A program made the translations under genes and the position numbers. Shown in pieces: positions 1-64,000 of a stretch of DNA of 64,000 nt. Location of the stretch: contig NZ_MASU01000005.1 in NCBI RefSeq assembly GCF_003202235.1, forward strand, positions 1,674,001-1,738,000, read 5' to 3'. Numbering within the stretch: the stretch's first letter is position 1; the number at the start of each line of letters is the position of its first letter. The notes under the pieces are model-generated. The model was not told the DNA's origin. It made no database searches and saw nothing but the letters and a program-made list of their open reading frames with translations. The DNA comes from Prauserella flavalba (GTDB lineage Bacteria; Actinomycetota; Actinomycetes; Mycobacteriales; Pseudonocardiaceae).

Positions 1-1044
1 CGCGATGCCCGCGATCTGCAGCTTCAGCTCGCGCTGATCGGACCAGAACCACGGCACGGGTGTCCGCGGCGGCTCGGCCCCGGCGAGGGCCGCCGCGGCG
101 GCCCTCGCCTGATCGTTCGCGTTCTGCACGGACTCGACGGCGATCAGCTCACCCGGCAGGTGCGGGTGGGGCCGCACCGTGCAGTCCCCGACCGCCCACA
201 CCCCGGGGTGGCTGGTCCGGCAGGCGGCGTCGACGACGATGCCGCGCCGCACGTCGAGCCCCAGCTTCTCGGCCAGTGTGGTCTCCGGTACCGCCCCGAT
301 CCCCACCAGCACGAGATCAGCGGGCAGCAGCCGCCCGTCGGCCAGGCGAACGTCCTGGACGCGGTGACCGTCGCCGACGAGCTCGCGGACGTCGGCGGCG
401 AGTTCGAACTCCACGCCCCACTCGCGATGCCGCCCGGCCAGGAACTCCGGCAGCGGAGCGGCGCTGACCCGGCTCAGCAGGCGGTCCTCGCGTTCGACCA
501 CCGTGGTCGCCAGACCGCGCGCGCTGGCGAGCGCGGCGGCTTCCAGGCCGATGTACCCGCCACCGACGATCACGACCCGGCCCGCCGTGGCCAGCCGGTC
601 GCGCAGGCGCTCCGCGTCGTCGACGCCGCGCAGGACGCACACGCCGTCCAGGTCACCGCCGTCGGCCGGGAGCGGACGCGGCCGCGCACCGGTCGCCAGG
701 ACGAGCCGGTCGAACTCGACGGTGTCCCCGCCCTCGCACATCGCCGTCCCCGCGCCGGAGCCGTCCACCTCGACGTCCGTCACCCGCCGGCCGGGACGCA
801 CGTCGATGCCGGCGTCGCGGAAGAACTCCGGGGTGCGCAGGGCCAGGTCGGCGTGGACCGCCTTGCCGTCGAGAAACGCCTTGGACAGCGGGGGCCGCTG
901 GTAGGGCTGGTGCGGCTCGTCGCCACAGAGCACGATCGGCCGGTCGTAGCCGAGTTCGCGCAACGTGGTCGCGACGCGGACGCCGGCCTCGCCGGCTCCG
1001 ACGACGAGCACACCGGCTCGCCCGCGGGCACGCTCGCTCATCAT
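1..1044 (-). CDS. Ferredoxin reductase, FAD/NAD(P)H-dependent (partial, C-terminus outside window)
   Basis: Flavoprotein of the rhodocoxin/putidaredoxin reductase type. It should pass electrons from NAD(P)H to the ferredoxin encoded just upstream and so to the Rieske oxygenase of this operon. The N-terminus shows the FAD dinucleotide-binding motif (VVGAGEAG, about residues 13-20). A second nucleotide-binding motif (VIVGGGYIGLE) lies near residue 150 and the FAD-closing motif (WAVGDC) follows. The visible end (WFWSDQRELKLQ) is typical of the reductase C-terminal domain. 348 codons are present and about 50 are missing. Two tandem ATGs are possible (1044 or 1041); the first overlaps the ferredoxin stop, so translation is probably coupled. 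Family assignment is firm; the partner is inferred from position. Confidence 0.9.
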   Translation of the reverse strand, partial: MMSERARGRAGVLVVGAGEAGVRVATTLRELGYDRPIVLCGDEPHQPYQRPPLSKAFLDGKAVHADLALRTPEFFRDAGIDVRPGRRVTDVEVDGSGAGTAMCEGGDTVEFDRLVLATGARPRPLPADGGDLDGVCVLRGVDDAERLRDRLATAGRVVIVGGGYIGLEAAALASARGLATTVVEREDRLLSRVSAAPLPEFLAGRHREWGVEFELAADVRELVGDGHRVQDVRLADGRLLPADLVLVGIGAVPETTLAEKLGLDVRRGIVVDAACRTSHPGVWAVGDCTVRPHPHLPGELIAVESVQNANDQARAAAAALAGAEPPRTPVPWFWSDQRELKLQIAGIA

Positions 1045-1361
1045 TGCTCCGGCGCCACGGTCACCTCGATGCCGTCCAGCTCGTCCGTCATCGGGATCTG
1101 GCAGGACAGCCTGCTGTTGGCCGTACGCTCGGCGGCCGCGTCGTCGAGCATCTCGTCCTCGAACTCTCCGACCTCGCCGGTCAGTGGCAGGTAGTCGTCG
1201 GCGACGTAGACGTGACAGGTCGCGCAGGCCATCGCGCCGCCGCACTCGGCGACGATCCCGGGGACTCCCGACCTGGTCGCCGTCTCCATGATCGAAGCGC
1301 CGGTGCGGGCCTCGACGATCTGCTGGGAACCATCGGCACGGTTGAACACGATCTTGGGCAT
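1041..1361 (-). CDS. [2Fe-2S] ferredoxin, adrenodoxin/putidaredoxin type
   Basis: A 106-aa soluble one-electron carrier. Cluster ligands are visible as C40-x5-C46-x2-C49 (within ECGGAMACATC) and C87 (LSCQIP), the spacing of adrenodoxin/putidaredoxin-type ferredoxins rather than plant type. It sits between the glutamine-synthetase-like gene and the reductase, and its stop overlaps the reductase start. Characterised aniline dioxygenase systems use one fused ferredoxin-reductase (TdnB/AtdA5), so a separate ferredoxin here is a difference in electron-chain architecture. The most likely role is reduction of the Rieske centre of the oxygenase encoded at 4436-5764. Confidence 0.93.
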   Translation of the reverse strand: MPKIVFNRADGSQQIVEARTGASIMETATRSGVPGIVAECGGAMACATCHVYVADDYLPLTGEVGEFEDEMLDDAAAERTANSRLSCQIPMTDELDGIEVTVAPEQ

Positions 1362-1384
1362 GGGCAGGTCTCTTCGGTCGGGGC

Positions 1385-2878
1385 TCAGAACAGCTCGAAG
1401 TACTCGCGGTGCTCCCAGTCGGTCACCCCGTTGACGTAGGTGTCCTGATCGGGGTGGTCGGCGACCCAGGCTTCGTAGCGGGAGATCTCGCTGCGCTTCA
1501 TCGTCACCAGGTAGTCCACGAAGGTGTCGCCGAACTGCTTGCGGAAGAACTCGTCGGCGTGCAGGACGTCGACCGCGTCGGCGAGCGTGGTCGGCAGGTG
1601 CGGCACCTCGGCCGCGTACGGGTCCTCGCTGAGCGGTCCCGGCGAGGTCTCGTTGAGGATGCCGTCCAGCCCGGCCACGGCCTGGGAGGCGATGTAGAGG
1701 TACGGGTTCGCGGCGGCCTCGCCGACCCGGTTCTCCACGTGGGAGGCCTTGTCCCCGGGCGCGCTGATCACGCGCATCATGGCCGCGCGGTTGTCGTAGG
1801 CCCACGTCAGCCGGTCCGGCGCCAGCGAGTACGGCCGCCGCCTGCGGTAGCCGTTGACCGTGGGCGTGGTGAACACCGACGCCGGCGCACCGTGCGCCAG
1901 CTGCCCTCCCACGTAGTGCTGCCCCAGCGGGGACAGGGCCTCGTCCTTGCCGGGCACCATCAGGTTCTCGCCGGTCGTCGCGTCGGCGATGGAGGTGTGC
2001 AGATGCCAGCCGCTGGCGTAGAAGCCCTCGATCGCAGGGGTGCACATGAACGACGCGAGGAACCCCCGGCGTTTCGAGATCTGCTTGACCGCCATCTTGA
2101 ACAGGATCGCCGCGTCGGCGGCCGCCATGCCCTCCAGGACGTCGAACGTCGTCTCGACCTGGCTCGGCGCCCACTCGTCGTCGAACGAGCGCAGCGGAAG
2201 TCCCATCGCCAGCAGCGCCTCCCGGATCGGGAGCAGGGCGTGGTCGATCTCGTCGAGGTGGTCGAGCAGCAGGTAGTTGTAGCCGCGGGCGACGGGGGCG
2301 ACGGTCGGTGGATCCGCCGGGCTGCCGGGCGCGCCGAGCGAGCCCTTGCCAAGCAGGTCGTCCACGACCCTGGTCAGATACCACTCCATCTCGATCCCGG
2401 ACACGAGGGTGTAGTTGTGCTCGGCCAGCCGGTTCAGTGCCTCGCGCAGGATCGTGCGGGGAGCGAGCGGAAACGGTGTCCCGCTGGTCAGGTACAGATC
2501 CGCGAACACCACCGCGGTCTTCGGCGCCCAGGGCAGGATCGTGAACGTCTGCGGGTCGGGCACCATCGTGACGTTCGGGCTGCCGCCGAGCCCCTCGATC
2601 TCGAAGCCCCCGTCGGCGCTGAAGGGGTTGAGCACGATCGCGTTCGCCGGGTCGAAGAAGAACGGCGCCATCGTGATCTCGTTGCCGGACTCCAGCGCAC
2701 TGAAGTACGCGGGTGCGGTCAGTGCCTTGCCGCGCATCAGGCCGTGCTGGTCGGGCCACACCAGGCGGATCATCTCGATACCGTGCTGTTCGACCAGTGA
2801 GCGGGAGCGCGCTGCCGCCTCGGCCTGTTCCGGGGTGTGGAGGCCGTGGCGTTCGATGAACTTGGCTTTGCTGGGCAT
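1385..2878 (-). CDS. Glutamine synthetase-like gamma-glutamyl-amine ligase (TdnQ/AtdA1-like)
   Basis: A 497-aa glutamine-synthetase-fold ligase. In aniline degradation the homologue (TdnQ/AtdA1/AdoQ) ligates glutamate to aniline with ATP, giving gamma-glutamylanilide. Visible GS elements are SGIEMEWYL (about residue 157), the SQVETTFD stretch, the active-site segment ending GWHLHTSI, and NRAAMMRV. The start at 2878 is chosen because AAAGGAG lies a few bases upstream; an in-frame extension to 2920 would overlap the preceding gene. It follows the amidotransferase gene by 17 bp. Other GS-like ligases act on isopropylamine or ethanolamine, so the amine is inferred from the linked Rieske oxygenase subunits. 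Confidence 0.88.
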   Translation of the reverse strand: MPSKAKFIERHGLHTPEQAEAAARSRSLVEQHGIEMIRLVWPDQHGLMRGKALTAPAYFSALESGNEITMAPFFFDPANAIVLNPFSADGGFEIEGLGGSPNVTMVPDPQTFTILPWAPKTAVVFADLYLTSGTPFPLAPRTILREALNRLAEHNYTLVSGIEMEWYLTRVVDDLLGKGSLGAPGSPADPPTVAPVARGYNYLLLDHLDEIDHALLPIREALLAMGLPLRSFDDEWAPSQVETTFDVLEGMAAADAAILFKMAVKQISKRRGFLASFMCTPAIEGFYASGWHLHTSIADATTGENLMVPGKDEALSPLGQHYVGGQLAHGAPASVFTTPTVNGYRRRRPYSLAPDRLTWAYDNRAAMMRVISAPGDKASHVENRVGEAAANPYLYIASQAVAGLDGILNETSPGPLSEDPYAAEVPHLPTTLADAVDVLHADEFFRKQFGDTFVDYLVTMKRSEISRYEAWVADHPDQDTYVNGVTDWEHREYFELF

Positions 2879-2895
2879 TGATCTCTCCTTTGAAA

Positions 2896-3567
2896 TCAGC
2901 GGGAAAGTCGGTCGAACCACCGGTTCAGCAGGGTTCGTGAGTCGTCGGCACCGTCGGCGAAGTACCGTTCGGCGTCGCGTCGCATGGTCGCCACGTCCAC
3001 GCCGAACCGCTCGAGTTTCGGGCCCTCGACGGCGAGGAGACCGCCGATGCCGCGCATGGTGATCTCGGGATGGAACTGCACCGCGAGGGCCGATCCTGCC
3101 GACCAGGCCTGCAGGTAGCGGTCCGATCTCGCGAGGATCTCGGCGTACTCGGGCGGGGTGGCGGAGTCGGAGTGGAACGAGAAGAACTCGCCGGCGACCT
3201 CCGTCGTGGCTCCCTCGGCGGGCTTGACCGTGATCATGCCCGCCTCCAGGCCGCTGTCCCCCGGCTCGGCCGAGCCGCCCAGGGCGCGCGCCAGCAGCTG
3301 GGAGCCGAGACAGATGGCGAGGACGGCAACGTCGTCGCCGACCGCGGCGGCGAGATAGCGTTGTTCCTCCCGCAGATAGGGATGATCGTCGTACGCGCTC
3401 TGCGGGCCGCCCATCGCCACCACCGCCCCGACCCGGTCGAGCGGGGGCAGCTCGTCGCCCCGGTAGGGCCGGACGAGTTGCAACGCGATGCCGCGCTCCC
3501 TGGCGAGCTCGGCCACAAGTCCCACGTCGGCGCGGTCGACATGGGTGATCACCGCGATCGGTTTCAT
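2896..3567 (-). CDS. Class I glutamine amidotransferase-like protein (TdnT/AtdA2-like)
   Basis: A 223-aa GATase1-fold protein. The nucleophile elbow AICLGSQ places the catalytic Cys at residue 86, and the His/Glu pair appears in AVQFHPE at residues 166 and 168, so the triad is intact. In aniline systems the homologue (TdnT/AtdA2) accompanies the gamma-glutamylanilide synthase, and hydrolysis of gamma-glutamylanilide has been assigned to it. It starts at an ATG overlapping the stop of the 91-aa gene by 4 bp and is followed after 17 bp by the ligase. Opposing ligase and hydrolase activities in one transcript would buffer toxic free arylamine (inference). Confidence 0.87.
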   Translation of the reverse strand: MKPIAVITHVDRADVGLVAELARERGIALQLVRPYRGDELPPLDRVGAVVAMGGPQSAYDDHPYLREEQRYLAAAVGDDVAVLAICLGSQLLARALGGSAEPGDSGLEAGMITVKPAEGATTEVAGEFFSFHSDSATPPEYAEILARSDRYLQAWSAGSALAVQFHPEITMRGIGGLLAVEGPKLERFGVDVATMRRDAERYFADGADDSRTLLNRWFDRLSR

Positions 3568-3839
3568 GGTCGCGGCCTCGGCTCGATCGTGGTGCCCCAC
3601 GGGTTCCAGTGGTCGATGTGGGCGAGCGCGCCCATCAACGCCGTGGCCTTGCCGCGATCGACCGCGACCCAGCTCTCGTCCGGACCGATCTGGTACGGGG
3701 CGAAGTCCCAGAAGGCGAGGTGCTTGACCTGCTCGACCAGCGGGGCGACGCTCGCCAGTTCGCGTTCCAGCCGTGCGGCCCTCCGGCGCAGCAGGGCGTT
3801 CTCCCGCCGGAGCGCGTCGAGTTCGTTGTCGTCGGCCAT
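3564..3839 (-). CDS. Small protein of unknown function, N-terminal coiled coil, in arylamine dioxygenase operon
   Basis: A 91-aa protein that I do not recognise. Residues 5-40 are rich in Leu, Arg and Glu with heptad spacing (ELDALRRENALLRRRAARLE) and should form a coiled coil. Residues 41-91 are aromatic and Pro-rich (FWDFAPYQIG, HIDHWNPWG), suggesting a small folded or partner-binding region. It lies between the small oxygenase subunit and the amidotransferase, with 4-bp ATGA overlap at its 3' end and a start directly abutting the upstream stop, so it is co-translated with the oxygenase. It has no signal peptide, cysteines or metal motif. An accessory, assembly or scaffold subunit of the oxygenase is possible but unproven. 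Confidence 0.8.
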   Translation of the reverse strand: MADDNELDALRRENALLRRRAARLERELASVAPLVEQVKHLAFWDFAPYQIGPDESWVAVDRGKATALMGALAHIDHWNPWGTTIEPRPRP

Positions 3840-4439
3840 TCAGAACACCAGCGTCAGATTCTCGTGGAGCTGGTCGGAGTCGAGCAGGTTCACCTGCTTC
3901 AGCCTGATGCGCCAGCCGTCCGAAGAGGACCGGAGCACGTGCCCGTACCACCCGGGGTAGGCCTTGGTGACACCGGCCCGGAACTCGTGCACGACGACGT
4001 TGGAGCGCACCAGCAGGTCCCCGGTCGAGGGATCGACCGTGGTCTCCACGTTCCCGATCACCCGCCGCGTCCTGGACGCGGGGATCTGGCAGAAGGCCAG
4101 CCCCGTCCGCAGCCAGTAGACCCGGTCGGTGAGCCGGCGCCGGTCGTCGAACGCGTGCGACACCTCGACGGTCGGTTCCCCGCCGCCCGGGGTCACCGGA
4201 ACCCAGTAGAGGCAGTCGTCGGTGAACAGTTCGAGCCAGTCGTTGAAGCGGCCCTCGTCGATCAGCCGCGCTTCCCTGGTGAGGAACGACGTCGCGCGGG
4301 ACAGTTCGTCCGATGTGGACTCCGGCCAGTCCTCCCTGAGCAGCTCGGACTGGCGGCTCAGCTCACGATAGTAGTCGTTGCCGATGTGGTACGACCACGA
4401 CGACGTGTCGGCGAACCGCGCGGGAATCTCGGTGCTCAT
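3840..4439 (-). CDS. Rieske non-heme iron oxygenase, small (beta) subunit
   Basis: A 199-aa cone-shaped small subunit of a ring-hydroxylating dioxygenase (SnoaL-like alpha+beta fold), equivalent to TdnA2/AtdA4. Typical beta-subunit stretches are visible: EARLIDEGRFNDWLELFTDDCLYWVPV near the N-terminus, RVYWLRTGLAFCQIPASRTRRVIGNVE, and the C-terminal WRIRLKQVNLLDSDQ. It has no redox cofactor; in the family it supports an alpha3beta3 hexamer. Its ATG overlaps the stop of the large-subunit gene by 4 bp, which gives stoichiometric coupling. Confidence 0.94.
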   Translation of the reverse strand: MSTEIPARFADTSSWSYHIGNDYYRELSRQSELLREDWPESTSDELSRATSFLTREARLIDEGRFNDWLELFTDDCLYWVPVTPGGGEPTVEVSHAFDDRRRLTDRVYWLRTGLAFCQIPASRTRRVIGNVETTVDPSTGDLLVRSNVVVHEFRAGVTKAYPGWYGHVLRSSSDGWRIRLKQVNLLDSDQLHENLTLVF

Positions 4440-5764
4440 CGGGCCCCTCCCGAGGTCATCAGGTCGAGCCAGGTCGCGTAGTAGTGCCGCATGTGCAGCT
4501 CGTCGGTCGCCGTGCTCGACACCACGCCGTCGGGGCCGACCTCCTGCCAGCCGGGGACGTTCAGCCCGCGGTTCGCGAAGACCCATTCCGCCTCCGGCGC
4601 CGCGAGACCACGCTGGACCTCCTCGAAGTTGGCCTGGTCGTCGGGCTCGCCGAACGCGGGAAAGTCCTCCTGCGTGCGCATCCTGATCGTGTTGATCTCC
4701 GGGGGAACACCGCCGATCGACGTGGCGTGCCAGCTCAGCTGCGTGCTGTCCACGGCGAGCGGTTCGACGACCTGGATCTGGTTTCCGATGATCAGCAGGT
4801 TCGGGAAGATGCTGAGATTGATCTGCGAGCCGACACAGAGGTCCAGGAGCCGGTCGGCGTCGGCACCGTACTCGGCGCGGATGTACTCCTCGACCCGCTC
4901 CCGGCCCGGCTGTGGCCGCTGGTTGGCCCAGAAGCTGCCAGGGCCGTCATAGTTGGGCCGCTGGTCGATCACGCTGTGCCCGTTGCCGAGCATGTAGGTG
5001 CGCATGGGGCCCTCGTCCGGCGACCGTCCGAAGTAGGCCATGTCCTTGCTTTCTCCCATGCGCGAGGCCATCTCCAGCAGCGACCGGTGGGAGAACGCCG
5101 GGTGGTAGCCGTCGCCGGCGTTGTCGTAGGCGAGCTTCCAGTTGCCGCGGTAGCCCATGCGGTGCACCCCGCTGCGAACGAGGACCTCGCCGCCGGGCGC
5201 ACGGTCGATCCAGTAGTCGAGCCATCCGGTCGCCGGGCCGAGCCAGTCCGTCAGGGCAGGTGCCGACTCGTTGAGGGTGGCGAAGACGAACCCGCGGTAG
5301 GACTCGACCCGGGAAACCTTGTGCAGGCCGAACTCCGTGCGGTCGAAATCCTCTCCGTAGCCCTGCGGCCACGGCGTCCCGACCAGCTCGCCGGTGTTGC
5401 GGAAGGTCCAGCCGTGGTACGGGCACTGGAAGCTCTTGGCGACACCGCTCTGCTCACGGCACAGCGTGGCTCCCCGGTGACTGCAGCGATTGAACACCGC
5501 GTGCAGCACGCCCGCCCGGTCGCGGGTCACGATCACCGGTCGTAGTCCCATTCGGACGGACAGGAACGAGTTCGGCTCCGGCAGCTGCGACTCGTGGGCC
5601 AGGTAGACCCACGATCGTCCGCCGAAGATCTTCACCATCTCCTCGGCGAAGATCTCCTGGTCGGTGTACAGGGTCCGGTGGACCCGGTCGTCGCGGACCA
5701 GGGCGTGGAGATCGGGCCGGACCGCGGCGGGCCGTCCGGCCACCGCGTCGTGCTGGAGGGTCAT
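4436..5764 (-). CDS. Rieske non-heme iron oxygenase, large (alpha) subunit, aniline dioxygenase-like
   Basis: A 442-aa catalytic subunit. The Rieske [2Fe-2S] ligands are C94-x-H96 (RCSHRG) and C114-x2-H117 (CPYHGW). The mononuclear iron site is D218-x2-H221-x4-H226 (GDGYHPAFSH), with the likely third ligand in the DDQANFEEVQRGL stretch. The family adds both atoms of O2 to an aromatic ring. Substrate is inferred from the linked gamma-glutamyl ligase and hydrolase, a pairing characteristic of aniline/arylamine dioxygenases. ATG 5764 is chosen because GGAGGT lies 4 bp upstream; the longer frame to 6040 lacks coding character. It is the first gene of the operon. Confidence 0.93.
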   Translation of the reverse strand: MTLQHDAVAGRPAAVRPDLHALVRDDRVHRTLYTDQEIFAEEMVKIFGGRSWVYLAHESQLPEPNSFLSVRMGLRPVIVTRDRAGVLHAVFNRCSHRGATLCREQSGVAKSFQCPYHGWTFRNTGELVGTPWPQGYGEDFDRTEFGLHKVSRVESYRGFVFATLNESAPALTDWLGPATGWLDYWIDRAPGGEVLVRSGVHRMGYRGNWKLAYDNAGDGYHPAFSHRSLLEMASRMGESKDMAYFGRSPDEGPMRTYMLGNGHSVIDQRPNYDGPGSFWANQRPQPGRERVEEYIRAEYGADADRLLDLCVGSQINLSIFPNLLIIGNQIQVVEPLAVDSTQLSWHATSIGGVPPEINTIRMRTQEDFPAFGEPDDQANFEEVQRGLAAPEAEWVFANRGLNVPGWQEVGPDGVVSSTATDELHMRHYYATWLDLMTSGGAR

Positions 5765-5787
5765 GCGGACCTCCGGCCGGGAAAGCG

Positions 5788-5801
5788 CGAAACGTGTTTC
5801 G
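5788..5801. promoter_or_regulatory. Inverted repeat upstream of the dioxygenase operon
   Basis: Perfect 6+2+6 palindrome CGAAACgtGTTTCG lying 24-37 bp upstream of the large-subunit start codon. The position fits an operator in the 5' leader, possibly for the adjacent FadR-type regulator. No binding consensus was matched. Confidence 0.4.
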
Positions 5802-5877
5802 GCGCTCTCATTTCGGAAACCGACGTCATCGCCATTCCGGTTCACTCCTAGCAACACCATTGGGCCGGACTGCTTTC

Positions 5878-5894
5878 GAACGCGCGGCGCGTTC
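5878..5894. promoter_or_regulatory. Perfect palindrome between dioxygenase operon and its GntR regulator
   Basis: Perfect 8+1+8 inverted repeat, GAACGCGC-g-GCGCGTTC, about 115 bp upstream of the dioxygenase start and 75 bp downstream of the regulator stop. Dyads of this length suit a dimeric regulator. Its sequence differs from the other dyad at 5788-5801, so only one of the two may be the GntR site. Confidence 0.4.
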
Positions 5895-5969
5895 TGGGTA
5901 CTATCGTCGGCCGGTGCCGTCAGCGAGTAAAGGCAAGGATTCTGACATTTCGAAGCGTGGCCGGAGCCT

Positions 5970-6728
5970 TCAGCGCTGCGCGGGCGGCTCGATGCCGCAC
6001 AGGTCTCCAGCCAGTTCGAGATGACGCTGCATGGCGCCACGTGCCAGGATCGGGTCGCCGTCCACCACCGCCTGCCGGACGTCGTCGATGTGGGCGAGGA
6101 CGTCCGCCGGATCGAAGTCCTCGATATCCACGCCGCAATCCTGAAAGGCGATGATCGTGGAGCTCACGAATGCCACGATCATCGGATTGTGCGAACATTC
6201 GGCCAGTTTGCGGTGGAATGCGAGGTCGTAACGGAGAGCCGACTGCCGGGTCCACGAACCCGCGTCGCCGGCCGGGCGCAGCCGCTCCAGATCGGCCAGC
6301 GCCTCGAGATCCTCCGCGGTGCGCCGTTGTGCCGCGGTCCGCGCCGACAGCAGTTCGAGTTCGAACCGGACCTCGACGATGTCGCGGTAGCTCATCCGCT
6401 CGGCGCCGATCGCGAGTGTCATGTACTGACCCATTCCGAGCGCGAAATGCTCCATGGACAGGTCGGAAACGCAATGCCCGCCTTTGCGGCCCCTCGTCGC
6501 GATGATCACCCTGGCCTGCTTCAGCGTCCGCAGCGCCTCACGCACGGTCGGCCTGCTCACCCCGAAGTTCTCGGCCATCTCCTCTTCCGAGGGAAGGCGG
6601 GACCCCGGAAGCAGGCTGCCGTCCAGAATGGCCTCCTTGATCGCCGTCGCGACCTGTTGCGGAGCCGTTTGGACCTTCTTGAACAGCCGAGCGTCCACCT
6701 TGCCCACGAGCACTCCCGACTGGTTCAC
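5970..6728 (-). CDS. GntR-family transcriptional regulator, FadR subfamily
   Basis: A 252-aa regulator from GTG 6728, or about 245 aa if GTG 6707 with GGGAG 5 bp upstream is used. The N-terminal winged helix shows the GntR signature (LPSEEEMAENFGVSRPTVREALRTL, about residues 45-70). The C-terminal all-helical FCD domain has the metal-binding-type segment YDLAFHRKLAECSHNPMI followed by HLELAGDL near the end. FCD domains bind carboxylic acids or aromatic effectors. It lies directly upstream of the dioxygenase operon in the same orientation, with a 205-bp gap holding two dyads, so it is the probable local regulator. Confidence 0.9.
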   Translation of the reverse strand: MNQSGVLVGKVDARLFKKVQTAPQQVATAIKEAILDGSLLPGSRLPSEEEMAENFGVSRPTVREALRTLKQARVIIATRGRKGGHCVSDLSMEHFALGMGQYMTLAIGAERMSYRDIVEVRFELELLSARTAAQRRTAEDLEALADLERLRPAGDAGSWTRQSALRYDLAFHRKLAECSHNPMIVAFVSSTIIAFQDCGVDIEDFDPADVLAHIDDVRQAVVDGDPILARGAMQRHLELAGDLCGIEPPAQR

Positions 6729-6761
6729 CGCTGTGTGCGCTTCAGCGGGAGTATAGGGCCC

Positions 6762-7595
6762 TTACCCGAGGACCCGGCGCAGCTCGTCGAGCAGTGCGCG
6801 CGCCCGGTCCAGGTCCGCGCCCGCAGGAGTGGCCGTGGGCGTGGGCGTGTCCATGCGCACCGTCTCGGTGGCCGTCTCGGTGACGTCGATGTCGAACACC
6901 ACCCGGTCAGCCCGGTGCCAGGCGGCGAACCACTCCAGCGGGCGTTCGTGCTGATCGGTCGTCTCTCCCTCGAGCAGCAGCAACGGGTCGCCGGGGCCGA
7001 TCTGCAGCGTGCCGGCGAGCGCGTCGTCCGCGGCGACCGCGCGCACCTGCCTGCGGCCCCGCACCGGCCGCAGCCCGTACACGTCGGTGAGCAGCCGGTG
7101 CAGGGACGCGTCGGTGAGCTGCTCCGCCCTCAGCCCCGGCACCCGCTCGGCGGGCAGCCACGTGCGGACGTAGGACAGCACCTCACCGTCCACGAGCCGG
7201 ACGCGTTCCAGGCGGAGCGACTCGCTCGTGCGCAGGAACGCCCGCGCGGCCGGAGGCGGCTCGTCGGCACGCAGGCCGAGCACGGTGGTGCGCAGGTCCT
7301 GCCCCCGGCCCGCGAACTGGTCGAACAGGCCGGTCGCGCGCTGCACCAGCCTGCGGTACTCGGCGGGCTGGGCCACCAGGGTCGGCCTGCCCTGGCTGCG
7401 GATCACGAGGCCGTCGGTGGCGAGCGCGGCCATCGCCTGACGCACCACGCTGCGCGCGACCCCGAACCGCGCGCTCAGCTCCGCCTCGCTGGGCAGGGGC
7501 GCGCCAGGGGGCAGGTCGTGGTCCAGGATCTGCGTGCGCAGCGCCTGGGCCACCTGCTGATGCAGGGGCCGCGAGTCGGAACGGTCGACGAGCAC
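6762..7595 (-). CDS. GntR-family transcriptional regulator, HutC subfamily (UTRA domain)
   Basis: A 277-aa regulator with an N-terminal wHTH (LHQQVAQALRTQILDHDLPPG, then LPSEAELSARFGVARSVVRQAM) and a C-terminal UTRA ligand-binding domain (GLFDQFAGRG to AAWHRADRVVFD). GTG 7595 is chosen because AGGA lies 6 bp upstream and the wHTH starts immediately after. It is the last gene of the permease-kinase-dehydrogenase operon, 11 bp after pdxA2. Tandem HutC-type palindromes at the operon promoter (10843-10869) are its likely targets. The effector is presumably a sugar acid or phosphorylated intermediate. Confidence 0.9.
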   Translation of the reverse strand: MLVDRSDSRPLHQQVAQALRTQILDHDLPPGAPLPSEAELSARFGVARSVVRQAMAALATDGLVIRSQGRPTLVAQPAEYRRLVQRATGLFDQFAGRGQDLRTTVLGLRADEPPPAARAFLRTSESLRLERVRLVDGEVLSYVRTWLPAERVPGLRAEQLTDASLHRLLTDVYGLRPVRGRRQVRAVAADDALAGTLQIGPGDPLLLLEGETTDQHERPLEWFAAWHRADRVVFDIDVTETATETVRMDTPTPTATPAGADLDRARALLDELRRVLG

Positions 7596-7606
7596 GATCC
7601 TGGATT

Positions 7607-8650
7607 CTACGAACCGGCCGTCGCGCGTGCGGCCTCCCACACCTGACCCCAGCCCGGTGCGAGCTCCGCCGCGCGACGTGTGGCGAGCACCAGGCTCGCC
7701 TCCCTGGCCACGCCCTTGCCCGCGATGTCGAACGCGGTGCCGTGGTCCACGGACACGCGCACCACGGGCAGCCCGGCGGTGATGTTGACGCCGTCGTCGC
7801 CGTAGACGGCCTTGAACGGGGCGTGCCCCTGGTCGTGGTAGCAGACGACGACCAGCTGCCACTTTCCGCGCACGGCCGCGGGGATGAGCGCATCCGCGGG
7901 CAGCGGGCCGACGGCGTTGACGCCAGCGGCCTTCGCCCGCTCGATCGCGGGCGCGAGCACGTCGGCGTCCTCGTCACCGAACAAGCGGTTCTCCCCCGCG
8001 TGCGGGTTCAGTCCCGCGACGCCGACGGGGGTGTCCGGCCTGCCGAGCGCGTCGGCGAAGGACCCGACGAGGCGCAGGACCTCGTCGACCCTGCCGGGGG
8101 TGATGCCCTCGATGGCGTTGCGCAGCGAGACGTGGGTCGTGAGGTGGAAGAGGTACAGCTCGCCCGCCGAGAGGACGAGGCTGAAGTTGCGCACGCCGAA
8201 CTCGTGGGCGAGCAGCTCGGTGTGCCCTGGCCAGTTGTGCCCGCCCGCGTGCATGGCCGCCTTGTTGAGCGGGGCGGTGACGATGCCGTCGATGAGCCCG
8301 TCCCTGGCCAGCGCGCACGCGGCGATCACGAAGCGGGCCGCCGCGTCGCCGGCCACGGCACTGAGCTCGCCGTAGGGCACGGGCTCCAGCTCGGGCCCCA
8401 CCTGGATCAGCTCGATCGTGCCCGGCTCGTTCGTGGCCTCGGCCGGTGAGCCGATCACCCGCACCGCGCCGGGGTCGGCACCGACGAGCTCGGCGGCCCG
8501 GCGCACGGCCCCGGCGTCACCGAGCACGACGGGCCTGCACACCTCGCGCAGGTCGTCGTGGAACAGCAGGGTGCGGGCCGTGATCTCGGGCCCGATCCCC
8601 GCCACGTCGCCCACGGTCAGCGCGAGGGTGGGTACTCGCGGTTGGTTCAC
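7607..8650 (-). CDS. pdxA2: PdxA2-type 4-phospho-D-threonate/D-erythronate 3-dehydrogenase
   Basis: A 347-aa PdxA-family NAD-dependent dehydrogenase. It carries the N-terminal GDVAGIGPEI motif, metal-binding histidines in the HNWPGHTELL segment (about residue 125) and DQGHAPFK (about residue 260), and NPHAGE. PdxA2 enzymes oxidise 4-phospho-threonate or -erythronate, and decarboxylation gives dihydroxyacetone phosphate. This role is preferred over pyridoxal phosphate synthesis because the gene overlaps a DUF1537 kinase by 4 bp (GTGA) and lies with a KdgT permease. That combination was assigned to D-threonate/D-erythronate catabolism in the literature on DUF1537 kinases. Confidence 0.88.
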   Translation of the reverse strand: MNQPRVPTLALTVGDVAGIGPEITARTLLFHDDLREVCRPVVLGDAGAVRRAAELVGADPGAVRVIGSPAEATNEPGTIELIQVGPELEPVPYGELSAVAGDAAARFVIAACALARDGLIDGIVTAPLNKAAMHAGGHNWPGHTELLAHEFGVRNFSLVLSAGELYLFHLTTHVSLRNAIEGITPGRVDEVLRLVGSFADALGRPDTPVGVAGLNPHAGENRLFGDEDADVLAPAIERAKAAGVNAVGPLPADALIPAAVRGKWQLVVVCYHDQGHAPFKAVYGDDGVNITAGLPVVRVSVDHGTAFDIAGKGVAREASLVLATRRAAELAPGWGQVWEAARATAGS

Positions 8651-9825
8651 CGCATGCTCCTTCTCTCTCGGACCGCCTCCGCGGCCTTGATCAACACGTC
8701 GGGGGCGCCGAACCCGCCCGCCTTGGTGGAGATGGGCAGCCCGGCGGCCCAGCCTCCGACGACGCTGCCCAGCGGCACACCCGGCGCGACGTGGCCGTGC
8801 AGCCGGATGCCGGCTCCGTCGAGCCGGTCGAGCACGGCGCGCGCGCCGTCGCCGCCGGTCACCACCAGCCCGGCGACATCGCGTGTGCGCAGGACGCGGG
8901 AGGCCACGTCCGCGAGCCGGGCGCTGACCAGCGGGGCGGAGAGCCCGGCGGTGTCCGGCGCGGTGAGCAGGAGCACGGGCGGCCGGGCGGCGGCCGACTC
9001 CAGCACGGCCGCGGCGAAGGACTCCCAGGCCACGTCGTCGGTCAGCTCGCCCCCGGCGGGTTCGTGCCAGTCGGCGGAATGCTCCGCGAGCGCCCGCACC
9101 TGCTCCCGCGCGGTGTCGTGCTGGCTGGTCACCACGACGAGCACCGTGGTGGGCCTCGCCGTGGGCTGCCACAATCTGGCGAGCGGACCCGCCAGGCCCG
9201 CCGAGCCGACGGGCAGCGCATGCGGCCCGAGCTCGACGGCGGTGCGCGCGATCCGCACCAGGTCGTCGTCATCGGCGGCGTCGAGAACGACGACCGGCCC
9301 GGCCGTGCGGACCTGCTCCGCCCAGGTGGCGGGCGAGCCGTGCGGATCGAGCGGCACCAGTGGGGCGCCGAGCAGCGTGGGCACGTGGCTCTCGGTCACC
9401 GGCGTGACCGGGTCTCGCCCGGCGGAGGTCTCGGCGACGGGCCGCCCGTTCACCAGCAGCACGCCGTCCTCGACCGTACGGCCGAGTGCCGGGAACGCGG
9501 GGCAGACGAGGGCCGTGGTGCCGGGCGCGAGCGCGCCGAGCACGGCGTCGAGCTCGGCCCGGATCGGCCCGCGCAGGGTGGAGTCGACCTTCTTGAACAG
9601 GCGCGTCACGCCCGCGCCGAGCAGGTCCCCGACCGCGTCGCGCACCAGGGCCGCCGCCTGCTCCGGCGCGCAGGCGCGGGAGTCGGTGGTGACCGCGACC
9701 ACCTGCGCGCTGCTGTGCCCCGGCCGCAGCCTCAGTTCGGCGGCCCAGCCCTCATCGCTGAACTGCACCGCCGTGTCGCCGGCCCCCGTGAGGTCGTCGG
9801 CGACGATCGCGATGTCGTGGCTCAT
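8647..9825 (-). CDS. DUF1537 four-carbon acid-sugar kinase (D-threonate/D-erythronate kinase type)
   Basis: A 392-aa kinase of the OtnK/DtnK family. The N-terminal substrate domain shows IVADDLTGAGDTAVQF (residues 6-21), TDSRA and FKKVDSTLRGPIRAE. The C-terminal nucleotide-binding domain includes VVTGGDGARAVL and the glycine-rich end STKAGGFGAPDVL. It phosphorylates the terminal hydroxyl of C4 sugar acids, producing the substrate of the downstream PdxA2. Its ATG overlaps the permease stop by 4 bp and its TGA overlaps the pdxA2 GTG. Threonate versus erythronate cannot be separated from sequence alone. Confidence 0.9.
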   Translation of the reverse strand: MSHDIAIVADDLTGAGDTAVQFSDEGWAAELRLRPGHSSAQVVAVTTDSRACAPEQAAALVRDAVGDLLGAGVTRLFKKVDSTLRGPIRAELDAVLGALAPGTTALVCPAFPALGRTVEDGVLLVNGRPVAETSAGRDPVTPVTESHVPTLLGAPLVPLDPHGSPATWAEQVRTAGPVVVLDAADDDDLVRIARTAVELGPHALPVGSAGLAGPLARLWQPTARPTTVLVVVTSQHDTAREQVRALAEHSADWHEPAGGELTDDVAWESFAAAVLESAAARPPVLLLTAPDTAGLSAPLVSARLADVASRVLRTRDVAGLVVTGGDGARAVLDRLDGAGIRLHGHVAPGVPLGSVVGGWAAGLPISTKAGGFGAPDVLIKAAEAVRERRSMR

Positions 9826-10817
9826 GCGGGGGCCGCCGTGGAGTTCTCGGGTTTGAGCGCTCCGGCCCGTTTCAAAGCGAAGGAGGCCAGTAGCGGCGCC
9901 ACGATCGCCGTCACGAGCACCGAGGCGGCGACCTGTGCGGTGGCCGTGCCGACGTACTGCTGGAAGCTGGGGTCGGCGGCGGCGACCACGGCGGGGGTGG
10001 CGATCGCGTTGCCCGCGGTGGTCCCGGCGGCGAAGCCGATGCCCGACATGGCCCCGCGGCGCAGGAGGAAGCGGTAGCCGAGGTAGACCAGCCCGCCGGT
10101 GATCGGCGCGATCAGGAGCCCGAGCACGAGGCCGGTGAGCCCGCCGGTGACGACGTCGCCGAGGTCGATGCCGGTGCCCAGCGCGAAGGCGAAGAACGGG
10201 ATCACGATGTTGGGCACGGGCTCCACCACGCGGCGCCACTGTGCGTCGATGTTGCCGACCACGATGCCGAGCAGGAACGGCACGATCGCGGCGACGAGCG
10301 CGAGCAGCGGGATGTCGCCGAACCCGGAGGCGCCGAGGAACAGCAGCGTGAGGAACGGTCCGTCGTTCACGGCGCTCGCCACGTAGGCGCCCCGGTCGCG
10401 TTCGTCGCCGTACTGCCCGGTGAACGCCAGCCACAGGCCGCCGTTGCTGTTGTCGATCGCCGCGAGCAGGCCCAGCAGCGAGACACCGAGCAGCCCGTCG
10501 ACGCCGACGAAGACGCCGAGCAGCACCACCAAGCCTGCCGGGATGAGGCTCTTGGTCAGCAGGACGGTGCCCGCGGTGGCCAGTACCTGGCCGCCGGTGC
10601 GGGCGGTGACCTGCGTGCCCGTGGCGAAGATGAGCAGGGCGATGAACGGCAGGGCGCTCTCCTGGAACAGCGCCGTGGTGAAGCTGCCGATCTCCAGCGC
10701 CCCGGGCGCGAACGTGCCGACGAGGGCACCGAGCACGAGGGGCACGAGCATGAGCCCGCCCGGGATGCGCTGCATGGTGGCGAACAGGGGAACTCGCGAG
10801 GCGTCCGGACTGCCCAC
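9822..10817 (-). CDS. KdgT-family 2-keto-3-deoxygluconate/sugar-acid permease
   Basis: A 331-aa polytopic membrane protein of the KdgT family, with about 10 hydrophobic segments and characteristic stretches such as MQRIPGGLMLVPL near the N-terminus, AAIDNSNGGL mid-protein and GTTAGNAIATPA near the C-terminus. It is the first gene of the operon, so it probably imports the sugar acid degraded by the following kinase and dehydrogenase. GTG 10817 is chosen because AAGGAGG lies 5 bp upstream; a longer reading to 10868 would start inside the operator. The substrate (D-threonate or D-erythronate) is inferred from the neighbours. Confidence 0.88.
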   Translation of the reverse strand: MGSPDASRVPLFATMQRIPGGLMLVPLVLGALVGTFAPGALEIGSFTTALFQESALPFIALLIFATGTQVTARTGGQVLATAGTVLLTKSLIPAGLVVLLGVFVGVDGLLGVSLLGLLAAIDNSNGGLWLAFTGQYGDERDRGAYVASAVNDGPFLTLLFLGASGFGDIPLLALVAAIVPFLLGIVVGNIDAQWRRVVEPVPNIVIPFFAFALGTGIDLGDVVTGGLTGLVLGLLIAPITGGLVYLGYRFLLRRGAMSGIGFAAGTTAGNAIATPAVVAAADPSFQQYVGTATAQVAASVLVTAIVAPLLASFALKRAGALKPENSTAAPA

Positions 10818-10842
10818 ACCGGCCTCCTTGTCAACTCTGACA

Positions 10843-10869
10843 CTTATACGTACATGTTGTACGTACAAG
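10843..10869. promoter_or_regulatory. Tandem HutC/GntR-type operators at the sugar-acid operon promoter
   Basis: Two end-to-end 14-bp dyads, CTTATACGTACATG (10843-10856) and GTTGTACGTACAAG (10856-10869), share the core TACGTACA and together form a near-perfect 27-bp palindrome. They resemble the CTTGTATGTACAAG type site bound by HutC-subfamily regulators. The operon's -10-like TATAAG (minus strand, 10843-10848) lies inside the first site, and the permease GTG is 25 bp downstream. Repression by the HutC-type regulator at 6762-7595 is the simplest reading. Confidence 0.7.
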
Positions 10870-10961
10870 ATGGCACACGTGGAGCGAAGGCGAAAGCGTG
10901 ACCTCGATCTCCGAATTCCGCCAGGGCGCGCACAGTTGCTCCATATGGTCTAATCCCCCGC

Positions 10962-11846
10962 ATGCTCATCGCGGAGGGGTACCCGAGCCTGACCAAGACC
11001 GTGACCCGTCGTTGGCTGGTCGTCGCCGCGGTGAGCGTGCTGGTGGCCGTGGTCGTATATCTGCTCGCCGTGCACACCACGACCGGCCAGCTGCTGGAGA
11101 ACGCGGCGCTGCGCGGCGCCGACCAGGCAGGAACCGGTGACCAGAACGCGGCCGACGAGGCGCTCGGCGAGATCACGGTGTACTCACTGGCCGTCGCGGT
11201 CGTGGCGGTCGCGGCGATCGGCCTGGCACGCCGCCGGGTCGACCTGGCGATCGCAGCCGCCGGGCTGATCGTCGCCGGGCAGCTGATCACCCAGGCGCTC
11301 AAGCGGTTCGTGCTGCCCCGGCCCTCGCTGGTTCCGGTGGACGGTCCGTACGTGGAGAACAGCCTGCCCAGCGGGCACACCACGATCGCGTTGACGGTGC
11401 TCTTCGCCGCGCTGCTCGTCGTGCCCTACCGCTGGCGCGGGGTGGCGATCTTCTTCGTGCTGTCGTGGGCGGTCGGCATCGGCGCGTACACGGTCACCGC
11501 CAAGTGGCACCGCCTCTCCGACACTCTGGCCGCCGACGCGATCTCACTCGCCGTGGCCTGCGTCGCGTCGTGGTGGCTCGCGCGCCGGGGCATGGTGCGT
11601 CACCACGATGGGCCTCGCCGGATTCCGCGGGTGATCATCGTGGTGTTCACGGTCCTCGCCGGTCTGTCCTTCCTCGCGCTGGGCGTGGTCCTCAGCGGTG
11701 CGCCGCTCGCCCAGCAGGGACTGGAGGCGACGGTGCGCGACGACGCCTACGTGATCTACCTTGCCGCGGGCTCGTTCGCGTCGTTCGGGTCGATCGCGAC
11801 GGCACTGGTGTTCCTGGCGACGTGGCGAAGGCTGGAGATCGCGTGA
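10962..11846 (+). CDS. PAP2-family membrane phosphatase
   Basis: A 294-aa membrane protein with about six TM helices and an intact phosphatidic-acid-phosphatase triad of motifs: K114-x5-RP (KRFVLPRP), PSGH at 136-139, and H183/D187 in AKWHRLSD. Members hydrolyse lipid phosphates such as undecaprenyl or phosphatidyl phosphates at the outer membrane face. No Shine-Dalgarno sequence is visible, and a -10-like TCTAAT 7 bp before the ATG suggests a leaderless transcript. Its TGA overlaps the GTG of the next gene by 4 bp, so the two form an operon. Confidence 0.88.
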   Translation: MLIAEGYPSLTKTVTRRWLVVAAVSVLVAVVVYLLAVHTTTGQLLENAALRGADQAGTGDQNAADEALGEITVYSLAVAVVAVAAIGLARRRVDLAIAAAGLIVAGQLITQALKRFVLPRPSLVPVDGPYVENSLPSGHTTIALTVLFAALLVVPYRWRGVAIFFVLSWAVGIGAYTVTAKWHRLSDTLAADAISLAVACVASWWLARRGMVRHHDGPRRIPRVIIVVFTVLAGLSFLALGVVLSGAPLAQQGLEATVRDDAYVIYLAAGSFASFGSIATALVFLATWRRLEIA

Positions 11847-12853
11847 GGCCGTGGCTGATCCCGTTCGCCGTCGCCGCGCTGTTCGTCGTGGTGTTCCTGA
11901 TCAGCTTCCTGCGCGACCGGCGCAAGCTGCGCAACGGGTTCTACCTGTTCTTCGCGTTGTTCTTCTTCGCGCTGGGGACGCTGTTCCTGGTGGCCTCGAT
12001 CTCCGAGCGCGCGGCCACCGTGCTGCTGTCCGCCGTGGTCGTCCTCGTGCCGCTGTCCGTGCTGGCGCTCGGGGTGTTCCTGATCGGCAACGGCGTCACC
12101 ATGCTCCGCCGCGAAGGACGGCGGCCCGCGAATTTGTTGTCGCTGCTGGCCGGAACCGGCATCGTCGCGTTCGTCCCGGTGCACGCACTGATCGGGCAGC
12201 TCGACTGGACGCCGTTGACGGTGGCGGCGAGCACCGTCAACGGTGTGCTCGGCTACGCGTCGTTCCTGTTCGTCTGCTTCCTGCTGTACGCGGTCGTCTA
12301 CGGCCGTATCCGCAGCCGCCGCGGCGTCGACTTCGTGTTGGTGCTCGGCGCCGGGCTGCTGGACGGCCACCGGGTCCCGCCGCTGCTGGCCGGCAGGCTG
12401 GACCGCGCGCATCGCGTGTTCCAGGCCGAGCGCGCTGGCGGCGGCGATCCGGTGCTCGTCACCTCGGGCGGGCGGGGGCCGGACGAGGACCTGCCCGAAG
12501 CACGGGCCATGGCCGAACACCTGGTGGCCCAGGGCATGCCCGCCGACCGGATCCTGCTGGAGGACAGGTCGCGTACGACGTGGGAGAACCTGACGTTCAG
12601 CGACGCGCTCATGCGGGAACGCCGGGCGGGCTACCGGTGCGTGATCGTCACCAACAACTTCCACGTCCTGCGTGCCGCGCTGCTCGCCCGCAAGGCGAAG
12701 GTCAACGGACAGGTCGTCGGCGCGCCCACGGCGTGGTACTTCTGGCCGAGCGCCACGATCCGCGAGTTCGTCGCGGTGTTCCTGGCACACCGCGGTCTCA
12801 ACTTCACGTTATGCGGGCTGATCGCCGCCTCGCAGGTCTCGCAGGCGCTGTGA
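11843..12853 (+). CDS. YdcF/DUF218-family membrane protein
   Basis: A 336-aa protein with about five N-terminal TM helices (residues 1-150) followed by a cytoplasmic or extracytoplasmic DUF218 domain (about 160-315). Domain landmarks are DFVLVLGAGL, RLDRAHRVF, VTSGGRGPDEDLPEARAM, the RTTWENLTFS segment (matching the family T..NA motif) and VIVTNNFHVLRA. The family includes SanA/YdcF/ElyC proteins linked to envelope integrity and lipid-carrier handling; their enzymatic role is not settled. GTG 11843 with GGAG upstream overlaps the PAP2 stop, so a joint role in lipid-carrier metabolism is plausible. Confidence 0.82.
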   Translation: MRPWLIPFAVAALFVVVFLISFLRDRRKLRNGFYLFFALFFFALGTLFLVASISERAATVLLSAVVVLVPLSVLALGVFLIGNGVTMLRREGRRPANLLSLLAGTGIVAFVPVHALIGQLDWTPLTVAASTVNGVLGYASFLFVCFLLYAVVYGRIRSRRGVDFVLVLGAGLLDGHRVPPLLAGRLDRAHRVFQAERAGGGDPVLVTSGGRGPDEDLPEARAMAEHLVAQGMPADRILLEDRSRTTWENLTFSDALMRERRAGYRCVIVTNNFHVLRAALLARKAKVNGQVVGAPTAWYFWPSATIREFVAVFLAHRGLNFTLCGLIAASQVSQAL

Positions 12854-12856
12854 CCG

Positions 12857-12868
12857 GAGCGGCCGCTC
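12857..12868. terminator. Possible bidirectional terminator between convergent genes
   Basis: Perfect palindrome GAGCGGCCGCTC (4-bp stem, GGCC loop, or intermolecular dyad) in the 13-bp gap between the convergent DUF218 and DUF385-like genes. No T-tract follows, so assignment as a terminator rests only on position. Confidence 0.25.
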
Positions 12869-13877
12869 AGCGGGACCGCAGCAGCCGCAGACCGAAACCG
12901 GTGACCGCCGACATCGCGGCGGCCATCAGCAGCCCGCTGCCCAGTCCTATCGCGACGATCAGCGCTGTCGGCTGCCCTGGCTGCCACAGCGGGGTCGCGA
13001 CCGCGAGGAACACGGCGAGCCCCGCCAGCCAGGCGAGGGCGGTCACGCCGATCCACCGGCCGGCCCGCGGGACGTGCCCGCGCAGCACCAGCCACTGCGC
13101 GGTGCCGATCGAGGCGAGCACCCCGGATCCCAGCAACACCAGGACCGGGATCGGCGCGTCCTCCGCCCACGTGAACGGACCCAGCGCGAGTACGTACGCC
13201 ACCACCGCGGCGAGGGCCGTGGCCACGGTCCAGCGGGCCCGCGAGAGAGCGAGCAACGCCCGCCGCAACACGGTCGCCTGACCGAGACCCAGCAACGTTC
13301 CCTCGATCGCACCCGCGGCCAGCAGAAGCGGCAGCGCAACGGTGCTCGCGCTGTCCGCGGTGAGCGCACCGGCCAGCACGGGCGGTCCGAAGCCCACGAA
13401 CTCGCAGCCGGTCACCACGACGAACCACGGCCACGCGAGCGCGCGCAGAGCGGGCGGTGCCGACCAGCCCGGCGGCAGCTCCAGCCCCAGGACCGGGAGC
13501 TCCGGTCGCACCTCGGTCCGAGGGAAGACGGCGACGTAGGCGGCCAGCGCGGCTTCGCGGTCCGTCCCCGACAGCACGCGCCCGCGACCACCGGACCAGC
13601 GCCCGCGCAGCCGCACGTCCACGGGCCGGGGGCTCGTGAAATGCCGCCACCACCGTTTGCGCCACGGCTGTCCGGCCACGACCACGAGCCGGTCATCGTC
13701 CCGCGCGTACTGCACGGGCAGCAGGACGGCGCGGTCGTCCCGGGCGTGGTACCGGAGTGCGCAGAGCGTTCCGTCGGCGAGCAGCCCCAGCGGGGATGTC
13801 AGCCACCACAGCAGGAACCGGTTGTACCACGGCACCCGATGTGCGGCGCTGGGGATACCGGTCTCGGTCGCGCGCAT
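12867..13877 (-). CDS. DUF385-like split-barrel domain fused to a multi-pass membrane domain
   Basis: A 336-aa protein. Residues about 10-125 resemble the deazaflavin-dependent nitroreductase (DUF385) split barrel: ADGTLCALRYHARDDRAVLLPVQYARDDDRLVVVAG, then KRWWRHF and the PVDVRLRGRW strand. The remainder contains about six hydrophobic segments (WPWFVVVTGCEFVGF onward). ATG 13877 is chosen because GGGG lies just upstream; GTG 13895 would overlap the neighbour. I see no clear F420-binding signature beyond the fold pattern. The gene follows the deacetylase and probably shares its transcript. Function is unknown; a membrane-anchored cofactor- or lipid-binding role is only a guess. Confidence 0.75.
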   Translation of the reverse strand: MRATETGIPSAAHRVPWYNRFLLWWLTSPLGLLADGTLCALRYHARDDRAVLLPVQYARDDDRLVVVAGQPWRKRWWRHFTSPRPVDVRLRGRWSGGRGRVLSGTDREAALAAYVAVFPRTEVRPELPVLGLELPPGWSAPPALRALAWPWFVVVTGCEFVGFGPPVLAGALTADSASTVALPLLLAAGAIEGTLLGLGQATVLRRALLALSRARWTVATALAAVVAYVLALGPFTWAEDAPIPVLVLLGSGVLASIGTAQWLVLRGHVPRAGRWIGVTALAWLAGLAVFLAVATPLWQPGQPTALIVAIGLGSGLLMAAAMSAVTGFGLRLLRSR

Positions 13878-13891
13878 GGGCCCGCCCCTGA

Positions 13892-15100
13892 TCACGCGTA
13901 GATGACCCGGGTGGTTCCGGTGGCGGCGGTCCAGATGATCGCACCGCCCTGGAAGTCGCTCCGCCGGCCGCCGCTGACCGCGTACTCGTCAGAGACCGGG
14001 TAGCCCAGCCTGCTGCGCTCCCAGCCCAGTGACGCCCACCTGGTCAGGATCGCGCCATGCACCTCGTGCGCGCCCGTGGACGGGCTCCAGTAGGCCGAGC
14101 CGCCCTGGAACTGGCCGTACCGGCCGATGCCGTCGGGGCACCGGCGCTCGTCGGTGCGAGGGAATCCGAGGAAGCCGTTCACCGTGCCCAGCCCGGCGTA
14201 CTTGCTCATGATCGCCCCGTGCACCTCCCGGGCGCCGATGGCGCTGTTCCAGTAGATCCGGCCGTGCTGGAACCACTGCACCGCACCGGCACCGCCCGCC
14301 GTTGCCGAGGTCTCCCCCGTCCTCGGCGCGCCGAGCACCGAGTTGCGGGCTCCGAGCGCGGCGTATTTGGCACCGATCGCCCCGCGCGTCACCGAGCGAT
14401 ACGGGCTGGTGAAACCGTAGCCCATGCCGCGCAGCGTGGAGATGATCTGCGGCAGCGCGGCCGTGTCGGTCGACTCGTTGCTCAGGTGCATGACGATCGT
14501 CGCACCGGGCACCGTGTACTGGCGCACGCGGGACAGGATCGTCGCCGTACTCGCGCCCTGGTAGCCGGTCGTGTCGAACGTCCAGTCGTAGCTGAGGTAG
14601 TAGCCGCGCAGGGCCAGGTCCCGGTTCACGCCGGCGTTCAGGTAGCCGTCCCGGTAGGGCGCGCGGAACCACCCTGCCGACGTGTACCCGATGCGGTTGT
14701 ACACCGCCTCGGCCCTGTCGAGCTGCGACCAGCGCTGCGCCTGCGTCAGATCGGTGAAATACGGGTGGTCGTAACTGTGGTTGATCAGCTTGTGGCCCGC
14801 GGCCAGCAGTTGCCGGGCCCGGTCGGGATACCGGTCTACGTACCGGCCGGTCAGCCCGAACCCCGCAGTGATCCCGTTGTCCCGCAGGATCCGCAACACC
14901 GTCGCCGGGTCACCCGGGCTCCACCAGTCCGCGTCGAAGGTCAGCGTCACCACTTTCGTGCTGGTGTCGTAGGCCCGCGTGAACACCCTCGCCGACGCGG
15001 GTGCCACGTCGTTGGCCGCCGCGCCGGGAGCCAGAGTGCCGACGAGCAACGCCACTGCCGCGAGCACACCGCCGGCTCCCCAGATCCGCTGTCGCGCCAT
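13892..15100 (-). CDS. Secreted polysaccharide deacetylase with C-terminal LGFP repeats
   Basis: A 402-aa exported protein. A signal peptide spans residues 1-30 (basic MARQR, hydrophobic core, cleavage near PGAAA-ND). The NodB-type carbohydrate esterase 4 domain covers about 45-225: metal ligands lie in LTFDADW and NHSYDHPYF, the catalytic-loop arginine in WFRAPYRDG, and the late motif in VMHLS. Three LGFP repeats follow (AIGAKYAALGARNSVLGAP, AIMSKYAGLGTVNGFLGFP, AILTRWASLGWERSRLGYP), which in actinomycetes anchor proteins to the cell wall. ATG 15100 is chosen because GGAAGGTGGA lies upstream. Likely substrate is N-acetylated wall glycan. Confidence 0.92.
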   Translation of the reverse strand: MARQRIWGAGGVLAAVALLVGTLAPGAAANDVAPASARVFTRAYDTSTKVVTLTFDADWWSPGDPATVLRILRDNGITAGFGLTGRYVDRYPDRARQLLAAGHKLINHSYDHPYFTDLTQAQRWSQLDRAEAVYNRIGYTSAGWFRAPYRDGYLNAGVNRDLALRGYYLSYDWTFDTTGYQGASTATILSRVRQYTVPGATIVMHLSNESTDTAALPQIISTLRGMGYGFTSPYRSVTRGAIGAKYAALGARNSVLGAPRTGETSATAGGAGAVQWFQHGRIYWNSAIGAREVHGAIMSKYAGLGTVNGFLGFPRTDERRCPDGIGRYGQFQGGSAYWSPSTGAHEVHGAILTRWASLGWERSRLGYPVSDEYAVSGGRRSDFQGGAIIWTAATGTTRVIYA

Positions 15101-15175
15101 GGCCGTCCACCTTCCCGTTTCCCCGTAGCAGGACAACCAAGCCTCCGCTCGCGACGCGGGCGGTCGGCAGGGCCG

Positions 15176-15892
15176 TTAGGCCCGAACGGCGCGGGCCTTC
15201 GGCACCTGCCCGTCGTTCCACCGGTAGCCGAGCCGGTTGCGGACCTCCACCACCCCAGGGATCCGCCCGGTCAGGCTCACGGCCAGCTCGACGTCGCTCT
15301 TGCGGTCGAGCTGCCCGAGCAGCAGCACCACCCCGTGCTCGACGGCGACGCCGACCGACGTTCGCGGCACGCCCAGTGCCGCGCCGAACACCTCGGAGAC
15401 CACCTCCCGGTGGATGTCCCTGTCCGGGCGGAGGTAGCCCAGAATCAGGTCCCGCCGGGACAGGACGCCCACCAGCTTGCCACCGTCCACAACGCACAGC
15501 CGGCGGACACCGGACCGGCCCAGCATGCGCGCCGCCGCGGCCAGCGACGTGTCCGCGTCGACGGACAGGACGGGTGCGCTCATCAGCTCGCGCGCCTTCG
15601 GGGCCGCCGCCGAATGGTGATCCGCAGGCTGCCGGCGACGCAGCCGGAGTCCGCGTCCGTGCCCCGCGTGGGGATGCAGGCGGGCGCTGATGAGGTCGGC
15701 CTCGGTCACTACACCCAGTACCGCGTCGCGGTCGTCCACCACCGGTACGCCGCTGATGCCCTGTTCGGTCAGCAACGCGGCGATGTCGGCGAGCTCGGTC
15801 CCGGGCCCCACCGTGTACGGCCGCGGCGTCATGACCGAGCGGACGGTCCGCTGGTCAGGTGTGCGTACCTCCACCCCGGCGGTGCTGTCCAT
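15176..15892 (-). CDS. CBS-domain pair plus BON-domain protein
   Basis: A 238-aa soluble protein. CBS1 (VRSVMTPRPYTVGPGTELADIAALLTEQ...) occupies about 15-70 and CBS2 (LMSAPVLSVDADTSLAAAARML...) about 105-155. A C-terminal BON domain (VVSEVFGAALGVPRTSVGVAVEHGVVLLLGQLD to GVVEVRNRL) occupies about 170-228. CBS pairs bind adenine nucleotides and BON domains bind membranes or ligands; in actinobacteria this architecture is common in hypoxia and dormancy regulons. The start is set by GAGGAGG 5 bp upstream of ATG 15892. A DosR-box-like sequence lies 55 bp upstream. Confidence 0.88.
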   Translation of the reverse strand: MDSTAGVEVRTPDQRTVRSVMTPRPYTVGPGTELADIAALLTEQGISGVPVVDDRDAVLGVVTEADLISARLHPHAGHGRGLRLRRRQPADHHSAAAPKARELMSAPVLSVDADTSLAAAARMLGRSGVRRLCVVDGGKLVGVLSRRDLILGYLRPDRDIHREVVSEVFGAALGVPRTSVGVAVEHGVVLLLGQLDRKSDVELAVSLTGRIPGVVEVRNRLGYRWNDGQVPKARAVRA

Positions 15893-15946
15893 GGGCGCCT
15901 CCTCCGGCTCTGCCACAACAGTGCAGGACCGGACGCGGAGAGACCA

Positions 15947-15960
15947 GGGACCTTGGGCCT
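15947..15960. promoter_or_regulatory. DosR/DevR-box-like motif upstream of the CBS-BON gene
   Basis: GGGACCTTGGGCCT matches the general form of DosR/DevR sites (GGGAC, AT-richer centre, GGCCC/GTCCC), with one deviating end base. It lies 55-68 bp upstream of the CBS-BON start codon, a usual activator position. Assignment is by pattern only. Confidence 0.45.
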
Positions 15961-16008
15961 CGACCGCGGTGACCACACGCCCTGCCGGGGGGGACGGTCG
16001 TCCGCGCG

Positions 16009-16535
16009 TTAGTGATCCGTGGAAAGGCGCTCGAAGGGGTCTGTTTCGCGCATGCGGTCGCAGTACGCCTCGGCGGCCCGGTAGAAGCGGTCCCGCACGA
16101 TCGGCATGGTCGCCTCCGCGTTCATCGCCGCGTTGTCGTACTTCACGACCTCGGCGTCCGTGATGGCGCCCCTGGCCACCAACTCCTCGGCTCGGCGCTC
16201 TGGAACTGCACGCAGACGACGGCGGCCTTGCGGTACTCGCTTGCCGTGTCGCTGTGTCCCAGTGCCGCGACCGCCGCGGCCAGGATGGTCGCGGCCAGGC
16301 TGACGCCCGCGGCGATCCACTTCCACACGCTGCCCACCTCGCCGACGTTCAGGCTGGTGAAGATCGCGCTGGAGACGAGGGCGCTCAGGCTGGCCGTGAC
16401 GACGGTCAGGATCCGGTGGGTACCGTTGATCACGGACGCACCATGGTCGTACGCGCGGGCCTTCGTGTGGTAGCTGTGGCGGCGGGTGCGCAGGACGTCA
16501 TCGTTGGTCACGTGCGCCGACAGGTCGGTTGTCAT
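16009..16535 (-). pseudogene. SLATT-domain (DUF4231-like) membrane protein, frameshifted
   Basis: Two overlapping reading frames together make one SLATT-type protein. The first (ATG 16535, MTTDLSAHVTNDD) covers the N-terminal helix and two TM helices (LTVVTASLSALVSSAIF and WIAAGVSLAATILAAAV) and reaches EYRKAAVVCVQFQS. The continuation, RAEELVARGAITDAEVV to DPFERLSTDH, is in a different frame and ends at 16009. The switch is near 16190-16205. SLATT proteins are small two-TM proteins associated with nucleotide-signal or defence effectors. Either a true disruption or a one-base assembly error is possible; the second frame keeps good coding character, favouring a recent event or error. Confidence 0.7.
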
Positions 16536-16711
16536 GACGAACCTCCAGTAGGCCGGACGCCGAGACGGACCGGCGCTGTCCACCGGTTTACCTCCGTCGC
16601 CGGCCAGCAGACCATGGCCGGAGGTCACCGTTCGCCACGGTCCTTGTACTCCCGCACGCGAAGACCTCACGATGTTCCACAGTGGACCTCCGAGTTCGGC
16701 GGTCCAGGGAC

Positions 16712-17458
16712 TCAGCCGCCGAGCGCCTGGCTGATCTTGTGCGCTGCCGCCTGCGCCTCGGGCAGGATGCGGTCCATCTCCGGCTCACTCATCCGGGCGC
16801 TCGGTCCGGACACGGACAGCGCCGCCGCGATCCGGGACGTCGCGTCGCGCACCGGGACGGCGATCGCACTGACGCCGTTGATCGTCTCGTCGAACGCGCG
16901 ATCGTGCCCCGCGCGGCGGATCTCGGCGAGCCGCTCGAGGAAGGCATCGCGATCGGCCAGTCCGATCGCCCGCCAGGGCCGCTCCCCCGCGTCCCGCAGT
17001 GCGGCGTCGGTGTCCGCGGAAGGCAGGTGCGCCAGGAGCACCCTCCCCGGCGCGCCCGTCCACAGTGGATACGGGTAGCCGAGCTCGGAGTGCGCCCGCA
17101 GTTCCGACTGGCTCTGCACCTCCTCGATGAACATGCGTTCCGCGCCGACCACCACGGACAGCCCGATCGTCTCGTCGGTGGCGTCCCGCAGCGTCCGCAT
17201 GTGGGGCAGTGCCGTGTTGCGCAGGTCCAGCCGCTCGCGGTAGGCCATGCCGAGCGTCAGCGTCCTCGGGCCGAGCCGGTACTTGCGGCTCGCCGGATCC
17301 TGCACCGTCATCTGCGACTCCTCCAGCGACTGCAACAGCCGCTGCGCGGTGCTCTTCGGCACGTCGAGCCGGGCGGCGAGCTCGCGAGCGCTGAGGTCGT
17401 CCGTGCTCTCCCTGAGCGCATCGAGAATCAACATCGCCTTGCGCAGCGCCTCGCTCAC
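16712..17458 (-). CDS. IclR-family transcriptional regulator
   Basis: A 248-aa regulator with N-terminal winged helix (SARELAARLDVPKSTAQRLLQSLE, about residues 25-48) and C-terminal IclR effector domain (about 75-245: GLSVVVGAERMFIEEVQSQSELRA, GAPGRVLLAHLP, GVSAIAVPVRDATSRIAAALSVSGPSARM). GTG 17458 is chosen because GGAAGGGG lies 5 bp upstream. It is divergent from the MHS transporter-sulfatase-glpD-glpK operon, and the 117-bp shared region contains a direct repeat fitting two helical turns. It probably controls that operon; the effector is unknown. Confidence 0.92.
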   Translation of the reverse strand: MSEALRKAMLILDALRESTDDLSARELAARLDVPKSTAQRLLQSLEESQMTVQDPASRKYRLGPRTLTLGMAYRERLDLRNTALPHMRTLRDATDETIGLSVVVGAERMFIEEVQSQSELRAHSELGYPYPLWTGAPGRVLLAHLPSADTDAALRDAGERPWRAIGLADRDAFLERLAEIRRAGHDRAFDETINGVSAIAVPVRDATSRIAAALSVSGPSARMSEPEMDRILPEAQAAAHKISQALGG

Positions 17459-17513
17459 ACCGACCCCTTCCACACCGTGGCCTTGACGACCACCACACCG
17501 ATGAGAGACAGTA

Positions 17514-17543
17514 CCACTGTCCCGCCAGATGGTCCACTGTCCC
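17514..17543. promoter_or_regulatory. Direct repeat in IclR/transporter divergent promoter
   Basis: CCACTGTCCC occurs at 17514-17523 and again at 17534-17543, exactly 20 bp apart, so both copies face the same side of the helix. The region lies between the divergent starts (17458 and 17576), just upstream of the transporter's Shine-Dalgarno. It is a candidate IclR operator. Confidence 0.45.
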
Positions 17544-17575
17544 ATTTTTGGACTCCGATGTCAGAAGGGTGTCCG

Positions 17576-18904
17576 ATGAGGTACTCCCTCTCCCCAGGCG
17601 AACCCGCCTCGATCAAGCAGGTCACCACCGCGAGCGTGATCGGCGCCGTCATCGAGTGGTACGACTTCTTCCTCTACGCCACGATGGCCGCGCTGGTCTT
17701 CAACTCCGAGTTCTTCCCCAGCTTCGACGCGCTCACCGGCACACTGGTGGCCTTCGGCACGTTCGCCGCGGGATTCGTCACCCGGCCCATCGGCGGGGTG
17801 ATCTTCGGCCACTACGGCGACCGGCTGGGCCGCAAGAAGATGCTCGTGATCACCATGATGATCATGGGCGGGTCGACCTTCGCGATGGGCCTGCTGCCCA
17901 CCTACGAGACCATCGGGATCTGGGCGCCGATCCTCCTGCTCGTGCTGCGCATGCTGCAGGGCATCGGCCTCGGCGGCGAATGGGGCGGCGCCGCGATCCT
18001 CACGTTCGAGCACGCGCCGAAGCACCGCCGGGGCCTGTTCAGCAGCTGGCCGCAGACCGGTGTCCCCATTGGACTTTTGCTGTCGACGCTCGCGGTCAAC
18101 GGCGCGGGCGCGTTCGGCGACGACGCGCTCGTGTCGTGGGCCTGGCGGCTGCCCTTCCTGTTCAGCATCGTGCTCGTCGCCGTCGGGTTCTTCGTTCGTC
18201 TCAAGGTGTCCGAGCCGCCGGCGTTCGAGCGGGTGGTGGAGTCTGGCGAGCGGGCCAAGGTTCCGTTCGTCGAGGTGTTCCGCACCTACCCCAAGCTGAC
18301 GGTTCTCGCGATGGGCACCCGGTTCTGCGAGAGCCTCGTCTTCAACATCTACAACGCGTTCATCCTGACCTACACCACGATCGTGCTGGGCCTGCCCAAG
18401 AGCGTCGCGCTCAACGGCCTGCTCATCGCCGCCGTCGTCGGCTTTCTCGTCATCCCGCTCACCGGCGGGCTCTCCGACCGCATCGGCCGCAGGCCCGTGC
18501 TCGCCATCGGCGCGCTGATCTCGGGAGTGTCCGCGTTCCCCGTGTTCGCCATGATCGACACCGGGAACACGCCACTCATCTGGGCCGGGATCATCATCGG
18601 CTGGGCGTTCGGCGCGTGCACCATGTTCGGCCCCGAGGCCGCGTTCTTCGCCGAGCTGTACCCGGCCAGGGTCCGCTACACCGGCATGTCGATCGTCTAC
18701 CAGCTCGGCGTGCTGCCCTCCGGCGCGATCGGCCCCGCCGTGGCGACCGCACTGGTGGATCGTTCGGGCGGTGACTCCTGGCCCGTGGCGACCTACCTCG
18801 TGCTGTTCGCCGTGCTCGCACTCGTCGCGCTCGCGTTCACCCCGGAGACCTCCCGGCTCAACCGTGACGACGCACCGCTCACCGACACCGCCGTCGGCAA
18901 GTGA
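17576..18904 (+). CDS. MFS transporter, metabolite:H+ symporter (MHS) family
   Basis: A 442-aa, 12-TM protein of the ProP/ShiA/KgtP-type MHS family. Markers are VIGAVIEWYDFFLYATMAALVF at the N-terminus, the loop 2-3 motif HYGDRLGRKK, RMLQGIGLGGEWGGA in TM4, and GLSDRIGRRPV in the second half. These symporters import small organic acids, betaines or similar zwitterions. ATG 17576 is set by AGAAGG 8 bp upstream. It is the first gene of an operon continuing into a sulfatase, glpD and glpK, so its substrate may be a sulfate ester of glycerol or a related anion (inference). Confidence 0.92.
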   Translation: MRYSLSPGEPASIKQVTTASVIGAVIEWYDFFLYATMAALVFNSEFFPSFDALTGTLVAFGTFAAGFVTRPIGGVIFGHYGDRLGRKKMLVITMMIMGGSTFAMGLLPTYETIGIWAPILLLVLRMLQGIGLGGEWGGAAILTFEHAPKHRRGLFSSWPQTGVPIGLLLSTLAVNGAGAFGDDALVSWAWRLPFLFSIVLVAVGFFVRLKVSEPPAFERVVESGERAKVPFVEVFRTYPKLTVLAMGTRFCESLVFNIYNAFILTYTTIVLGLPKSVALNGLLIAAVVGFLVIPLTGGLSDRIGRRPVLAIGALISGVSAFPVFAMIDTGNTPLIWAGIIIGWAFGACTMFGPEAAFFAELYPARVRYTGMSIVYQLGVLPSGAIGPAVATALVDRSGGDSWPVATYLVLFAVLALVALAFTPETSRLNRDDAPLTDTAVGK

Positions 18905-18941
18905 ACAACCCTGCCCATCCTGGAAAAGCTGGAGAAACACT

Positions 18942-20546
18942 GTGCCCCGTAAGCCTGACATCGTCCTCGTGCTCGCCGACGACATGGGCTTCTCCGACAT
19001 CGGCTGCTACGGCGGCGAGGTGCGGACCCCCAACCTCGACCGCCTCGCCGCGTCCGGCGCGCGGCTGACGCAGTTCTACAACACCGCGCGCTGCAGCCCC
19101 TCCCGCGCGTCGCTGCTGACGGGCCTGCACCCGCACCAGACCGGCATCGGCATCCTCAACTACGACGACTCACCCGACGGCTACTCGGGCACGCTCAACG
19201 ACTCCTGCGTGACCCTCGCTGAGGTGCTGCGGCCCGCCGGCTACGGCACGTACCTGTCCGGCAAATGGCACATGTCGAACGACCTGCGCAACCCCAGCGA
19301 CGCGTGGCCGACCCGCAGGGGCTTCGACCACTTCTACGGCACGCTCGCCGGGGCGGGCAGCTACTTCCAGCCCGCCACCCTCACGCGCGGCGAGGAGAAC
19401 ATCGAGCACGAGGCGCTCGAGGACGGCTTCTACTACACCGACGCGATCTCCGACAACGCGGTGTCGTTCGTGCGGAGGCACCACGACGAACGCGCGGACG
19501 ACCCGATGTTCCTCTACGTCGCCTACACCGCCCCGCACTGGCCGCTGCACGCGCTGGAGGAGGACGTCGCGAAGTACGCGGGCCGCTTCTCCGCCGGCTG
19601 GGACGAGCTCCGCCGGGAGCGGCTGCGGCGGCTCGTCGAGATGGGCATCATCGACGAGAACTGGGACCTGACCGACCGCGACCCGGACGTCCCCGCGTGG
19701 GAGGACGCCGGCAACAAGGAGTGGGAGGCGTTGCGGATGGCGGTCTACGCGGCGCAGATCGACCGCATGGACCAGGGCATCGGCCGGATCCTGGACGAGC
19801 TGGAGGCCACCGGCAGGCTGGCGGACACGCTGTTCGTCTTCCTCTCCGACAACGGAGGCTGCGCGGAGGAGATGCCACCCGACACCGCGAAGGACTTCGT
19901 CACGGCGTTCGTCGACTTCGCACCGACCACACGGGACGGTCGCGAGGTCGTTCCCGGCAACGTGCCGGACCTCGCGCCCGGCCCGGAGAGCACGTATGCC
20001 ACGTACGGAACCGCGTGGGCGAACCTGTCGAACACGCCGTTCCGGGAGTACAAGCACTGGATCCACGAGGGCGGGATCTCGACGCCGTTCATCGTGCACT
20101 GGCCGCAGGGCCTCGGCACCACTCCGGCGGTGCGGACCACCCCACACCAGCTGACCGACGTCATGGCCACCGTGCTCGACGTGTCCGGCGCGGACTATCC
20201 CGAGCGGTTCGAGGGCCGGGCCGTCCTGCCGCTGGAGGGCCACAGCATGCTGCCCACGTTGCGCGGCGAACCGGGCGACCCCGCGCGGACGCTGTTCTGG
20301 GAGCACGAGGGCAACGCCGGTGCACGCCGCGGCGACTGGAAGCTCGTCCGCAAGTACGGCCTGGACTGGGAGCTCTACGACATGGGGCGCGACCGCACCG
20401 AGCTGCACGACCTCGCCGCCGAGCACCCCGACATCGTCGCCGAGCTCGCCGGGGCCTACGAGGCGTGGGCGACGCGGTGCGGGGTCCTGCCCCGCGAGCA
20501 GGTGCTCAAGCTGTACGCCGAGCGCGGCCACGGGCTGCCGACGTGA
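18942..20546 (+). CDS. Type I arylsulfatase-family enzyme (cytoplasmic, Cys-type FGly)
   Basis: A 534-aa sulfatase of the alkaline phosphatase superfamily. The formylglycine motif is C51-S-P-S-R (ARCSPSRASLLTG), and the upstream metal-binding segment is VLADDMGFSDIG. Further markers are GKWHM (about residue 107), APHWPLHA, LSDNGG (about 305) and EGGISTPFIVHWP. No signal peptide is present, so it acts in the cytoplasm and needs a formylglycine-generating enzyme encoded elsewhere. GTG 18942 has GGAG 8 bp upstream, and the glpD GTG overlaps its TGA. The natural substrate is unknown; coupling to glycerol enzymes suggests a sulfated glycerol or similar ester rather than an aryl sulfate. Confidence 0.9.
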   Translation: MPRKPDIVLVLADDMGFSDIGCYGGEVRTPNLDRLAASGARLTQFYNTARCSPSRASLLTGLHPHQTGIGILNYDDSPDGYSGTLNDSCVTLAEVLRPAGYGTYLSGKWHMSNDLRNPSDAWPTRRGFDHFYGTLAGAGSYFQPATLTRGEENIEHEALEDGFYYTDAISDNAVSFVRRHHDERADDPMFLYVAYTAPHWPLHALEEDVAKYAGRFSAGWDELRRERLRRLVEMGIIDENWDLTDRDPDVPAWEDAGNKEWEALRMAVYAAQIDRMDQGIGRILDELEATGRLADTLFVFLSDNGGCAEEMPPDTAKDFVTAFVDFAPTTRDGREVVPGNVPDLAPGPESTYATYGTAWANLSNTPFREYKHWIHEGGISTPFIVHWPQGLGTTPAVRTTPHQLTDVMATVLDVSGADYPERFEGRAVLPLEGHSMLPTLRGEPGDPARTLFWEHEGNAGARRGDWKLVRKYGLDWELYDMGRDRTELHDLAAEHPDIVAELAGAYEAWATRCGVLPREQVLKLYAERGHGLPT

Positions 20547-22243
20547 GCGGACCGGTCTTGAACCCCGCGACGCAGGAGCGGGCCTGGGAGGAGCTGTCCT
20601 CGGCGTCGTTCGACGTGCTCGTCGTCGGCGGCGGGGTCACCGGCGCCGGTGCGGCGCTGGACGCGGCGACCCGCGGCCTGCGCACCGCGGTGGTGGAGCA
20701 ACGGGACTGGGCGGCGGGCACGTCGTCGCGGTCGAGCAAGCTGTTCCACGGCGGCCTGCGGTACCTGGAGCAGCTGAACTTCTCGCTGGTGCGGGAGGCG
20801 CTGCGGGAACGCGAGCTGATGCTCACCAGGCTCGCGCCGCACCTCGTGCGCCCGGTGTCGTTCCTGTACCCGCTGCGTCATCGCGGCTGGGAACGGCCCT
20901 ACGTCGGCGCCGGGATGCTGCTCTACGACAACCTCGGCGGTGCGCGCTCCGTGCCCGGCCACCGGCACTACACGCGGCGCGGCGCGCTCGGGCTCGCGCC
21001 GGGCCTCGACCCTGCCGCGCTCACCGGGGCGCTGCGGTACTACGACGCCGAGGTGGACGACGCGAGGCACACCCTCGGCCTCGTGCGGACGGCCGCCCGG
21101 CACGGCGCCGTGGCCCGCTCGTCCACCGAGGTCGTGGGCCTCACGCGCGACGGCGACCGCGTCACGGGCGCGCGGCTGCGGGACGTCGAGACCGGCCGCA
21201 CCACGTCCGTGCGTGCGCGCGTGGTGCTGAACTGCACGGGCGTGTGGTCGGACCGGCTGCACGACCTGGCGGGCGGGGACAGCCCCTTCACCGTCCGGGC
21301 CTCCAAGGGTGTGCACATCACCGTGCCGAGGGAACGGTTCCGCAGCGAGACGGGACTCATCCTGCGCGCGGGGAAGTCGGTGCTGTTCTTCATCCCGTGG
21401 GGCACCCGCTGGATCATCGGCACCACCGACACCGGCTGGGACCTCGACGTGGCGCACCCCGCGGCCACGAGCGCCGACCTCGGCCACATCCTGCGGCACG
21501 CCAACTCGGTGCTGGCCGAGCCGTTGACCACCCGCGACATCCTGGGCGTGTACGCGGGGCTGCGGCCGCTGCTGGCGAAGGGCACCGGTGCCGGCGGCAC
21601 GACGGCGCTGTCGCGGGAGCACGCGGTGGCGAGGCCGAGGCCGGGGCTCGTGTCGGTGGCGGGCGGCAAGTACACCACCTACCGCGTCATGGCCGCCGAC
21701 GCGGTCGACGCCGCCGCGCCGGACCTGCCCGGGCTCGTCCCCTCGGTCACGGCCGAGGTGCCGCTGCTCGGCGCCGACGGCTACCGGGCACTGTGCAACC
21801 GCGTGGGCGCGCTGGCCGCCGGGCACGGCGTCACGGAGCGCCGGATGCGGTCGCTGCTGGACCGGTACGGTTCGCTGACCGGCGAGGTGCTCGCCCCGGC
21901 CCGGGACGAGACCTCGCTCCTGGAGCCGGTCGACGGCGCCGAGGAGCACCTGCGCGCCGAGATCCGGTACGCGGTGACCCACGAGGGCGCCCTGCACCTC
22001 GACGACGTGCTCACCCGCCGCACCCGGATCTCCTTCGAACGCGCCGACCGAGGTACCGACGCGGCCGAGGCCGTTGCCGGGATCATGGGTGAGGTGCTCG
22101 GCTGGGACGCCCGCACCAGGGCGTCCGAAGTGGACAACTACCTCGGCAGGGTGGAGGCCGAGCGGGCCGCGCAGCGGTTGCCGGACGACGCGTCGGCCGC
22201 CGCCGCGCGGTCGCGGGTGCCGGACTCGCGGACAGTGAGCTGA
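20543..22243 (+). CDS. glpD: Glycerol-3-phosphate dehydrogenase, FAD-dependent
   Basis: A 566-aa FAD-dependent GlpD that oxidises sn-glycerol 3-phosphate to DHAP at the membrane and feeds electrons to quinone. It shows VVGGGVTGAGAALDAATRG (FAD motif, about 27-45), SSRSSKLFHGGLRYLEQ, ASKGVHITVP, GTTDTGWDLD, GLRPLL and GGKYTTYRVMA, plus the C-terminal helical DAO_C domain. GTG 20543 overlaps the sulfatase stop by 4 bp, so the two are translationally coupled. It is not an NAD-dependent GpsA type. Confidence 0.94.
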   Translation: MSGPVLNPATQERAWEELSSASFDVLVVGGGVTGAGAALDAATRGLRTAVVEQRDWAAGTSSRSSKLFHGGLRYLEQLNFSLVREALRERELMLTRLAPHLVRPVSFLYPLRHRGWERPYVGAGMLLYDNLGGARSVPGHRHYTRRGALGLAPGLDPAALTGALRYYDAEVDDARHTLGLVRTAARHGAVARSSTEVVGLTRDGDRVTGARLRDVETGRTTSVRARVVLNCTGVWSDRLHDLAGGDSPFTVRASKGVHITVPRERFRSETGLILRAGKSVLFFIPWGTRWIIGTTDTGWDLDVAHPAATSADLGHILRHANSVLAEPLTTRDILGVYAGLRPLLAKGTGAGGTTALSREHAVARPRPGLVSVAGGKYTTYRVMAADAVDAAAPDLPGLVPSVTAEVPLLGADGYRALCNRVGALAAGHGVTERRMRSLLDRYGSLTGEVLAPARDETSLLEPVDGAEEHLRAEIRYAVTHEGALHLDDVLTRRTRISFERADRGTDAAEAVAGIMGEVLGWDARTRASEVDNYLGRVEAERAAQRLPDDASAAAARSRVPDSRTVS

Positions 22244-22261
22244 GAAGGGCGGGACACGACG

Positions 22262-23770
22262 ATGACCTTTGTGGCGGCCATCGACCAGGGCACCACCAGC
22301 ACGCGCTGCATCCTGTTCGACGACTCGGGCACTCCGGTGGCCAGTGCGCAGCGGGAACACGCGCAGTTGCTGCCGCGGCCGGGGTGGGTCGAGCACGATC
22401 CGCGGGAGATCTGGGCGAACACCCGGGAGGTCGTCGGCGAGGCGCTGGCGCGCGCCGGCGTCTCGTCCACGGACATCGCGGCCGTGGGCATCACCAACCA
22501 GCGCGAGACCACCGTCGTGTGGGACCGTCGCACCGGCGAGCCGGTGTACAACGCGATCGTCTGGCAGGACACCCGCACTGACCGGCTCGTGCGGGAGCTG
22601 GGCGGGCGCGGCGGTGGGGCCGACCGCTACCGCGACGTCACCGGGCTGCCGCTGGCGACCTACTTCTCCGGGCCGAAGGCCGCGTGGATCCTGGACAACG
22701 TCGACGGTGCGAGGGCTCGGGCCGAGCGCGGAGACCTGCTGCTGGGCACCATCGACTCGTGGTTGCTGTGGAACCTGACCGGCGGGCCCGAGGGCGGGGT
22801 GCACCTGACCGACGTCACCAACGCCTCCCGCACGATGCTCATGGACCTGCACAGCCTCTCGTGGGATCCCGCGATCGCCGGGGACCTGGGCATTCCCCTG
22901 GCCATGCTGCCGGAGATCCGCTCCAGTTCCGAGGTCTACGGCACGGTGCGGACCCTCGGAGAACTGTCCGGGGTGCCGATCACCGCCGCGCTCGGTGACC
23001 AGCAGGCCGCCACGTTCGGCCAGGTGTGCTTCGAGCCCGGCATGGCCAAGAACACCTACGGCACGGGCAACTTCGTGCTGCTCAACACCGGGGAGAAGGC
23101 GGCGGGCTCGGCGAACGGCCTGCTCACCACCGTGGCCTACCAGCTCGGCGGGCAGCGGCCCGCCTACGCGCTGGAGGGCTCCATCGCGGTCACCGGGTCA
23201 CTGGTGCAGTGGCTGCGCGACAATCTCGGCCTGATCGAAACGGCGCCCGAGATCGAGACGCTCGCCCGCACGGTCGAGGACAACGGCGGCGCGTACTTCG
23301 TGCCCGCCTTCTCCGGGCTGTTCGCGCCGCACTGGCGGTCCGACGCCCGTGGCGCGCTCGTCGGGCTCACGCGCTACGTCGGCAAGGGCCATCTCGCCAG
23401 GGCGGTGCTGGAGGCGACGGCGTTCCAGGTGCGTGAGGTGGTGGACGCGATGAACGCCGACGCCGGGCTCGCCCTGACCGAACTGCGCGCCGACGGCGGC
23501 ATGGTGGGCAACGAACTGCTGATGCAGTTCCAGGCCGACCTGCTCGACGTGCCGGTGCTGCGCCCGCGGGTCACCGAGACCACGGCACTCGGCGCGGCCT
23601 ACGCCGCGGGGCTCGCCGTCGGGTTCTGGGCAGGCCAGGACGAGCTGGCCGCGCTCTGGGCCGAGGACAAGCGCTGGCTGCCCGGGATGGCACCCGACGT
23701 GCGCGAGCGCGAGCTGCGGCAGTGGAGCAAGGCCGTGCGGCGGACCCTGGAGTGGGTGGATGGCGAGTGA
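22262..23770 (+). CDS. glpK: Glycerol kinase
   Basis: A 502-aa FGGY kinase with the classic glycerol kinase N-terminus ([15 protein letters not shown]), [47 protein letters not shown] and [15 protein letters not shown]. It phosphorylates glycerol to glycerol 3-phosphate, the substrate of the preceding glpD. The ATG lies 18 bp after the glpD stop. It is the last gene of the transporter-sulfatase-glpD-glpK operon and converges on the MBL hydrolase gene. Family members sharing erythritol or other polyol specificity normally lose the NQRE/GDQQ pattern seen here, so glycerol is well supported. Confidence 0.94.
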
Positions 23771-23784
23771 CACGCCGGGCAGGG

Positions 23785-24411
23785 TCAGTGTCCTCGGGCG
23801 ATCCACTCCTCCAGGTGCGGTGCTTCGGCGCCGATGGTGGTGTGGTCGCCGTGGCCGGTGTGCACGCGCGTGTCCTCGGGCAGCGCGAACAGGCGGTCCC
23901 GGATCGAGCCGATGATCGTCGGGAAGTCGGAGAACGAGCGCCCGGTGGCACCGGGCCCGCCCGAGAACAGCGTGTCGCCGGAGAAGAGGGCCCCGGCCTC
24001 GGGCAGGTGCAGGCAGATCGACCCGGGTGAGTGCCCCGGCGTGTGGATCACCTCCAGTTCCGTTCCCGCCACCGCGATCCGCTCGCCGTCGCCCGTCCGC
24101 CAGAACGTCTCGCCGGGGTGGGTCAGCTCCCACAGTTCCCGGTCGCCGGGGTGCAGCAGCACCGGCGCGTAGAGCTCCTTGCCCAGCTGCGGGGCGAAGG
24201 TGACGTGGTCGTTGTGCCCGTGCGTGCAGACCACGGCCACGACGTTGCGCCCCGCCACGGCCTCGGTGATCGCCGTGTCGTCATGGGCGGCGTCCACGAT
24301 CACGACCTCGCGGTCGTCGCCGATCAGCCAGACGTTGTTGTCCACCTCCCATGTGCCGCCGTCCAATGCGAAGACGCCGGAGGTGACGACCCGCTCGATC
24401 CGCAGGCTCAC
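23785..24411 (-). CDS. MBL-fold metallohydrolase linked to mycothiol-dependent formaldehyde oxidation
   Basis: A 208-aa metallo-beta-lactamase-fold hydrolase. The metal site is THGHNDH (about residues 64-70), with further ligands in [15 protein letters not shown] and [11 protein letters not shown]. It resembles the glyoxalase II-like protein encoded next to S-(hydroxymethyl)mycothiol dehydrogenase in mycobacteria. Its GTG overlaps the dehydrogenase stop, so the two are co-expressed. A plausible reaction is hydrolysis of S-formylmycothiol to formate and mycothiol, by analogy with glutathione systems; this is inference. Confidence 0.88.
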
Positions 24412-25493
24412 AGGATCACCACCGAGCGCAGCACCTCGCCGGCGTGCATCGTGTGGAAGGCCTTCTCCACGTCCTCGAGCGCGATCCGCTCGGTGACGAA
24501 CCTCTCCAGCGGCAGCCTGCCCTGCAGGTACAGGTCCACCAGCATCGGGAAGTCCCGCTCCGGCAGGCAGTCGCCGTACCAGGAGGACTTGAGTGCGCCG
24601 CCGCGGGAGAAGAAGTCGAGCAGCGGCATCTCCAGGCGCATGTCCGGCGTGGGCACCCCGACGAGCACGACCGTGCCCGCCAGATCGCGGGCGTAGAACG
24701 CCTGCTTCCACGTCTCCGGGCGGCCGACGGCGTCGATCACGACGTCGGCGCCGAATCCGCCGGTCAGGCCCTGGATCGCCTCGACGGCGTCGGCCTCGGT
24801 CGCGTCGACGGTGTGCGTCGCGCCCAGCTCGACCGCCCAGCCGAGCTTCCTCGCGTCGCGGTCCACGGCGATGATCGTGGACGCACCCGCCAGCCGGGCA
24901 CCGACGATCGCCGCGTCGCCCACGCCGCCGCAGCCGATCACGGCGACGGAGTCACCCCGGCCCACCGCGCCGGTGTTCACCGCCGCACCGAGCCCGGCCA
25001 TCACGCCACAGCCGAGCAGCCCGGCGACCGCGGGATCGGCGGCCGGGTCGACCTTCGTGCACTGCCCGGCGTGCACGAGCGTCTTGTCCGCGAACGCGCC
25101 GATGCCCAGCGCGGGGGTCAGCTCGGTGCCGTCCGTGAGCGTCATCTTCTGGTTCGCGTTGAACGTGTCGAAGCAGTACTGCGGCCGCCCCCGTTTGCAG
25201 GCCCGGCACTGCCCGCACACGGCCCGCCAGTTCAGGACCACGAAGTCGCCGGGCCGGACCGAGTCCACGCCCTCGCCGACGCTCTCGACGGTGCCCGCGG
25301 CCTCGTGCCCGAGCAGGAACGGGAACTCGTCGTTGATCCCGCCCTCCCGGTAGGTCAGGTCGGTGTGGCAGACGCCGCACGCGGCGATCGCGACCACGAC
25401 CTCACCGGGCCCCGGGTCGGGCACCACGATGTCCGTCAGCTCCACCGGAGCCTGCTTCGACCGGGCGATCACACCGCGCACCTGCTGTGGCAT
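24408..25493 (-). CDS. S-(hydroxymethyl)mycothiol dehydrogenase
   Basis: A 361-aa zinc alcohol dehydrogenase, the length typical of this enzyme. Catalytic zinc ligands appear in ACGVCHTD and GHEAAG. The structural zinc cluster is [15 protein letters not shown], and the Rossmann motif is [12 protein letters not shown] (about residue 193). It oxidises the formaldehyde-mycothiol adduct with NAD+, detoxifying formaldehyde. ATG 25493 is chosen because AAGGAAG lies 9 bp upstream, and the family N-terminus ([13 protein letters not shown]) begins there. It is transcribed divergently from the GHKL-LuxR gene, with 154 bp between them. Confidence 0.93.
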
Positions 25494-25647
25494 CTCGACT
25501 GCTTCCTTCACCGCTCGACGAAAAGGCATGCGCGACAGCGCATATCCTGGGCGACACTAGCCCCGGCCTGCCGCGCCCGCGACCTGATCGTCAGGCCAGG
25601 AAAACCTCGACTTCCGGCCAGGTTGCCGTGCGGCTACGCTGACCCGG

Positions 25648-26922
25648 ATGCCCGAGCACCCGACACCACCCGCGCAGGACTGCCTCCTCGCGCTGCGGGA
25701 TGTGATCGACGGCCCGCTGCACGAGATCGCGGGCCGGTTCTCCCGGTTCCTGTCCGACCGGTGGCCGCACACCGCGCTGGTCGTCTTCACCAGGGAGTGC
25801 ACCGGCCGTCCGCGCAAGGTCGCCGGGGACACCGAGACGATCAACAAGGTCACGATCGGCGAGCTCGAACAGCTCAAGGCTCTCGTCGAGCCCGGGCACG
25901 CACTCGGCATCACGGCGACCATCGCCGGCGCACCCCGGACCGTGTGGGCCGTGCAGGACCCGATCGGCACGCTGCTCGTCCTCATCCCCCGCGCGTCACG
26001 GAAACGCCTTCCCGAGCCCGCCGCGCTCGCCGACCTCTTCGGCATCGTCGCCACCTCGATCCGGCAGCAGGTCGCCCAGGCGAGTCCCGACTACCTCGCC
26101 GAGTCCAGGGCGGCCTCCACCGAGCGCGCCCGCACCATCGCGGAAATGGCCGCCGCACAGGAGACCGCGCTCGTCGCCATCCTCACGACGCTGCGCTCCA
26201 CCCGGCTCGACGACCACCGCGCCCGGGTCGCCGCCACCGAGTCGGCCTCCGCGGCACTCGTGGCGCTGCGCTCGGCGCAGAAGACCGACCTGGCACTGTC
26301 GGAGGAGCCCGCCTCGGCGGCGTTCACCAAGCTGCGCAAGAAGATCCGGCAGACGCTGCGCCACCACGACGCGCAGCTCGACCTCGTGCCCCCCGCCCCG
26401 GCAGCGCGACCGCTGCCGGGCGACATCGCCCACGCCGCCCGTGCCATGACCCTGACCGCCGTGCTGGCCTTCACCGCCCAAAAAGGACTCGGACGGCTGA
26501 GGGTCGCGTGGGAGTCCGACGACACCTCACTCCGGATCGACGTGCGGGACCAGGAGTCCGGCAGCCTCGACGTCAACGACCTGCGCCACCAGCTCGACGG
26601 CCGCGCCAGGACGCTCGGCGCCACGGTCGAGCTCGAAGCGGTGCCCGGCTGGGGCAGCCGGATGACCATCCACCTGCCGTTCGAACCCACCCACGACCAC
26701 GCGGGCGAAACCCGGCTGGAGAGCCTCAACCGACGGGAGCTGGAGGTGCTGCGGTCGCTCACCCAGGGCAAACGCAACAAGGCCATCGCCGCGGAACTCG
26801 GGGTCACCGAGAGCACCGTCAAGTTCCACGTCGCCGGGGTCCTCAAGAAACTGGAGGTCTCCTCGCGCGGCGAGGCGGCCGCGCTGGCGATCAACGCCGG
26901 GTTCGCGCCCCACCCGCTCTGA
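25648..26922 (+). CDS. LuxR-type regulator with internal GHKL ATPase-like domain
   Basis: A 424-aa protein. The N-terminal half (about 1-220) is helical with no recognised domain; it contains an Ala/Arg-rich stretch (about 150-225) likely to form long helices. Residues about 265-350 resemble a histidine-kinase ATPase domain (HAARAMTLTAVLAFTAQKGLGRLRV, LEAVPGWGSRMTIHLPF), without a visible H-box. A LuxR/FixJ HTH ends the protein (NRRELEVLRSLTQGKRNKAIAAELGVTESTVKFHVAGVLKKL, about 362-405). It is divergent from the formaldehyde-oxidation operon, which it may regulate. Fusion of the ATPase-like module directly to DNA binding would bypass a separate response regulator. Confidence 0.85.
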   Translation: MPEHPTPPAQDCLLALRDVIDGPLHEIAGRFSRFLSDRWPHTALVVFTRECTGRPRKVAGDTETINKVTIGELEQLKALVEPGHALGITATIAGAPRTVWAVQDPIGTLLVLIPRASRKRLPEPAALADLFGIVATSIRQQVAQASPDYLAESRAASTERARTIAEMAAAQETALVAILTTLRSTRLDDHRARVAATESASAALVALRSAQKTDLALSEEPASAAFTKLRKKIRQTLRHHDAQLDLVPPAPAARPLPGDIAHAARAMTLTAVLAFTAQKGLGRLRVAWESDDTSLRIDVRDQESGSLDVNDLRHQLDGRARTLGATVELEAVPGWGSRMTIHLPFEPTHDHAGETRLESLNRRELEVLRSLTQGKRNKAIAAELGVTESTVKFHVAGVLKKLEVSSRGEAAALAINAGFAPHPL

Positions 26923-26924
26923 CC

Positions 26925-27620
26925 TCACCCGGTGGCCAGGTCCCCCCGTTCCCGTTCTCGCTGCTCGAGTTCCGCGATGGCGGTGGCGGTGAGGCTGCGT
27001 TCGATGTGGGCGCGCATCAGCTCGCTCGCCGCGGTGGCGTCACCGGCCTCGATGAGACCGACGAGCTCGTGGTGCTCGCGGTGGTCCCGGGTGCGCGGTT
27101 CGTCCCCGGGCGGGAGCTCGAGCCCGAGCCTGCGGTAGCGGTCCGACTTGTCCCACAGGTCGTCGAGCATCCTGATGAGCACGTCGTTGCGCGAGGCCAC
27201 GTACAGCGCACGGTGGAAGGCCCGGTGCGCGGTGAGCGCCTCCTCCCCCCACGCCCTCGTGACGGGCAGGAGCCGGGCGGCGGCACCGCGCAGCGCGACG
27301 ACGTCGGCGTCCGTGCGGCGCTGGGCGGCCAGCATCGCGGCGGTCGGGTCGAGCGACAGCCGCACCTCGAAGAGCTGGCGGGCCTCGGTCGCGTTGATGG
27401 CCGCGACCCGGGCGTCGCGCTGGGTGTCGAGGTCGATCAGCCCCTCGCTGCTGAGGCGCCGGATCGCCTCGCGCAGCGGGGTGAGACTCATGCCGAGTGC
27501 CTGGGCGAGGTCGCGCTGAGCGAGCTTCGACCCGGGCGGCAGCTCTCCGCTGAGGATCCGGGTCCGTAGCTCCACGTAAGCCGCATCGCCCTTGCTCGAG
27601 AACACGTTCGCGCTCGTCAC
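26925..27620 (-). CDS. GntR-family regulator, FCD subfamily, of the D-tartrate locus
   Basis: A 231-aa protein. The winged-helix signature is PGSKLAQRDLAQALGMSLTPLREAIRRLSSEGLID (about 29-63). The FCD domain carries the metal/effector-binding helices AHRAFHRALYVASRNDVLIRMLDDLW (about 130-155) and DHREHHELVGLIEAGDATAASELMRAHIERS. GTG 27620 is divergent from the D-tartrate dehydratase GTG at 27715, with a 22-bp near-perfect palindrome between them. It most likely represses the dehydratase-dctA operon and its own gene, releasing on a C4 dicarboxylate or hydroxy acid. Confidence 0.92.
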   Translation of the reverse strand: MTSANVFSSKGDAAYVELRTRILSGELPPGSKLAQRDLAQALGMSLTPLREAIRRLSSEGLIDLDTQRDARVAAINATEARQLFEVRLSLDPTAAMLAAQRRTDADVVALRGAAARLLPVTRAWGEEALTAHRAFHRALYVASRNDVLIRMLDDLWDKSDRYRRLGLELPPGDEPRTRDHREHHELVGLIEAGDATAASELMRAHIERSLTATAIAELEQRERERGDLATG

Positions 27621-27647
27621 CCGTCACTCCCTCACGGAAACCGGTGC

Positions 27648-27702
27648 TTGTGCATCGGCCGGGCCTCACCGTACCATCCCGTTGCAATTTATAAATTACA
27701 AC
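27648..27702. promoter_or_regulatory. Promoter and GntR operator for the D-tartrate operon
   Basis: A sigma70-like promoter, TTGTGC (27648-27653), 18 bp, TACCAT (27672-27677), points toward the dehydratase. Immediately downstream lies a palindrome at 27681-27702 with arms GTTGCAATTTA and TAAATTACAAC (one mismatch). The AT-rich dyad stands out from the flanking GC-rich DNA and is placed to block transcription from the start site; it also serves the divergent regulator. Confidence 0.65.
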
Positions 27703-27714
27703 GAGAGTGAGACC

Positions 27715-28881
27715 GTGAAGATCGTCGATGTGTACGAGGGCGTCGTCCCCATCAGCTCCTCAATCCGCAATGCCTGGATCGACTTCAGCTCGATGGACTG
27801 CTCGATCGTGGCGGTCGTGTCGGACGTCGTGCGAGACGGGAAACCGGTGGTCGGCTACGGCTTCAACTCCAACGGGCGCTACAGCGCGGGTGAGATCCTG
27901 CGCCGCAGAGTGATCCCCCGCCTGCTCGACGCCGATCCCGGGTCGCTGCTCGCCGAGGACGGCCAGCTCGACCCCGCCCGCGCGTGGGACGCGGTGATGA
28001 CTAACGAGAAGCCGGGCGGGCACGGCGAACGCTCGGTCGCGGTCGGCGTCGTCGACATGGCGCTGTTCGACCTCGCCGCCAAGCTGGCCGGGCAGCCGCT
28101 GTACCGCTGGCTGTCGGACCGCTATGGCGACGGCGCCCCCGACGACAAGGTCTTCGTCTATGCGGCGGGCGGCTACTACGCGCCCGGCAAGACGCTGCGC
28201 GACCTCCAGGACGAGATGAAGGGCTTCCTCGACCAGGGCTACCGCGTCGTCAAGATGAAGATCGGCGGCGCCGACCTGGCCGAGGACCTCAAGCGCATCG
28301 AGGCCGTACTGGAGGTGCTGGACGGCGACGGCTCCAGGCTCGCGGTCGACGTCAACGGCCGGTTCGACCTCGCGACCGCACTGGAGTACGGCCGGGCCAT
28401 CGAGCCGTACGGGCTGTTCTGGTACGAAGAGATCGGCGACCCGCTCGACTACCGGCTCAACGCCGTCGTATCCGAGCACTACCACGGCCCGATCGCGACC
28501 GGCGAGAACCTGTTCTCCCTCCAGGACTCCCGCAACCTCATCCGCTACGGCGGCATGCGCTCCGACCGCGACTACATCCAGGTCGACCCCGCGCTGAGCT
28601 ACGGACTGACGGAGTACCTGCGAATCCAGGACATGCTCGCCCGCCACGGCTGGTCGTCGCGCCGGTGCATCCCCCACGGCGGCCACCAGTTCTCCCTGCA
28701 CATCGCCGCCGCACTCAAGCTGGGCGGCAACGAGTCGTACCCCGGCGAGTTCCAGCCCACCGGCGGGTTCGCCGACGGCGCCGTCGTCGAGGACAGCCAC
28801 GTCGGCCTGACCGAGACGCCGGGCATCGGCTTCGAGGAGAAGGCCGAGTTCTACCGGGTTCTGCGCGCCCTGCACCCCTGA
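27715..28881 (+). CDS. D-tartrate dehydratase (enolase superfamily, mandelate-racemase type)
   Basis: A 388-aa enolase-superfamily enzyme close in length and motifs to characterised D(-)-tartrate dehydratase. Shared segments include GYGFNSNGRY, NEKPGGHGERSVAVG, YAAGGYY, the catalytic lysine motif VVKMKIGG (about 180-187), metal ligands in VDVNGRF, WYEEIGDPLDY and TGENLF, and the catalytic-His segment CIPHGGHQFSLHIAA (about 319-333). It dehydrates D-tartrate to oxaloacetate in the cytoplasm. GTG 27715 follows an AGAGTGAG stretch. The C4-dicarboxylate symporter downstream supports the substrate. Confidence 0.92.
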   Translation: MKIVDVYEGVVPISSSIRNAWIDFSSMDCSIVAVVSDVVRDGKPVVGYGFNSNGRYSAGEILRRRVIPRLLDADPGSLLAEDGQLDPARAWDAVMTNEKPGGHGERSVAVGVVDMALFDLAAKLAGQPLYRWLSDRYGDGAPDDKVFVYAAGGYYAPGKTLRDLQDEMKGFLDQGYRVVKMKIGGADLAEDLKRIEAVLEVLDGDGSRLAVDVNGRFDLATALEYGRAIEPYGLFWYEEIGDPLDYRLNAVVSEHYHGPIATGENLFSLQDSRNLIRYGGMRSDRDYIQVDPALSYGLTEYLRIQDMLARHGWSSRRCIPHGGHQFSLHIAAALKLGGNESYPGEFQPTGGFADGAVVEDSHVGLTETPGIGFEEKAEFYRVLRALHP

Positions 28882-28945
28882 CCGGCACGCCGCCAGGCGT
28901 GTCCGCATCGCCCTCCACACACCGTCGTGCCAAGGAGCAACAACG

Positions 28946-30331
28946 ATGTCGTCCCTCTCCAGCCCCGCCCGCGCGCCGCGCTCCCGCTTCCGCAGGCTGC
29001 TCGGCGAGCTCTGGTTCCAGGTGATCGTCGCAGCCGTACTCGGAGTCGCCGTCGGACTGGCCCTCCCCGCCGTCGGATCGAGCCTGAAGCCGCTCAACGA
29101 CTGGTTCATCGCGCTGGTCAAGATGATCGTCATCCCCGTGGTGTTCTGCGTCGTCACCACCGGTATCGCGTCGATGGACAACCTGCGCAAGGCAGGCCGG
29201 ATCGGCGCGAAGGCGCTGGGCTATTTCCTGGTCCTGTCGCTGTTGTCAATGCTGATCGGCCTGCTCGTGGCCAACGCGTTCCAGCCCGGCGCTGGCATGA
29301 ACGTCGATCCCGCGACGCTCGACGCGAGCGCCATCCCCGACGAGGCCACCCAGCAGCACGCCACCTTCACCGACTTCGTGTCCGGGCTGATCCCGGAGTC
29401 GCTGTTCGGCGCGCTCACCGGTGACGCCATCCTCGCCGCCCTGCTGGTCTCGATCGTGTTCGGCGTCGCGCTCAACATGGCGGGCCCAGCGGGCGCCCCG
29501 CTCACCCGGGGAATCTCAGCTCTGTCCACAGTGGTCTTCCGGATCGTCGGCTGGGTGATGCGGCTTGCCCCGATCGGCACGTTCGGCGCGCTCGCGACCG
29601 TCGTCGCCACATACGGCGCGAGCAGCCTCCAGCAGCTCGGCTACCTCATCCTGCTGTTCACCGGCACGTGCGTCGTCTACGTGGCGGTGATCCTCGGAGC
29701 GATCATGAAGACGTGCAAGCTGAGCCTGCTGGGCCTGATGCGCTTCCTCAAGGCAGAGCTGCTCGTGGCGCTGTCCACGTGCTCCAGCGAAGCAGTCCTC
29801 CCCCAGCTCGTGCGCAAGCTGGAAATCATGGGAATCGGCCGCCCGGTCGTCGGGATCGTCATCCCGTCGGGCTTCTCGTTCAACCTTGACGGCTCCGCGG
29901 TCTACCTCACGATGGCCTCGCTGTTCCTCGCTCAGGCACTGGGAATCGACCTGAGCTGGCAACAGCAGCTGGTGATGGTCGGCGTGATGATGCTGACCAG
30001 CAAGGGCACCGCCGGAATCGCGGGTGGCGCGTTCATCGTCCTGGCCAGCACCATCACCGCGGTGGGGCACATGCCGCTGGCCGCGCTCGCCCTGATCGTC
30101 GGCATCGACCGCATCCTCAACGAAGGCAGGGTGTTCATCAACGTCCTCGGCAACGCCGTGGCCGCGATCGTGATCGGCAAATGGGAGAAGGACTTCGACC
30201 ACGACCGCGCCACCACGGTCCTGAACGCACGGGCCGCCGAACTGGACGCCATCGAAGCCGACTACGACGCCGCCCAGCACACGCGGGAGCACGATCCGGA
30301 TGCCGCACTCGCACGGGACACCCGACGCTGA
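28946..30331 (+). CDS. DctA-type C4-dicarboxylate/cation symporter
   Basis: A 461-aa DAACS-family transporter with about eight TM helices and two re-entrant hairpins. Landmarks are FIALVKMIVIPVVFCVVTTGIASM, the serine-rich hairpin STCSSEAVLPQLVRKLE, GFSFNLDGSAVYLTMASLFLAQA, and TSKGTAGIAGGAFIVLA with GIDRILNEGRVFINVLGNAVA. ATG 28946 has AAGGAG 9 bp upstream, 64 bp after the dehydratase. It should import D-tartrate or a related C4 diacid to feed the dehydratase. Its stop lies 3 bp from the stop of the convergent gene. Confidence 0.92.
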   Translation: MSSLSSPARAPRSRFRRLLGELWFQVIVAAVLGVAVGLALPAVGSSLKPLNDWFIALVKMIVIPVVFCVVTTGIASMDNLRKAGRIGAKALGYFLVLSLLSMLIGLLVANAFQPGAGMNVDPATLDASAIPDEATQQHATFTDFVSGLIPESLFGALTGDAILAALLVSIVFGVALNMAGPAGAPLTRGISALSTVVFRIVGWVMRLAPIGTFGALATVVATYGASSLQQLGYLILLFTGTCVVYVAVILGAIMKTCKLSLLGLMRFLKAELLVALSTCSSEAVLPQLVRKLEIMGIGRPVVGIVIPSGFSFNLDGSAVYLTMASLFLAQALGIDLSWQQQLVMVGVMMLTSKGTAGIAGGAFIVLASTITAVGHMPLAALALIVGIDRILNEGRVFINVLGNAVAAIVIGKWEKDFDHDRATTVLNARAAELDAIEADYDAAQHTREHDPDAALARDTRR

Positions 30332-30334
30332 GCG

Positions 30335-31225
30335 TTATCGACTCTCTGACCGAACGGCCCGGCCTGGTTCGCTGACGTCGTGCCGCCTTCGGTCGGGGGC
30401 CGGCGGGACCTCCGCGAGCCGGTTGCCCACGAACTCCAGCTGGACCGCGCCGCTCGGCAGGTCCGTCGCCTCGATCGCCACGGTGCGGCGCTCGCTCACC
30501 CACACCGGCACCCGCCTGGTCTCCGCCAGCAGCGCGGTGTACGGGCCGGGCGCGGGCAACGCCGTGCCGCGCGCGACCATCAGCTCGCGGTCACGCAACA
30601 CCCCGTCCACCCGGTGCGGGCGGCCGAGTGCCCGCGTGGCGGCCCGGACGTCGCCCCGGCGCAGGCAGTCGCGGATGTGCGTCGAGGAGAAGCGGACGTC
30701 GCCCTCCCGCAGCAGCACCGCGCTGAAGGTGGTGAAGCCGTGCCGGCGGCCCAGCCGGCGCAGCGTGTCGACGGTGCCGGCGCCCCGGTGGCCGAAGGTG
30801 AAGTTCTCGCCCACCACGACGGCATCGGCCCGCAGCTTCCGGGCGAGCACCGTGGCCGCGAACTTCTCCGGGGACAGCTGCGCGAACTCTCGGGTGAAGG
30901 GCAGGACGCAGATCGCGTCGACCCCGAGTGCCGCGGCCAGTTCCGCGCGGCGGCCCAGGCTGCACAACGCCGCCGTGTCCTTCCGCGCGCCGACCACGCT
31001 CGCCGGATGCGGGGTGAAGGTCACCAGCACGACAGGCAGCCCACGGGACTCGCCAAGCCGCACGGCTTCGCCGATGAGCCTGGCGTGCCCGCGGTGCACA
31101 CCGTCGAACACGCCCAGGGTGAGTACGCAACGCCCGTGCCCGGCGGGCACTTCCTCCAGGCCGTGCCATACCGGCACGCGACTCGGGACGACCGCTGCGG
31201 GGTCCGCGATGGCCACGGCGCTCAC
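30335..31225 (-). CDS. RibF-like FAD synthetase (adenylyltransferase domain, degenerate kinase domain)
   Basis: A 296-aa protein. Residues about 35-185 match the FMN adenylyltransferase domain of RibF: LTLGVFDGVHRGHARLI (HxGH-like), LVTFTPHPASVV, FTREFAQLSPEKFA, VVGENFTFGHRGAG and the SSTHIRDCLRRGDV motif. The C-terminal 100 residues occupy the place of riboflavin kinase but lack the expected GxPTAN and active-site Glu motifs, and the region is short. It may therefore make FAD from FMN without kinase activity, or act as a paralogue with another nucleotidyl role. The start is GTG 31225. A housekeeping bifunctional RibF is expected elsewhere in the genome. Confidence 0.78.
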   Translation of the reverse strand: MSAVAIADPAAVVPSRVPVWHGLEEVPAGHGRCVLTLGVFDGVHRGHARLIGEAVRLGESRGLPVVLVTFTPHPASVVGARKDTAALCSLGRRAELAAALGVDAICVLPFTREFAQLSPEKFAATVLARKLRADAVVVGENFTFGHRGAGTVDTLRRLGRRHGFTTFSAVLLREGDVRFSSTHIRDCLRRGDVRAATRALGRPHRVDGVLRDRELMVARGTALPAPGPYTALLAETRRVPVWVSERRTVAIEATDLPSGAVQLEFVGNRLAEVPPAPDRRRHDVSEPGRAVRSESR

Positions 31226-31266
31226 CTCGTTCCCCGTGGACTGATCGACATCTTTGTCACCTCCAC

Positions 31267-31283
31267 TGTACGCTTTGCGTACA
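31267..31283. promoter_or_regulatory. Inverted repeat between RibF-like and TetR genes
   Basis: Perfect TGTACGC-ttt-GCGTACA dyad, 42 bp upstream of the RibF-like GTG and 130 bp upstream of the TetR start. It is a candidate operator for the adjacent TetR regulator. Confidence 0.4.
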
Positions 31284-31412
31284 TCTTGACCGCATTGCGT
31301 TCAGCTGATGCTCCCCCACGTCCCGCCGCACGTCAAGAGGAGGCGCTCGCCGCGCACCGGCAGAGCCGCCCGCGGCCGACACCCGAGGAGCCAGCCAGCG
31401 ATAATCGCGGGC

Positions 31413-32066
31413 GTGGACACGACTGAGGGGCTGACCGCCGCGGCGACCGGCCCGGCCGGGGGAGCAAAAAAACGGCGGTCCAACGCCGAGCGGAGCGCCA
31501 CCACCCGGTCGGCCGTACTGGACGCGACCATCACGGCGATCGTCCGGTACGGCTACCGCGGCGCCACGTCCGAGCGGATCGCGGAGCTCTCGGGACTGAC
31601 CAGGGGAGCACAGAAGCACCACTGGTCCAACAAGGCCGAGATGGTCGCCGAGGCCCTGCTCCACCTGCACGACAAGCTGATGGCCGTGACCATCGCCGAA
31701 CTTGAGCGGGCCGCGGACCAAGGTGTCGGCCCCGCGCTCGAGGCGCTCTGGCGGTCCTTCAAGTCCGACCTGTTCACGGCCGCCGACGAGCTGCACATCG
31801 CGGCACGCAGCGACGAGGAACTGCGCACGCTGCTGATCGACGTCGAGCGGGAGATCGGCCGCCGGATCCGCGACATCACGATGTCCATGCTCGACGACGG
31901 ACGCCAGTCCCGGCAGCGGCTCGCCGACATCGGGGCCCACGCCATCAACGTCATGCGCGGCATGGCCTTCCAGTCCGCACTGCTGCCCAGCCCCGAACGC
32001 GAGCGCCGCCAGCTCGCGGTGCTCGAGGAGTCCGTGCGCGACCTCCTGCGCCCCGGCTCCGACTGA
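31413..32066 (+). CDS. TetR/AcrR-family transcriptional regulator
   Basis: A 217-aa regulator. The N-terminal HTH is VLDATITAIVRYGYRGATSERIAELSGLTRGAQKHHWSNKAEMVAEAL (about 35-82); RGAQKHHW replaces the more usual TGALYRHF at the recognition helix. The rest is a helical ligand-binding and dimer domain. The start is uncertain: GTG 31413 gives a normal N-terminus without a strong ribosome binding site, and the frame stays open to 31308. It sits between the RibF-like gene and the SMP-30/AMP-ligase/SDR operon, and dyads in both intergenic regions make it a likely regulator of one or both. Confidence 0.85.
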   Translation: MDTTEGLTAAATGPAGGAKKRRSNAERSATTRSAVLDATITAIVRYGYRGATSERIAELSGLTRGAQKHHWSNKAEMVAEALLHLHDKLMAVTIAELERAADQGVGPALEALWRSFKSDLFTAADELHIAARSDEELRTLLIDVEREIGRRIRDITMSMLDDGRQSRQRLADIGAHAINVMRGMAFQSALLPSPERERRQLAVLEESVRDLLRPGSD

Positions 32067-32103
32067 CCCTCGCTGACCACCCGACCGGGTACAGTTCGCT
32101 CGA

Positions 32104-32133
32104 TTGACATCCAGCCCGGGATGTTTGTATGTT
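32104..32133 (+). promoter_or_regulatory. Promoter with overlapping dyad for SMP-30/ligase/SDR operon
   Basis: TTGACA (32104-32109), 18-bp spacer, TATGTT (32128-32133). An ACATCC-N6-GGATGT inverted repeat (32107-32124) begins inside the -35 and fills the spacer, as expected for a repressor site. The ATG of the first gene is 110 bp downstream. Confidence 0.6.
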
Positions 32134-32245
32134 TGCCCGCATCGGCCGACGACGAGCGGACGGCCTTGGTCACGAGCACCCGGCCGTTGCCGGACGGGGC
32201 TTCCATTCACGGCACCACGACGTAAAGAAAAGCGAGGCGTTCGCC

Positions 32246-33154
32246 ATGACGACGACGAGTCCCGTCCAGTTGCTCGCGAGCGGTGGTCACTACTTCGAGG
32301 GTGCCCGCTGGCACGACGGCCGGTGGTGGGTGTCGGACATCTACGCCCAGACGGTCTGCACCTATGACACCGCCGGCAACCGCACCGATGTCATGCACGT
32401 CCCGAACAACCCGTCCGGACTCGGCTGGCTGCCCGACGGTTCGCTGCTGGTGGTGTCGATGCACGACCGCAAGCTGCTGCGCCGCTCCCCCGGCGGCGAG
32501 GTGAGCGTGCACTCCGACCTCTCCCACCTGTGCGCTCACGAGCTCAACGACATGGTCGTCACCGCGAGCGGGCACGCCTACGTGGGCACGATCGGCTTCG
32601 CCATCGCCGAGGGTGACGAGCTGCGCCCCGGCGCCGTGTACCGCGTGGACCCCGACGGGACTCCGAGCGTGGCCGCCGACGACCTCATCTGTCCGAACGG
32701 GATGGTGATCACCAACGACGGGCGCACCCTGATCGTCGCGGAGTCGTTCTCCTCCCGGCTCACGGCCTTCACGATCGGCGACGATGGCACGCTCTCCGGC
32801 CAGCGGGTCTGGGCGCAGGTCGGTGAGGACCCCGGCCTGGTCCCGTTGCCGGAGGCGATGGCCAAGGCCGAGCTATGGCCCGACGGGTGTGCCATCGACG
32901 CGGAGGACCACGTGTGGGTGGCGGACGCGGGACACAAGCGCGTCGTGCGCATCGACCCCTCGGGTGCCATCGTCGACGAGATCCGCGACGGCGACGAGCT
33001 GGGCATCTACGCGTGCGCGCTCGGCGGCGAGGACGGGCGGACACTGCTGCTGTGCTCCGTGCCCGACTTCTTCGCCGCGGCGACGGGTGCCGACACCGAC
33101 AAGGCCGTGCTCAAGACCACCACGGTCAGTGTGCCGCACGGCGGCAGGCCGTAG
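32246..33154 (+). CDS. SMP-30/gluconolactonase-family hydrolase
   Basis: A 302-aa six-bladed beta-propeller of the SMP-30/gluconolactonase/LRE-like family. Family landmarks are EGARWHDGRWWVSDI (metal-ligand Glu, residues about 18-32), SGLGWLPDG, HELNDMVVTASGHAYVGTIGF, CPNGMVITNDGRTLIVAES and DGCAIDAEDHVWVADAG. It probably opens a lactone or similar ester before the acid is activated by the next gene's ligase. ATG 32246 follows AGCGAGG. It is the first gene of an SMP-30, AMP-ligase, SDR operon. Confidence 0.88.
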   Translation: MTTTSPVQLLASGGHYFEGARWHDGRWWVSDIYAQTVCTYDTAGNRTDVMHVPNNPSGLGWLPDGSLLVVSMHDRKLLRRSPGGEVSVHSDLSHLCAHELNDMVVTASGHAYVGTIGFAIAEGDELRPGAVYRVDPDGTPSVAADDLICPNGMVITNDGRTLIVAESFSSRLTAFTIGDDGTLSGQRVWAQVGEDPGLVPLPEAMAKAELWPDGCAIDAEDHVWVADAGHKRVVRIDPSGAIVDEIRDGDELGIYACALGGEDGRTLLLCSVPDFFAAATGADTDKAVLKTTTVSVPHGGRP

Positions 33155-33159
33155 CGATC

Positions 33160-34728
33160 ATGTCCACAATGGATCCGGCGAACCTGCTGCGCAAAAGCGC
33201 CCGTCTGTTCGGGACCAACCTCGCCGTCGTCTGCGAGGGACGTCGGCAGACCTATGGTGAGCTGTTCGACCGCGCGATCCGGCTCGCGAACGCGTTGCGG
33301 GACGCGGGTGTCCGGCCGGGCGAGCGCGTCGCGATGCTGGGCGACAACGCGTTCGAAAGCCTCGAGCAGATCGCGGGACTGGCCGTGGGCGGGTACGTGC
33401 GGTGCGCGCTCTACGCGCACGACTCACCGGAGCGGCACCACTACCTGCTCGACCTCGTGGGCGCGCGGGCGCTGATCGTGCAGGACAGGTACTACGACGC
33501 GGTGGCGCCGCTACTGGCCGAACTCCCCGGGCTGAACACGGTCCTGGTGCTCGGGAAGAGCCCGGCGGGAGCGCGCTCCTACGCCGACGCGCTGGCGGCC
33601 GCGTCGCCGGACGACCCCGGGGTACCGGTGGCCGAGGACGACCCGCACATCATCCGGTTCTCGGCAGGCACCACGGGTAAGCCGAAGGGCATCCTGCACA
33701 CGGTGGGCGGCTGGATGGACATGGGCAACGAGATCGCGCTCGTCGTCCCGAGGTTCACCGAGCGGGACCGGTACCTGGTCCCGGCTCCCCTCGGCCACGC
33801 CGCGGGCATGTTCGTCTGGCCGCTGCTCGCCGCCGGCGCGGCGTGCGTGGTGATGCCCGCCTACGACACCGCGCGCTTCCTGGAGCTGATCGAGACCGAA
33901 CAGGCGACCCTCGCGCTGGTCGTGCCGACGATCATGCGGATGGTCATCGACCACCCCGACGCGCGGACGCGCGATCTCCGCAGCCTGCGCGCGGTGCTCT
34001 ACGGGACGGCCCCGGCTCCCGCGGCGACGCTCACGGAGGCGATCGCCTTGTGGGGCAACATCATGTACCAGGTCTACGGGCAGAGTGAAGGGCTGCCCAT
34101 GACCGTGCTGGCCCCCGAGCACCACGTGGTGGACGGCACCGAGCAGCAGCGCCGCCGGCTGCGCTCGGCGGGGCGGCCGACACCGAACTCCGACATCGTC
34201 ATCCTCGACGACGACGGCAACCGCCTGCCGCCGGGCGAGATCGGCGAGATCGCGGGCCTCACGCCCGGCCGCATGCGCGAGCTGTGGGGCAGCCCCGAGG
34301 CCACCGCGGAGCGGTTCACGCCCGACGGGTACCTGCGCACCAGGGACATGGGTTTCCTGTCCGAGGACGGGTTCCTCTTCCTGAGTGACCGCAAGGAGGA
34401 CACCATCATCTCCGGCGGTTACAACATCTGGCCCACGGAGCTGGAGGACGCACTCACCGGACATCCCGCGGTGTCCGAGGCGGCCGTGGTCGGGGTCCCG
34501 CACGACAAATGGGGCGAGACACCGCACGCCGTGGTGGTCCTGCGCGACGGCGCGCACGCGTCCGAGGACGAACTCGTCGCCTGGACGCGGGAAAGGCTCG
34601 GCGCGGTGAAGAAGGTGACGGCGGTGCACTTCGCGCAGTCCCTGCCGCGCTCGCCGATCGGCAAGATCCTGCGCCGGGTGCTGCGCGAGCAGCTCGCATC
34701 CGAAACCGGCACGAAGACTGAAGGGTAG
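33160..34728 (+). CDS. AMP-dependent acyl-CoA synthetase/ligase
   Basis: A 522-aa ANL-superfamily ligase that activates a carboxylate through an acyl-AMP to the CoA thioester. Motifs are FSAGTTGKPKGILHT (P-loop, A3), YGTAPAP (A4), YQVYGQSEG (A5), YLRTRDMGFLSEDGFLFLSDRKEDTIISGGYNIWPTELE (A7-A8) and SPIGKILRR with the catalytic lysine (A10). The pocket is not diagnostic; aromatic or alicyclic acids are common in this clade. It starts 5 bp after the SMP-30 stop and is followed 2 bp later by the SDR, so the three act together. Confidence 0.92.
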   Translation: MSTMDPANLLRKSARLFGTNLAVVCEGRRQTYGELFDRAIRLANALRDAGVRPGERVAMLGDNAFESLEQIAGLAVGGYVRCALYAHDSPERHHYLLDLVGARALIVQDRYYDAVAPLLAELPGLNTVLVLGKSPAGARSYADALAAASPDDPGVPVAEDDPHIIRFSAGTTGKPKGILHTVGGWMDMGNEIALVVPRFTERDRYLVPAPLGHAAGMFVWPLLAAGAACVVMPAYDTARFLELIETEQATLALVVPTIMRMVIDHPDARTRDLRSLRAVLYGTAPAPAATLTEAIALWGNIMYQVYGQSEGLPMTVLAPEHHVVDGTEQQRRRLRSAGRPTPNSDIVILDDDGNRLPPGEIGEIAGLTPGRMRELWGSPEATAERFTPDGYLRTRDMGFLSEDGFLFLSDRKEDTIISGGYNIWPTELEDALTGHPAVSEAAVVGVPHDKWGETPHAVVVLRDGAHASEDELVAWTRERLGAVKKVTAVHFAQSLPRSPIGKILRRVLREQLASETGTKTEG

Positions 34729-34730
34729 CG

Positions 34731-35492
34731 ATGTTCCCCCGACTCAGAGACAAGGTCGCGATCGTGACCGGTGCCGCCCACGGTATCGGCGAGGCGGCCG
34801 CCCGCCGGTTCGTCGCCGAGGGGGCGAAGGTGGTGCTGGCCGATGTCTCGGAACGGGGGCTTCGCGCACTGAGCGCCGAACTCGGCGACGCCGCGCTGGC
34901 CGTCCGGTGCGACGTGGCGGACGAGGCGGACGTCTCCGCGGCCGTCCTCCGCGCCGTCGGTGAGTTCGGCGGCCTCGACATCCTGTTCAACAACGCGGCC
35001 ATCGGCTCCCGTGGGCACATCGTCGAACTGGACCTGGCCGACTGGGACCGGGTGTTCGCGGTGAACGTCGGCGGGGTGCTGCACGGCATCCGTGCCGCGG
35101 TGCCCGCGATGCGCGAGCGCGGAGGCGGCGCGATCCTCAACACGTCCTCGCTCGTCGGCCGCCGAGGGGGTCCGGGGATCGCCGCCTACGCGGCGTCGAA
35201 GGCCGCCGTCGAGTCCGTCACCAGGTCGGCGGCACTGGAGCTGCGGCCGGACGGTATCCGCGTCAACGCGCTCGTGCCCGCGATGATCAGGACCCGCGCC
35301 GCCGACGCGAGCGCCCCGTTTCTCGGTGAGGCGCTCGGCACCGACGTCGCGGGCTACCTCGAGCAGCGGCAGGGCCGGTGGGGCGAGCCTGCGGAGGTCG
35401 CCGCCGTCGCCGCCCACCTCGTCAGCGACGAGGCCTCCTTCGTCACCGGTCAGGCCTACGTGCTCGACAACGGCGCGACCGCGCACGCCTGA
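34731..35492 (+). CDS. SDR-family NAD(P)-dependent oxidoreductase
   Basis: A 253-aa classical short-chain dehydrogenase: TGAAHGIG (residues 13-20), NNAA (about 86), a serine in NTSSLVG, and YAASKAAVES (catalytic Tyr/Lys, about 152-156). Asp after beta-2 (VVLADVSE) favours NAD(H). It is third in the SMP-30/ligase/SDR operon, so it probably oxidises a hydroxyl of the lactone-derived acid or acyl-CoA. Its last 37 bases overlap the 3' end of the convergent exporter gene. Confidence 0.92.
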   Translation: MFPRLRDKVAIVTGAAHGIGEAAARRFVAEGAKVVLADVSERGLRALSAELGDAALAVRCDVADEADVSAAVLRAVGEFGGLDILFNNAAIGSRGHIVELDLADWDRVFAVNVGGVLHGIRAAVPAMRERGGGAILNTSSLVGRRGGPGIAAYAASKAAVESVTRSAALELRPDGIRVNALVPAMIRTRAADASAPFLGEALGTDVAGYLEQRQGRWGEPAEVAAVAAHLVSDEASFVTGQAYVLDNGATAHA

Positions 35493-37033
35493 GCCGGACC
35501 GGCCGGCGAGGGCTCAGGCCGGACGGCGTCCTTCGTCCTGCGCAGCACGACCATGCCGGCCACCGCGAAGACCACGACCACGGTGGCGCCGATGACCGCG
35601 ACGGTGGCCAGGCCGCTGGTGAAGGCGTCCCGCGCCGAGGCCAGGAGCGTCCCGGCGGCCTGGTGGTCGAGCGTGCCCGCCGCGTTGACCGCGCCAGCCA
35701 GGCTCTCGGAGGCCTCGGCGGCCGCGCCGGCCGGGACATGGCCGGGAACGCTCACATCGTGCCGGTAGACGGCCGTGCCCACGCTCCCGAACACCGCGAT
35801 CCCCATCGCGATGCCGAACTCGGCGCTGGTCTCCGACATCGCCGAGGCGGCCCCGGCCTTGCGCGGCGGCACCGAGCCGACCACCATCTCGGTGCAGAGC
35901 ACCCCCTGCGGCCCCATCCCGAAGCCGGCCACCGACAGGCCGAGCACCACCAGCACGACGCCGTTGCCGCCGCCGGCCTGGGTGAACAGCAGGATCCCCG
36001 CCGCGGCCACGAGCATCCCGAAGCCGAGCACGAACTCCGGGCGGATCCGCTTGGCCAGCCGCGGCGCGACGAGCGACCCGATCACCACGGCGATCGCCTG
36101 CGGCACCAGCGCGACACCGGCCTGCGCCGCCGACAGGCCCTCGACCAGCTGAAGGTACTGACTGACCAGCAGGAAGACGCCACCCATCGTGATCGCCCCG
36201 ACGAGCATGATGCTCAGTGCGGCCGTGAACGTCCGGTTGCGGAACAGGCCGAGATCCAGCATCGGGTCGGCGAGCCGCCGCTGACGCCGCGCGAACAGCA
36301 CGCCGAGGCCGAGCCCGGCCGCGAGCACGACCAGGCTGCGCGTGTCCGGCCCGCCCTTCGCGATCTCCTTCAGCGCGAACACCACGGGCAGGATCGCGCC
36401 GAGCGAGAGGAGCACGCTCGCGAGGTCGAGCCTGCCCGCGTGCTCGTCGCGGTACTCCGGCAACAACCTGGGCGCCGTGGCCAGCAGGAGCACCATGACC
36501 GGCACGGCGAGCAGGAAGACCGCGCCCCACCACGCGACCTCCAGCAGCAGGCCACCGACGAGCGGCCCGACCACCATGCCACCCATGAAGCAGCTCATCC
36601 ACACGGCGATCGCGGTGCCGCGCTGCCTCGGGTCCGGGAACATGTTGCTGATCAACGCCAAGGTGGAGGGCATCAGCGTCGCTCCGGCGATGCCCAGCAG
36701 GGCCCTCGCCCCGATGAGCATCGCCGGGCTGACCGCGAACGCCGCCGCCACCGACGCCATCCCGAACGCGGCGCCACCGATCATGAGCAGCTTCCGGCGC
36801 CCGATCCGGTCGCCCAGCGTGCCCATCGTGACCAGGAACCCCGCGACCAGGAACCCGTAGCTGTCGATGATCCAGAGCAGCTCGGTGCTGCTGGGCCGCA
36901 GGTCGGCGGCCAGCTGTGGCACCGCGAGGTGCAGCACGCTCATGTCCAACGACAGCAGCAGGGTCGGCAGGGCCAGCACCGCCAGCCCCGTCCACTCGCG
37001 GCGCCCCGCCAGCGCGTTCGTCTGCACCGTCAT
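35456..37033 (-). CDS. MFS transporter, DHA2 (EmrB/QacA, 14-TM) family
   Basis: A 525-aa, 14-TM drug:H+ antiporter-type protein. It shows LDMSVLHLAVPQLAADL (TM1 motif D1), WIIDSYGFLVAGFLVTMGTLGDRIGRRKLLMIG (TM2-loop motif A) and the antiporter motif C in GIAGATLMPSTLALISNMF and MVVGPLVGGLLLEVAWW. Members export multiple drugs or toxic metabolites. The ATG at 37033 is preceded by an in-frame GTG. It is convergent with, and overlaps by 37 bp, the SDR gene. No regulator is adjacent upstream; the 103-bp gap to the aldolase gene contains only short GTCGAA/TTCGAC half-sites. Confidence 0.9.
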   Translation of the reverse strand: MTVQTNALAGRREWTGLAVLALPTLLLSLDMSVLHLAVPQLAADLRPSSTELLWIIDSYGFLVAGFLVTMGTLGDRIGRRKLLMIGGAAFGMASVAAAFAVSPAMLIGARALLGIAGATLMPSTLALISNMFPDPRQRGTAIAVWMSCFMGGMVVGPLVGGLLLEVAWWGAVFLLAVPVMVLLLATAPRLLPEYRDEHAGRLDLASVLLSLGAILPVVFALKEIAKGGPDTRSLVVLAAGLGLGVLFARRQRRLADPMLDLGLFRNRTFTAALSIMLVGAITMGGVFLLVSQYLQLVEGLSAAQAGVALVPQAIAVVIGSLVAPRLAKRIRPEFVLGFGMLVAAAGILLFTQAGGGNGVVLVVLGLSVAGFGMGPQGVLCTEMVVGSVPPRKAGAASAMSETSAEFGIAMGIAVFGSVGTAVYRHDVSVPGHVPAGAAAEASESLAGAVNAAGTLDHQAAGTLLASARDAFTSGLATVAVIGATVVVVFAVAGMVVLRRTKDAVRPEPSPAGPAQACAVAPLSST

Positions 37034-37136
37034 CACCCGTCTCCGTGGTCTAGATCCTTACCTCTCACCACTACGTCGAACGGGTTCGCGCGATTTCGAC
37101 AGCCACGGGCGACTGTTTCGACGGGTTATGGCCGCC

Positions 37137-37772
37137 TCATGCGTGATGCAGGGAGCGGTAGGCCGCCTCCGGGAACGCGGTCGTCGTGTCGCCGAGACAC
37201 AGCGCACGGTAGGTCGCGATCGCCGCTTCCTCCAGATTCATGGCCCGCCGGAACGCCATGCCGACGTCCTCCCCCAGCGCCGAGCAGCCGTGGTTGCCCA
37301 TGATCACGCAGTTGTGGACCCTGGCCTCCTCGGCCGCCGTGTCGGCCAGCTCGTCCGAGCCGTTGGGATAGTAGTCGGTGCGCCCCACCGACTTCACGTA
37401 CACGGCATGGTCCAAAGTGAACAGCCGGACCGGATGACCGAGTGCGTCGACGAGCACCGCGTGCTGCGGGTGGATGTGGATCACGGAGTTCACGTCGTCA
37501 CGAACCCGGTAGGTGCGCTGGTGCAGCTTCCATTCGCTCGACGGCGACGGGTGGCCGCCGACCACCTCGCCGTCGAGGTTCATCGTGCTGAAGTCCGCGG
37601 GTTCGAGCCGGTCGAGCCAGGTGCCCGACGCGGTGACCACGAACTCGGCCGTACCGGGCAGCCGGGCCGACAGGTTGCCTCCGCTGGCGAGCACGAGACC
37701 ACGTTCGACCGCCATCCGGCCGACGTCGATCAGCTGCTCGACGAGCTCGCCGACGGTGGTTGCCTTCTTCAT
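37137..37772 (-). CDS. Class II aldolase/adducin-family protein (FucA/AraD-like)
   Basis: A 211-aa zinc-dependent aldolase-fold protein. Zinc histidines appear in VIHIHPQHAV (H99, H101) with a third in MGNHGCSALG (about 157). The catalytic acid/base Glu is E80 in SSEWKLH, and the phosphate-binding signature is ASGGNLSARL (about 29-38). The family cleaves fuculose-1-P, ribulose-1-P or epimerises ribulose-5-P. HIHP replaces the more common HTHS, so the substrate is uncertain. The ATG overlaps the SorC regulator stop by 1 bp (TAATG). It should cleave a phosphorylated sugar formed by the kinases of this locus. Confidence 0.9.
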   Translation of the reverse strand: MKKATTVGELVEQLIDVGRMAVERGLVLASGGNLSARLPGTAEFVVTASGTWLDRLEPADFSTMNLDGEVVGGHPSPSSEWKLHQRTYRVRDDVNSVIHIHPQHAVLVDALGHPVRLFTLDHAVYVKSVGRTDYYPNGSDELADTAAEEARVHNCVIMGNHGCSALGEDVGMAFRRAMNLEEAAIATYRALCLGDTTTAFPEAAYRSLHHA

Positions 37773-38770
37773 TACCCACTCTTTCTCTTGTCGGATGCCG
37801 CCTTGGTGAGAGCCTTCGCGGTGTCGACGTCGGTGACCACCATGTTCATCAGCCCAGTCCGCAGCGCGGTCTCGAGCGCGTGCACCTTGTGCGGGCCGAA
37901 CGACACCGCGACGCGATGCGGAATCGCCGTCAGTTCCTCCAGGGAGAGCCCGACCACGCGCTCGTCCACCTCCCCGCCGACGCTGCGTCCGGTGGTGTCG
38001 AAGAACCGGGCGGAGATGTCGCCCACCGCGCCGTTCGCGACCAGCTGCCGCTGCTCGGACCGGCCGAGCACATCGATGAGGATGCCGGACCTGGGGTCCA
38101 TGCCGCCGACGCCGGCGATCAACAGGTCGGCGCCCGCCGCCAGCTGCATGGTCTCCCGCACGCCGGGGTCGGCACGGAAGGCCGCGGCGGTCTCGGGCGT
38201 CGAGGCGAGGATCGGCGCGGGCAGGTGGTAGGTCCGTGCTCCGAACGCGGTGCCGAGCCGCAGCGCCAGCTCGTGCGGGTTCATGCCCCGGGAGATGCCA
38301 CCCCAGCTGCCGGCCAGCGGCACGAACCCGAGGTCCGGCGTGGGTTCGGCGTGGACGTGCGGCACGATCGCGGCGACGCTGGACGACAGCCCCACCGCGA
38401 CGGTGCCCGACGTGGGCACGAGCGCACGCAGGCACTGCGCCCCGGTCATGCCCACCGAATCGGCGGTGCGCCGCTCGTCGGCGAAGCTCGGCGCGATCCA
38501 GACCTGCTGCAGGCCGAACCGGCCGACCAGCGCGGCTTCCAGGTCGTCGAACGGGCTGGCCGAGCTGTGGATCCTGATCTCGACGATGCCGGAGCGGCGC
38601 GCGTCGGCGAGCAGCCGGGTCACCTTCACCCGGGAGAGCCCGAGCAGCTCGCCGATCTCCTGGTGGGTCATGCCGTGCTGGTAGTGCAGGCGCGCGACGC
38701 GGCCCTGCAGCTCTCGCGACTCCATGAGCTGAACATCCGTTCTTGTGACCGAGCGTAGGTTCACGCTCAT
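37772..38770 (-). CDS. SorC/DeoR-like sugar-binding transcriptional regulator
   Basis: A 332-aa SorC-family regulator. The N-terminal HTH is RVARLHYQHGMTHQEIGELLGLSRVKVTRLLADARRSGIVEI (about 24-65). The large C-terminal sugar-phosphate-binding domain follows (VWIAPSF, GLSSSVAAI, GSWGGISRGMNPHELALRLGTAFGARTYHLPAP, GVGGMDPRSG, HRVAVSFGPHKVHALETALRTGLMNMVVTD). Such proteins respond to phosphorylated sugars. TGAACA-type palindromes at both divergent promoters of the locus (41885-41898, 42016-42029) are the probable operators. ATG 38770 has GAGG upstream; M at 38725 is an alternative. Confidence 0.92.
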   Translation of the reverse strand: MSVNLRSVTRTDVQLMESRELQGRVARLHYQHGMTHQEIGELLGLSRVKVTRLLADARRSGIVEIRIHSSASPFDDLEAALVGRFGLQQVWIAPSFADERRTADSVGMTGAQCLRALVPTSGTVAVGLSSSVAAIVPHVHAEPTPDLGFVPLAGSWGGISRGMNPHELALRLGTAFGARTYHLPAPILASTPETAAAFRADPGVRETMQLAAGADLLIAGVGGMDPRSGILIDVLGRSEQRQLVANGAVGDISARFFDTTGRSVGGEVDERVVGLSLEELTAIPHRVAVSFGPHKVHALETALRTGLMNMVVTDVDTAKALTKAASDKRKSG

Positions 38771-38819
38771 CTTGCCTCGTCCGCGACGGCTCCGTCGACC
38801 GGCCCGGCCCTGGTGCCGG

Positions 38820-39587
38820 TCACCAGCACGTGAAGCCCCCGTCCACCAGCAGGTCGACCCCGGTGCAGTAGCGCGCGGCATCCGAGCAGAGGAACACCGC
38901 GGGGCCCATGAGATCGTCCACTGTGGCCATCCGGCCCAGCGGGATGTCGCGCGCCCACGCCTCGCGCAGCTCCGCCACCTCGGGCCGTGCGGTCAGCGGC
39001 GTGAGCGTGTATCCCGGCGAGATCGCGTTGACCCGCACTCCCCTGTCCGCCCACTCGACCGCCAGCGATTTCGTCAGGTGGGCGACACCGGCCTTCGAGG
39101 CGTTGTAGTTGGCCTGCAAGAGACCCCGGTTGGCGATGGTCGCCGACATCGAGGCCGTGTTCAGGATGGCGCCGCCGCCCTGCGCCAGCATGACCCTGGC
39201 CTCGGCCTGAGCGCACAGGAACACACCGGTCAGGTTGACGTCCACGACCCGGCGCCAGTGGCCGGGGTCGAGCCGCTCCGAGGGCACGTCGCCGATCGCG
39301 ATCCCCGCGTTGTTGCACGCGACGGACAGGCCGCCGAGCTCGGCGACCGTCCGCTGGACGGCGGCCTCCACGGCGTCGGCGTCGGTGACGTCGGCGGCGA
39401 TCGCGATCGCGCGGCGGCCGTGCCGGGTCACCGCTTCCGCGGTGCGCTCGGCGAGCGCACCGTCCTTGTCGACGCACGCGACGTCGGCTCCCGCCTCGGC
39501 GAAGGCGAGGGCGATCGCCTCGCCGATGCCCTGGCCCGAACCGGTGACGAGGGCCTGCCTGCCGGTCAGTGAGAAGTCGGGTTTCAT
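38820..39587 (-). CDS. SDR-family sugar/polyol dehydrogenase
   Basis: A 255-aa classical SDR: TGSGQGIGEAIALAF (about 15-29), DVACVDKD (Asp at the end of beta-2 favours NAD), CNNAG (about 90), NTASMS and YNASKAGVAHL (catalytic Tyr/Lys). Its ATG overlaps the PfkB-kinase stop by 4 bp, and it lies upstream of the SorC regulator with 49 bp between. In a polyol locus with an RbtT-type permease it most likely oxidises the imported polyol to a ketose, or interconverts ketose and sugar; the substrate is inferred. Confidence 0.9.
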   Translation of the reverse strand: MKPDFSLTGRQALVTGSGQGIGEAIALAFAEAGADVACVDKDGALAERTAEAVTRHGRRAIAIAADVTDADAVEAAVQRTVAELGGLSVACNNAGIAIGDVPSERLDPGHWRRVVDVNLTGVFLCAQAEARVMLAQGGGAILNTASMSATIANRGLLQANYNASKAGVAHLTKSLAVEWADRGVRVNAISPGYTLTPLTARPEVAELREAWARDIPLGRMATVDDLMGPAVFLCSDAARYCTGVDLLVDGGFTCW

Positions 39588-40555
39588 CGGCTCGTCCTTT
39601 CCTGGTGCCGCCGTGGGGTGGTCGCCATGAACCGGGTGAGCGCGGCGCGGTCGGTGAGGCCCGCGTCGGAGCCGAGCCCGGTCGCGACGAGGCTGCCGCA
39701 GGCGAGTCCGAGCTCCAGTGCCGTCTCCTCGGACGCGCCCTCCACGAGCCCGGTGATGAACCCGGCCGCGAACGCGTCGCCGCAGCCCGTCGTGTCGACG
39801 ACGTCGACGTCGTAGGCGGGCCTGCGCAATCCGCCGCCGCCCCGCGCGGTCAGCTCGGCGCCGTCGCCGCCCTTGGTGATGACGACGCAGCCCGCTCCCG
39901 CGTCGAGGAGGAACCTCGCCGCCTCGGCGCTGTCGCCGGTGCCCGCCAGCGACAGCGCGTCCTCGTGGCTGGGGAACACGTAGTCCACAAAGGGCAGTAC
40001 GGGCAGCAGCGCGGCGAGGTCGGCGTCGGTGTCCCCGGTCGGGATCAGGTCCAGGGTGGTGATCAGGCCCCGGCGCTTGGCCCGCTCCAGCATCCGCGCG
40101 GCGGGATCACCGTCCAGCCGCGGCAGCAGGCACGTGCCGCCGAGGTGGAACACCGTGGTCTCCGCCAGGTCGGACCACGGCACGTGATCCGCCTCGAGCA
40201 TCGCGTTGGCACCTACCACATGCAGGGCGGGGCGGCTGCCGTCCGGCCGGATCGGCAGCATCGTCGCCGAGGTCGGAACACCGGGATGCTCGGTGAGCCA
40301 CGCGCACCCGACGCCCTCGCCGAGCATCTTCTGCCGCAGGAACCCGCCGAGTGAGTCGTCGCCGAGCGCGCCGACGCTCTCCACGCGCACCCCGAGCCGG
40401 GCGAGGTCGACGGACGTCGCGGCGGCCGTGCCGGCGACGGTGATCGCGATCTCGTCGATCCGGCGCATGCCCTGTCCTGGCGGGATCTCGGTGACCGGCC
40501 TGCCCAGCACGTCGACGATGTGCAGGCCGACGCTGACGACGTCGTTGGCGCTCAC
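39584..40555 (-). CDS. PfkB-family carbohydrate kinase
   Basis: A 323-aa ribokinase-fold kinase. The C-terminal signature DTTGCGDAFAAGFITGL contains the catalytic Asp (about 258); the oxyanion motif reads GCGD instead of the more common GAGD. N-terminal strands VSVGLHIVDVLGRPV and TVAGTAAATSVDLARLGVRVESVGALGDD match the family's GG.. and G.D regions. It phosphorylates a free sugar or ketose for the class II aldolase. GTG 40555 overlaps the permease stop by 4 bp. The locus also has an FGGY kinase, so two substrates or a bis-phosphorylation may be involved. Confidence 0.9.
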   Translation of the reverse strand: MSANDVVSVGLHIVDVLGRPVTEIPPGQGMRRIDEIAITVAGTAAATSVDLARLGVRVESVGALGDDSLGGFLRQKMLGEGVGCAWLTEHPGVPTSATMLPIRPDGSRPALHVVGANAMLEADHVPWSDLAETTVFHLGGTCLLPRLDGDPAARMLERAKRRGLITTLDLIPTGDTDADLAALLPVLPFVDYVFPSHEDALSLAGTGDSAEAARFLLDAGAGCVVITKGGDGAELTARGGGGLRRPAYDVDVVDTTGCGDAFAAGFITGLVEGASEETALELGLACGSLVATGLGSDAGLTDRAALTRFMATTPRRHQERTSR

Positions 40556-41853
40556 GACGCGGCCACCTCGTCGCGCCCGGGCTTTCCCTCGCCGACGCCC
40601 GCGCGGTCGCCGCGTTCCCGCAGCCCGAAGGTGAGCGCGATCCCGACGGCGTAGAGCGCGGCGAGCAGCCACATCATCCCGCCGACGCCGAACGGGCCGA
40701 GGAAGGCGCGGGCCAGCAGCGGGCCGGTCGCGTTGCTGAGCCCGGCACCGAGGTTCAGGATCGCGACCGCGGCGGCCTTCTGCCGCGGCGCCAGCAGCGG
40801 CACGATCGCGCTCAGGGGCACGTAGGCCGCCATGGCCAGGCCGAGCAGGATCGCCACCGCGATGCTCGCGGCGAAGTTCGGGCCGAACCACTCGGGCACG
40901 TAGTACATCCCGAGGACGGTGATCACGCAGCCGAGCCCGCCGAACCAGGCGACCACGTTGATGCGCCCGATCTTGTCGCCGAGATAGCCGGCGAGGACGT
41001 TGCCGATGATGTTGGCGAAGAGCATCGTGCCCCAGATCGTCTGCCACTGCGGCAACGAGAACCCGACCTCGTTGACCATGTGCGAGGCGAGGAACACCGG
41101 GAAGGCGTAGAAGCACAACGTGTTGATGATGCGGACGACACCGCCGATGCCGACCTTGGGGTGTTCCCGCACGACCGTCAGCCCGCGCACGACCCCGCGC
41201 AGGTTCGTCCACGCGCCCGCCGTGGCCTCGTGGCGGCGCCCGCGCACGAGGAAAAGCACGATGACGCCGCCGGCCACGACGAAGGCCAGCGACACCCACA
41301 TGGTCGCCAGCTCGCCGATGACGGGGATGACCGCACCGGCGAAGTAGGAGCTGAGCACGCCGAGCCCGGCCGTGGAGGCGAACCAGTACCACCCGACCGC
41401 CCTGCCGATCACGGCCTTGGGCGTGTCCATCGTGACCCAGACCAGGAACCCGTAGGCGAAGAACGGGTAGCCGAGACCGCGGATTCCGTAGGACACCAGC
41501 ATGATCTCGTAGTTGCCCGCCGTCACGCCGAAGCCGAGGAAGATCACTTCGAAGAGGGCCCACACCACGAATCCGATGAGCATGACGCGCCGGGGGCCCC
41601 ACGCCTCCGCGAGGGCTCCGGCAAGCCAGGCGGCGACCGCCACGACGACGCCGTAGACGCTGATGAGCGTGGCCACGCCCGCCGTGTCGAACCCCTGGGA
41701 TTCCAGGTACGGACCCAGGAAGCCGAGCTCGATCCCGTCACCGACCATGAAGAGCAGCACCGCGAGATAGCCCCACGCCAGCGAGCGGACGATTCCCTGT
41801 CTCGCGAGCCAGCCCGCGAAGCCGGTGCGTGGTTCCTCGATCGCCTCTGCCAT
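40552..41853 (-). CDS. MFS polyol permease (RbtT/DalT-like)
   Basis: A 433-aa, 12-TM MFS protein with the characteristic N-terminus of ribitol/D-arabinitol permeases (WGYLAVLLFMVGDGIELGFLGPYLESQGF), GYPFFAYGFLVWVTM, VGWYWFASTAGLGVLSSYF, LCFYAFPVFLASHMV and AGYLGDKIGRINVVAWFGG. It imports a polyol or sugar. ATG 41853 has AAAGGAG 10 bp upstream, and a perfect TGAACAATTGTTCA dyad lies 31 bp before it. It heads the permease, PfkB kinase, SDR, SorC, aldolase transcript, with junctions overlapping or close. Confidence 0.9.
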   Translation of the reverse strand: MAEAIEEPRTGFAGWLARQGIVRSLAWGYLAVLLFMVGDGIELGFLGPYLESQGFDTAGVATLISVYGVVVAVAAWLAGALAEAWGPRRVMLIGFVVWALFEVIFLGFGVTAGNYEIMLVSYGIRGLGYPFFAYGFLVWVTMDTPKAVIGRAVGWYWFASTAGLGVLSSYFAGAVIPVIGELATMWVSLAFVVAGGVIVLFLVRGRRHEATAGAWTNLRGVVRGLTVVREHPKVGIGGVVRIINTLCFYAFPVFLASHMVNEVGFSLPQWQTIWGTMLFANIIGNVLAGYLGDKIGRINVVAWFGGLGCVITVLGMYYVPEWFGPNFAASIAVAILLGLAMAAYVPLSAIVPLLAPRQKAAAVAILNLGAGLSNATGPLLARAFLGPFGVGGMMWLLAALYAVGIALTFGLRERGDRAGVGEGKPGRDEVAAS

Positions 41854-41884
41854 GCCGAACTCTCCTTTGAGCCCCAGTCCCGAT

Positions 41885-41898
41885 TGAACAATTGTTCA
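41885..41898. promoter_or_regulatory. SorC-type operator upstream of polyol permease
   Basis: Perfect palindrome TGAACAATTGTTCA, 31 bp upstream of the permease ATG and next to a -10-like CATACT on the minus strand. It is nearly identical to the dyad before the divergent FGGY kinase and resembles DeoR/SorC-type sites in sequence. Confidence 0.65.
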
Positions 41899-41965
41899 GT
41901 ATGATGCACGTCCGGTCGGAGGGTGACCCGCCGGGCCGCTCCTTGTCAAGCCCGGCCGGGGGCGG

Positions 41966-42029
41966 TTGACCGCGCGACGGCAGGGCCGTACGTTGTGAAC
42001 CGTAGAACAAAGCTATGAACTATTGTTCA
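41966..42029 (+). promoter_or_regulatory. Promoter and operator for FGGY kinase/2-hydroxyacid dehydrogenase genes
   Basis: TTGACC (41966-41971), 17-bp spacer, TACGTT (41989-41994), predicted start near 42001. A TGAACTATTGTTCA dyad (42016-42029) lies downstream, 11 bp before the ATG and overlapping the leader. It matches the permease-side operator in 13 of 14 positions, so both arms of the locus are probably repressed by the SorC-like protein. Confidence 0.65.
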
Positions 42030-42040
42030 ATGGAGAGCAG

Positions 42041-43585
42041 ATGAGTCAGCCCCCGCACGCCGTGCTCGGCATCGACGCGGGCACCACGGCCGTCAAGGCG
42101 ACCGTGCTCACCACCGAGGGCAGAGAGCTCGCGACGGCGCGGACGTCGGTGCACGTCGAACGGCCCGGCCCCGGCCGCGCCGAGCAGTCCATGCACGACG
42201 TCTGGAACGCCGTGACCGACACCGTGCGCCGGGCTCTGGACGCCGCGGGCGACGTCGAGGTCGTCGCCGCCGGTGTCACCGGGCAGGGCGACGGCGCGTG
42301 GCTCCTCGACGAGAACCACGAACCGGCGGGACCCGCGGTCCTCTGGCTGGACGGCAGGGCCACCGACCGGGTACGCGCCTGGGAGCGCGACGGCCGGGCG
42401 GCCGCGATCCGGCGCGTCACCGGTTCGACGCTGTTCCCCGGGGCGCTGCCCGTGCTGCTGGAGGAACTGGAGGCCACGCGACCGGAACTGCTCGCCAAGG
42501 CGCGCCACCAGGCCAACTGCAAGGACTGGATCCGCCTGCGCCTGACGGGAGTGCTCACCACCGACGCCTCCGAGGCGTCCCGGACCTATGTGGACACCGC
42601 CACCGGCACCTACTCGGCGGAGCTGATCGACACGCTGGGACACCAGCGGTTCACGGCGCTGCTGCCGCCCATCGTCCCCGCGGGCGAGCACCGGCCACTC
42701 ACGACCTCCGCCGCGGCCGCGCTGGGCCTGCCCGCCGGGATCCCCGTGGTGACGGGCCTCGTCGACACCGCGGCCGGCGGCGTCGGGCTCGGCGTCGGCA
42801 CACCGGGCCAGGCCTACGCCATCATCGGCACCACCGCGTTCCTCGGCACCCTGCACGCCACGGCGGCCGACGTGCGCACCGATGTCGGCATCACCCTGTC
42901 CACGGGGCAGGACGGCCGAGTGCTCGAATGCCTGTGCCCCATGTCCGGAACGCCGAACCTCGACTGGGTACGGGACCTGCTCGGCAGGCGTTCGCGGAGC
43001 TGGGAGGCGATCGAGGCCGAGGCACGCACCGTGCCGCCGGGCGCGGGCGGAGTGCTGTACCTGCCGTACGGGGCGGAGGCGGGCGAGCGCGCCCCGTTCA
43101 CCGACCCGCACGCGTCGGCGGGCTGGCTCGGGCTGTCCACCGAGACGACACCCGCCCAGCTGCTGCGGGCCGTGTACGAGGGGCTGGCGCTCAGCCTGCG
43201 CGAATGCCGGGAAGCGCTGGGCGTCACCGGAACCCTGCGCCTGTGCGGCGGTGCGGCCACCAGCGGGCTGCTGTGCCAGATCCTCGCCGACGTCACCGGC
43301 TGCACCGTCGAGCGCGCCTCCGCCGGAGAGCTCGGCGCGCGCGGCGTCGCCGCCCACGCGCTCGCCGCGGTCTCGGGACTCGACGTGCCCACGGCCGCCG
43401 AGCGGCTGCTCGGCGAGCTCGACGTGTTCCGTCCCGACCCCGGCGTGCGCGACGTCTGCGACGCCCAGTTCGCGACGTTCGTGGCCGTCCGCGACGCCCT
43501 CCGTCCACAGTGGCCCGGCCTCCGCGCCCTGCGCACGGCGGGTGGCGGCCCATCCCCGTCCGACAACCACAAGGAGCTCACCTGA
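42041..43585 (+). CDS. FGGY-family carbohydrate kinase (xylulokinase/erythritol-kinase-like)
   Basis: A 514-aa FGGY kinase. It has an N-terminal phosphate loop GIDAGTTAVKATVLTTEG (about 11-28), GVTGQGDGAWLLDENHEPAGPAVLWLDGRA, NCKDWIRLRLTG, TGLVDTAAGGVGLGVG, GTTAFLGTL and, in the C-terminal lobe, GTLRLCGGAATSGLLCQILADVTG. The GQGDGAWLLDE motif is seen in erythritol-kinase and other polyol/sugar-kinase branches, so a tetritol or pentulose is likely. ATG 42041 has GGAG 6 bp upstream. It is divergent from the permease operon; its stop overlaps the dehydrogenase start. Confidence 0.9.
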   Translation: MSQPPHAVLGIDAGTTAVKATVLTTEGRELATARTSVHVERPGPGRAEQSMHDVWNAVTDTVRRALDAAGDVEVVAAGVTGQGDGAWLLDENHEPAGPAVLWLDGRATDRVRAWERDGRAAAIRRVTGSTLFPGALPVLLEELEATRPELLAKARHQANCKDWIRLRLTGVLTTDASEASRTYVDTATGTYSAELIDTLGHQRFTALLPPIVPAGEHRPLTTSAAAALGLPAGIPVVTGLVDTAAGGVGLGVGTPGQAYAIIGTTAFLGTLHATAADVRTDVGITLSTGQDGRVLECLCPMSGTPNLDWVRDLLGRRSRSWEAIEAEARTVPPGAGGVLYLPYGAEAGERAPFTDPHASAGWLGLSTETTPAQLLRAVYEGLALSLRECREALGVTGTLRLCGGAATSGLLCQILADVTGCTVERASAGELGARGVAAHALAAVSGLDVPTAAERLLGELDVFRPDPGVRDVCDAQFATFVAVRDALRPQWPGLRALRTAGGGPSPSDNHKELT

Positions 43586-44586
43586 TGACCACACCGCGCG
43601 TACTCGTGACCGCCGCCTTCGACCGGCACGTCGCCGAGGAGCTCGCGGCCGAGTTCGACGTCACCGTGGCCCCGCCCTCGGACACCGGGCGTTCGCTGGC
43701 CGACGCGGGGCTCGACGACGAGCTCGCCGCGGCCGACGCCGTCGTGTGCGAGCTGGACCTGCTCGACGAACGCTCGCTGGCGATCGCGGGCAACCTGCGG
43801 CTCGCGGTGTCCTGCCGCGCGGCACCGGTCAACATCGACCTGGACGCGTGCAGCCGGCGTGGTGTCCCGGTGGCCACCACTCCCGGTCGCAACGCCGACG
43901 TCACCGCCGATCTCACCTTCTCGCTGCTGCTGTCCGCGCTGCGCAACACGTCCCGCGCCGAGGCGTGGCTGCGCGCGGGCTCCTGGCACGGCGACGACGT
44001 GTTCGAGCCGTACCGGATCTTCCGAGGGCTCGGCCTGCGCGGCCGCACCCTCGGCATCCTCGGCGGCGGCGCCGTGGGCAGGCGCGTGCTCGCCAGGGCC
44101 CGCGCCTTCGGCATGAACGTGCTCGTCTACGACCCGTACCTGCCCGGGGACACGTTCGGGGACGAGGCCCGCCTCGTGCCACTGGAGGAACTGCTCGCCT
44201 GCTCCGACGTCGTGAGCGTCCACGTGCCGCTGATGGAGTCCACGATCGGGCTGATCGGGGCCGAGCAGCTCGCCACCATGCGCCAGGGCGCGTACCTGAT
44301 CAACGCGGGCAGGGCCGCCGTCGTCGAGGAACAACCCCTGATCGACGCCCTGCGCGGCGGGCACCTCGCCGGTGCCGGGCTCGACGTGTTCTGGACCGAG
44401 CCGATCCCCGCGGACCATCCGCTGCTGTCGCTGCCCAACGTGACCCTCACCCCGCACATCGGCGGCGCTTCCGACGACGTGATCGCCGAGCACTCGCGGC
44501 TCGCCGCCGCGGCCCTGCGGGCGTGGCACGCCGGTGCGGAGATCCCCGCCGTGGCCAACGCGGCCGCCCTGCGCGCCAACGCCTGA
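43585..44586 (+). CDS. D-isomer-specific 2-hydroxyacid dehydrogenase
   Basis: A 333-aa protein with the 2-hydroxyacid dehydrogenase fold: catalytic Arg in SCRAAPVNIDLDA or the later NAGRAAVVEE, Rossmann motif TLGILGGGAVGRRVLARARAFGM (about 153-175), Glu in VFWTEPIPADHPLL and catalytic His in LTPHIGG (about 292). It reduces a 2-oxo acid or oxidises a hydroxyacid with NAD(P). The ATG overlaps the FGGY kinase stop (TGATG). FGGY kinase plus 2-hydroxyacid dehydrogenase recur together in polyol loci; a phosphorylated hydroxyacid or a 3-phosphoglycerate-like substrate is possible. Confidence 0.9.
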   Translation: MTTPRVLVTAAFDRHVAEELAAEFDVTVAPPSDTGRSLADAGLDDELAAADAVVCELDLLDERSLAIAGNLRLAVSCRAAPVNIDLDACSRRGVPVATTPGRNADVTADLTFSLLLSALRNTSRAEAWLRAGSWHGDDVFEPYRIFRGLGLRGRTLGILGGGAVGRRVLARARAFGMNVLVYDPYLPGDTFGDEARLVPLEELLACSDVVSVHVPLMESTIGLIGAEQLATMRQGAYLINAGRAAVVEEQPLIDALRGGHLAGAGLDVFWTEPIPADHPLLSLPNVTLTPHIGGASDDVIAEHSRLAAAALRAWHAGAEIPAVANAAALRANA

Positions 44587-44623
44587 CCGGCCGCGGACAC
44601 GGCGAGGAGTGGGACGGGGGGCG

Positions 44624-44638
44624 GGCGGTGCTACCGCC
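44624..44638. terminator. Hairpin between convergent dehydrogenase and thiolase genes
   Basis: GGCGGT-gct-ACCGCC stem-loop in the 44-bp convergent gap, overlapping the thiolase stop codon. No T-tract; a weak terminator candidate on position alone. Confidence 0.3.
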
Positions 44639-45806
44639 TGCGCAGCAGCACCGCCTGCCCCTGCCCGCCGCCACCGCAGATCGCCGCGATCCCGAACTCG
44701 GCATCGGCGCGAGGCAGTTGCGCGGCCAGCGTCTGCACGAGCCGGAATCCGGACGCGCCGAGGGGATGGCCCAGCGCGATGGCACCGCCGTGGACGTTCA
44801 CCGTGTCGAGGTCCACGCCGAGCTTCCGGGTGCTGGCGAGCACGACACCGGCGAACGCCTCGTTGATCTCCCAGCGGCCGATGTCACCCACCGCGAGCCG
44901 GTTTCGTTCGAGCAGCACCTGGATCGCCTCGGCCGGCCTCAGGTGCAGGGCGGGGTCCGGGCCGGCCACCACCGCCCGGTCCACGATCTCGGCCAGCCCC
45001 GTGAGGCCACGTTCCCGTGCCGCACGCAAGGACATGAGCACACCGGCCGCGCCCGCGTCGGACATCTGGGACGCGTTGGCCGCGGTGATCGTGCCCTTCT
45101 CGGTGAACGCCGGGCGCAGCCGGGCGAGCGCTTCGGCCGAGCTGCCGGGCCGGACGCCCTCGTCGGTCTCGAGCGGTACACCGCCGACCGGCACGCACTC
45201 CCCGGCCAGGAGCCCCTCCTCGGTCGCCGCGGCGGCACGCAGGTGACTGTGTGCGGCGAACTCGTCCTGCGCGGCGCGGGTGATGCCGAGCCGCTCGTTC
45301 TCGGCGTCGGACAGTTCACCCATGCCCTGCTCCGCGAGGCCGCACCACAGGCCGTCGTGGACGAGCAGGTCGACCATCGTCGCGTCGCCGACCTTGCCCG
45401 CTCCCCGGACCCGCATCGCGTGGGGTGCCCTCGACATCGAGTCGAAACCGCCCACGACGGCCGTGCCGATCTCCCCCGTGCGGATCTGCGCGGCCGCCCA
45501 GCCGACGGCGCTCATGCTGGCGAGGCAGACGTCGTTGAGCGTCATGGCCGGGACCGTGATCGGCACGCCGGCACGGGCCGCCGCGAGCCGGGCGGGGTTC
45601 TGCCCGTTGCCGGCCTGGACGACGTTGCCGAGCAGCACGTAGTCCGGTGTGGGCCCGCCTGCGCGGGCCAGGGCGCCCGCGACGGCGGTGGCACCGAGGT
45701 CGAGCGCGCCGATCCCGGCGAGCGCGCCGCCGAACCTGCCGATGGGAGTGCGCGCCGCGGCCGCGAGCACGGGCACCCGGTCGTCCCGCGTGGACACGGC
45801 GGTCAC
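44631..45806 (-). CDS. Acetyl-CoA acyltransferase (thiolase)
   Basis: A 391-aa degradative-type thiolase with an intact active site: nucleophilic Cys in NDVCLASMSAVG (about residue 93), HGGAIALGHPLGASG (catalytic His, about 340), INEAFAG, and the second Cys in ICGGGGQGQAV near the C-terminus. It cleaves 3-ketoacyl-CoA to acetyl-CoA and a shortened acyl-CoA. GTG 45806 overlaps the MaoC-gene stop by 4 bp. It is the last gene of the operon starting near 52300, after the CoA ligase, retro-aldolase-like pair and hydratase. Confidence 0.93.
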   Translation of the reverse strand: MTAVSTRDDRVPVLAAAARTPIGRFGGALAGIGALDLGATAVAGALARAGGPTPDYVLLGNVVQAGNGQNPARLAAARAGVPITVPAMTLNDVCLASMSAVGWAAAQIRTGEIGTAVVGGFDSMSRAPHAMRVRGAGKVGDATMVDLLVHDGLWCGLAEQGMGELSDAENERLGITRAAQDEFAAHSHLRAAAATEEGLLAGECVPVGGVPLETDEGVRPGSSAEALARLRPAFTEKGTITAANASQMSDAGAAGVLMSLRAARERGLTGLAEIVDRAVVAGPDPALHLRPAEAIQVLLERNRLAVGDIGRWEINEAFAGVVLASTRKLGVDLDTVNVHGGAIALGHPLGASGFRLVQTLAAQLPRADAEFGIAAICGGGGQGQAVLLRRR

Positions 45807-46231
45807 TGCCCCAGCGCCATCGTGTAGCAGACCGCGGTGCCGGACAGGGCGACCGTGCCGTCGTCGCGGGTGACGCTCACCTTCAGCTTGGTGATGGGCT
45901 TGTCCTCGCGGGCCTCGGTCACCTCGACGCGGCCGGTGATCGTGTCACCGGGCCGCACGGGCGCCGAGAAGTCGAACTGGGTGTTGAGGAACACCGTTCC
46001 GGGGCCGGGCAGCTTCTCGGCGACCACCGCGTTGAGGATGGCACTGGTGATCCCGCCCTGGACGACGATCTCGCCGAACCGCGACGCCGCGGCGGCCTCG
46101 GCGTCGTAGTGCAGCGGGTTGCGGTCGCCGCTGATCTCGGTGAACAGCTCGATGTCCCTGGCCGTGACGAGCCTGCTCAGCTCCGCGGTCTGTCCGGCCG
46201 ACGGCGCTCCGTGGGGCCAGCACGAGGTCAT
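45803..46231 (-). CDS. MaoC-family (R)-hydratase/dehydratase
   Basis: A 142-aa single hot-dog domain. The hydratase motif appears in FTEISGDRNPLHYDAEAAAASRFGEIVVQGGITSAIL (about 29-66), with the Asp and His of the family's catalytic loop. It should hydrate an enoyl-CoA (or dehydrate a hydroxyacyl-CoA). It overlaps the transporter stop and the thiolase start by 4 bp each, so it acts in the same beta-oxidation-like sequence. Confidence 0.9.
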   Translation of the reverse strand: MTSCWPHGAPSAGQTAELSRLVTARDIELFTEISGDRNPLHYDAEAAAASRFGEIVVQGGITSAILNAVVAEKLPGPGTVFLNTQFDFSAPVRPGDTITGRVEVTEAREDKPITKLKVSVTRDDGTVALSGTAVCYTMALGQ

Positions 46232-47445
46232 GTCGTCTCTCCAATCGGTTGGTCGGGCCGGGAGGCGGGCGCCTCCCGGCCGCCGAGTGCCCGCATGGCG
46301 AGTGCCCCCAGGATGGGACCTGGCGCGAGCACGAGGAAGGCGTAGCGCCAGCCGGTGAGGTCGGCCAGCACGGGAACGAGATTGATGGTGACCACGGTCA
46401 GCAGGAAACCGATCGCCGTCTGCGCGGTCAGCGCGGTCCCGACATAGCGGGAGTCGGCGACCTCGCTGAGCGCGGTGGAGAACACCCCGGAATCGGCGAT
46501 CACCGCCGCGCCCCACACCACCAGCAGCACGAGCAGCACCGGCAACGCCGACCCGTAGAACAGCGGCGAGAGCACGCAGCACACTCCGCTGACCACCAGC
46601 GCCGCGCCGGCCGCCCGGGCGCGGCCGTACCGGTCGGCGGCCCAGCCGCCGAGCAGGCAGCCCGCGAACCCGGCGACCCCGATCGCGGCGAACGCCACGA
46701 GCCCCGTGGTCGTGTCGGCGGCCACCGTGCCGGCCGCCACGAACGAGGGCAGCCATGTCCAGAGCGCGTACAGCTCCCACATATGCCCGAAATAGCCCAG
46801 GTTCGCCAGCAGCGGCCCGCGCTCGCGGAACATCTCCAGCGCGTACCTCGGGCGGTGCCGGGCCGCACCCCCGGACAGGTACGGTCCCGGACGGACGAGG
46901 GTCACCGCGAGCAGGGCCGCGACGGCGCCCAGCGCGGCCGCGGCGCCCAGCACGCCCTGCCACGGCAGCGTGCCCAGGCCCTTGAGCAGCTGCGGCAGCG
47001 CGGAACCGAGCGTGAGCGCCCCGACCAGCACACCCAGCGCCAGCCCCCGGCCCGTCGAACCGAACCACGACGCCATCAGCTTCATGCCCACCGGGTACAC
47101 CCCGGCCAGGAAGAATCCCGTGCACAGGCGCAGCACCACGGCGACCCCGAAACCGTCCGCGAACACCGGCACCGCCGCGGTCACGAGCGCCGCGCCGAGC
47201 GCCGAGCACGCCGCCACCCGCTGCGGAGGGAAGCGGTCCGGTAGGTTCAGCGCCGCCGACGTGATCGCGCCCGCGACGAACCCGACCTGCACCGACGCGG
47301 TCAGCCACACCGCCTGCGCGTCGCTGATGTGCCACACCTCGCGCAACGTCGGCACCACGGCCGACGCGGAGAACCACACCGCGAGACCGAACACCTGCAT
47401 CGCGGCGATCAGGCCGAGCTGCACGTACCGGTGGTCACGTGTCAT
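46228..47445 (-). CDS. MFS transporter (CynX/NimT-like, 12 TM)
   Basis: A 405-aa MFS transporter with about 12 TM helices, beginning YVQLGLIAAMQVFGLAVWFSASAVVPTL. The substrate is unknown; LGGWAADRYGRARAAG is the inter-helix motif A of the second half. It overlaps the upstream MHS transporter gene by 11 bp and the MaoC start by 4 bp, so one operon encodes two different MFS permeases. One may import the growth substrate and the other export a by-product, or they may handle alternative substrates. Confidence 0.88.
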   Translation of the reverse strand: MTRDHRYVQLGLIAAMQVFGLAVWFSASAVVPTLREVWHISDAQAVWLTASVQVGFVAGAITSAALNLPDRFPPQRVAACSALGAALVTAAVPVFADGFGVAVVLRLCTGFFLAGVYPVGMKLMASWFGSTGRGLALGVLVGALTLGSALPQLLKGLGTLPWQGVLGAAAALGAVAALLAVTLVRPGPYLSGGAARHRPRYALEMFRERGPLLANLGYFGHMWELYALWTWLPSFVAAGTVAADTTTGLVAFAAIGVAGFAGCLLGGWAADRYGRARAAGAALVVSGVCCVLSPLFYGSALPVLLVLLVVWGAAVIADSGVFSTALSEVADSRYVGTALTAQTAIGFLLTVVTINLVPVLADLTGWRYAFLVLAPGPILGALAMRALGGREAPASRPDQPIGETT

Positions 47446-48775
47446 CGGCGCTCCTGCTCTTCTCCCGTGGCTCGCGGCGGTCGCCGCGATGGGTCTCCGG
47501 GCCGAGTGCCAGTGCCACGATGCTGATCACCCCGACCACGATCATGTAGGCGGCGATGGGCCAGTGGTGGTTGCCCGCGACGCCGAGCAGGGCCACCGCG
47601 ATGACGGGAGAGAACCCACCCGCGATCAACGAGGACAGCTGGTAGCCCAGCGAGGCGCCGCTGTAGCGCACCCTGGCGTCGAACAGTTCGCTGAAGTACG
47701 CCGCCTGCGGACCGTACATCATGTCGTGGCCGATCATGCCGATCACCATCGCGAGCCAGATGACCACCGCCGAGCGGGTGTCGAGCATCCAGAAGAACGG
47801 GAACGAGAACAGGACCGACACCACCGCGCCCGTGAGATAGACCCGTTTCCTGCCGTACCGGTCGGACAGCCAGCCGAAGAACAGCAGGCTGACCAGGCTC
47901 AGCCCGGAGCTGATCAGGACACCCGTGAGCGCGACGGACTGGCTCAGCCCCAGCACGGTCGTGGCGTAGGTCAGCACGAACACGGTGAAGATGTAGAAGA
48001 TCGAGTTCTGGGACAGTTTGACCCCGGCCGCGAGCAGCACGGCCCGCCACTGCGTGCGCAGCAAGGTCACCAGCGGCCTGCGGTCGACCTCGCCGGAGTC
48101 GGCGACCTCGGTGAAGGCGGGTGACTCCTCGACCTGCAACCGGATGAACAGCCCGACGAGCACCAGCACCGCCGAGAGCAGGAACGGGATCCGCCACCCC
48201 CACTGCAGGAAGGCGTCCTCCCCGAGCGCGTTGGTCAGCGCCATGAACACACCGTTGGCCAGCAGTAGCCCTGCGGGCACGCCGACCTGCGGCCATGCGC
48301 CGAAGAAGCCACGGGAGCGCTTCGGGGCGTGTTCGACGGCCATCAGCACGGCGCCGCCCCACTCGCCGCCGACGCCGAAGCCCTGCACGATCCGCAACAG
48401 CACCAGCAGCACCGGCGCCCAGATCCCGGCGACGGCGTACGTGGGCAGCACGCCGATCAGGGCGGTGGCGATGCCCATCATCAGCAGCGACAGCACAAGC
48501 ATGGACTTGCGGCCGATCCGGTCCCCGAAGTGGCCCATCACGATGCCGCCGAGCGGCCGGGCGACGAACCCCGCGGTGTAGGTGGACAGCGCCAGCAGCG
48601 TTCCGGCCAGTGGCGAGAACGACGGGAAGAACAGCTTGTTGAACACGAGTGCGGCGGCGGTACCGTACAGGTAGAAGTCGTACCACTCGATCGCGGTGCC
48701 GATGAAACTGGCCACCGCGACCCTGCGGGCGGACGTTCCCCGCGTGGTGGTCGCGGTCGTGACGGTTGAGCTCAT
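47435..48775 (-). CDS. MFS transporter, metabolite:H+ symporter (MHS) family
   Basis: A 446-aa, 12-TM MHS-family protein: IGTAIEWYDFYLYGTAAALVFNKLFFPSF, MGHFGDRIGRKSMLV, RIVQGFGVGGEWGGAVLMAVEHAPKRSRGFFGAW and FGWLSDRYGRKRVYL. The family imports organic acids with protons. ATG 48775 is preferred over 48781 because GAGGTG lies 6 bp upstream of it. It follows the DUF35 gene by 32 bp within the acyl-CoA operon and probably imports the acid activated by the CoA ligase. Confidence 0.92.
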   Translation of the reverse strand: MSSTVTTATTTRGTSARRVAVASFIGTAIEWYDFYLYGTAAALVFNKLFFPSFSPLAGTLLALSTYTAGFVARPLGGIVMGHFGDRIGRKSMLVLSLLMMGIATALIGVLPTYAVAGIWAPVLLVLLRIVQGFGVGGEWGGAVLMAVEHAPKRSRGFFGAWPQVGVPAGLLLANGVFMALTNALGEDAFLQWGWRIPFLLSAVLVLVGLFIRLQVEESPAFTEVADSGEVDRRPLVTLLRTQWRAVLLAAGVKLSQNSIFYIFTVFVLTYATTVLGLSQSVALTGVLISSGLSLVSLLFFGWLSDRYGRKRVYLTGAVVSVLFSFPFFWMLDTRSAVVIWLAMVIGMIGHDMMYGPQAAYFSELFDARVRYSGASLGYQLSSLIAGGFSPVIAVALLGVAGNHHWPIAAYMIVVGVISIVALALGPETHRGDRREPREKSRSADDT

Positions 48776-48807
48776 GGTCATCACCTCGTTGTGAAGACGG
48801 GAAATCG

Positions 48808-49215
48808 TCAGGAGTACTCGGGTCCGAACTGGACGATCGTGCTGTCGCCGTGCTCGGTGAACCGCGCCACGACCGGAAGTCCGACGGTGACGTCGGCGGG
48901 GTCGAGGCCGACGACGTTGGTCAGCAGCCGGGGCCCCTCGTCGAGCTCCACGATGGCCAGCGCGTAGGGCACGTCGTCGCTCCATGCGGGATGGCCGGGC
49001 CGGTGCACGACCGTGAACGTCCACACGCGACCCTTTCCGGCCGAGGGCACCCAGTCCAGTTCGCGGCACCAGCACCGGGTGCACAGCATCCGGGGGTAGT
49101 GCTGGTGGTGGCCGCACGAGCGGCAGCGCTGGAGCAGCAGCTCGCCCCGGCGCGCGGCCGCCCAGAACGGCTCGGTGAGCGGAACCGGGGTGGGGCCGGG
49201 TTTGGCGATCGTCAT
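48808..49215 (-). CDS. DUF35 OB-fold/rubredoxin-like zinc-ribbon protein
   Basis: A 135-aa protein with an N-terminal zinc ribbon, CRSCG and CTRCW (C31-x2-C34, C45-x2-C48), and a C-terminal OB fold (GKGRVWTFTVVHRPGH, DVPYALAIVELDEGPRLLTNVVG). DUF35 proteins bind acyl-CoA and act with thiolase-like partners. Here the gene overlaps the Cys-less thiolase-like gene by 4 bp. By analogy with Ltp2-ChsH2(DUF35) in steroid side-chain degradation, the pair may form an acyl-CoA retro-aldolase. Confidence 0.92.
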   Translation of the reverse strand: MTIAKPGPTPVPLTEPFWAAARRGELLLQRCRSCGHHQHYPRMLCTRCWCRELDWVPSAGKGRVWTFTVVHRPGHPAWSDDVPYALAIVELDEGPRLLTNVVGLDPADVTVGLPVVARFTEHGDSTIVQFGPEYS

Positions 49216-50369
49216 GCGGCGGCCTCCAGCACCAGGGCGACCTCCTCGCTCATGGTGGCGCCGTTGCCGGTCACCAGCGCCAGCCCCGGGTCGCGCACCT
49301 GGCGCTCCCCCGCGGTGCCGCGCAGCTGCCGCACGGCCTCGACGACGTGCGCCATGCCGCCCGCCAGGTCGGCCTGCCCGCAGGCGAGCTGGCCGCCGTG
49401 CGGGTTGCAGGGCAGGTTGCCCGTGTGGGAGAAGTCCTGGTCGGCCAGCCACGGGCCGACCTCGCCCTTCTTGCACAGCCCCGCGTCCTCCAGCGTGACG
49501 GCGAGCATGATCGAGTAGCAGTCGTACAGCGAGAGCAGGTCCAGGTCGTCTGGCCCCGCCGAGGCCATCGCGTACGCGTCCCCGATCGCCGCGGCCAGCG
49601 GCGAGGTGGTGAGCTCGGGCGCCTGGCTCAACGCCCGGTGCGTCACCTTCTCCCCCGCGCCGCGCAGCCACACCGGCCGGTGCGGGGCGCGCCGCGCGCG
49701 GGCGGGCGAGGTGACGACCACCGCGGCCCCGCCGCCGCACGGCATGACGACCTCCAGCAGCCGCAGCGGTGACACCACCAGTGGTGACGCGAGCACGTCG
49801 TCGACGGTGATGGGCTTGCCGTGGAACACCGCGTCCGGGTTCAGCCGGGCGTTGTCCCGCTCGAACACCGGTACCAGCGCCAGCTGTTCGGGCGTCGTGC
49901 CGAACTCGGCGCAATGCCGGGTGGCGACCATCGCGTACGCCTGGTTGGCACCGCTGCCGCCGTAGGGCACATCGAACTCGCGAATCGGGTTGCGGTTGGA
50001 CGAGCGCGGTACGACGTCGGTGCGCACGTTGCCGAGCACGCACAACGCGGTGTCGCACATGCCGGCGGCGATGGCGGCCGCCGCCCGCCACACCATGCCG
50101 GCGCCGGTGGCGCCACCGAGGTCGACCAGGTCCGCATACGTCGGCGCGAGCCCGAGGTACTCGGCGACGGTGGCGGGCACGTGCTGTGGCGTCTCTCCCA
50201 CCTGCGGGCCGACGAGCAGGCCGTCGATCTCGGCGGGCTCCATCCCGGCGTCGGCGACGGCCAGCGCGGCGGTGCTCGCGATCATGTCCAAAGTGGTCAT
50301 TCCGGGCGTGGTGCGGCGGGGCGGGGTCTCCGCCGCACCGACCACCGCGGCGGCGCCACGCAGGCTCAT
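49212..50369 (-). CDS. Thiolase-like lipid-transfer protein (Ltp2-like, lacks nucleophilic Cys)
   Basis: A 385-aa thiolase-fold protein of the SCP-x/Ltp family. At the place of the usual nucleophilic Cys the sequence reads DLGGATGAGMVW, so no acyl-Cys can form. Retained features are the SLYDCYSIMLAVTLEDAGLCKKGEVGPW segment (with the conserved Tyr region of Ltp2-type aldolases) and the late NPHGGQLACGQADLAGG glycine-rich His motif. Partnered with the DUF35 gene, it is a candidate retro-aldolase cleaving a beta-hydroxyacyl-CoA. Its ATG overlaps the CoA ligase stop. Confidence 0.9.
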   Translation of the reverse strand: MSLRGAAAVVGAAETPPRRTTPGMTTLDMIASTAALAVADAGMEPAEIDGLLVGPQVGETPQHVPATVAEYLGLAPTYADLVDLGGATGAGMVWRAAAAIAAGMCDTALCVLGNVRTDVVPRSSNRNPIREFDVPYGGSGANQAYAMVATRHCAEFGTTPEQLALVPVFERDNARLNPDAVFHGKPITVDDVLASPLVVSPLRLLEVVMPCGGGAAVVVTSPARARRAPHRPVWLRGAGEKVTHRALSQAPELTTSPLAAAIGDAYAMASAGPDDLDLLSLYDCYSIMLAVTLEDAGLCKKGEVGPWLADQDFSHTGNLPCNPHGGQLACGQADLAGGMAHVVEAVRQLRGTAGERQVRDPGLALVTGNGATMSEEVALVLEAAA

Positions 50370-52300
50370 CGGACCTCCTTCACCACGTCGATCGACTCCG
50401 GGTTGTCCAGTGAGGACAGATCGCCCGGATGCTCCCCGAGATAGACGGCGCGGATCACCCGCCGCAGGATCTTGCCGCTGCGGGTGCGCGGCAGGCTCGG
50501 CACGGTGTGCACGGCGTGCGGGCGCAGGGCGGCGCCGAGCCGTTCGCGCACGAGTGCGCTCACCTCGTCGGCCAGCCCGTCCCGCGCCACCTGACCGGCG
50601 GGCACGACGAGCACCACCACGCGCTCCCCCTTCACGGGGTCGGGCGTGCCGAACGCGGCGGACTCGCTCACCCCTGGATGCTCACCGGCGATCTGCTCGA
50701 TCTCGGCGGGCCCGAGCCGCTTGCCCGCGACGTTCATGGTGTCGTCACTGCGGCCGCGGATGAACCAGACGCCGTCGGCGTCGACCTCGGCGAAGTCCCC
50801 GTGCAGCCACGTGCCCGGCCAATGCGACCAGTAGGTCCGCTCGTAGCGGCCGGGCTGCCCCCAGAAACCCAGGGGCATGCCGGGTGAGGGACGGCGCAGC
50901 ACGAGCTCGCCCACGGAGCCGGTGACCGGCTCACCGGCGGGCCCGGCCACCTCGGCCGCCATCCCCGGCACCGGGCCCGCGAACCCGCACGACACGATCG
51001 GCTGCAGCGTCGTGTTGGACAGGATCGCGCCGGACACCTCGGTGCCGCCCGAGTAGTTGATGATCGGGACGCGGCCCCGGCCGACGCGGTCGAACAGCCA
51101 GGAGAACGCGTCGGGCGTCCACGGCTCGCCGCTGGAGGCGAACACGCGGATGGTCGCGGGTTCGTCCGGCACCGCGTCCTCGCCGCCGCGGGCGAGCGTG
51201 CGCACGAGGGTCGGCGACACTCCCAGCATGGTCACTCCCGCGCCCTCGGCGAACCGCCACACGCGGCCGTGGTCCGGGTAGTCGACGCCACCGCCGTAGA
51301 CCGCGACCGCGCTGCCCGCGACCAGCCCGCCGAACACGGTGATGGGGCTCATGATCCAGCCCGGGTCGGTGATCCACGCGCTGACGTCGCCCTCGCCGAC
51401 ATCGAAACACCACGCGGCGTCGGTGCCCGCCTTCACCGCGAACCCGGCGTGGCCCAGCGTGATGCCCTTCGGCGCGCCCGTCGTGCCCGACGTGTACGCG
51501 ATCATCAGCGGATGGTTGCTCGGGCAGCGGGCGGCCTCGACGGTCCCGGTACGTCCCGCGCCCAGCGCGTCCCAGGGCACCTCGCCGGGCAGCCGCGGTC
51601 CGGGCACCTCGGTTCCGGCCAGGGAGACGACGACGCACGTGCGCAGGCTCGGGGTGCTCTCGGCGACCTTCGCGATCACCTCGCGCAGCGGCACTGTCTT
51701 GCCCCTGCGGGGGAATCCGTCGGCACAGACGAGCGCGACCGCCCCGGCGTCGCCGAGACGCTGCGCCACGGCCGCCTCACCGAAGCCGGAGAACAGCAGC
51801 ACGGCGACGGCGCCGATCTTGGCGCACGCGAGCGAGGCGACGACGGCCTCTCGCACCATGGGCAGCTGGATGCCCACGCGGTCCCCGAAGCCCACGCCGT
51901 GGTCCAGCAGGCCGGCGGCCACGCGGTCCACCTCGTCGGCCAGCCCGGCGAAGGTCAGGCACCCGCGCTCGCCGTCCTCGGTCTCCCAGCGCAGCGCGGG
52001 CTCGGCACCCCGGCCACGGCGCACCCAGCGGTCGACCGCGTTGTCGGCGATGTTCAGCTCCCCGCCGGGAAACCAGCGCGCGCCGTGAGGCTCCTCCAGT
52101 CCGGCGACGACGGCGTCCGGCTCGCGCTGCCACTCCACGCCGAGCCAGCGGGCCGCCTCGCCCCAGAACCACGCGGGGTCCTCCCGGGCCCGGCGGTCCA
52201 GGCTCCGCGGGTCCGCGCATCCGGTCACGGCGAGGAACTCGCCCAGACGGCTCCGCGCCACCGTCTTCTCGTCGGGCACCCACACGGGCATCGCGGCCAC
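50366..52300 (-). CDS. Acetoacetyl-CoA synthetase-like acyl-CoA synthetase
   Basis: A 644-aa acetyl/acetoacetyl-CoA synthetase-type ANL enzyme with the N-terminal ACAS domain (about 15-75), P-loop IAYTSGTTGAPKGI (about 265), VRVFASSGEP, NYSGGTEVSGAI, HGDFAEVDADGVWFIRGRSDDTMNVAGKRLGPAEIE and the terminal RTRSGKILRRVI catalytic lysine. It activates an organic acid to its CoA ester, the first committed step of this operon. GTG 52300 has GGAGG 5 bp upstream. It is preceded by the PucR gene in the same orientation, 123 bp away. Confidence 0.9.
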   Translation of the reverse strand: MAAMPVWVPDEKTVARSRLGEFLAVTGCADPRSLDRRAREDPAWFWGEAARWLGVEWQREPDAVVAGLEEPHGARWFPGGELNIADNAVDRWVRRGRGAEPALRWETEDGERGCLTFAGLADEVDRVAAGLLDHGVGFGDRVGIQLPMVREAVVASLACAKIGAVAVLLFSGFGEAAVAQRLGDAGAVALVCADGFPRRGKTVPLREVIAKVAESTPSLRTCVVVSLAGTEVPGPRLPGEVPWDALGAGRTGTVEAARCPSNHPLMIAYTSGTTGAPKGITLGHAGFAVKAGTDAAWCFDVGEGDVSAWITDPGWIMSPITVFGGLVAGSAVAVYGGGVDYPDHGRVWRFAEGAGVTMLGVSPTLVRTLARGGEDAVPDEPATIRVFASSGEPWTPDAFSWLFDRVGRGRVPIINYSGGTEVSGAILSNTTLQPIVSCGFAGPVPGMAAEVAGPAGEPVTGSVGELVLRRPSPGMPLGFWGQPGRYERTYWSHWPGTWLHGDFAEVDADGVWFIRGRSDDTMNVAGKRLGPAEIEQIAGEHPGVSESAAFGTPDPVKGERVVVLVVPAGQVARDGLADEVSALVRERLGAALRPHAVHTVPSLPRTRSGKILRRVIRAVYLGEHPGDLSSLDNPESIDVVKEVR

Positions 52301-52423
52301 GTACACCTCCGAAGGACGTCTTCGACCTGGGGTTCAACGGAGGTGACGCTAGGTCGGCGCCCCGAGGAGTGTCAGCGCGCTAATCCGCGAACTTGCACCC
52401 ACGGCTGTTGTAGGAAACGCAAA

Positions 52424-53635
52424 TCAGCCGGTCCAGCGGTCGCTCTTCATCCCGAGCAGCAGCAGGAGCAGCTGGTCGGGGTCGCTCGGGTCGTGCCCGG
52501 TCAGCTCGTGGATGCGGCGCAGCCGGTACACGACCGTGTTGGGCCGCACCTTGAGCCGGGCAGCGCTGCGCGCGAGGTTGAACCCGTGCTCGAAGTAGAC
52601 CCGCAGCGTCCTCACCAGCTGCGCGTCCCTGGCCCGGTCGTAGGCGTGCAGCGGGGCGATCGTCTCGTGGTGCAGCGTGGTCAGGTGCGGGCTGCTCGAG
52701 AGCAGGTGGTCGAGCAGCACCTCGGAGAACGTGCTCGCCTTTCCGCCGCCGGTGGCCGCGCCCAGCCGCACGGCCTCCTCAGCCTCGGCGTAGCTGGCCG
52801 CGATGCCCTCGGTGCCGTGGTGCGCACGGCCGACGCCGACGGCGAAGCCGTCGAGCCCCGCCGCCCACTGCCCGGCCTGTTCGACGAGCGCCGCGTAGTC
52901 GCCGCGGCCGGCCACCGGATAGATGGTCACCACCTCGTCCTCCCGGATGCCCACGAGGATCGTCGAGGCCGTGGGACGCAACCGCTCCCTGGCCTCGCCC
53001 ACGGCCGCGCGCAGGGCAGAGCGGTCGTCGCCCATCGGTTCGAGCGACCTCGCGAGCACGACGGCGTGCTCTCCCTCGGGGTCGAGCGCCGAAGCCCCCA
53101 CCCGGTGACGCATGCGCTCACTGATCGGCCTGCCGGAGACGAGCGCCTCCAGCAGGTCCCTGCGCATGGCCTCGCGGTCGCCGAGCATGCCGGTCACTTC
53201 GTCCAGATAGGACTGTGCGACCACGACCGACACCTGGTCGACGTAGGCCATCACCCGGCCCGCGACCGCGAGCGCGGCCTCTCGCTCTCTCGGCGCTCGC
53301 GGGTCGGTGACGGCGAGGATCTCCTGCCACACCACCTGTCCCCACAGCCGGTAGGCGTGCAGCAGGGCCTGAAGCGGAATGCCCTGGTGAACCCGCCGCA
53401 ACGCGCTGCGCCGCAGCGCGTCCAGCGACGAATCGGTCGGTGGGGAATCCTCGCGCAACGCGGTGAGCAGTTCCTCGACGTTGCGCTGAGCGGTGGGCAG
53501 CACGTCGCCACGCACCGTGTGCTCGTCGAGCGCGCGGTAGTCGACGATCTCGGCCTGGTAGCGCTCGACCAGCCGCGCTCCCACCGCGTCAAGCCGCTGC
53601 CCGACCCGCTCGATGGTGCGCAGGATGTCGTTCAC
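52424..53635 (-). CDS. PucR/CdaR-family transcriptional regulator
   Basis: A 403-aa protein. The N-terminal RsbRD-like sensor region (about 1-165) includes RRVHQGIPLQALLHAYRLWGQVVWQEI. The middle GGDEF-like CdaR region spans about 170-300, and the C-terminal PucR HTH is LVRTLRVYFEHGFNLARSAARLKVRPNTVVYRLRRIHELTG (about 345-385). Members activate catabolic operons in response to substrate. GTG 53635 has GGGAG upstream. It lies immediately 5' of the acyl-CoA ligase operon, the probable target; the 5' gap contains a palindromic repeat element. Confidence 0.9.
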   Translation of the reverse strand: MNDILRTIERVGQRLDAVGARLVERYQAEIVDYRALDEHTVRGDVLPTAQRNVEELLTALREDSPPTDSSLDALRRSALRRVHQGIPLQALLHAYRLWGQVVWQEILAVTDPRAPREREAALAVAGRVMAYVDQVSVVVAQSYLDEVTGMLGDREAMRRDLLEALVSGRPISERMRHRVGASALDPEGEHAVVLARSLEPMGDDRSALRAAVGEARERLRPTASTILVGIREDEVVTIYPVAGRGDYAALVEQAGQWAAGLDGFAVGVGRAHHGTEGIAASYAEAEEAVRLGAATGGGKASTFSEVLLDHLLSSSPHLTTLHHETIAPLHAYDRARDAQLVRTLRVYFEHGFNLARSAARLKVRPNTVVYRLRRIHELTGHDPSDPDQLLLLLLGMKSDRWTG

Positions 53636-53671
53636 CCTCGCTCACTCCCTTCCCTGCCGGTCCGGGTGAGT

Positions 53672-53840
53672 CTAGGAGCGTGCTGAACGACCCCGCCCGT
53701 AGCGAGCGGCGATCCAGGCGGCGGCCTCGCAAGGCGGAGGGAAGCCCTCGTACCGGGTCGTACTCGGGCTTTCCGACAACGCAGCGAGGCGCCGTCTGGG
53801 CGTCGCGCAGTAGGGCAGCGGTTGTTCAGCGCGCTCCTAG
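53672..53840. repeat. 169-bp palindromic MITE-like element
   Basis: The ends are inverted repeats: CTAGGAGCGTGCTGAAC at the left and the complement of CTAGGAGCGCGCTGAAC at the right, one mismatch in 17. CTAG at each tip could be a 4-bp target duplication of an IS5-like event. The interior is itself a long imperfect palindrome (gaagccc near 53738-53744 pairs with gggcttt at 53767-53773), so the whole element can fold into one hairpin with a short loop. It has no coding capacity and lies in a 232-bp gap between the PucR gene and the RibB-like gene. It looks like a non-autonomous transposable repeat or a conserved actinomycete hairpin repeat. Confidence 0.75.
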
Positions 53841-53867
53841 GTGCTTTCCGGCGCACCGTGTCGTCCC

Positions 53868-54494
53868 TTATGGACGAACAGCGGCGGCCAGGGAAGGACC
53901 TCGCCCGACGAGCTCTGCCGCCGATACGGCGGTCAGCCCCTCGCGCCTCGCGAACTCCCCGGCCTCGCGCGCGCCCGCCAGGCCGGTGGGGTCGCGTTCA
54001 CCGACCAGATGCCCGTAGGCGGCGACCGGCTCGCCCCCGGCCGCACGGACGAGCGCGACGGCAGCGGCCGGCAGGGTCACGGGCGGCACGTCGGCGGTCA
54101 GGACCCGGACGGTGATCACGTGACCGGGGCGGGTGAAGTCGCCGGGTGCCGCGGCCGGATCGGCCAGCCGCCGGAAGGTCTCCGCCCTGGCCGCGGCCGA
54201 AATTCCCGTTCCGGTCCCCACGGCGTCCACGGAGATCCCGAACTCGACGTCCCAAGGGCGCAGGTCGCGAGCGGGACTGACGGGAATCCTGAGCCGGTCG
54301 GGCACCTGCGGAGGCATCGCCGCGCACAGGAAACCCGAGGTGTGACGCACCAGCAGGGCCACCGTCGAGGACTCGGCCGTCCCGGCGGCGAGCACCAGTG
54401 CCGCCAGGTCCGCTTCCGGGTCGATCAGCACGACCGGCTCCGACCGGCCGAGCGCGAGGACGGCGGCACCTGCCTGCGGCGCGAGGTCAATCAC
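53868..54494 (-). CDS. RibB-like protein (DHBP synthase fold) with lost catalytic motifs
   Basis: A 208-aa protein aligning with 3,4-dihydroxy-2-butanone 4-phosphate synthase over its length: VRHTSGFLCAAMP, FGISVDAVGTGTGISAAARAETFRRLADP and DFTRPGHVITVR are clear family blocks. However, the acidic catalytic loop (DRENEGD in RibB) is replaced by PEADLAAL, and the GGHTE block is replaced by VPPVTLP. It is therefore unlikely to make DHBP. The start is uncertain: GTG 54494 overlaps the crotonase stop by 8 bp and is preferred; ATG 54527 is possible. It closes the LLM-monooxygenase operon; the role is unknown, perhaps a new activity or a regulatory or flavin-related function. Confidence 0.75.
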   Translation of the reverse strand: MIDLAPQAGAAVLALGRSEPVVLIDPEADLAALVLAAGTAESSTVALLVRHTSGFLCAAMPPQVPDRLRIPVSPARDLRPWDVEFGISVDAVGTGTGISAAARAETFRRLADPAAAPGDFTRPGHVITVRVLTADVPPVTLPAAAVALVRAAGGEPVAAYGHLVGERDPTGLAGAREAGEFARREGLTAVSAAELVGRGPSLAAAVRP

Positions 54495-55250
54495 CGGTAC
54501 CGCCCAGGTAACGGGCGAGGCGATCATGCAGTCCCGGCCGGGTCAGCGACGTGACCAGGGCCGCCAGGTCCGCCGCGTCGTCGGCGTCGGAGACCGCCGC
54601 CGTCCGGCTCAGAATCGCTGCGACCGAGGTCACGTCGACGGTGCCGGTCGCCGCCAGTATCCGCTCCGCCTCCTCCTGCTGCTGCTCGCGGGCGACCACG
54701 GCGGAGCCGAGGCCCAGCCGGACCGCTGTCGCGGCGTCGACCTCGGACGAGTGCAGCAGCAGGTCGCGGGCGGCGCGGGTGCCCACGAGCGCGGCGAGGT
54801 GCCGGGTGCCGAGCGCCACGCCGAACCGGAAGCCGGGGAACCGCAGCGTCGTCTGCGGGTCCAGCAGCCGATAAGCGCACGAGGCGACGATGTCGGCGCC
54901 TGCGCCGATGGCCTTGCCACCGACGCAGGCCACGGTGACGAAAGGCGCTCGGCGGAGCCGCTGGAGGAGCTGTTCGATGCGCACGAAGCGCCACAGCAGA
55001 TCGCCGTCACTGCTGTCGAGGACACCGGCCATGTCGAAACCCGCGCAGAAGTGCCGGCCCGCTCCCTGGAGCACGAGGGCCCGGTGCCGTCGCCACCCGC
55101 GGTGTCGACCGCCGTGAGGAGACGTTCCACGGAGGCCGCGTCGAGGGCGTTCGCTCGCCGTGGCCGGTCGATCGTGACCGTGACGAGGTCGCCGGACCGT
55201 TCGACGCGCACCTCGCCGGTGCCCGGTGCCTCAGTGCTCGCCGTGCTCAT
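54487..55250 (-). pseudogene. Enoyl-CoA hydratase/isomerase-family protein, frameshifted
   Basis: The N-terminal 55 codons (ATG 55250, STEAPGTGEVRVERSGDLVTVTIDRPRRANALD) and the rest (ALVLQGAGRHFCAGFDM to the stop at 54487) lie in different frames. A missing C in the GGCACCGGGCCC run near 55082 would restore a 254-aa crotonase. Oxyanion-hole segments are HFCAGFDM and GKAIGAGADIV; the usual catalytic-Glu position reads FPGFRFG, so activity may be altered even if intact. It overlaps the CoA-transferase stop by 20 bp. Either a homopolymer sequencing error or a real inactivating mutation fits; good coding character on both sides favours error or a recent event. Confidence 0.75.
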
Positions 55251-56415
55251 CGAGCCACTCCTTCGCGACCTCGTCGTTGTGTTCCCCGAGCAGCGGAGGG
55301 GGACGCAGCGGCGCGACGTGCCCGGTGATCGGGACCGGGAACGTGACCGTGCTGGTCGTGACCCCGTTGGGCAGGTCGAGCGGCTTGACCAGCCCCATCG
55401 CCTCGACCTGTGGGTCGCCGAGGATCTCGGAGAACGTGTTGATCGGGGCGCACGGCACCCCGGCTTCCTCGAACGCGGCCAGCCAGGCCGCCGCGTCCCG
55501 CTCCAGGAACGGCGGGGCGAGCAGTTCGGTGAGCTCGTCCTGGTTGCGGGCGCGCAGCTCCTGCGTGCGGAACCGGGGATCGTCCGCGAGCCGGGGCAGG
55601 TCCACCACCGCGCAGAAGCGGCGCCACAGGTCGTCGTTGCCCGCGGCGACGACGAAGCTCTTGTCCGCCGCCCGGAAGGCCCGGTAGGGGGCGTTGCGCG
55701 GATGCGCCGAGCCGAGCCGCCGCGGGTCGCGGCCGGTGCCGAAGTACTCACTGGTCTGCAGGGCGGCGATGCCCAGCAGGGTGCCCAGCATCGAGCAGTC
55801 GATCCGCGCCCCGCGCCCGGTGCGCCGGGCCCGGTGCACGGCGGCCGTGATCGTGTACGCGGCGTAGAGCCCGGCGACGAAGTCGCCCACCGGTACGCCG
55901 CATTTGACGGGCTCTCCGTGCTCGTCGCCGGTGACGCTCATCAGCCCGGACACGGCCTGCACGGTGACGTCGAAGGCGCCGCGCTGTGCGTACGGGCCGG
56001 TATGGCCGTAGCCGGAGATCGAGCAGTAGACGATCCTCGGGTTGCCCTCGGCCACCGCGTCGTAGCCGAGGCCGAGGCGATCCAGTGTTCCCGCGCGGAA
56101 GTTCTCCACGACGACGTCGGCGGCGCGGGTGAGCTCGAGGACCCTGGTCTTGTCCTCAGTGGACTTCAGGTCGACGGCGATGCTGCGCTTGTTCCGGTTC
56201 ACCGACGCGAAGTTCCCGCTGTACCGCGCCGGGGCGTCCGGTTCGCCCATCAGCGGCGGCCACTGCCGCATGCCGTCTCCGGCACCGGCCCGCTCCACCT
56301 TGACGACGTCGGCCCCCAGATCGGCGAGCAGTGATCCGGCGAACGGGCCTGCCGCGATCTGACCGAACTCGAGCACGCGCAGCCCCGCGAGCGGTGCGCC
56401 GTGCGAGCCGGTCAT
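55231..56415 (-). CDS. CaiB/BaiF-family CoA-transferase
   Basis: A 394-aa family III CoA-transferase. Signature blocks are LAGLRVLEFGQIAAGPFAGSLLADLGADVVKVE (about 8-40), NKRSIAVDLKS, VVENFRAGTLDRLGLGYDAV, YCSISGYGHTGPYAQRGAFDVTVQAVSG (catalytic Asp in the AFD segment, about 168) and GDFVAGLYAAYTITAAV. It moves CoA between carboxylates, so this operon activates its acid by transfer rather than by ATP-driven ligation. The ATG overlaps the monooxygenase stop by 4 bp. Confidence 0.93.
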   Translation of the reverse strand: MTGSHGAPLAGLRVLEFGQIAAGPFAGSLLADLGADVVKVERAGAGDGMRQWPPLMGEPDAPARYSGNFASVNRNKRSIAVDLKSTEDKTRVLELTRAADVVVENFRAGTLDRLGLGYDAVAEGNPRIVYCSISGYGHTGPYAQRGAFDVTVQAVSGLMSVTGDEHGEPVKCGVPVGDFVAGLYAAYTITAAVHRARRTGRGARIDCSMLGTLLGIAALQTSEYFGTGRDPRRLGSAHPRNAPYRAFRAADKSFVVAAGNDDLWRRFCAVVDLPRLADDPRFRTQELRARNQDELTELLAPPFLERDAAAWLAAFEEAGVPCAPINTFSEILGDPQVEAMGLVKPLDLPNGVTTSTVTFPVPITGHVAPLRPPPLLGEHNDEVAKEWLDEHGEH

Positions 56416-57572
56416 CGGCCGGCCGCCTTCCGCAGGCCCGCTTCGACCAGCAACGGCATCACCTGCTCCCCGAAGCGCCGCAGGTCGGGCAGGTAGTCGA
56501 AGAAGTTCACCTGCATGCCGTCGCAGCCGGCCTCGTGCAGCTTGCCGAACCACTCGACGATCTGCTCGGGCGTGCCGACCAGGTGCACGTTGCCACCGAC
56601 CACCCACTGCTCACGGCTGTGCCCGCGCCAGGACTTGTTGTCACCGCCGGTGAAGCCCGCGACGAAGTTTTCCGCCGCGACCGTGTCCTCGTTGTCGAGG
56701 ATCGCCTGATAGGCAGCCCACGCCTCCTTCTCGGTCTCCCTGCAGATGACGTGGGGGTTGATCACGGTCCGCACCTCACGGCCCCGGGCGCGAGCCAGGT
56801 CCTTGATCTTCTTGTTGTGCGCTGGCAGCGTTTCGACGGCCTTGTGCGGGTCCGCGCCGCCGGGGCTGGTGATGAAGATCAGATCGGAGTACTGCGCGGC
56901 GTACTCCAACCCCGCGGGCGAGGACGCGGCGTTCACCAGCACGGGCCGCCCGTGGACCGGCTTGGGCAGGATGTGCGCGTCCTGCATCGACCAGTACTTG
57001 CCGCGCGCCGTCACGTTGTCCTCGCTCGCCCACAACGTCCGCAACATCTCGGTGAACTCGGCGGCCATGTCGTAGCGCAGGTCGTGCTCGATCGGATCCA
57101 GCCCGAACATCCGGTACTCGCTGGGCTTGTAGCCCGTCACGACGTTGAGCCCCCAGCGGCCACCGGAGATGTGGTCGATGCACGCGCCGTACTTGGCGAG
57201 ATGCACGGGGTGCCAGCCGTACAGCACGTGCACGGTGCTGATCAGCAGCAGCCGCGTCGTCTGTGCCGCGAGGGCCGCCGAGCTGATCAGCGGGTCGAGC
57301 TCGTGCTCGCGGAAGCGCGTCTCGCCGCCGTAGCCGCCCTTGCCGAGCCACTGGCCGAGCCCGAAGGCGAGGTCGAAGCCGTACTTCTCCGCCTCGAGCG
57401 CGCAGGTGGCGTTGTAGTCGTAGGTCCAGCTCGTTCCGCGGGGCGCAGACGAGGGGCTCCACGCGCCCTCCTGCAGCGGCAGGAACAGGCCGAGTATCAG
57501 GTCGTTCTCCAGCGCGGCCGCCAGCGGCGAGCTCGGCGCGAGATCGGCCGCCTGTACGGGATTCGTCGACAT
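56412..57572 (-). CDS. LLM-class flavin-dependent monooxygenase (two-component type)
   Basis: A 386-aa bacterial luciferase-like monooxygenase of the group containing RutA, dimethyl sulfone and nitrilotriacetate monooxygenases. It has GLFLPLQEGAWS at the N-terminus, YDYNATCALEAEKYGFDLAFGLGQWLGKGGYGGETRFREHELDPL, ISGGRWGLNVVTGYKPSEYRMFGLDP, and AASSPAGLEYAAQYSDLIFITSPGG. It uses reduced FMN made by the operon's flavin reductase plus O2 to insert oxygen or cleave C-N/C-S bonds. ATG 57572 has AAAGGAC 9 bp upstream. The substrate is unknown; RutA-like ring opening or desulfonation are both possible. Confidence 0.9.
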   Translation of the reverse strand: MSTNPVQAADLAPSSPLAAALENDLILGLFLPLQEGAWSPSSAPRGTSWTYDYNATCALEAEKYGFDLAFGLGQWLGKGGYGGETRFREHELDPLISSAALAAQTTRLLLISTVHVLYGWHPVHLAKYGACIDHISGGRWGLNVVTGYKPSEYRMFGLDPIEHDLRYDMAAEFTEMLRTLWASEDNVTARGKYWSMQDAHILPKPVHGRPVLVNAASSPAGLEYAAQYSDLIFITSPGGADPHKAVETLPAHNKKIKDLARARGREVRTVINPHVICRETEKEAWAAYQAILDNEDTVAAENFVAGFTGGDNKSWRGHSREQWVVGGNVHLVGTPEQIVEWFGKLHEAGCDGMQVNFFDYLPDLRRFGEQVMPLLVEAGLRKAAGR

Positions 57573-57598
57573 GTCGTCCGTCCTTTCTTGTGAACTGG

Positions 57599-58939
57599 TC
57601 AGGAAGGCACGTGCCGTGCGGGCGTTCCCGCCTGCGCCGGCTCGGCGTCGCGTCCGTCCACAGTGGGCATGAAGAGCAGGGACACGAAGGCGATGGCGCA
57701 CATGCCCATCAGGTAGAGCGCGATCGGCACCGTCGAGTTGTAGTGAGCCATCAGCGCCGTGGCGATCAGTGCGGCCGGCCCACCGGAGGTGATGGACGAG
57801 AGCTGGTAGCCCAGGGAGGCACCGCTGTAGCGAACCTCCGCGGGGAAGCTCTCGGCGATGAAGGAGCTCTGCGGGCCGTACTGCATGTCGTGGACCACCA
57901 GCGACAACACGATCCCGACGACCATCAGGGAGGTGACACCCGAGTTCAGCAGCCCGAAGTACGGCAGCGCGAAGACGAACATCACCACGATGCCGATCTG
58001 CAGCATCCGCTTGCGGCCGATGCGGTCCGACAACGCTCCCCAGAACAGCGTGCTGGCCAGCGAGACGGCGGCGGCGAGCATCACGGCGAGCAGCATCGTC
58101 GAGCGCTCGTGCCCGAGTGAGGTGACGCCATAGCTGAGCACGAAGGTCGTGAAGAGGTAGAACGACGCGTGCTGGCCCGCGCGCATCAACGTGGTCTTCA
58201 GGACCATGCGCCAGTGGTGGCGCAACAGGTAGGCGACCGGCGCCTGCCGCACGGTCCCCGCCTGCTTCGCCTCGAGGAACGAGGACGTCTCCGCCACCCG
58301 CAGCCGCAGGTACAACGCGATCCCGGTGAGCACCAGGCTGAACAGGAACGGGATCCGCCAGCCGAAGGACTCATAGGCGGCGGGCGACATCAGGCGGCTG
58401 GCACCCTCGGTCACGGCCGTTGCCGTGATCAGCCCGAGCGGACTACCGAACTGCGGCAGGCTGCCCATGAAGCCGCGCCTGCCCTTGGCGGAGCTCCACT
58501 CGGTGGCCATGAGCACCGAGCCACCCCAGTCGCCACCGACGCCGATCCCTTGCAGGACACGGAGAACCACCAGCGCCCCCGCTCCCCACATTCCCGCCGT
58601 GGAGTACGTCGGCGCCAGCCCGACGAAGACGGTGCCGAAGCCCATCAGCAACGTCGTCATGATCAGGACCCTGCGGCGGCCGATGCGGTCACCGAAATGC
58701 CCGAAGATCATGGCACCGAGCGGACGCGCCACGAATCCCGCGAAGAACGTCGACAGCGCGAGCAGTGTCCCGGAGTACGGGCTGCTGTTGGGGAAGAAGA
58801 GCTGGTTGAAGATCAGGGCGGCGGACAGCCCGTAGACGTAGAAGTCGTACCACTCGATCGCGCTGCCCGCCGTCGAGGCGAGCAAACCACGTCGCGCCAT
58901 TCGAGCGTCCGACAACTCGTTCGCACCGTTGCGTGACAT
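57599..58939 (-). CDS. MFS transporter, metabolite:H+ symporter (MHS) family
   Basis: A 446-aa, 12-TM MHS transporter: TAGSAIEWYDFYVYGLSAALIFNQLFFP, FGHFGDRIGRRRVLI, VLQGIGVGGDWGGSVLMATEWS and FWGALSDRIGRKRML. It probably imports the monooxygenase substrate. ATG 58939 follows AAGGAGG-containing leader sequence. It lies 37 bp after the flavin reductase and 26 bp before the monooxygenase in the same operon. It differs clearly from the two other MHS proteins of this window, as expected for different substrates. Confidence 0.92.
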   Translation of the reverse strand: MSRNGANELSDARMARRGLLASTAGSAIEWYDFYVYGLSAALIFNQLFFPNSSPYSGTLLALSTFFAGFVARPLGAMIFGHFGDRIGRRRVLIMTTLLMGFGTVFVGLAPTYSTAGMWGAGALVVLRVLQGIGVGGDWGGSVLMATEWSSAKGRRGFMGSLPQFGSPLGLITATAVTEGASRLMSPAAYESFGWRIPFLFSLVLTGIALYLRLRVAETSSFLEAKQAGTVRQAPVAYLLRHHWRMVLKTTLMRAGQHASFYLFTTFVLSYGVTSLGHERSTMLLAVMLAAAVSLASTLFWGALSDRIGRKRMLQIGIVVMFVFALPYFGLLNSGVTSLMVVGIVLSLVVHDMQYGPQSSFIAESFPAEVRYSGASLGYQLSSITSGGPAALIATALMAHYNSTVPIALYLMGMCAIAFVSLLFMPTVDGRDAEPAQAGTPARHVPS

Positions 58940-58976
58940 CCGAGACCTCCTTGTTTCGGATCGCGTGGCGGTTGGG

Positions 58977-59501
58977 TCAGGCGGCGAGCCGCCGGTGGCG
59001 GCCCCGGAAGAAGAGCAGCGGCTCACCGTCGTCGTGCCCCGCGTCGACGACCCTGCCGACGAACAGGGTGTGATCCCCCGCTTCCTGAACGGTGTCGACA
59101 GCGCACTCGAACCAGCCCAGCGCGTTCCGCAGGATCGGTGCGCCGAGGACGCCACGACGATGCCGGGCCCGCGCGAACTTGTCCTGCACGCGGCTCGCGA
59201 ACAACGAGCACAGTTCAGCGCCTTCCTCGCTGTCCGGGAGGATGTTGATCGCGAACGAGCCGGCCCGCGCGATGGCGGCGCGGGTGCGTGAGCCGTGGCC
59301 GAGCGAGATCAGCATCAGAGCGGGGTCGAGGCTCACACTGAGCACCGCGTTGGCGGCGCATCCATGCGCGTTGTCGCCTGTGGAGCAGGTGATGATCGTG
59401 ATCCCCGTGGCGAAGGTGCCCGCGACGGCACGCACCAGTCCGGGTTCGATGTTGCGGCCGGAGGCAGGCACCTCGATGCTGTCCCGATGGTCGAGCGACA
59501 T
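58977..59501 (-). CDS. Flavin reductase (HpaC-like, FMN/FAD split barrel)
   Basis: A 174-aa flavin:NAD(P)H reductase. FMN-binding features are VAGTFATGITIITC (about 25-38), AHGCAANAVLSVSLDPALMLISLGHGSRTRAAIARAGSFAINIL (about 44-87) and a C-terminal LLFFRGRHRRL. It supplies reduced flavin to the LLM monooxygenase in trans and is the first gene of the operon. ATG 59501 has GGGGAGAAGG upstream. It is divergent from a PucR regulator, with 146 bp between. Confidence 0.92.
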   Translation of the reverse strand: MSLDHRDSIEVPASGRNIEPGLVRAVAGTFATGITIITCSTGDNAHGCAANAVLSVSLDPALMLISLGHGSRTRAAIARAGSFAINILPDSEEGAELCSLFASRVQDKFARARHRRGVLGAPILRNALGWFECAVDTVQEAGDHTLFVGRVVDAGHDDGEPLLFFRGRHRRLAA

Positions 59502-59550
59502 TGCCTTCTCCCCTGTTCGGTGAGTGACCATGCCGGCTCCCGTTCTCCCT

Positions 59551-59564
59551 GTCACAGCCGTGAC
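59551..59564. promoter_or_regulatory. Inverted repeat in flavin-reductase/PucR divergent region
   Basis: Perfect GTCAC-agcc-GTGAC dyad midway between the divergent starts (59501 and 59648). Candidate binding site for the adjacent PucR-type regulator; no consensus is known to me for this subgroup. Confidence 0.35.
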
Positions 59565-59647
59565 CAGGCGGGATCCGTGTAACGTATGTTTCCGCCCGTC
59601 GCAGACGGTGTCATCGGAGACATCGCACGATTCGGAGGGTCGTAGTT

Positions 59648-60877
59648 GTGACGACGTCGCAACCGCAGCCGGAGGACTTCGGCCGGGTCGGCCGGTACGT
59701 CACCGACACGATCTGCGCCGCCAACCCCGACTACGCCAACCTCGATCCCGCCGTGCTCGCCGACGTCGTGCAGACGAACGTGCACAACGCGCGTATCTAC
59801 CTCCAGGCCGTCGTGCACCAGCGGCGCCCGACCGGCGAGGAACTCGCCACGCTCGCCGAGGCCGCCCGCAGGAGAGTGCACCAGGGGATCGCGCTCGGGT
59901 CCATGTTGCGCGCGTACCGCATCGGCGCGAGGGCGATGTGGGAGAAGCTCAGTGAGAGCAGGCCCGACCTCGATCACCGGACGCTCACCGACTACACCCT
60001 TCGCTACATCGACTGGGTGAGCAGCGAGGCGGAGCGGGCCTATCTCGCCGAGCGTGACCGCCTGCTGGACTCCCGGCTCGAGGCCACCCGGCTGCTGCTG
60101 TCCCGCATCATGGAGGACGATTTCTCCACCGCCGAGGAACGTGACGCGGCGGTGCGTTCCCTCGGCCTGGATCCGCGGCAGCCGCACGCGACCGTCGTCA
60201 TTGGACCGACCAGCCGCGCCAGCCACACGCTCGACGACGTCCTGCTCGAGGTCCTCCAGGAGATCCGCCGCCACGTTCCGGGCAGCATCTCGTCGCTGCT
60301 GCGCCGCGGGGCCGTCATCCTGGTGCCGACGGCCGCGACCAGCGGGATCGAGACCCTGCTGGAACGCGCGCTGCGTCAGTCGGGAGCGGAGGCCGGATAC
60401 GTCACCGCGGGACTCGGCCGCCCCAGCCCCACGGCCGAGGGCCTCCCCGCCGCGGCACGCGAGGCCGAACGCGCCCGCGCGCTCGGTGAGATCCTTTTCC
60501 CCGACCGCCTGGTGCACACCTACGAGGCAACGGCATTCTTCGACCTTTTCCGGCAGGGAGAACCGGTCGACACGTTCGTCGCGACCGTGCTGGGCGAGTT
60601 CCTCGGCGGCGACCGCACGAGCCGGATCGATCTCGTGCGCACGCTGTACGTGTACTTCACCCTCGGCATGAACCGCCGCGCCGCCGCCACGCGGCTCGGC
60701 ATCCATCCGAACACCCTCGACTACCGGCTTCGCCAGGCGGCCAAGACCTCCGGGGTGGAACTGACGTCTCCGGAGAACTCGTTCCGGTTCCAGCTCGCCG
60801 TCCGCCTGCTGCCGCTGTGCACGCACACGTCGTGGCTCGGCGACGAGGACGCGCTGGGTCAGATCCTGGCGACGTGA
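59648..60877 (+). CDS. PucR/CdaR-family transcriptional regulator
   Basis: A 409-aa protein with an N-terminal helical RsbRD-like region (RRVHQGIALGSMLRAYRIGARAMWEKL, about 76-101), a central CdaR GGDEF-like part, and a C-terminal PucR HTH (RTLYVYFTLGMNRRAAATRLGIHPNTLDYRLRQAAKTSGV, about 335-375). GTG 59648 has GGAGG 9 bp upstream. It is divergent from the LLM monooxygenase operon, which it likely activates. It shares its architecture with the PucR at 52424-53635, so these two neighbouring CoA-linked operons use paralogous regulators. Confidence 0.92.
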   Translation: MTTSQPQPEDFGRVGRYVTDTICAANPDYANLDPAVLADVVQTNVHNARIYLQAVVHQRRPTGEELATLAEAARRRVHQGIALGSMLRAYRIGARAMWEKLSESRPDLDHRTLTDYTLRYIDWVSSEAERAYLAERDRLLDSRLEATRLLLSRIMEDDFSTAEERDAAVRSLGLDPRQPHATVVIGPTSRASHTLDDVLLEVLQEIRRHVPGSISSLLRRGAVILVPTAATSGIETLLERALRQSGAEAGYVTAGLGRPSPTAEGLPAAAREAERARALGEILFPDRLVHTYEATAFFDLFRQGEPVDTFVATVLGEFLGGDRTSRIDLVRTLYVYFTLGMNRRAAATRLGIHPNTLDYRLRQAAKTSGVELTSPENSFRFQLAVRLLPLCTHTSWLGDEDALGQILAT

Positions 60878-60957
60878 CCCGAGCACGGATTTCGAATGGT
60901 CTTATCATTCGGATTCTGTCTGTGTTCTGCTGTCCGGAGCCAAGGGAGGGAGTGCCG

Positions 60958-62070
60958 ATGGTCCGGCTGACCCGGGCACAGCAGCAGGAGCGCACACGCG
61001 CGTCCGTGCTCGCGGCGGCGAAGGAGGAGTTCACCGAGTACGGCTACGCACTGGCGAAGATCGACCGGATCGCCGAGCGCGCCGAGCTGACCCGCGGGGC
61101 CGTGTACTCGAACTTCCCCAGCAAGCGCGCCCTGTACCTGGCGGTGCTGATCGACCTGGTCGAGAACACCGCCACCGCCGCGCCCTCGGCGCCGCCGGCG
61201 TCGCCCGCCGACGCGCTGGGGCTGTTCGCCCGGACCTGGCTCGAGCGGCTGCCACTGGTGGACGACACGACCGGGGGCGGGCGGCTGCAACTGCGCTCGC
61301 TGGTCGGCGTCCTCGACGACGAGCGCGCGCGGACGACTTTGGCGCAGGTCACCCGGCTGGAGGCGTTGCTGCTCGGCACCGCGCTGGAATCGTGTGCACC
61401 GGAGTCACCACGCCGGGTACGGCTGGCCGCCCTGGCGCTGACGCTGCTGGACGGCTCGGGGCACCTGGCCGAGATCGCACCGGGGTCGGGTGACCCCTTC
61501 GACGTGGCGCGTGCGTGCACGCACCTGGCCGGGATCGAGCTCACCGACACGTGGGCACCGCCCCACCTGCCCTTCGTCGCCGCGGCGACACCGTGCGAGG
61601 ACACCTGGACTCCCCCCTCCGGCCTCCCGGATCTGATCAGCGGGGACGGCGCCGACCTCGGCGCCGACGGGGTCATCGCGGTGCTCGGGGCGAACCGGCT
61701 CGCCGCCGCCGAGGAAGCCGTCCGCGCGGTCAGACCCGGCGAGCAGGTGACGGTGGCCGTCACCACGGGTGACCCCGCGGAGACCGGCAGGCTCATCCGG
61801 CTGAGGGTCGGCGACCTGGCCGGATGCCTGCGGCGCGTGTTCACCGCGGACGCGTTGCCGCCTCTGCGCCTGGTGCTCGACGACCACGCGGCGATCGTCT
61901 CCGCGCTCGGGCTGACCGAAGCCGGCGACGAGACCGAGGCGGCGGTGCGGGTCCAGAACGGCGCCATCGTCGCCCGGGCCCACGGCCGGGGCGCCGCCCA
62001 TGCCGCGGCGACCGCGAACACCACCCCGCCGCGGAAGCCCGGACGAGGACACCCGCGAGCCGCTCCCTAA
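60958..62070 (+). CDS. TetR-family regulator with long C-terminal extension (thioredoxin-like?)
   Basis: A 370-aa protein, much longer than the usual 190-220 aa. The HTH is at the N-terminus (ASVLAAAKEEFTEYGYALAKIDRIAERAELTRGAVYSNFPSKRALYLAVL, about 15-64), followed by a normal-sized helical domain to about 195. The final 170 residues contain alternating strands and helices (GVIAVLGANRLAAAEEAVRAVRPGEQVTVAV, PPLRLVLDDHAAIVSALGLTEAGDETEAAVRVQNGAIVARAHG) that recall a redoxin fold but have no CxxC. It is directly upstream of furA-katG in the same direction; a role in oxidative or redox response is plausible from context only. The start is supported by GGAGGGAG 6 bp upstream. Confidence 0.82.
   Translation: MVRLTRAQQQERTRASVLAAAKEEFTEYGYALAKIDRIAERAELTRGAVYSNFPSKRALYLAVLIDLVENTATAAPSAPPASPADALGLFARTWLERLPLVDDTTGGGRLQLRSLVGVLDDERARTTLAQVTRLEALLLGTALESCAPESPRRVRLAALALTLLDGSGHLAEIAPGSGDPFDVARACTHLAGIELTDTWAPPHLPFVAAATPCEDTWTPPSGLPDLISGDGADLGADGVIAVLGANRLAAAEEAVRAVRPGEQVTVAVTTGDPAETGRLIRLRVGDLAGCLRRVFTADALPPLRLVLDDHAAIVSALGLTEAGDETEAAVRVQNGAIVARAHGRGAAHAAATANTTPPRKPGRGHPRAAP

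Positions 62071-64000
<1,930 letters not shown>

Follow-up and report, generated by a model that had tools for sequence, protein, structure and literature searches.

The question raised by this locus is which amine-converting system is encoded by seven closely spaced genes of a soil bacterium at the left end of the 64-kb stretch of DNA analysed here (the window), and whether their arrangement is a novelty, as an initial annotation had proposed. All seven genes lie on the minus strand, in the order alpha subunit, beta subunit, 91-aa protein, amidotransferase, ligase, [2Fe-2S] ferredoxin and reductase, with a regulator gene directly upstream:

4436..5764, minus strand: Rieske dioxygenase alpha subunit, TdnA1/CadA1-like, 442 aa (Rieske and Ring_hydroxyl_A domains)
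3840..4439, minus strand: Rieske dioxygenase beta subunit, 199 aa (Ring_hydroxyl_B, E 1.4e-28)
3564..3839, minus strand: 91-aa protein, ORF91 (open frame, alignment, co-occurrence)
2896..3567, minus strand: class I glutamine amidotransferase-like hydrolase, TdnT/CadT-like, 223 aa (GATase, E 7e-12)
1385..2878, minus strand: putative glutamine-synthetase-like arylamine gamma-glutamyl ligase, TdnQ/CadQ/NpaA1-like, 497 aa (homology)
1041..1361, minus strand: putidaredoxin-type [2Fe-2S] ferredoxin, 106 aa (cysteines, solved relatives)
1..1044, minus strand: FAD-dependent ferredoxin reductase, putidaredoxin-reductase type (solved relatives), cut by the left edge of the window
5970..6728, minus strand: GntR/FCD-family regulator (GntR, E 8.8e-19; FCD, E 1.7e-18)

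Operon layout and redox genes

The gene anatomy and order are those of the initial annotation, and its statement that all genes overlap or lie within 24 bp fits the gaps, none of which exceeds 23 bp. The alpha and beta genes overlap by 4 bp, the 91-aa gene begins on the base next to the beta stop and shares 4 bp with the amidotransferase gene, the gaps before and after the ligase gene are 17 bp and 23 bp, and the ferredoxin stop is overlapped by the reductase gene. The 219 bases of the reductase gene outside the left edge complete it in the genome (L009:13782-15041, 419 aa counted from the second ATG, no internal stop). All seven genes are open in the window, and their dN/dS ratios against four relatives are 0.06-0.35, which implies that they are under purifying selection, including the extra 91-aa gene already noted in the initial annotation (0.18-0.34).

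The replacement of the fused reductase TdnB by a putidaredoxin-type ferredoxin and a flavoprotein reductase, also claimed there, was borne out. The ferredoxin cysteines are exactly C40, C46, C49 and C87. Its top solved relatives are terpredoxin and putidaredoxin, after two chains named just "ferredoxin", and those of the reductase are putidaredoxin reductases, after a chain named by its cofactor and a putative rubredoxin reductase. With Delftia TdnB as query (tblastn, E 1e-3), the fused FAD/[2Fe-2S] reductase of the Tdn/Atd type had no match in the window or its left-hand flank of 14 kb, and the separate pair stands in its stead.

Relatives of the operon

The designation of the operon as a variant, independently assembled system does not hold. 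Among 26 actinobacterial loci with an alpha subunit at least 65% identical, 18 have the full gene set in the same order, 19 the same ferredoxin and reductase, and all 26 the 91-aa gene. The layout is also found in a second genome of the genus, and the full set is carried by three actinobacterial plasmids, in one case with an interrupted amidotransferase. The separate ferredoxin and reductase are the usual form among actinobacterial relatives, and since the gene order is conserved among them, independent assembly is rejected. Exceptions exist: in L020 and L021 the redox genes are reduced to remnants, and different accessory genes occur in clusters among the relatives at 65-73% alpha identity (L037, L038, L039, L041, L042).

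The operon itself is of an already known type, with a published counterpart in Rhodococcus. Going by the available text, the cad cluster of Rhodococcus sp. DH-2 resembles it in having large and small oxygenase subunits, a GS-like ligase, a GAT-like enzyme and a separate [2Fe-2S] ferredoxin (cadB1) and reductase (cadB2), a likeness by description; it is said there to be highly similar to the cluster of strain AN-22, and catechol and cis,cis-muconate are formed from aniline by DH-2 (PMC11596033). In the same text the 91-aa gene is not mentioned, and the cluster contains catA, unlike the window operon, which has none nearby; we treat catA as a feature of DH-2 and not as defining the cad type. The plasmids pDK2035-69 (Dietzia kunjamensis), pCOCCU (Corynebacterium occultum) and pDND3A (Rhodococcus gordoniae) have the gene order of the window, the 91-aa gene included, with alpha and ligase at 73-79%, and differ in being plasmids and in having catA close by. 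Their neighbouring regulators are of the IclR or MurR/RpiR type, Corynebacterium having a GntR-type gene downstream. In R. gordoniae an IS3-family transposase gene lies inside the amidotransferase region, and a second amidotransferase is present there and in Corynebacterium.

The proteobacterial clusters are more distant. The TdnQ/T/A1/A2/B-type cluster of Delftia pNB8c (ligase 60%, alpha 53%) and the npaA cluster of Pseudomonas JS3066 (ligase 54%, alpha 49%) share the amidotransferase and beta subunit with the window, but in both the ligase leads, and a single fused reductase is found without a ferredoxin. Similarly, the aniline dioxygenases of three proteobacteria are listed with an FAD/[2Fe-2S] reductase and the ferredoxin as "None" in the part of the literature available (PMC2358900).

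The GntR/FCD gene, which has a counterpart in the same position in L018 (96%), L143 (88%) and L036 (64%), is probably the regulator of the operon. A palindromic operator for it was looked for, and just short repeats, not clearly common to the loci, were seen. The window also shares a sequence block with L018 and L143.

Oxygenase, ligase and the amine

The oxygenase is recognised by its beta subunit and by both iron motifs of alpha being intact (CxH-x17-CxxH at 94, NxxDxxHx4H at 215). Alpha is 65-97% identical to those of the 26 actinobacterial loci and 53% to the Delftia plasmid alphas; judged by alpha alone, cyanobacterial proteins of unknown function, at 57%, are just as near to it, a point against the aniline-type reading. 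The initial annotation had pointed to carboxylate-type Rieske oxygenases as the placement that would speak against its reading; on identity alpha does not fall there, with 48-78% to ligase-linked plasmid alphas against 37% to a plasmid alpha annotated antA. The host's other longer Rieske alphas are at 33-37%, and host contig C7 bears a further alpha-like stretch, a fragment some 80 residues long. Of the named NCBIfam models, those for the large subunits of the benzoate and anthranilate enzymes score best, but with 234 bits (cut-off 781) and 208 bits (cut-off 672) they stay below threshold; both identities and scores disfavour an enzyme of either type. The alpha tree, whose outgroup was our choice and which therefore cannot test a carboxylate-type placement, puts the window within a starred clade, whose 26 rows are not identical with the 26 loci used for counts. 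This clade includes catA-bearing loci of Rhodococcus gordoniae, Dietzia, Corynebacterium, Arthrobacter, Cryobacterium, Nocardioides and Knoellia, and is separate, at an open fork, from a Delftia/NpaA/Mesorhizobium clade; the sequences of DH-2 and AN-22 are absent from the tree.

The likeness to TdnQ/TdnT/TdnA1/TdnA2 seen in the initial annotation was confirmed for the ligase as well. Its nearest solved relative is NpaA1 (8wwu, an entry that the NpaA1 paper confirms) with E 1.6e-179, the next chain being at 1.4e-41, and in a quick tree of 82 rows of ligase relatives, true glutamine synthetases not among them, the Delftia plasmid ligase, NpaA1 and the Mesorhizobium ligase are the sister of an actinobacterial ligase clade (97 SH-aLRT). 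Both comparisons place its nearest kin on the NpaA1/TdnQ side. The three aromatic residues of the NpaA1 tunnel (F75, F86, W235) are kept as F75, F86 and W236, V201 corresponds to Y202, as AtdA1 also has Y there, and the loop 69-75 reads TMAPFFF. The acidic pair that binds the amine, E232/E234, is D233/E235, both acidic with one Asp, and M81 is I81. In the available text on NpaA1, a 1-naphthylamine/aniline ligase of solved structure, roles are given for the tunnel residues, and position 81 determines the preference for naphthylamine or aniline (PMC11335346). With the changes E232 to D233 and M81 to I81 the amine preference cannot be read from the ligase sequence, in agreement with the initial annotation, in which the exact amine was left unsettled. 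The amidotransferase has its motifs ICLGSQ at 85 and HPE at 166.

Because the ligase is closest to NpaA1 and keeps the aromatic tunnel residues, we read the operon as an arylamine gamma-glutamylation/dioxygenation system, and it is very probable that it is an arylamine-to-catechol system of the actinobacterial aniline-dioxygenase (cad) type. From the gene content, homology, conservation and selection observed we infer the activities as follows. The ligase would use ATP to join L-glutamate to the amine, giving gamma-glutamyl-anilide, by analogy with NpaA1, TdnQ and AtdA1. Electrons would be handed from NADH to the FAD reductase, then to the [2Fe-2S] ferredoxin and finally to the alpha/beta oxygenase with its Rieske cluster and mononuclear iron. 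The oxygenase would attack the nitrogen-bearing carbon and its neighbour, and the product would fall apart into catechol and free gamma-glutamyl amide. The amidotransferase would clear surplus gamma-glutamyl-anilide, reportedly cytotoxic, and a CatA-type enzyme encoded elsewhere in the genome may then cleave the catechol. The host has five CatA relatives at 53-57%, none near the operon and one, on C15, with an in-frame TGA; nothing CatA-like lies in the window. As far as the retrieved stretches reach, catA is missing from 19 of the 26 related loci, and it is likewise missing around the operons of L018, L036 and L143, the nearest relatives. The lack of a catA close to the operon speaks against the reading.

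Aniline and substituted anilines both have to be considered, since one relative lies in an apparent skatole cluster. It is conceivable, though rather doubtful, that the same machinery serves another pathway, with an ortho-substituted aniline (for example an oxindole/skatole breakdown product) as the natural substrate instead of aniline. In L037 (Rhodococcus aetherivorans) an alpha subunit at 72%, the 91-aa gene, the amidotransferase and the ligase follow the order of the ska cluster skaCDZEFGHAIJKRLB as given in the available text of the skatole paper. With a SkaA-like gene and M24-HyuB-HyuA also present, L037 is likely to be a skatole cluster, the one-to-one ska naming being ours. By way of L037, the ska clusters of R. 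aetherivorans and R. ruber would thus share five gene families with the window, alpha, beta, 91-aa protein, amidotransferase and ligase. They would differ from it in the redox pair, which in L037 looks, from its sequence, like a bacterial multi-cysteine ferredoxin and a thioredoxin-reductase-like FNR, and in the SkaA-like monooxygenase, M24 and hydantoinase-like genes. M24-HyuB-HyuA is found near 11 of the 26 loci, but the tree puts the window and L037 in separate clades, and the host has no close set of these genes (top HyuB 35%, top M24 30%). The host's two hydantoinase genes to the left of the operon (L009:6139-10377) were rejected as their equivalent, with HyuB at 32-35%, HyuA at 35% and no close M24. 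SkaA has no match within the window, and the best in the host, at 33-34%, are two adjoining stretches elsewhere on the contig, both broken by a stop inside the match.

It is very improbable that the ligase acts on a non-aromatic amine of the polyamine, isopropylamine or methylamine type, with an aliphatic gamma-glutamyl amide going to the Rieske enzyme for oxidation. The closest named NCBIfam model of the ligase is indeed gamma-glutamylputrescine synthetase (E 2.7e-65), although its 221 bits fall short of the cut-off of 650, but NpaA1 is by far the closest solved ligase, the three aromatic residues are kept, and catA is near the cluster in 7 of the 26 loci and on all three plasmids. That the operon is decaying or idle is most improbable: decay is seen in the redox remnants of L020 and L021 and in the transposase insertion of R. 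gordoniae, and the C7 fragment could be taken in the same sense, but the seven window genes are open and selected, and the layout recurs within the genus.

The 91-aa protein

What is new here concerns the 91-aa protein, the sole part of the operon without an explanation. It has a predicted long N-terminal helix (residues 2-39, AlphaFold) and, in a 30-row alignment, a W-rich C-terminal motif, WDF-x-PY...PDxSWxAVDR...ALAxxDHWxPW. NCBIfam gave nothing at E 0.001 and Pfam one weak match (E 0.21) and none that is significant; a known fold was rejected, with 0 Foldseek matches against the PDB. Solved chains matched in 128 cases at E <=10, and the best 60 of the 128, with a best E of 0.00073, lie mainly on the N-terminal helix and have the look of coiled-coil hits. 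Among 390 genomes of the family the gene is found in exactly the 13 with an alpha subunit at least 65% identical, always adjoining alpha; it was not found in the Delftia pNB8c cluster or in the npaA cluster of Pseudomonas JS3066. Our literature searches gave no paper on the protein as such. The gene order in the skatole paper suggests that it is skaZ, and in the available main text skaZ, skaE and skaH never occur on their own.

We propose that the protein is an accessory subunit, which may act in assembly of the oxygenase or docking of the electron partner. More tentatively, actinobacterial arylamine dioxygenases could have in it an additional subunit that is obligatory and so far undescribed. 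It would be a helical N-terminal stalk whose W-rich C-terminal motif binds oxygenase or ligase, and would either permit different redox partners (mostly the putidaredoxin-type pair, but in the ska type another pair of ferredoxin and FNR) or hand on the toxic gamma-glutamyl-anilide. According to the available text, NpaA1 and AtdA1 are far less active from E. coli than from their native hosts (PMC11335346), which is a reason to consider overlooked partners, though it is no evidence for a role of the 91-aa protein, as the npaA cluster showed no such gene. The aniline-type dioxygenase with separate ferredoxin and reductase is usual in the actinobacterial relatives, across many genera and plasmids, and laboratory reconstruction of the actinobacterial enzymes should include this small conserved protein.

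Operon layout and sequence conservation

All seven genes of the operon (alpha, beta, 91-aa protein, amidotransferase, ligase, ferredoxin and reductase) are at the positions given in the initial annotation and are read from the minus strand, and the tight packing it described is confirmed by intergenic gaps of no more than 23 bp. The reductase gene is truncated at the window edge, with 219 bases outside, and is complete in the 8.09 Mb host genome. The Rieske CxH-x17-CxxH and NxxDxxHx4H motifs of alpha, the four ferredoxin cysteines pointed out earlier (C40, C46, C49 and C87) and the ICLGSQ and HPE motifs of the amidotransferase are all intact, and presumably have the roles generally given to them. 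Compared with the related loci L018, L143, L036 and L019, dN/dS was 0.06–0.35 across the seven genes; L018, from Prauserella endophytica, has an alpha 97% identical to that of the window.

Between the regulator gene and alpha, the block TGTCA(G/A)AATCCTTGCCTTTACTC (window 5925-5947, minus strand) is common to the window, L018 and L143, and is retained in L143 where the gap around it has partly diverged. It is possibly a promoter or operator. The host stretch reaching left of the window (L009) carries the following genes, their names read from the sequence:

L009:4870-13757, plus strand: HMG-CoA reductase-like gene and GAF-type regulator
L009:4870-13757, minus strand: hydantoinase A/B-like pair and CoA-transferase-like gene

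Elsewhere in the host genome there is a partial copy of alpha (L115, G000:C7:845-1084), which covers about 80 residues at 69-71% identity and is interrupted by an in-frame stop; none of the other five operon proteins tested was found beside it within the 2.6 kb seen on contig C7. Two adjacent SkaA-like monooxygenase stretches (L155 and L156, G000:C5:312066-314677; 33-34%) have one stop inside each matched span.

Oxygenase, ligase and electron supply

The genome scan gave 487 alpha relatives, and among the best 80 of these were 26 actinobacterial loci (L018-L042 and L087) with an alpha at least 65% identical to that of the window. The window alpha is 65-97% identical to those of this set, 53% to the Delftia plasmid alphas and 57% to Nostoc. 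A quick alpha tree with 91 entries (L082 omitted, three other host Rieske alphas chosen by us as outgroup) puts the window in a starred clade of 26 rows, a set distinct from the 26 loci above, alongside catA-bearing plasmid and chromosomal loci; the deep branching order is uncertain because of flagged long branches close to the base.

The solved structure closest to the window ligase is the 1-naphthylamine/aniline ligase NpaA1, at 601 bits against 146 for the runner-up; its structure codes agree with those published for NpaA1. At the positions taken from the accessible part of PMC11335346, all three aromatic tunnel residues are retained, and V201 is replaced by Y, M81 by I and E232 by D. A quick tree of 82 ligases, with four short rows excluded (L058, L068, L090, L094), placed the Delftia, NpaA1 and Mesorhizobium ligases as sister to the actinobacterial clade, the joint group having an SH-aLRT of 97.

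The ferredoxin is of the putidaredoxin type, as initially annotated, and the reductase is a flavoprotein of the putidaredoxin-reductase type. Both occur at full length in 19 of the 26 loci, and a TdnB relative adjoins the cluster in none; L033 has one at 27%, more distant and on the opposite strand. The seven loci without the full-length pair are L032, which is cut inside the cluster, L038, L041 and L042, where no pair was seen in the fetched stretches, L020, L021 and L037. In L020 and L021 (Pseudonocardia, about 14415-14630) a full-length ligase is followed by mere remnants of ferredoxin and reductase, as if the pair had been lost by deletion. L037 (Rhodococcus aetherivorans) carries a different pair, judged by eye to be an FNR resembling thioredoxin reductase together with a cysteine-rich ferredoxin of bacterial type (9178-10583), which looks like a third type of electron supply for the same oxygenase family.

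Distribution of the cluster and the 91-aa protein

The 91-aa gene is present in all 26 loci, the ligase in 25 and the amidotransferase in 24; the exceptions are L032, where the sequence stops within the cluster, and L024, which lacks the amidotransferase and has its ligase upstream. The full gene order on a single strand was found in 18. At least 7 of the 26 contain catA, L025 adding a weak partial match, and at least 11 have an M24-HyuB-HyuA trio nearby; both counts are lower bounds, since contig ends truncate a number of the loci.

Trio of M24-peptidase-like gene, HyuB and HyuA near the cluster (names read from sequence): L019, L022, L024, L025, L026, L028, L030, L033, L037, L040, L087; also L043

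The trio hints at a lactam- or amide-opening step, which would either feed the arylamine enzyme or recycle glutamate.

Beyond the 26, a single locus of the other 54, Alteribacillus L044, carries the 91-aa gene (E 2.5e-15), which was absent from the actinobacterial loci of lower identity, L043, L090, L091 and L093. Among 72,556 plasmid records it matched three, the same three that have an alpha above 60%. In 390 genomes of the host's family the 91-aa gene (E 1e-5) occurs in 13 and alpha (E 1e-130 or better) in 15, and the 13 are exactly those with an alpha of at least 65%, the two genes lying about 0.6-0.7 kb apart in every case, space enough for beta. The genomes with an alpha of 54-55% and no 91-aa gene are G430, 59% complete, and G687, in 1250 contigs. 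In 397 genomes sampled from the order, the same 2, which belong to the host's family, carry both genes and no other carries either; the 91-aa gene was found in the host alone among 396 sampled from the phylum and in 2 of 4 of the genus, all these surveys overlapping mutually and with the genome scan. AlphaFold (27-row alignment) predicted helices at 2-39 and 62-75, with a mean pLDDT of 79, falling to 57-69 from residue 71 onward, and a pTM of 0.55. The protein had no fold match in the PDB and no NCBIfam match, and its best Pfam E was 0.21. Any role for it is a proposal only.

The R. gordoniae plasmid (L012:11964-13739) has a 91-aa gene that its annotation omits. A transposase gene of the IS3 family lies in the amidotransferase region there, and a second amidotransferase gene is found further down. 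The proteobacterial and Nostoc stretches (L045-L086, L088, L089, L094-L097) mostly have a ligase relative (about 42-48%) with Rieske alpha and beta. TdnB, ferredoxin and 91-aa relatives are absent from most of those fetched, the exceptions, some distance away, being a TdnB relative in L079 (27%) and a ferredoxin in L085 (50%); no full ligase was seen in L068, L094 or L097. These loci represent a widespread ligase-oxygenase set.

Known systems and the proposed pathway

According to the accessible part of PMC11596033, Rhodococcus DH-2 carries cadA1, cadA, cadB1 (ferredoxin), cadB2 (reductase), cadQ, cadT and catA, and converts aniline to catechol and cis,cis-muconate. The skatole cluster is given the order skaCDZEFGHAIJKRLB in the part of PMC13101512 available; judged from L037, and with our own matching of letters to genes, it appears to put the same core to a related use, as a sister system. 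Because of these two precedents, as far as their sources could be consulted, the operon is of an already known type, the one represented by the DH-2 cad cluster. The DH-2, AN-22 and ska clusters were compared by description, and all trees were quick ones.

Glutamylation, dioxygenation and relief roles are reported for AtdA1/TdnQ systems in the accessible parts of PMC4539516 and PMC11335346, and we infer the roles in the operon by analogy. The natural substrate would be aniline or a substituted aniline. The ligase would glutamylate the amine and alpha/beta would dioxygenate the glutamylated product, with electrons passing via the reductase and then the ferredoxin, while the amidotransferase may act as a relief valve. 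The dioxygenated product would collapse to catechol, which would be passed to one of the five CatA relatives in the host genome, all coded away from the operon.
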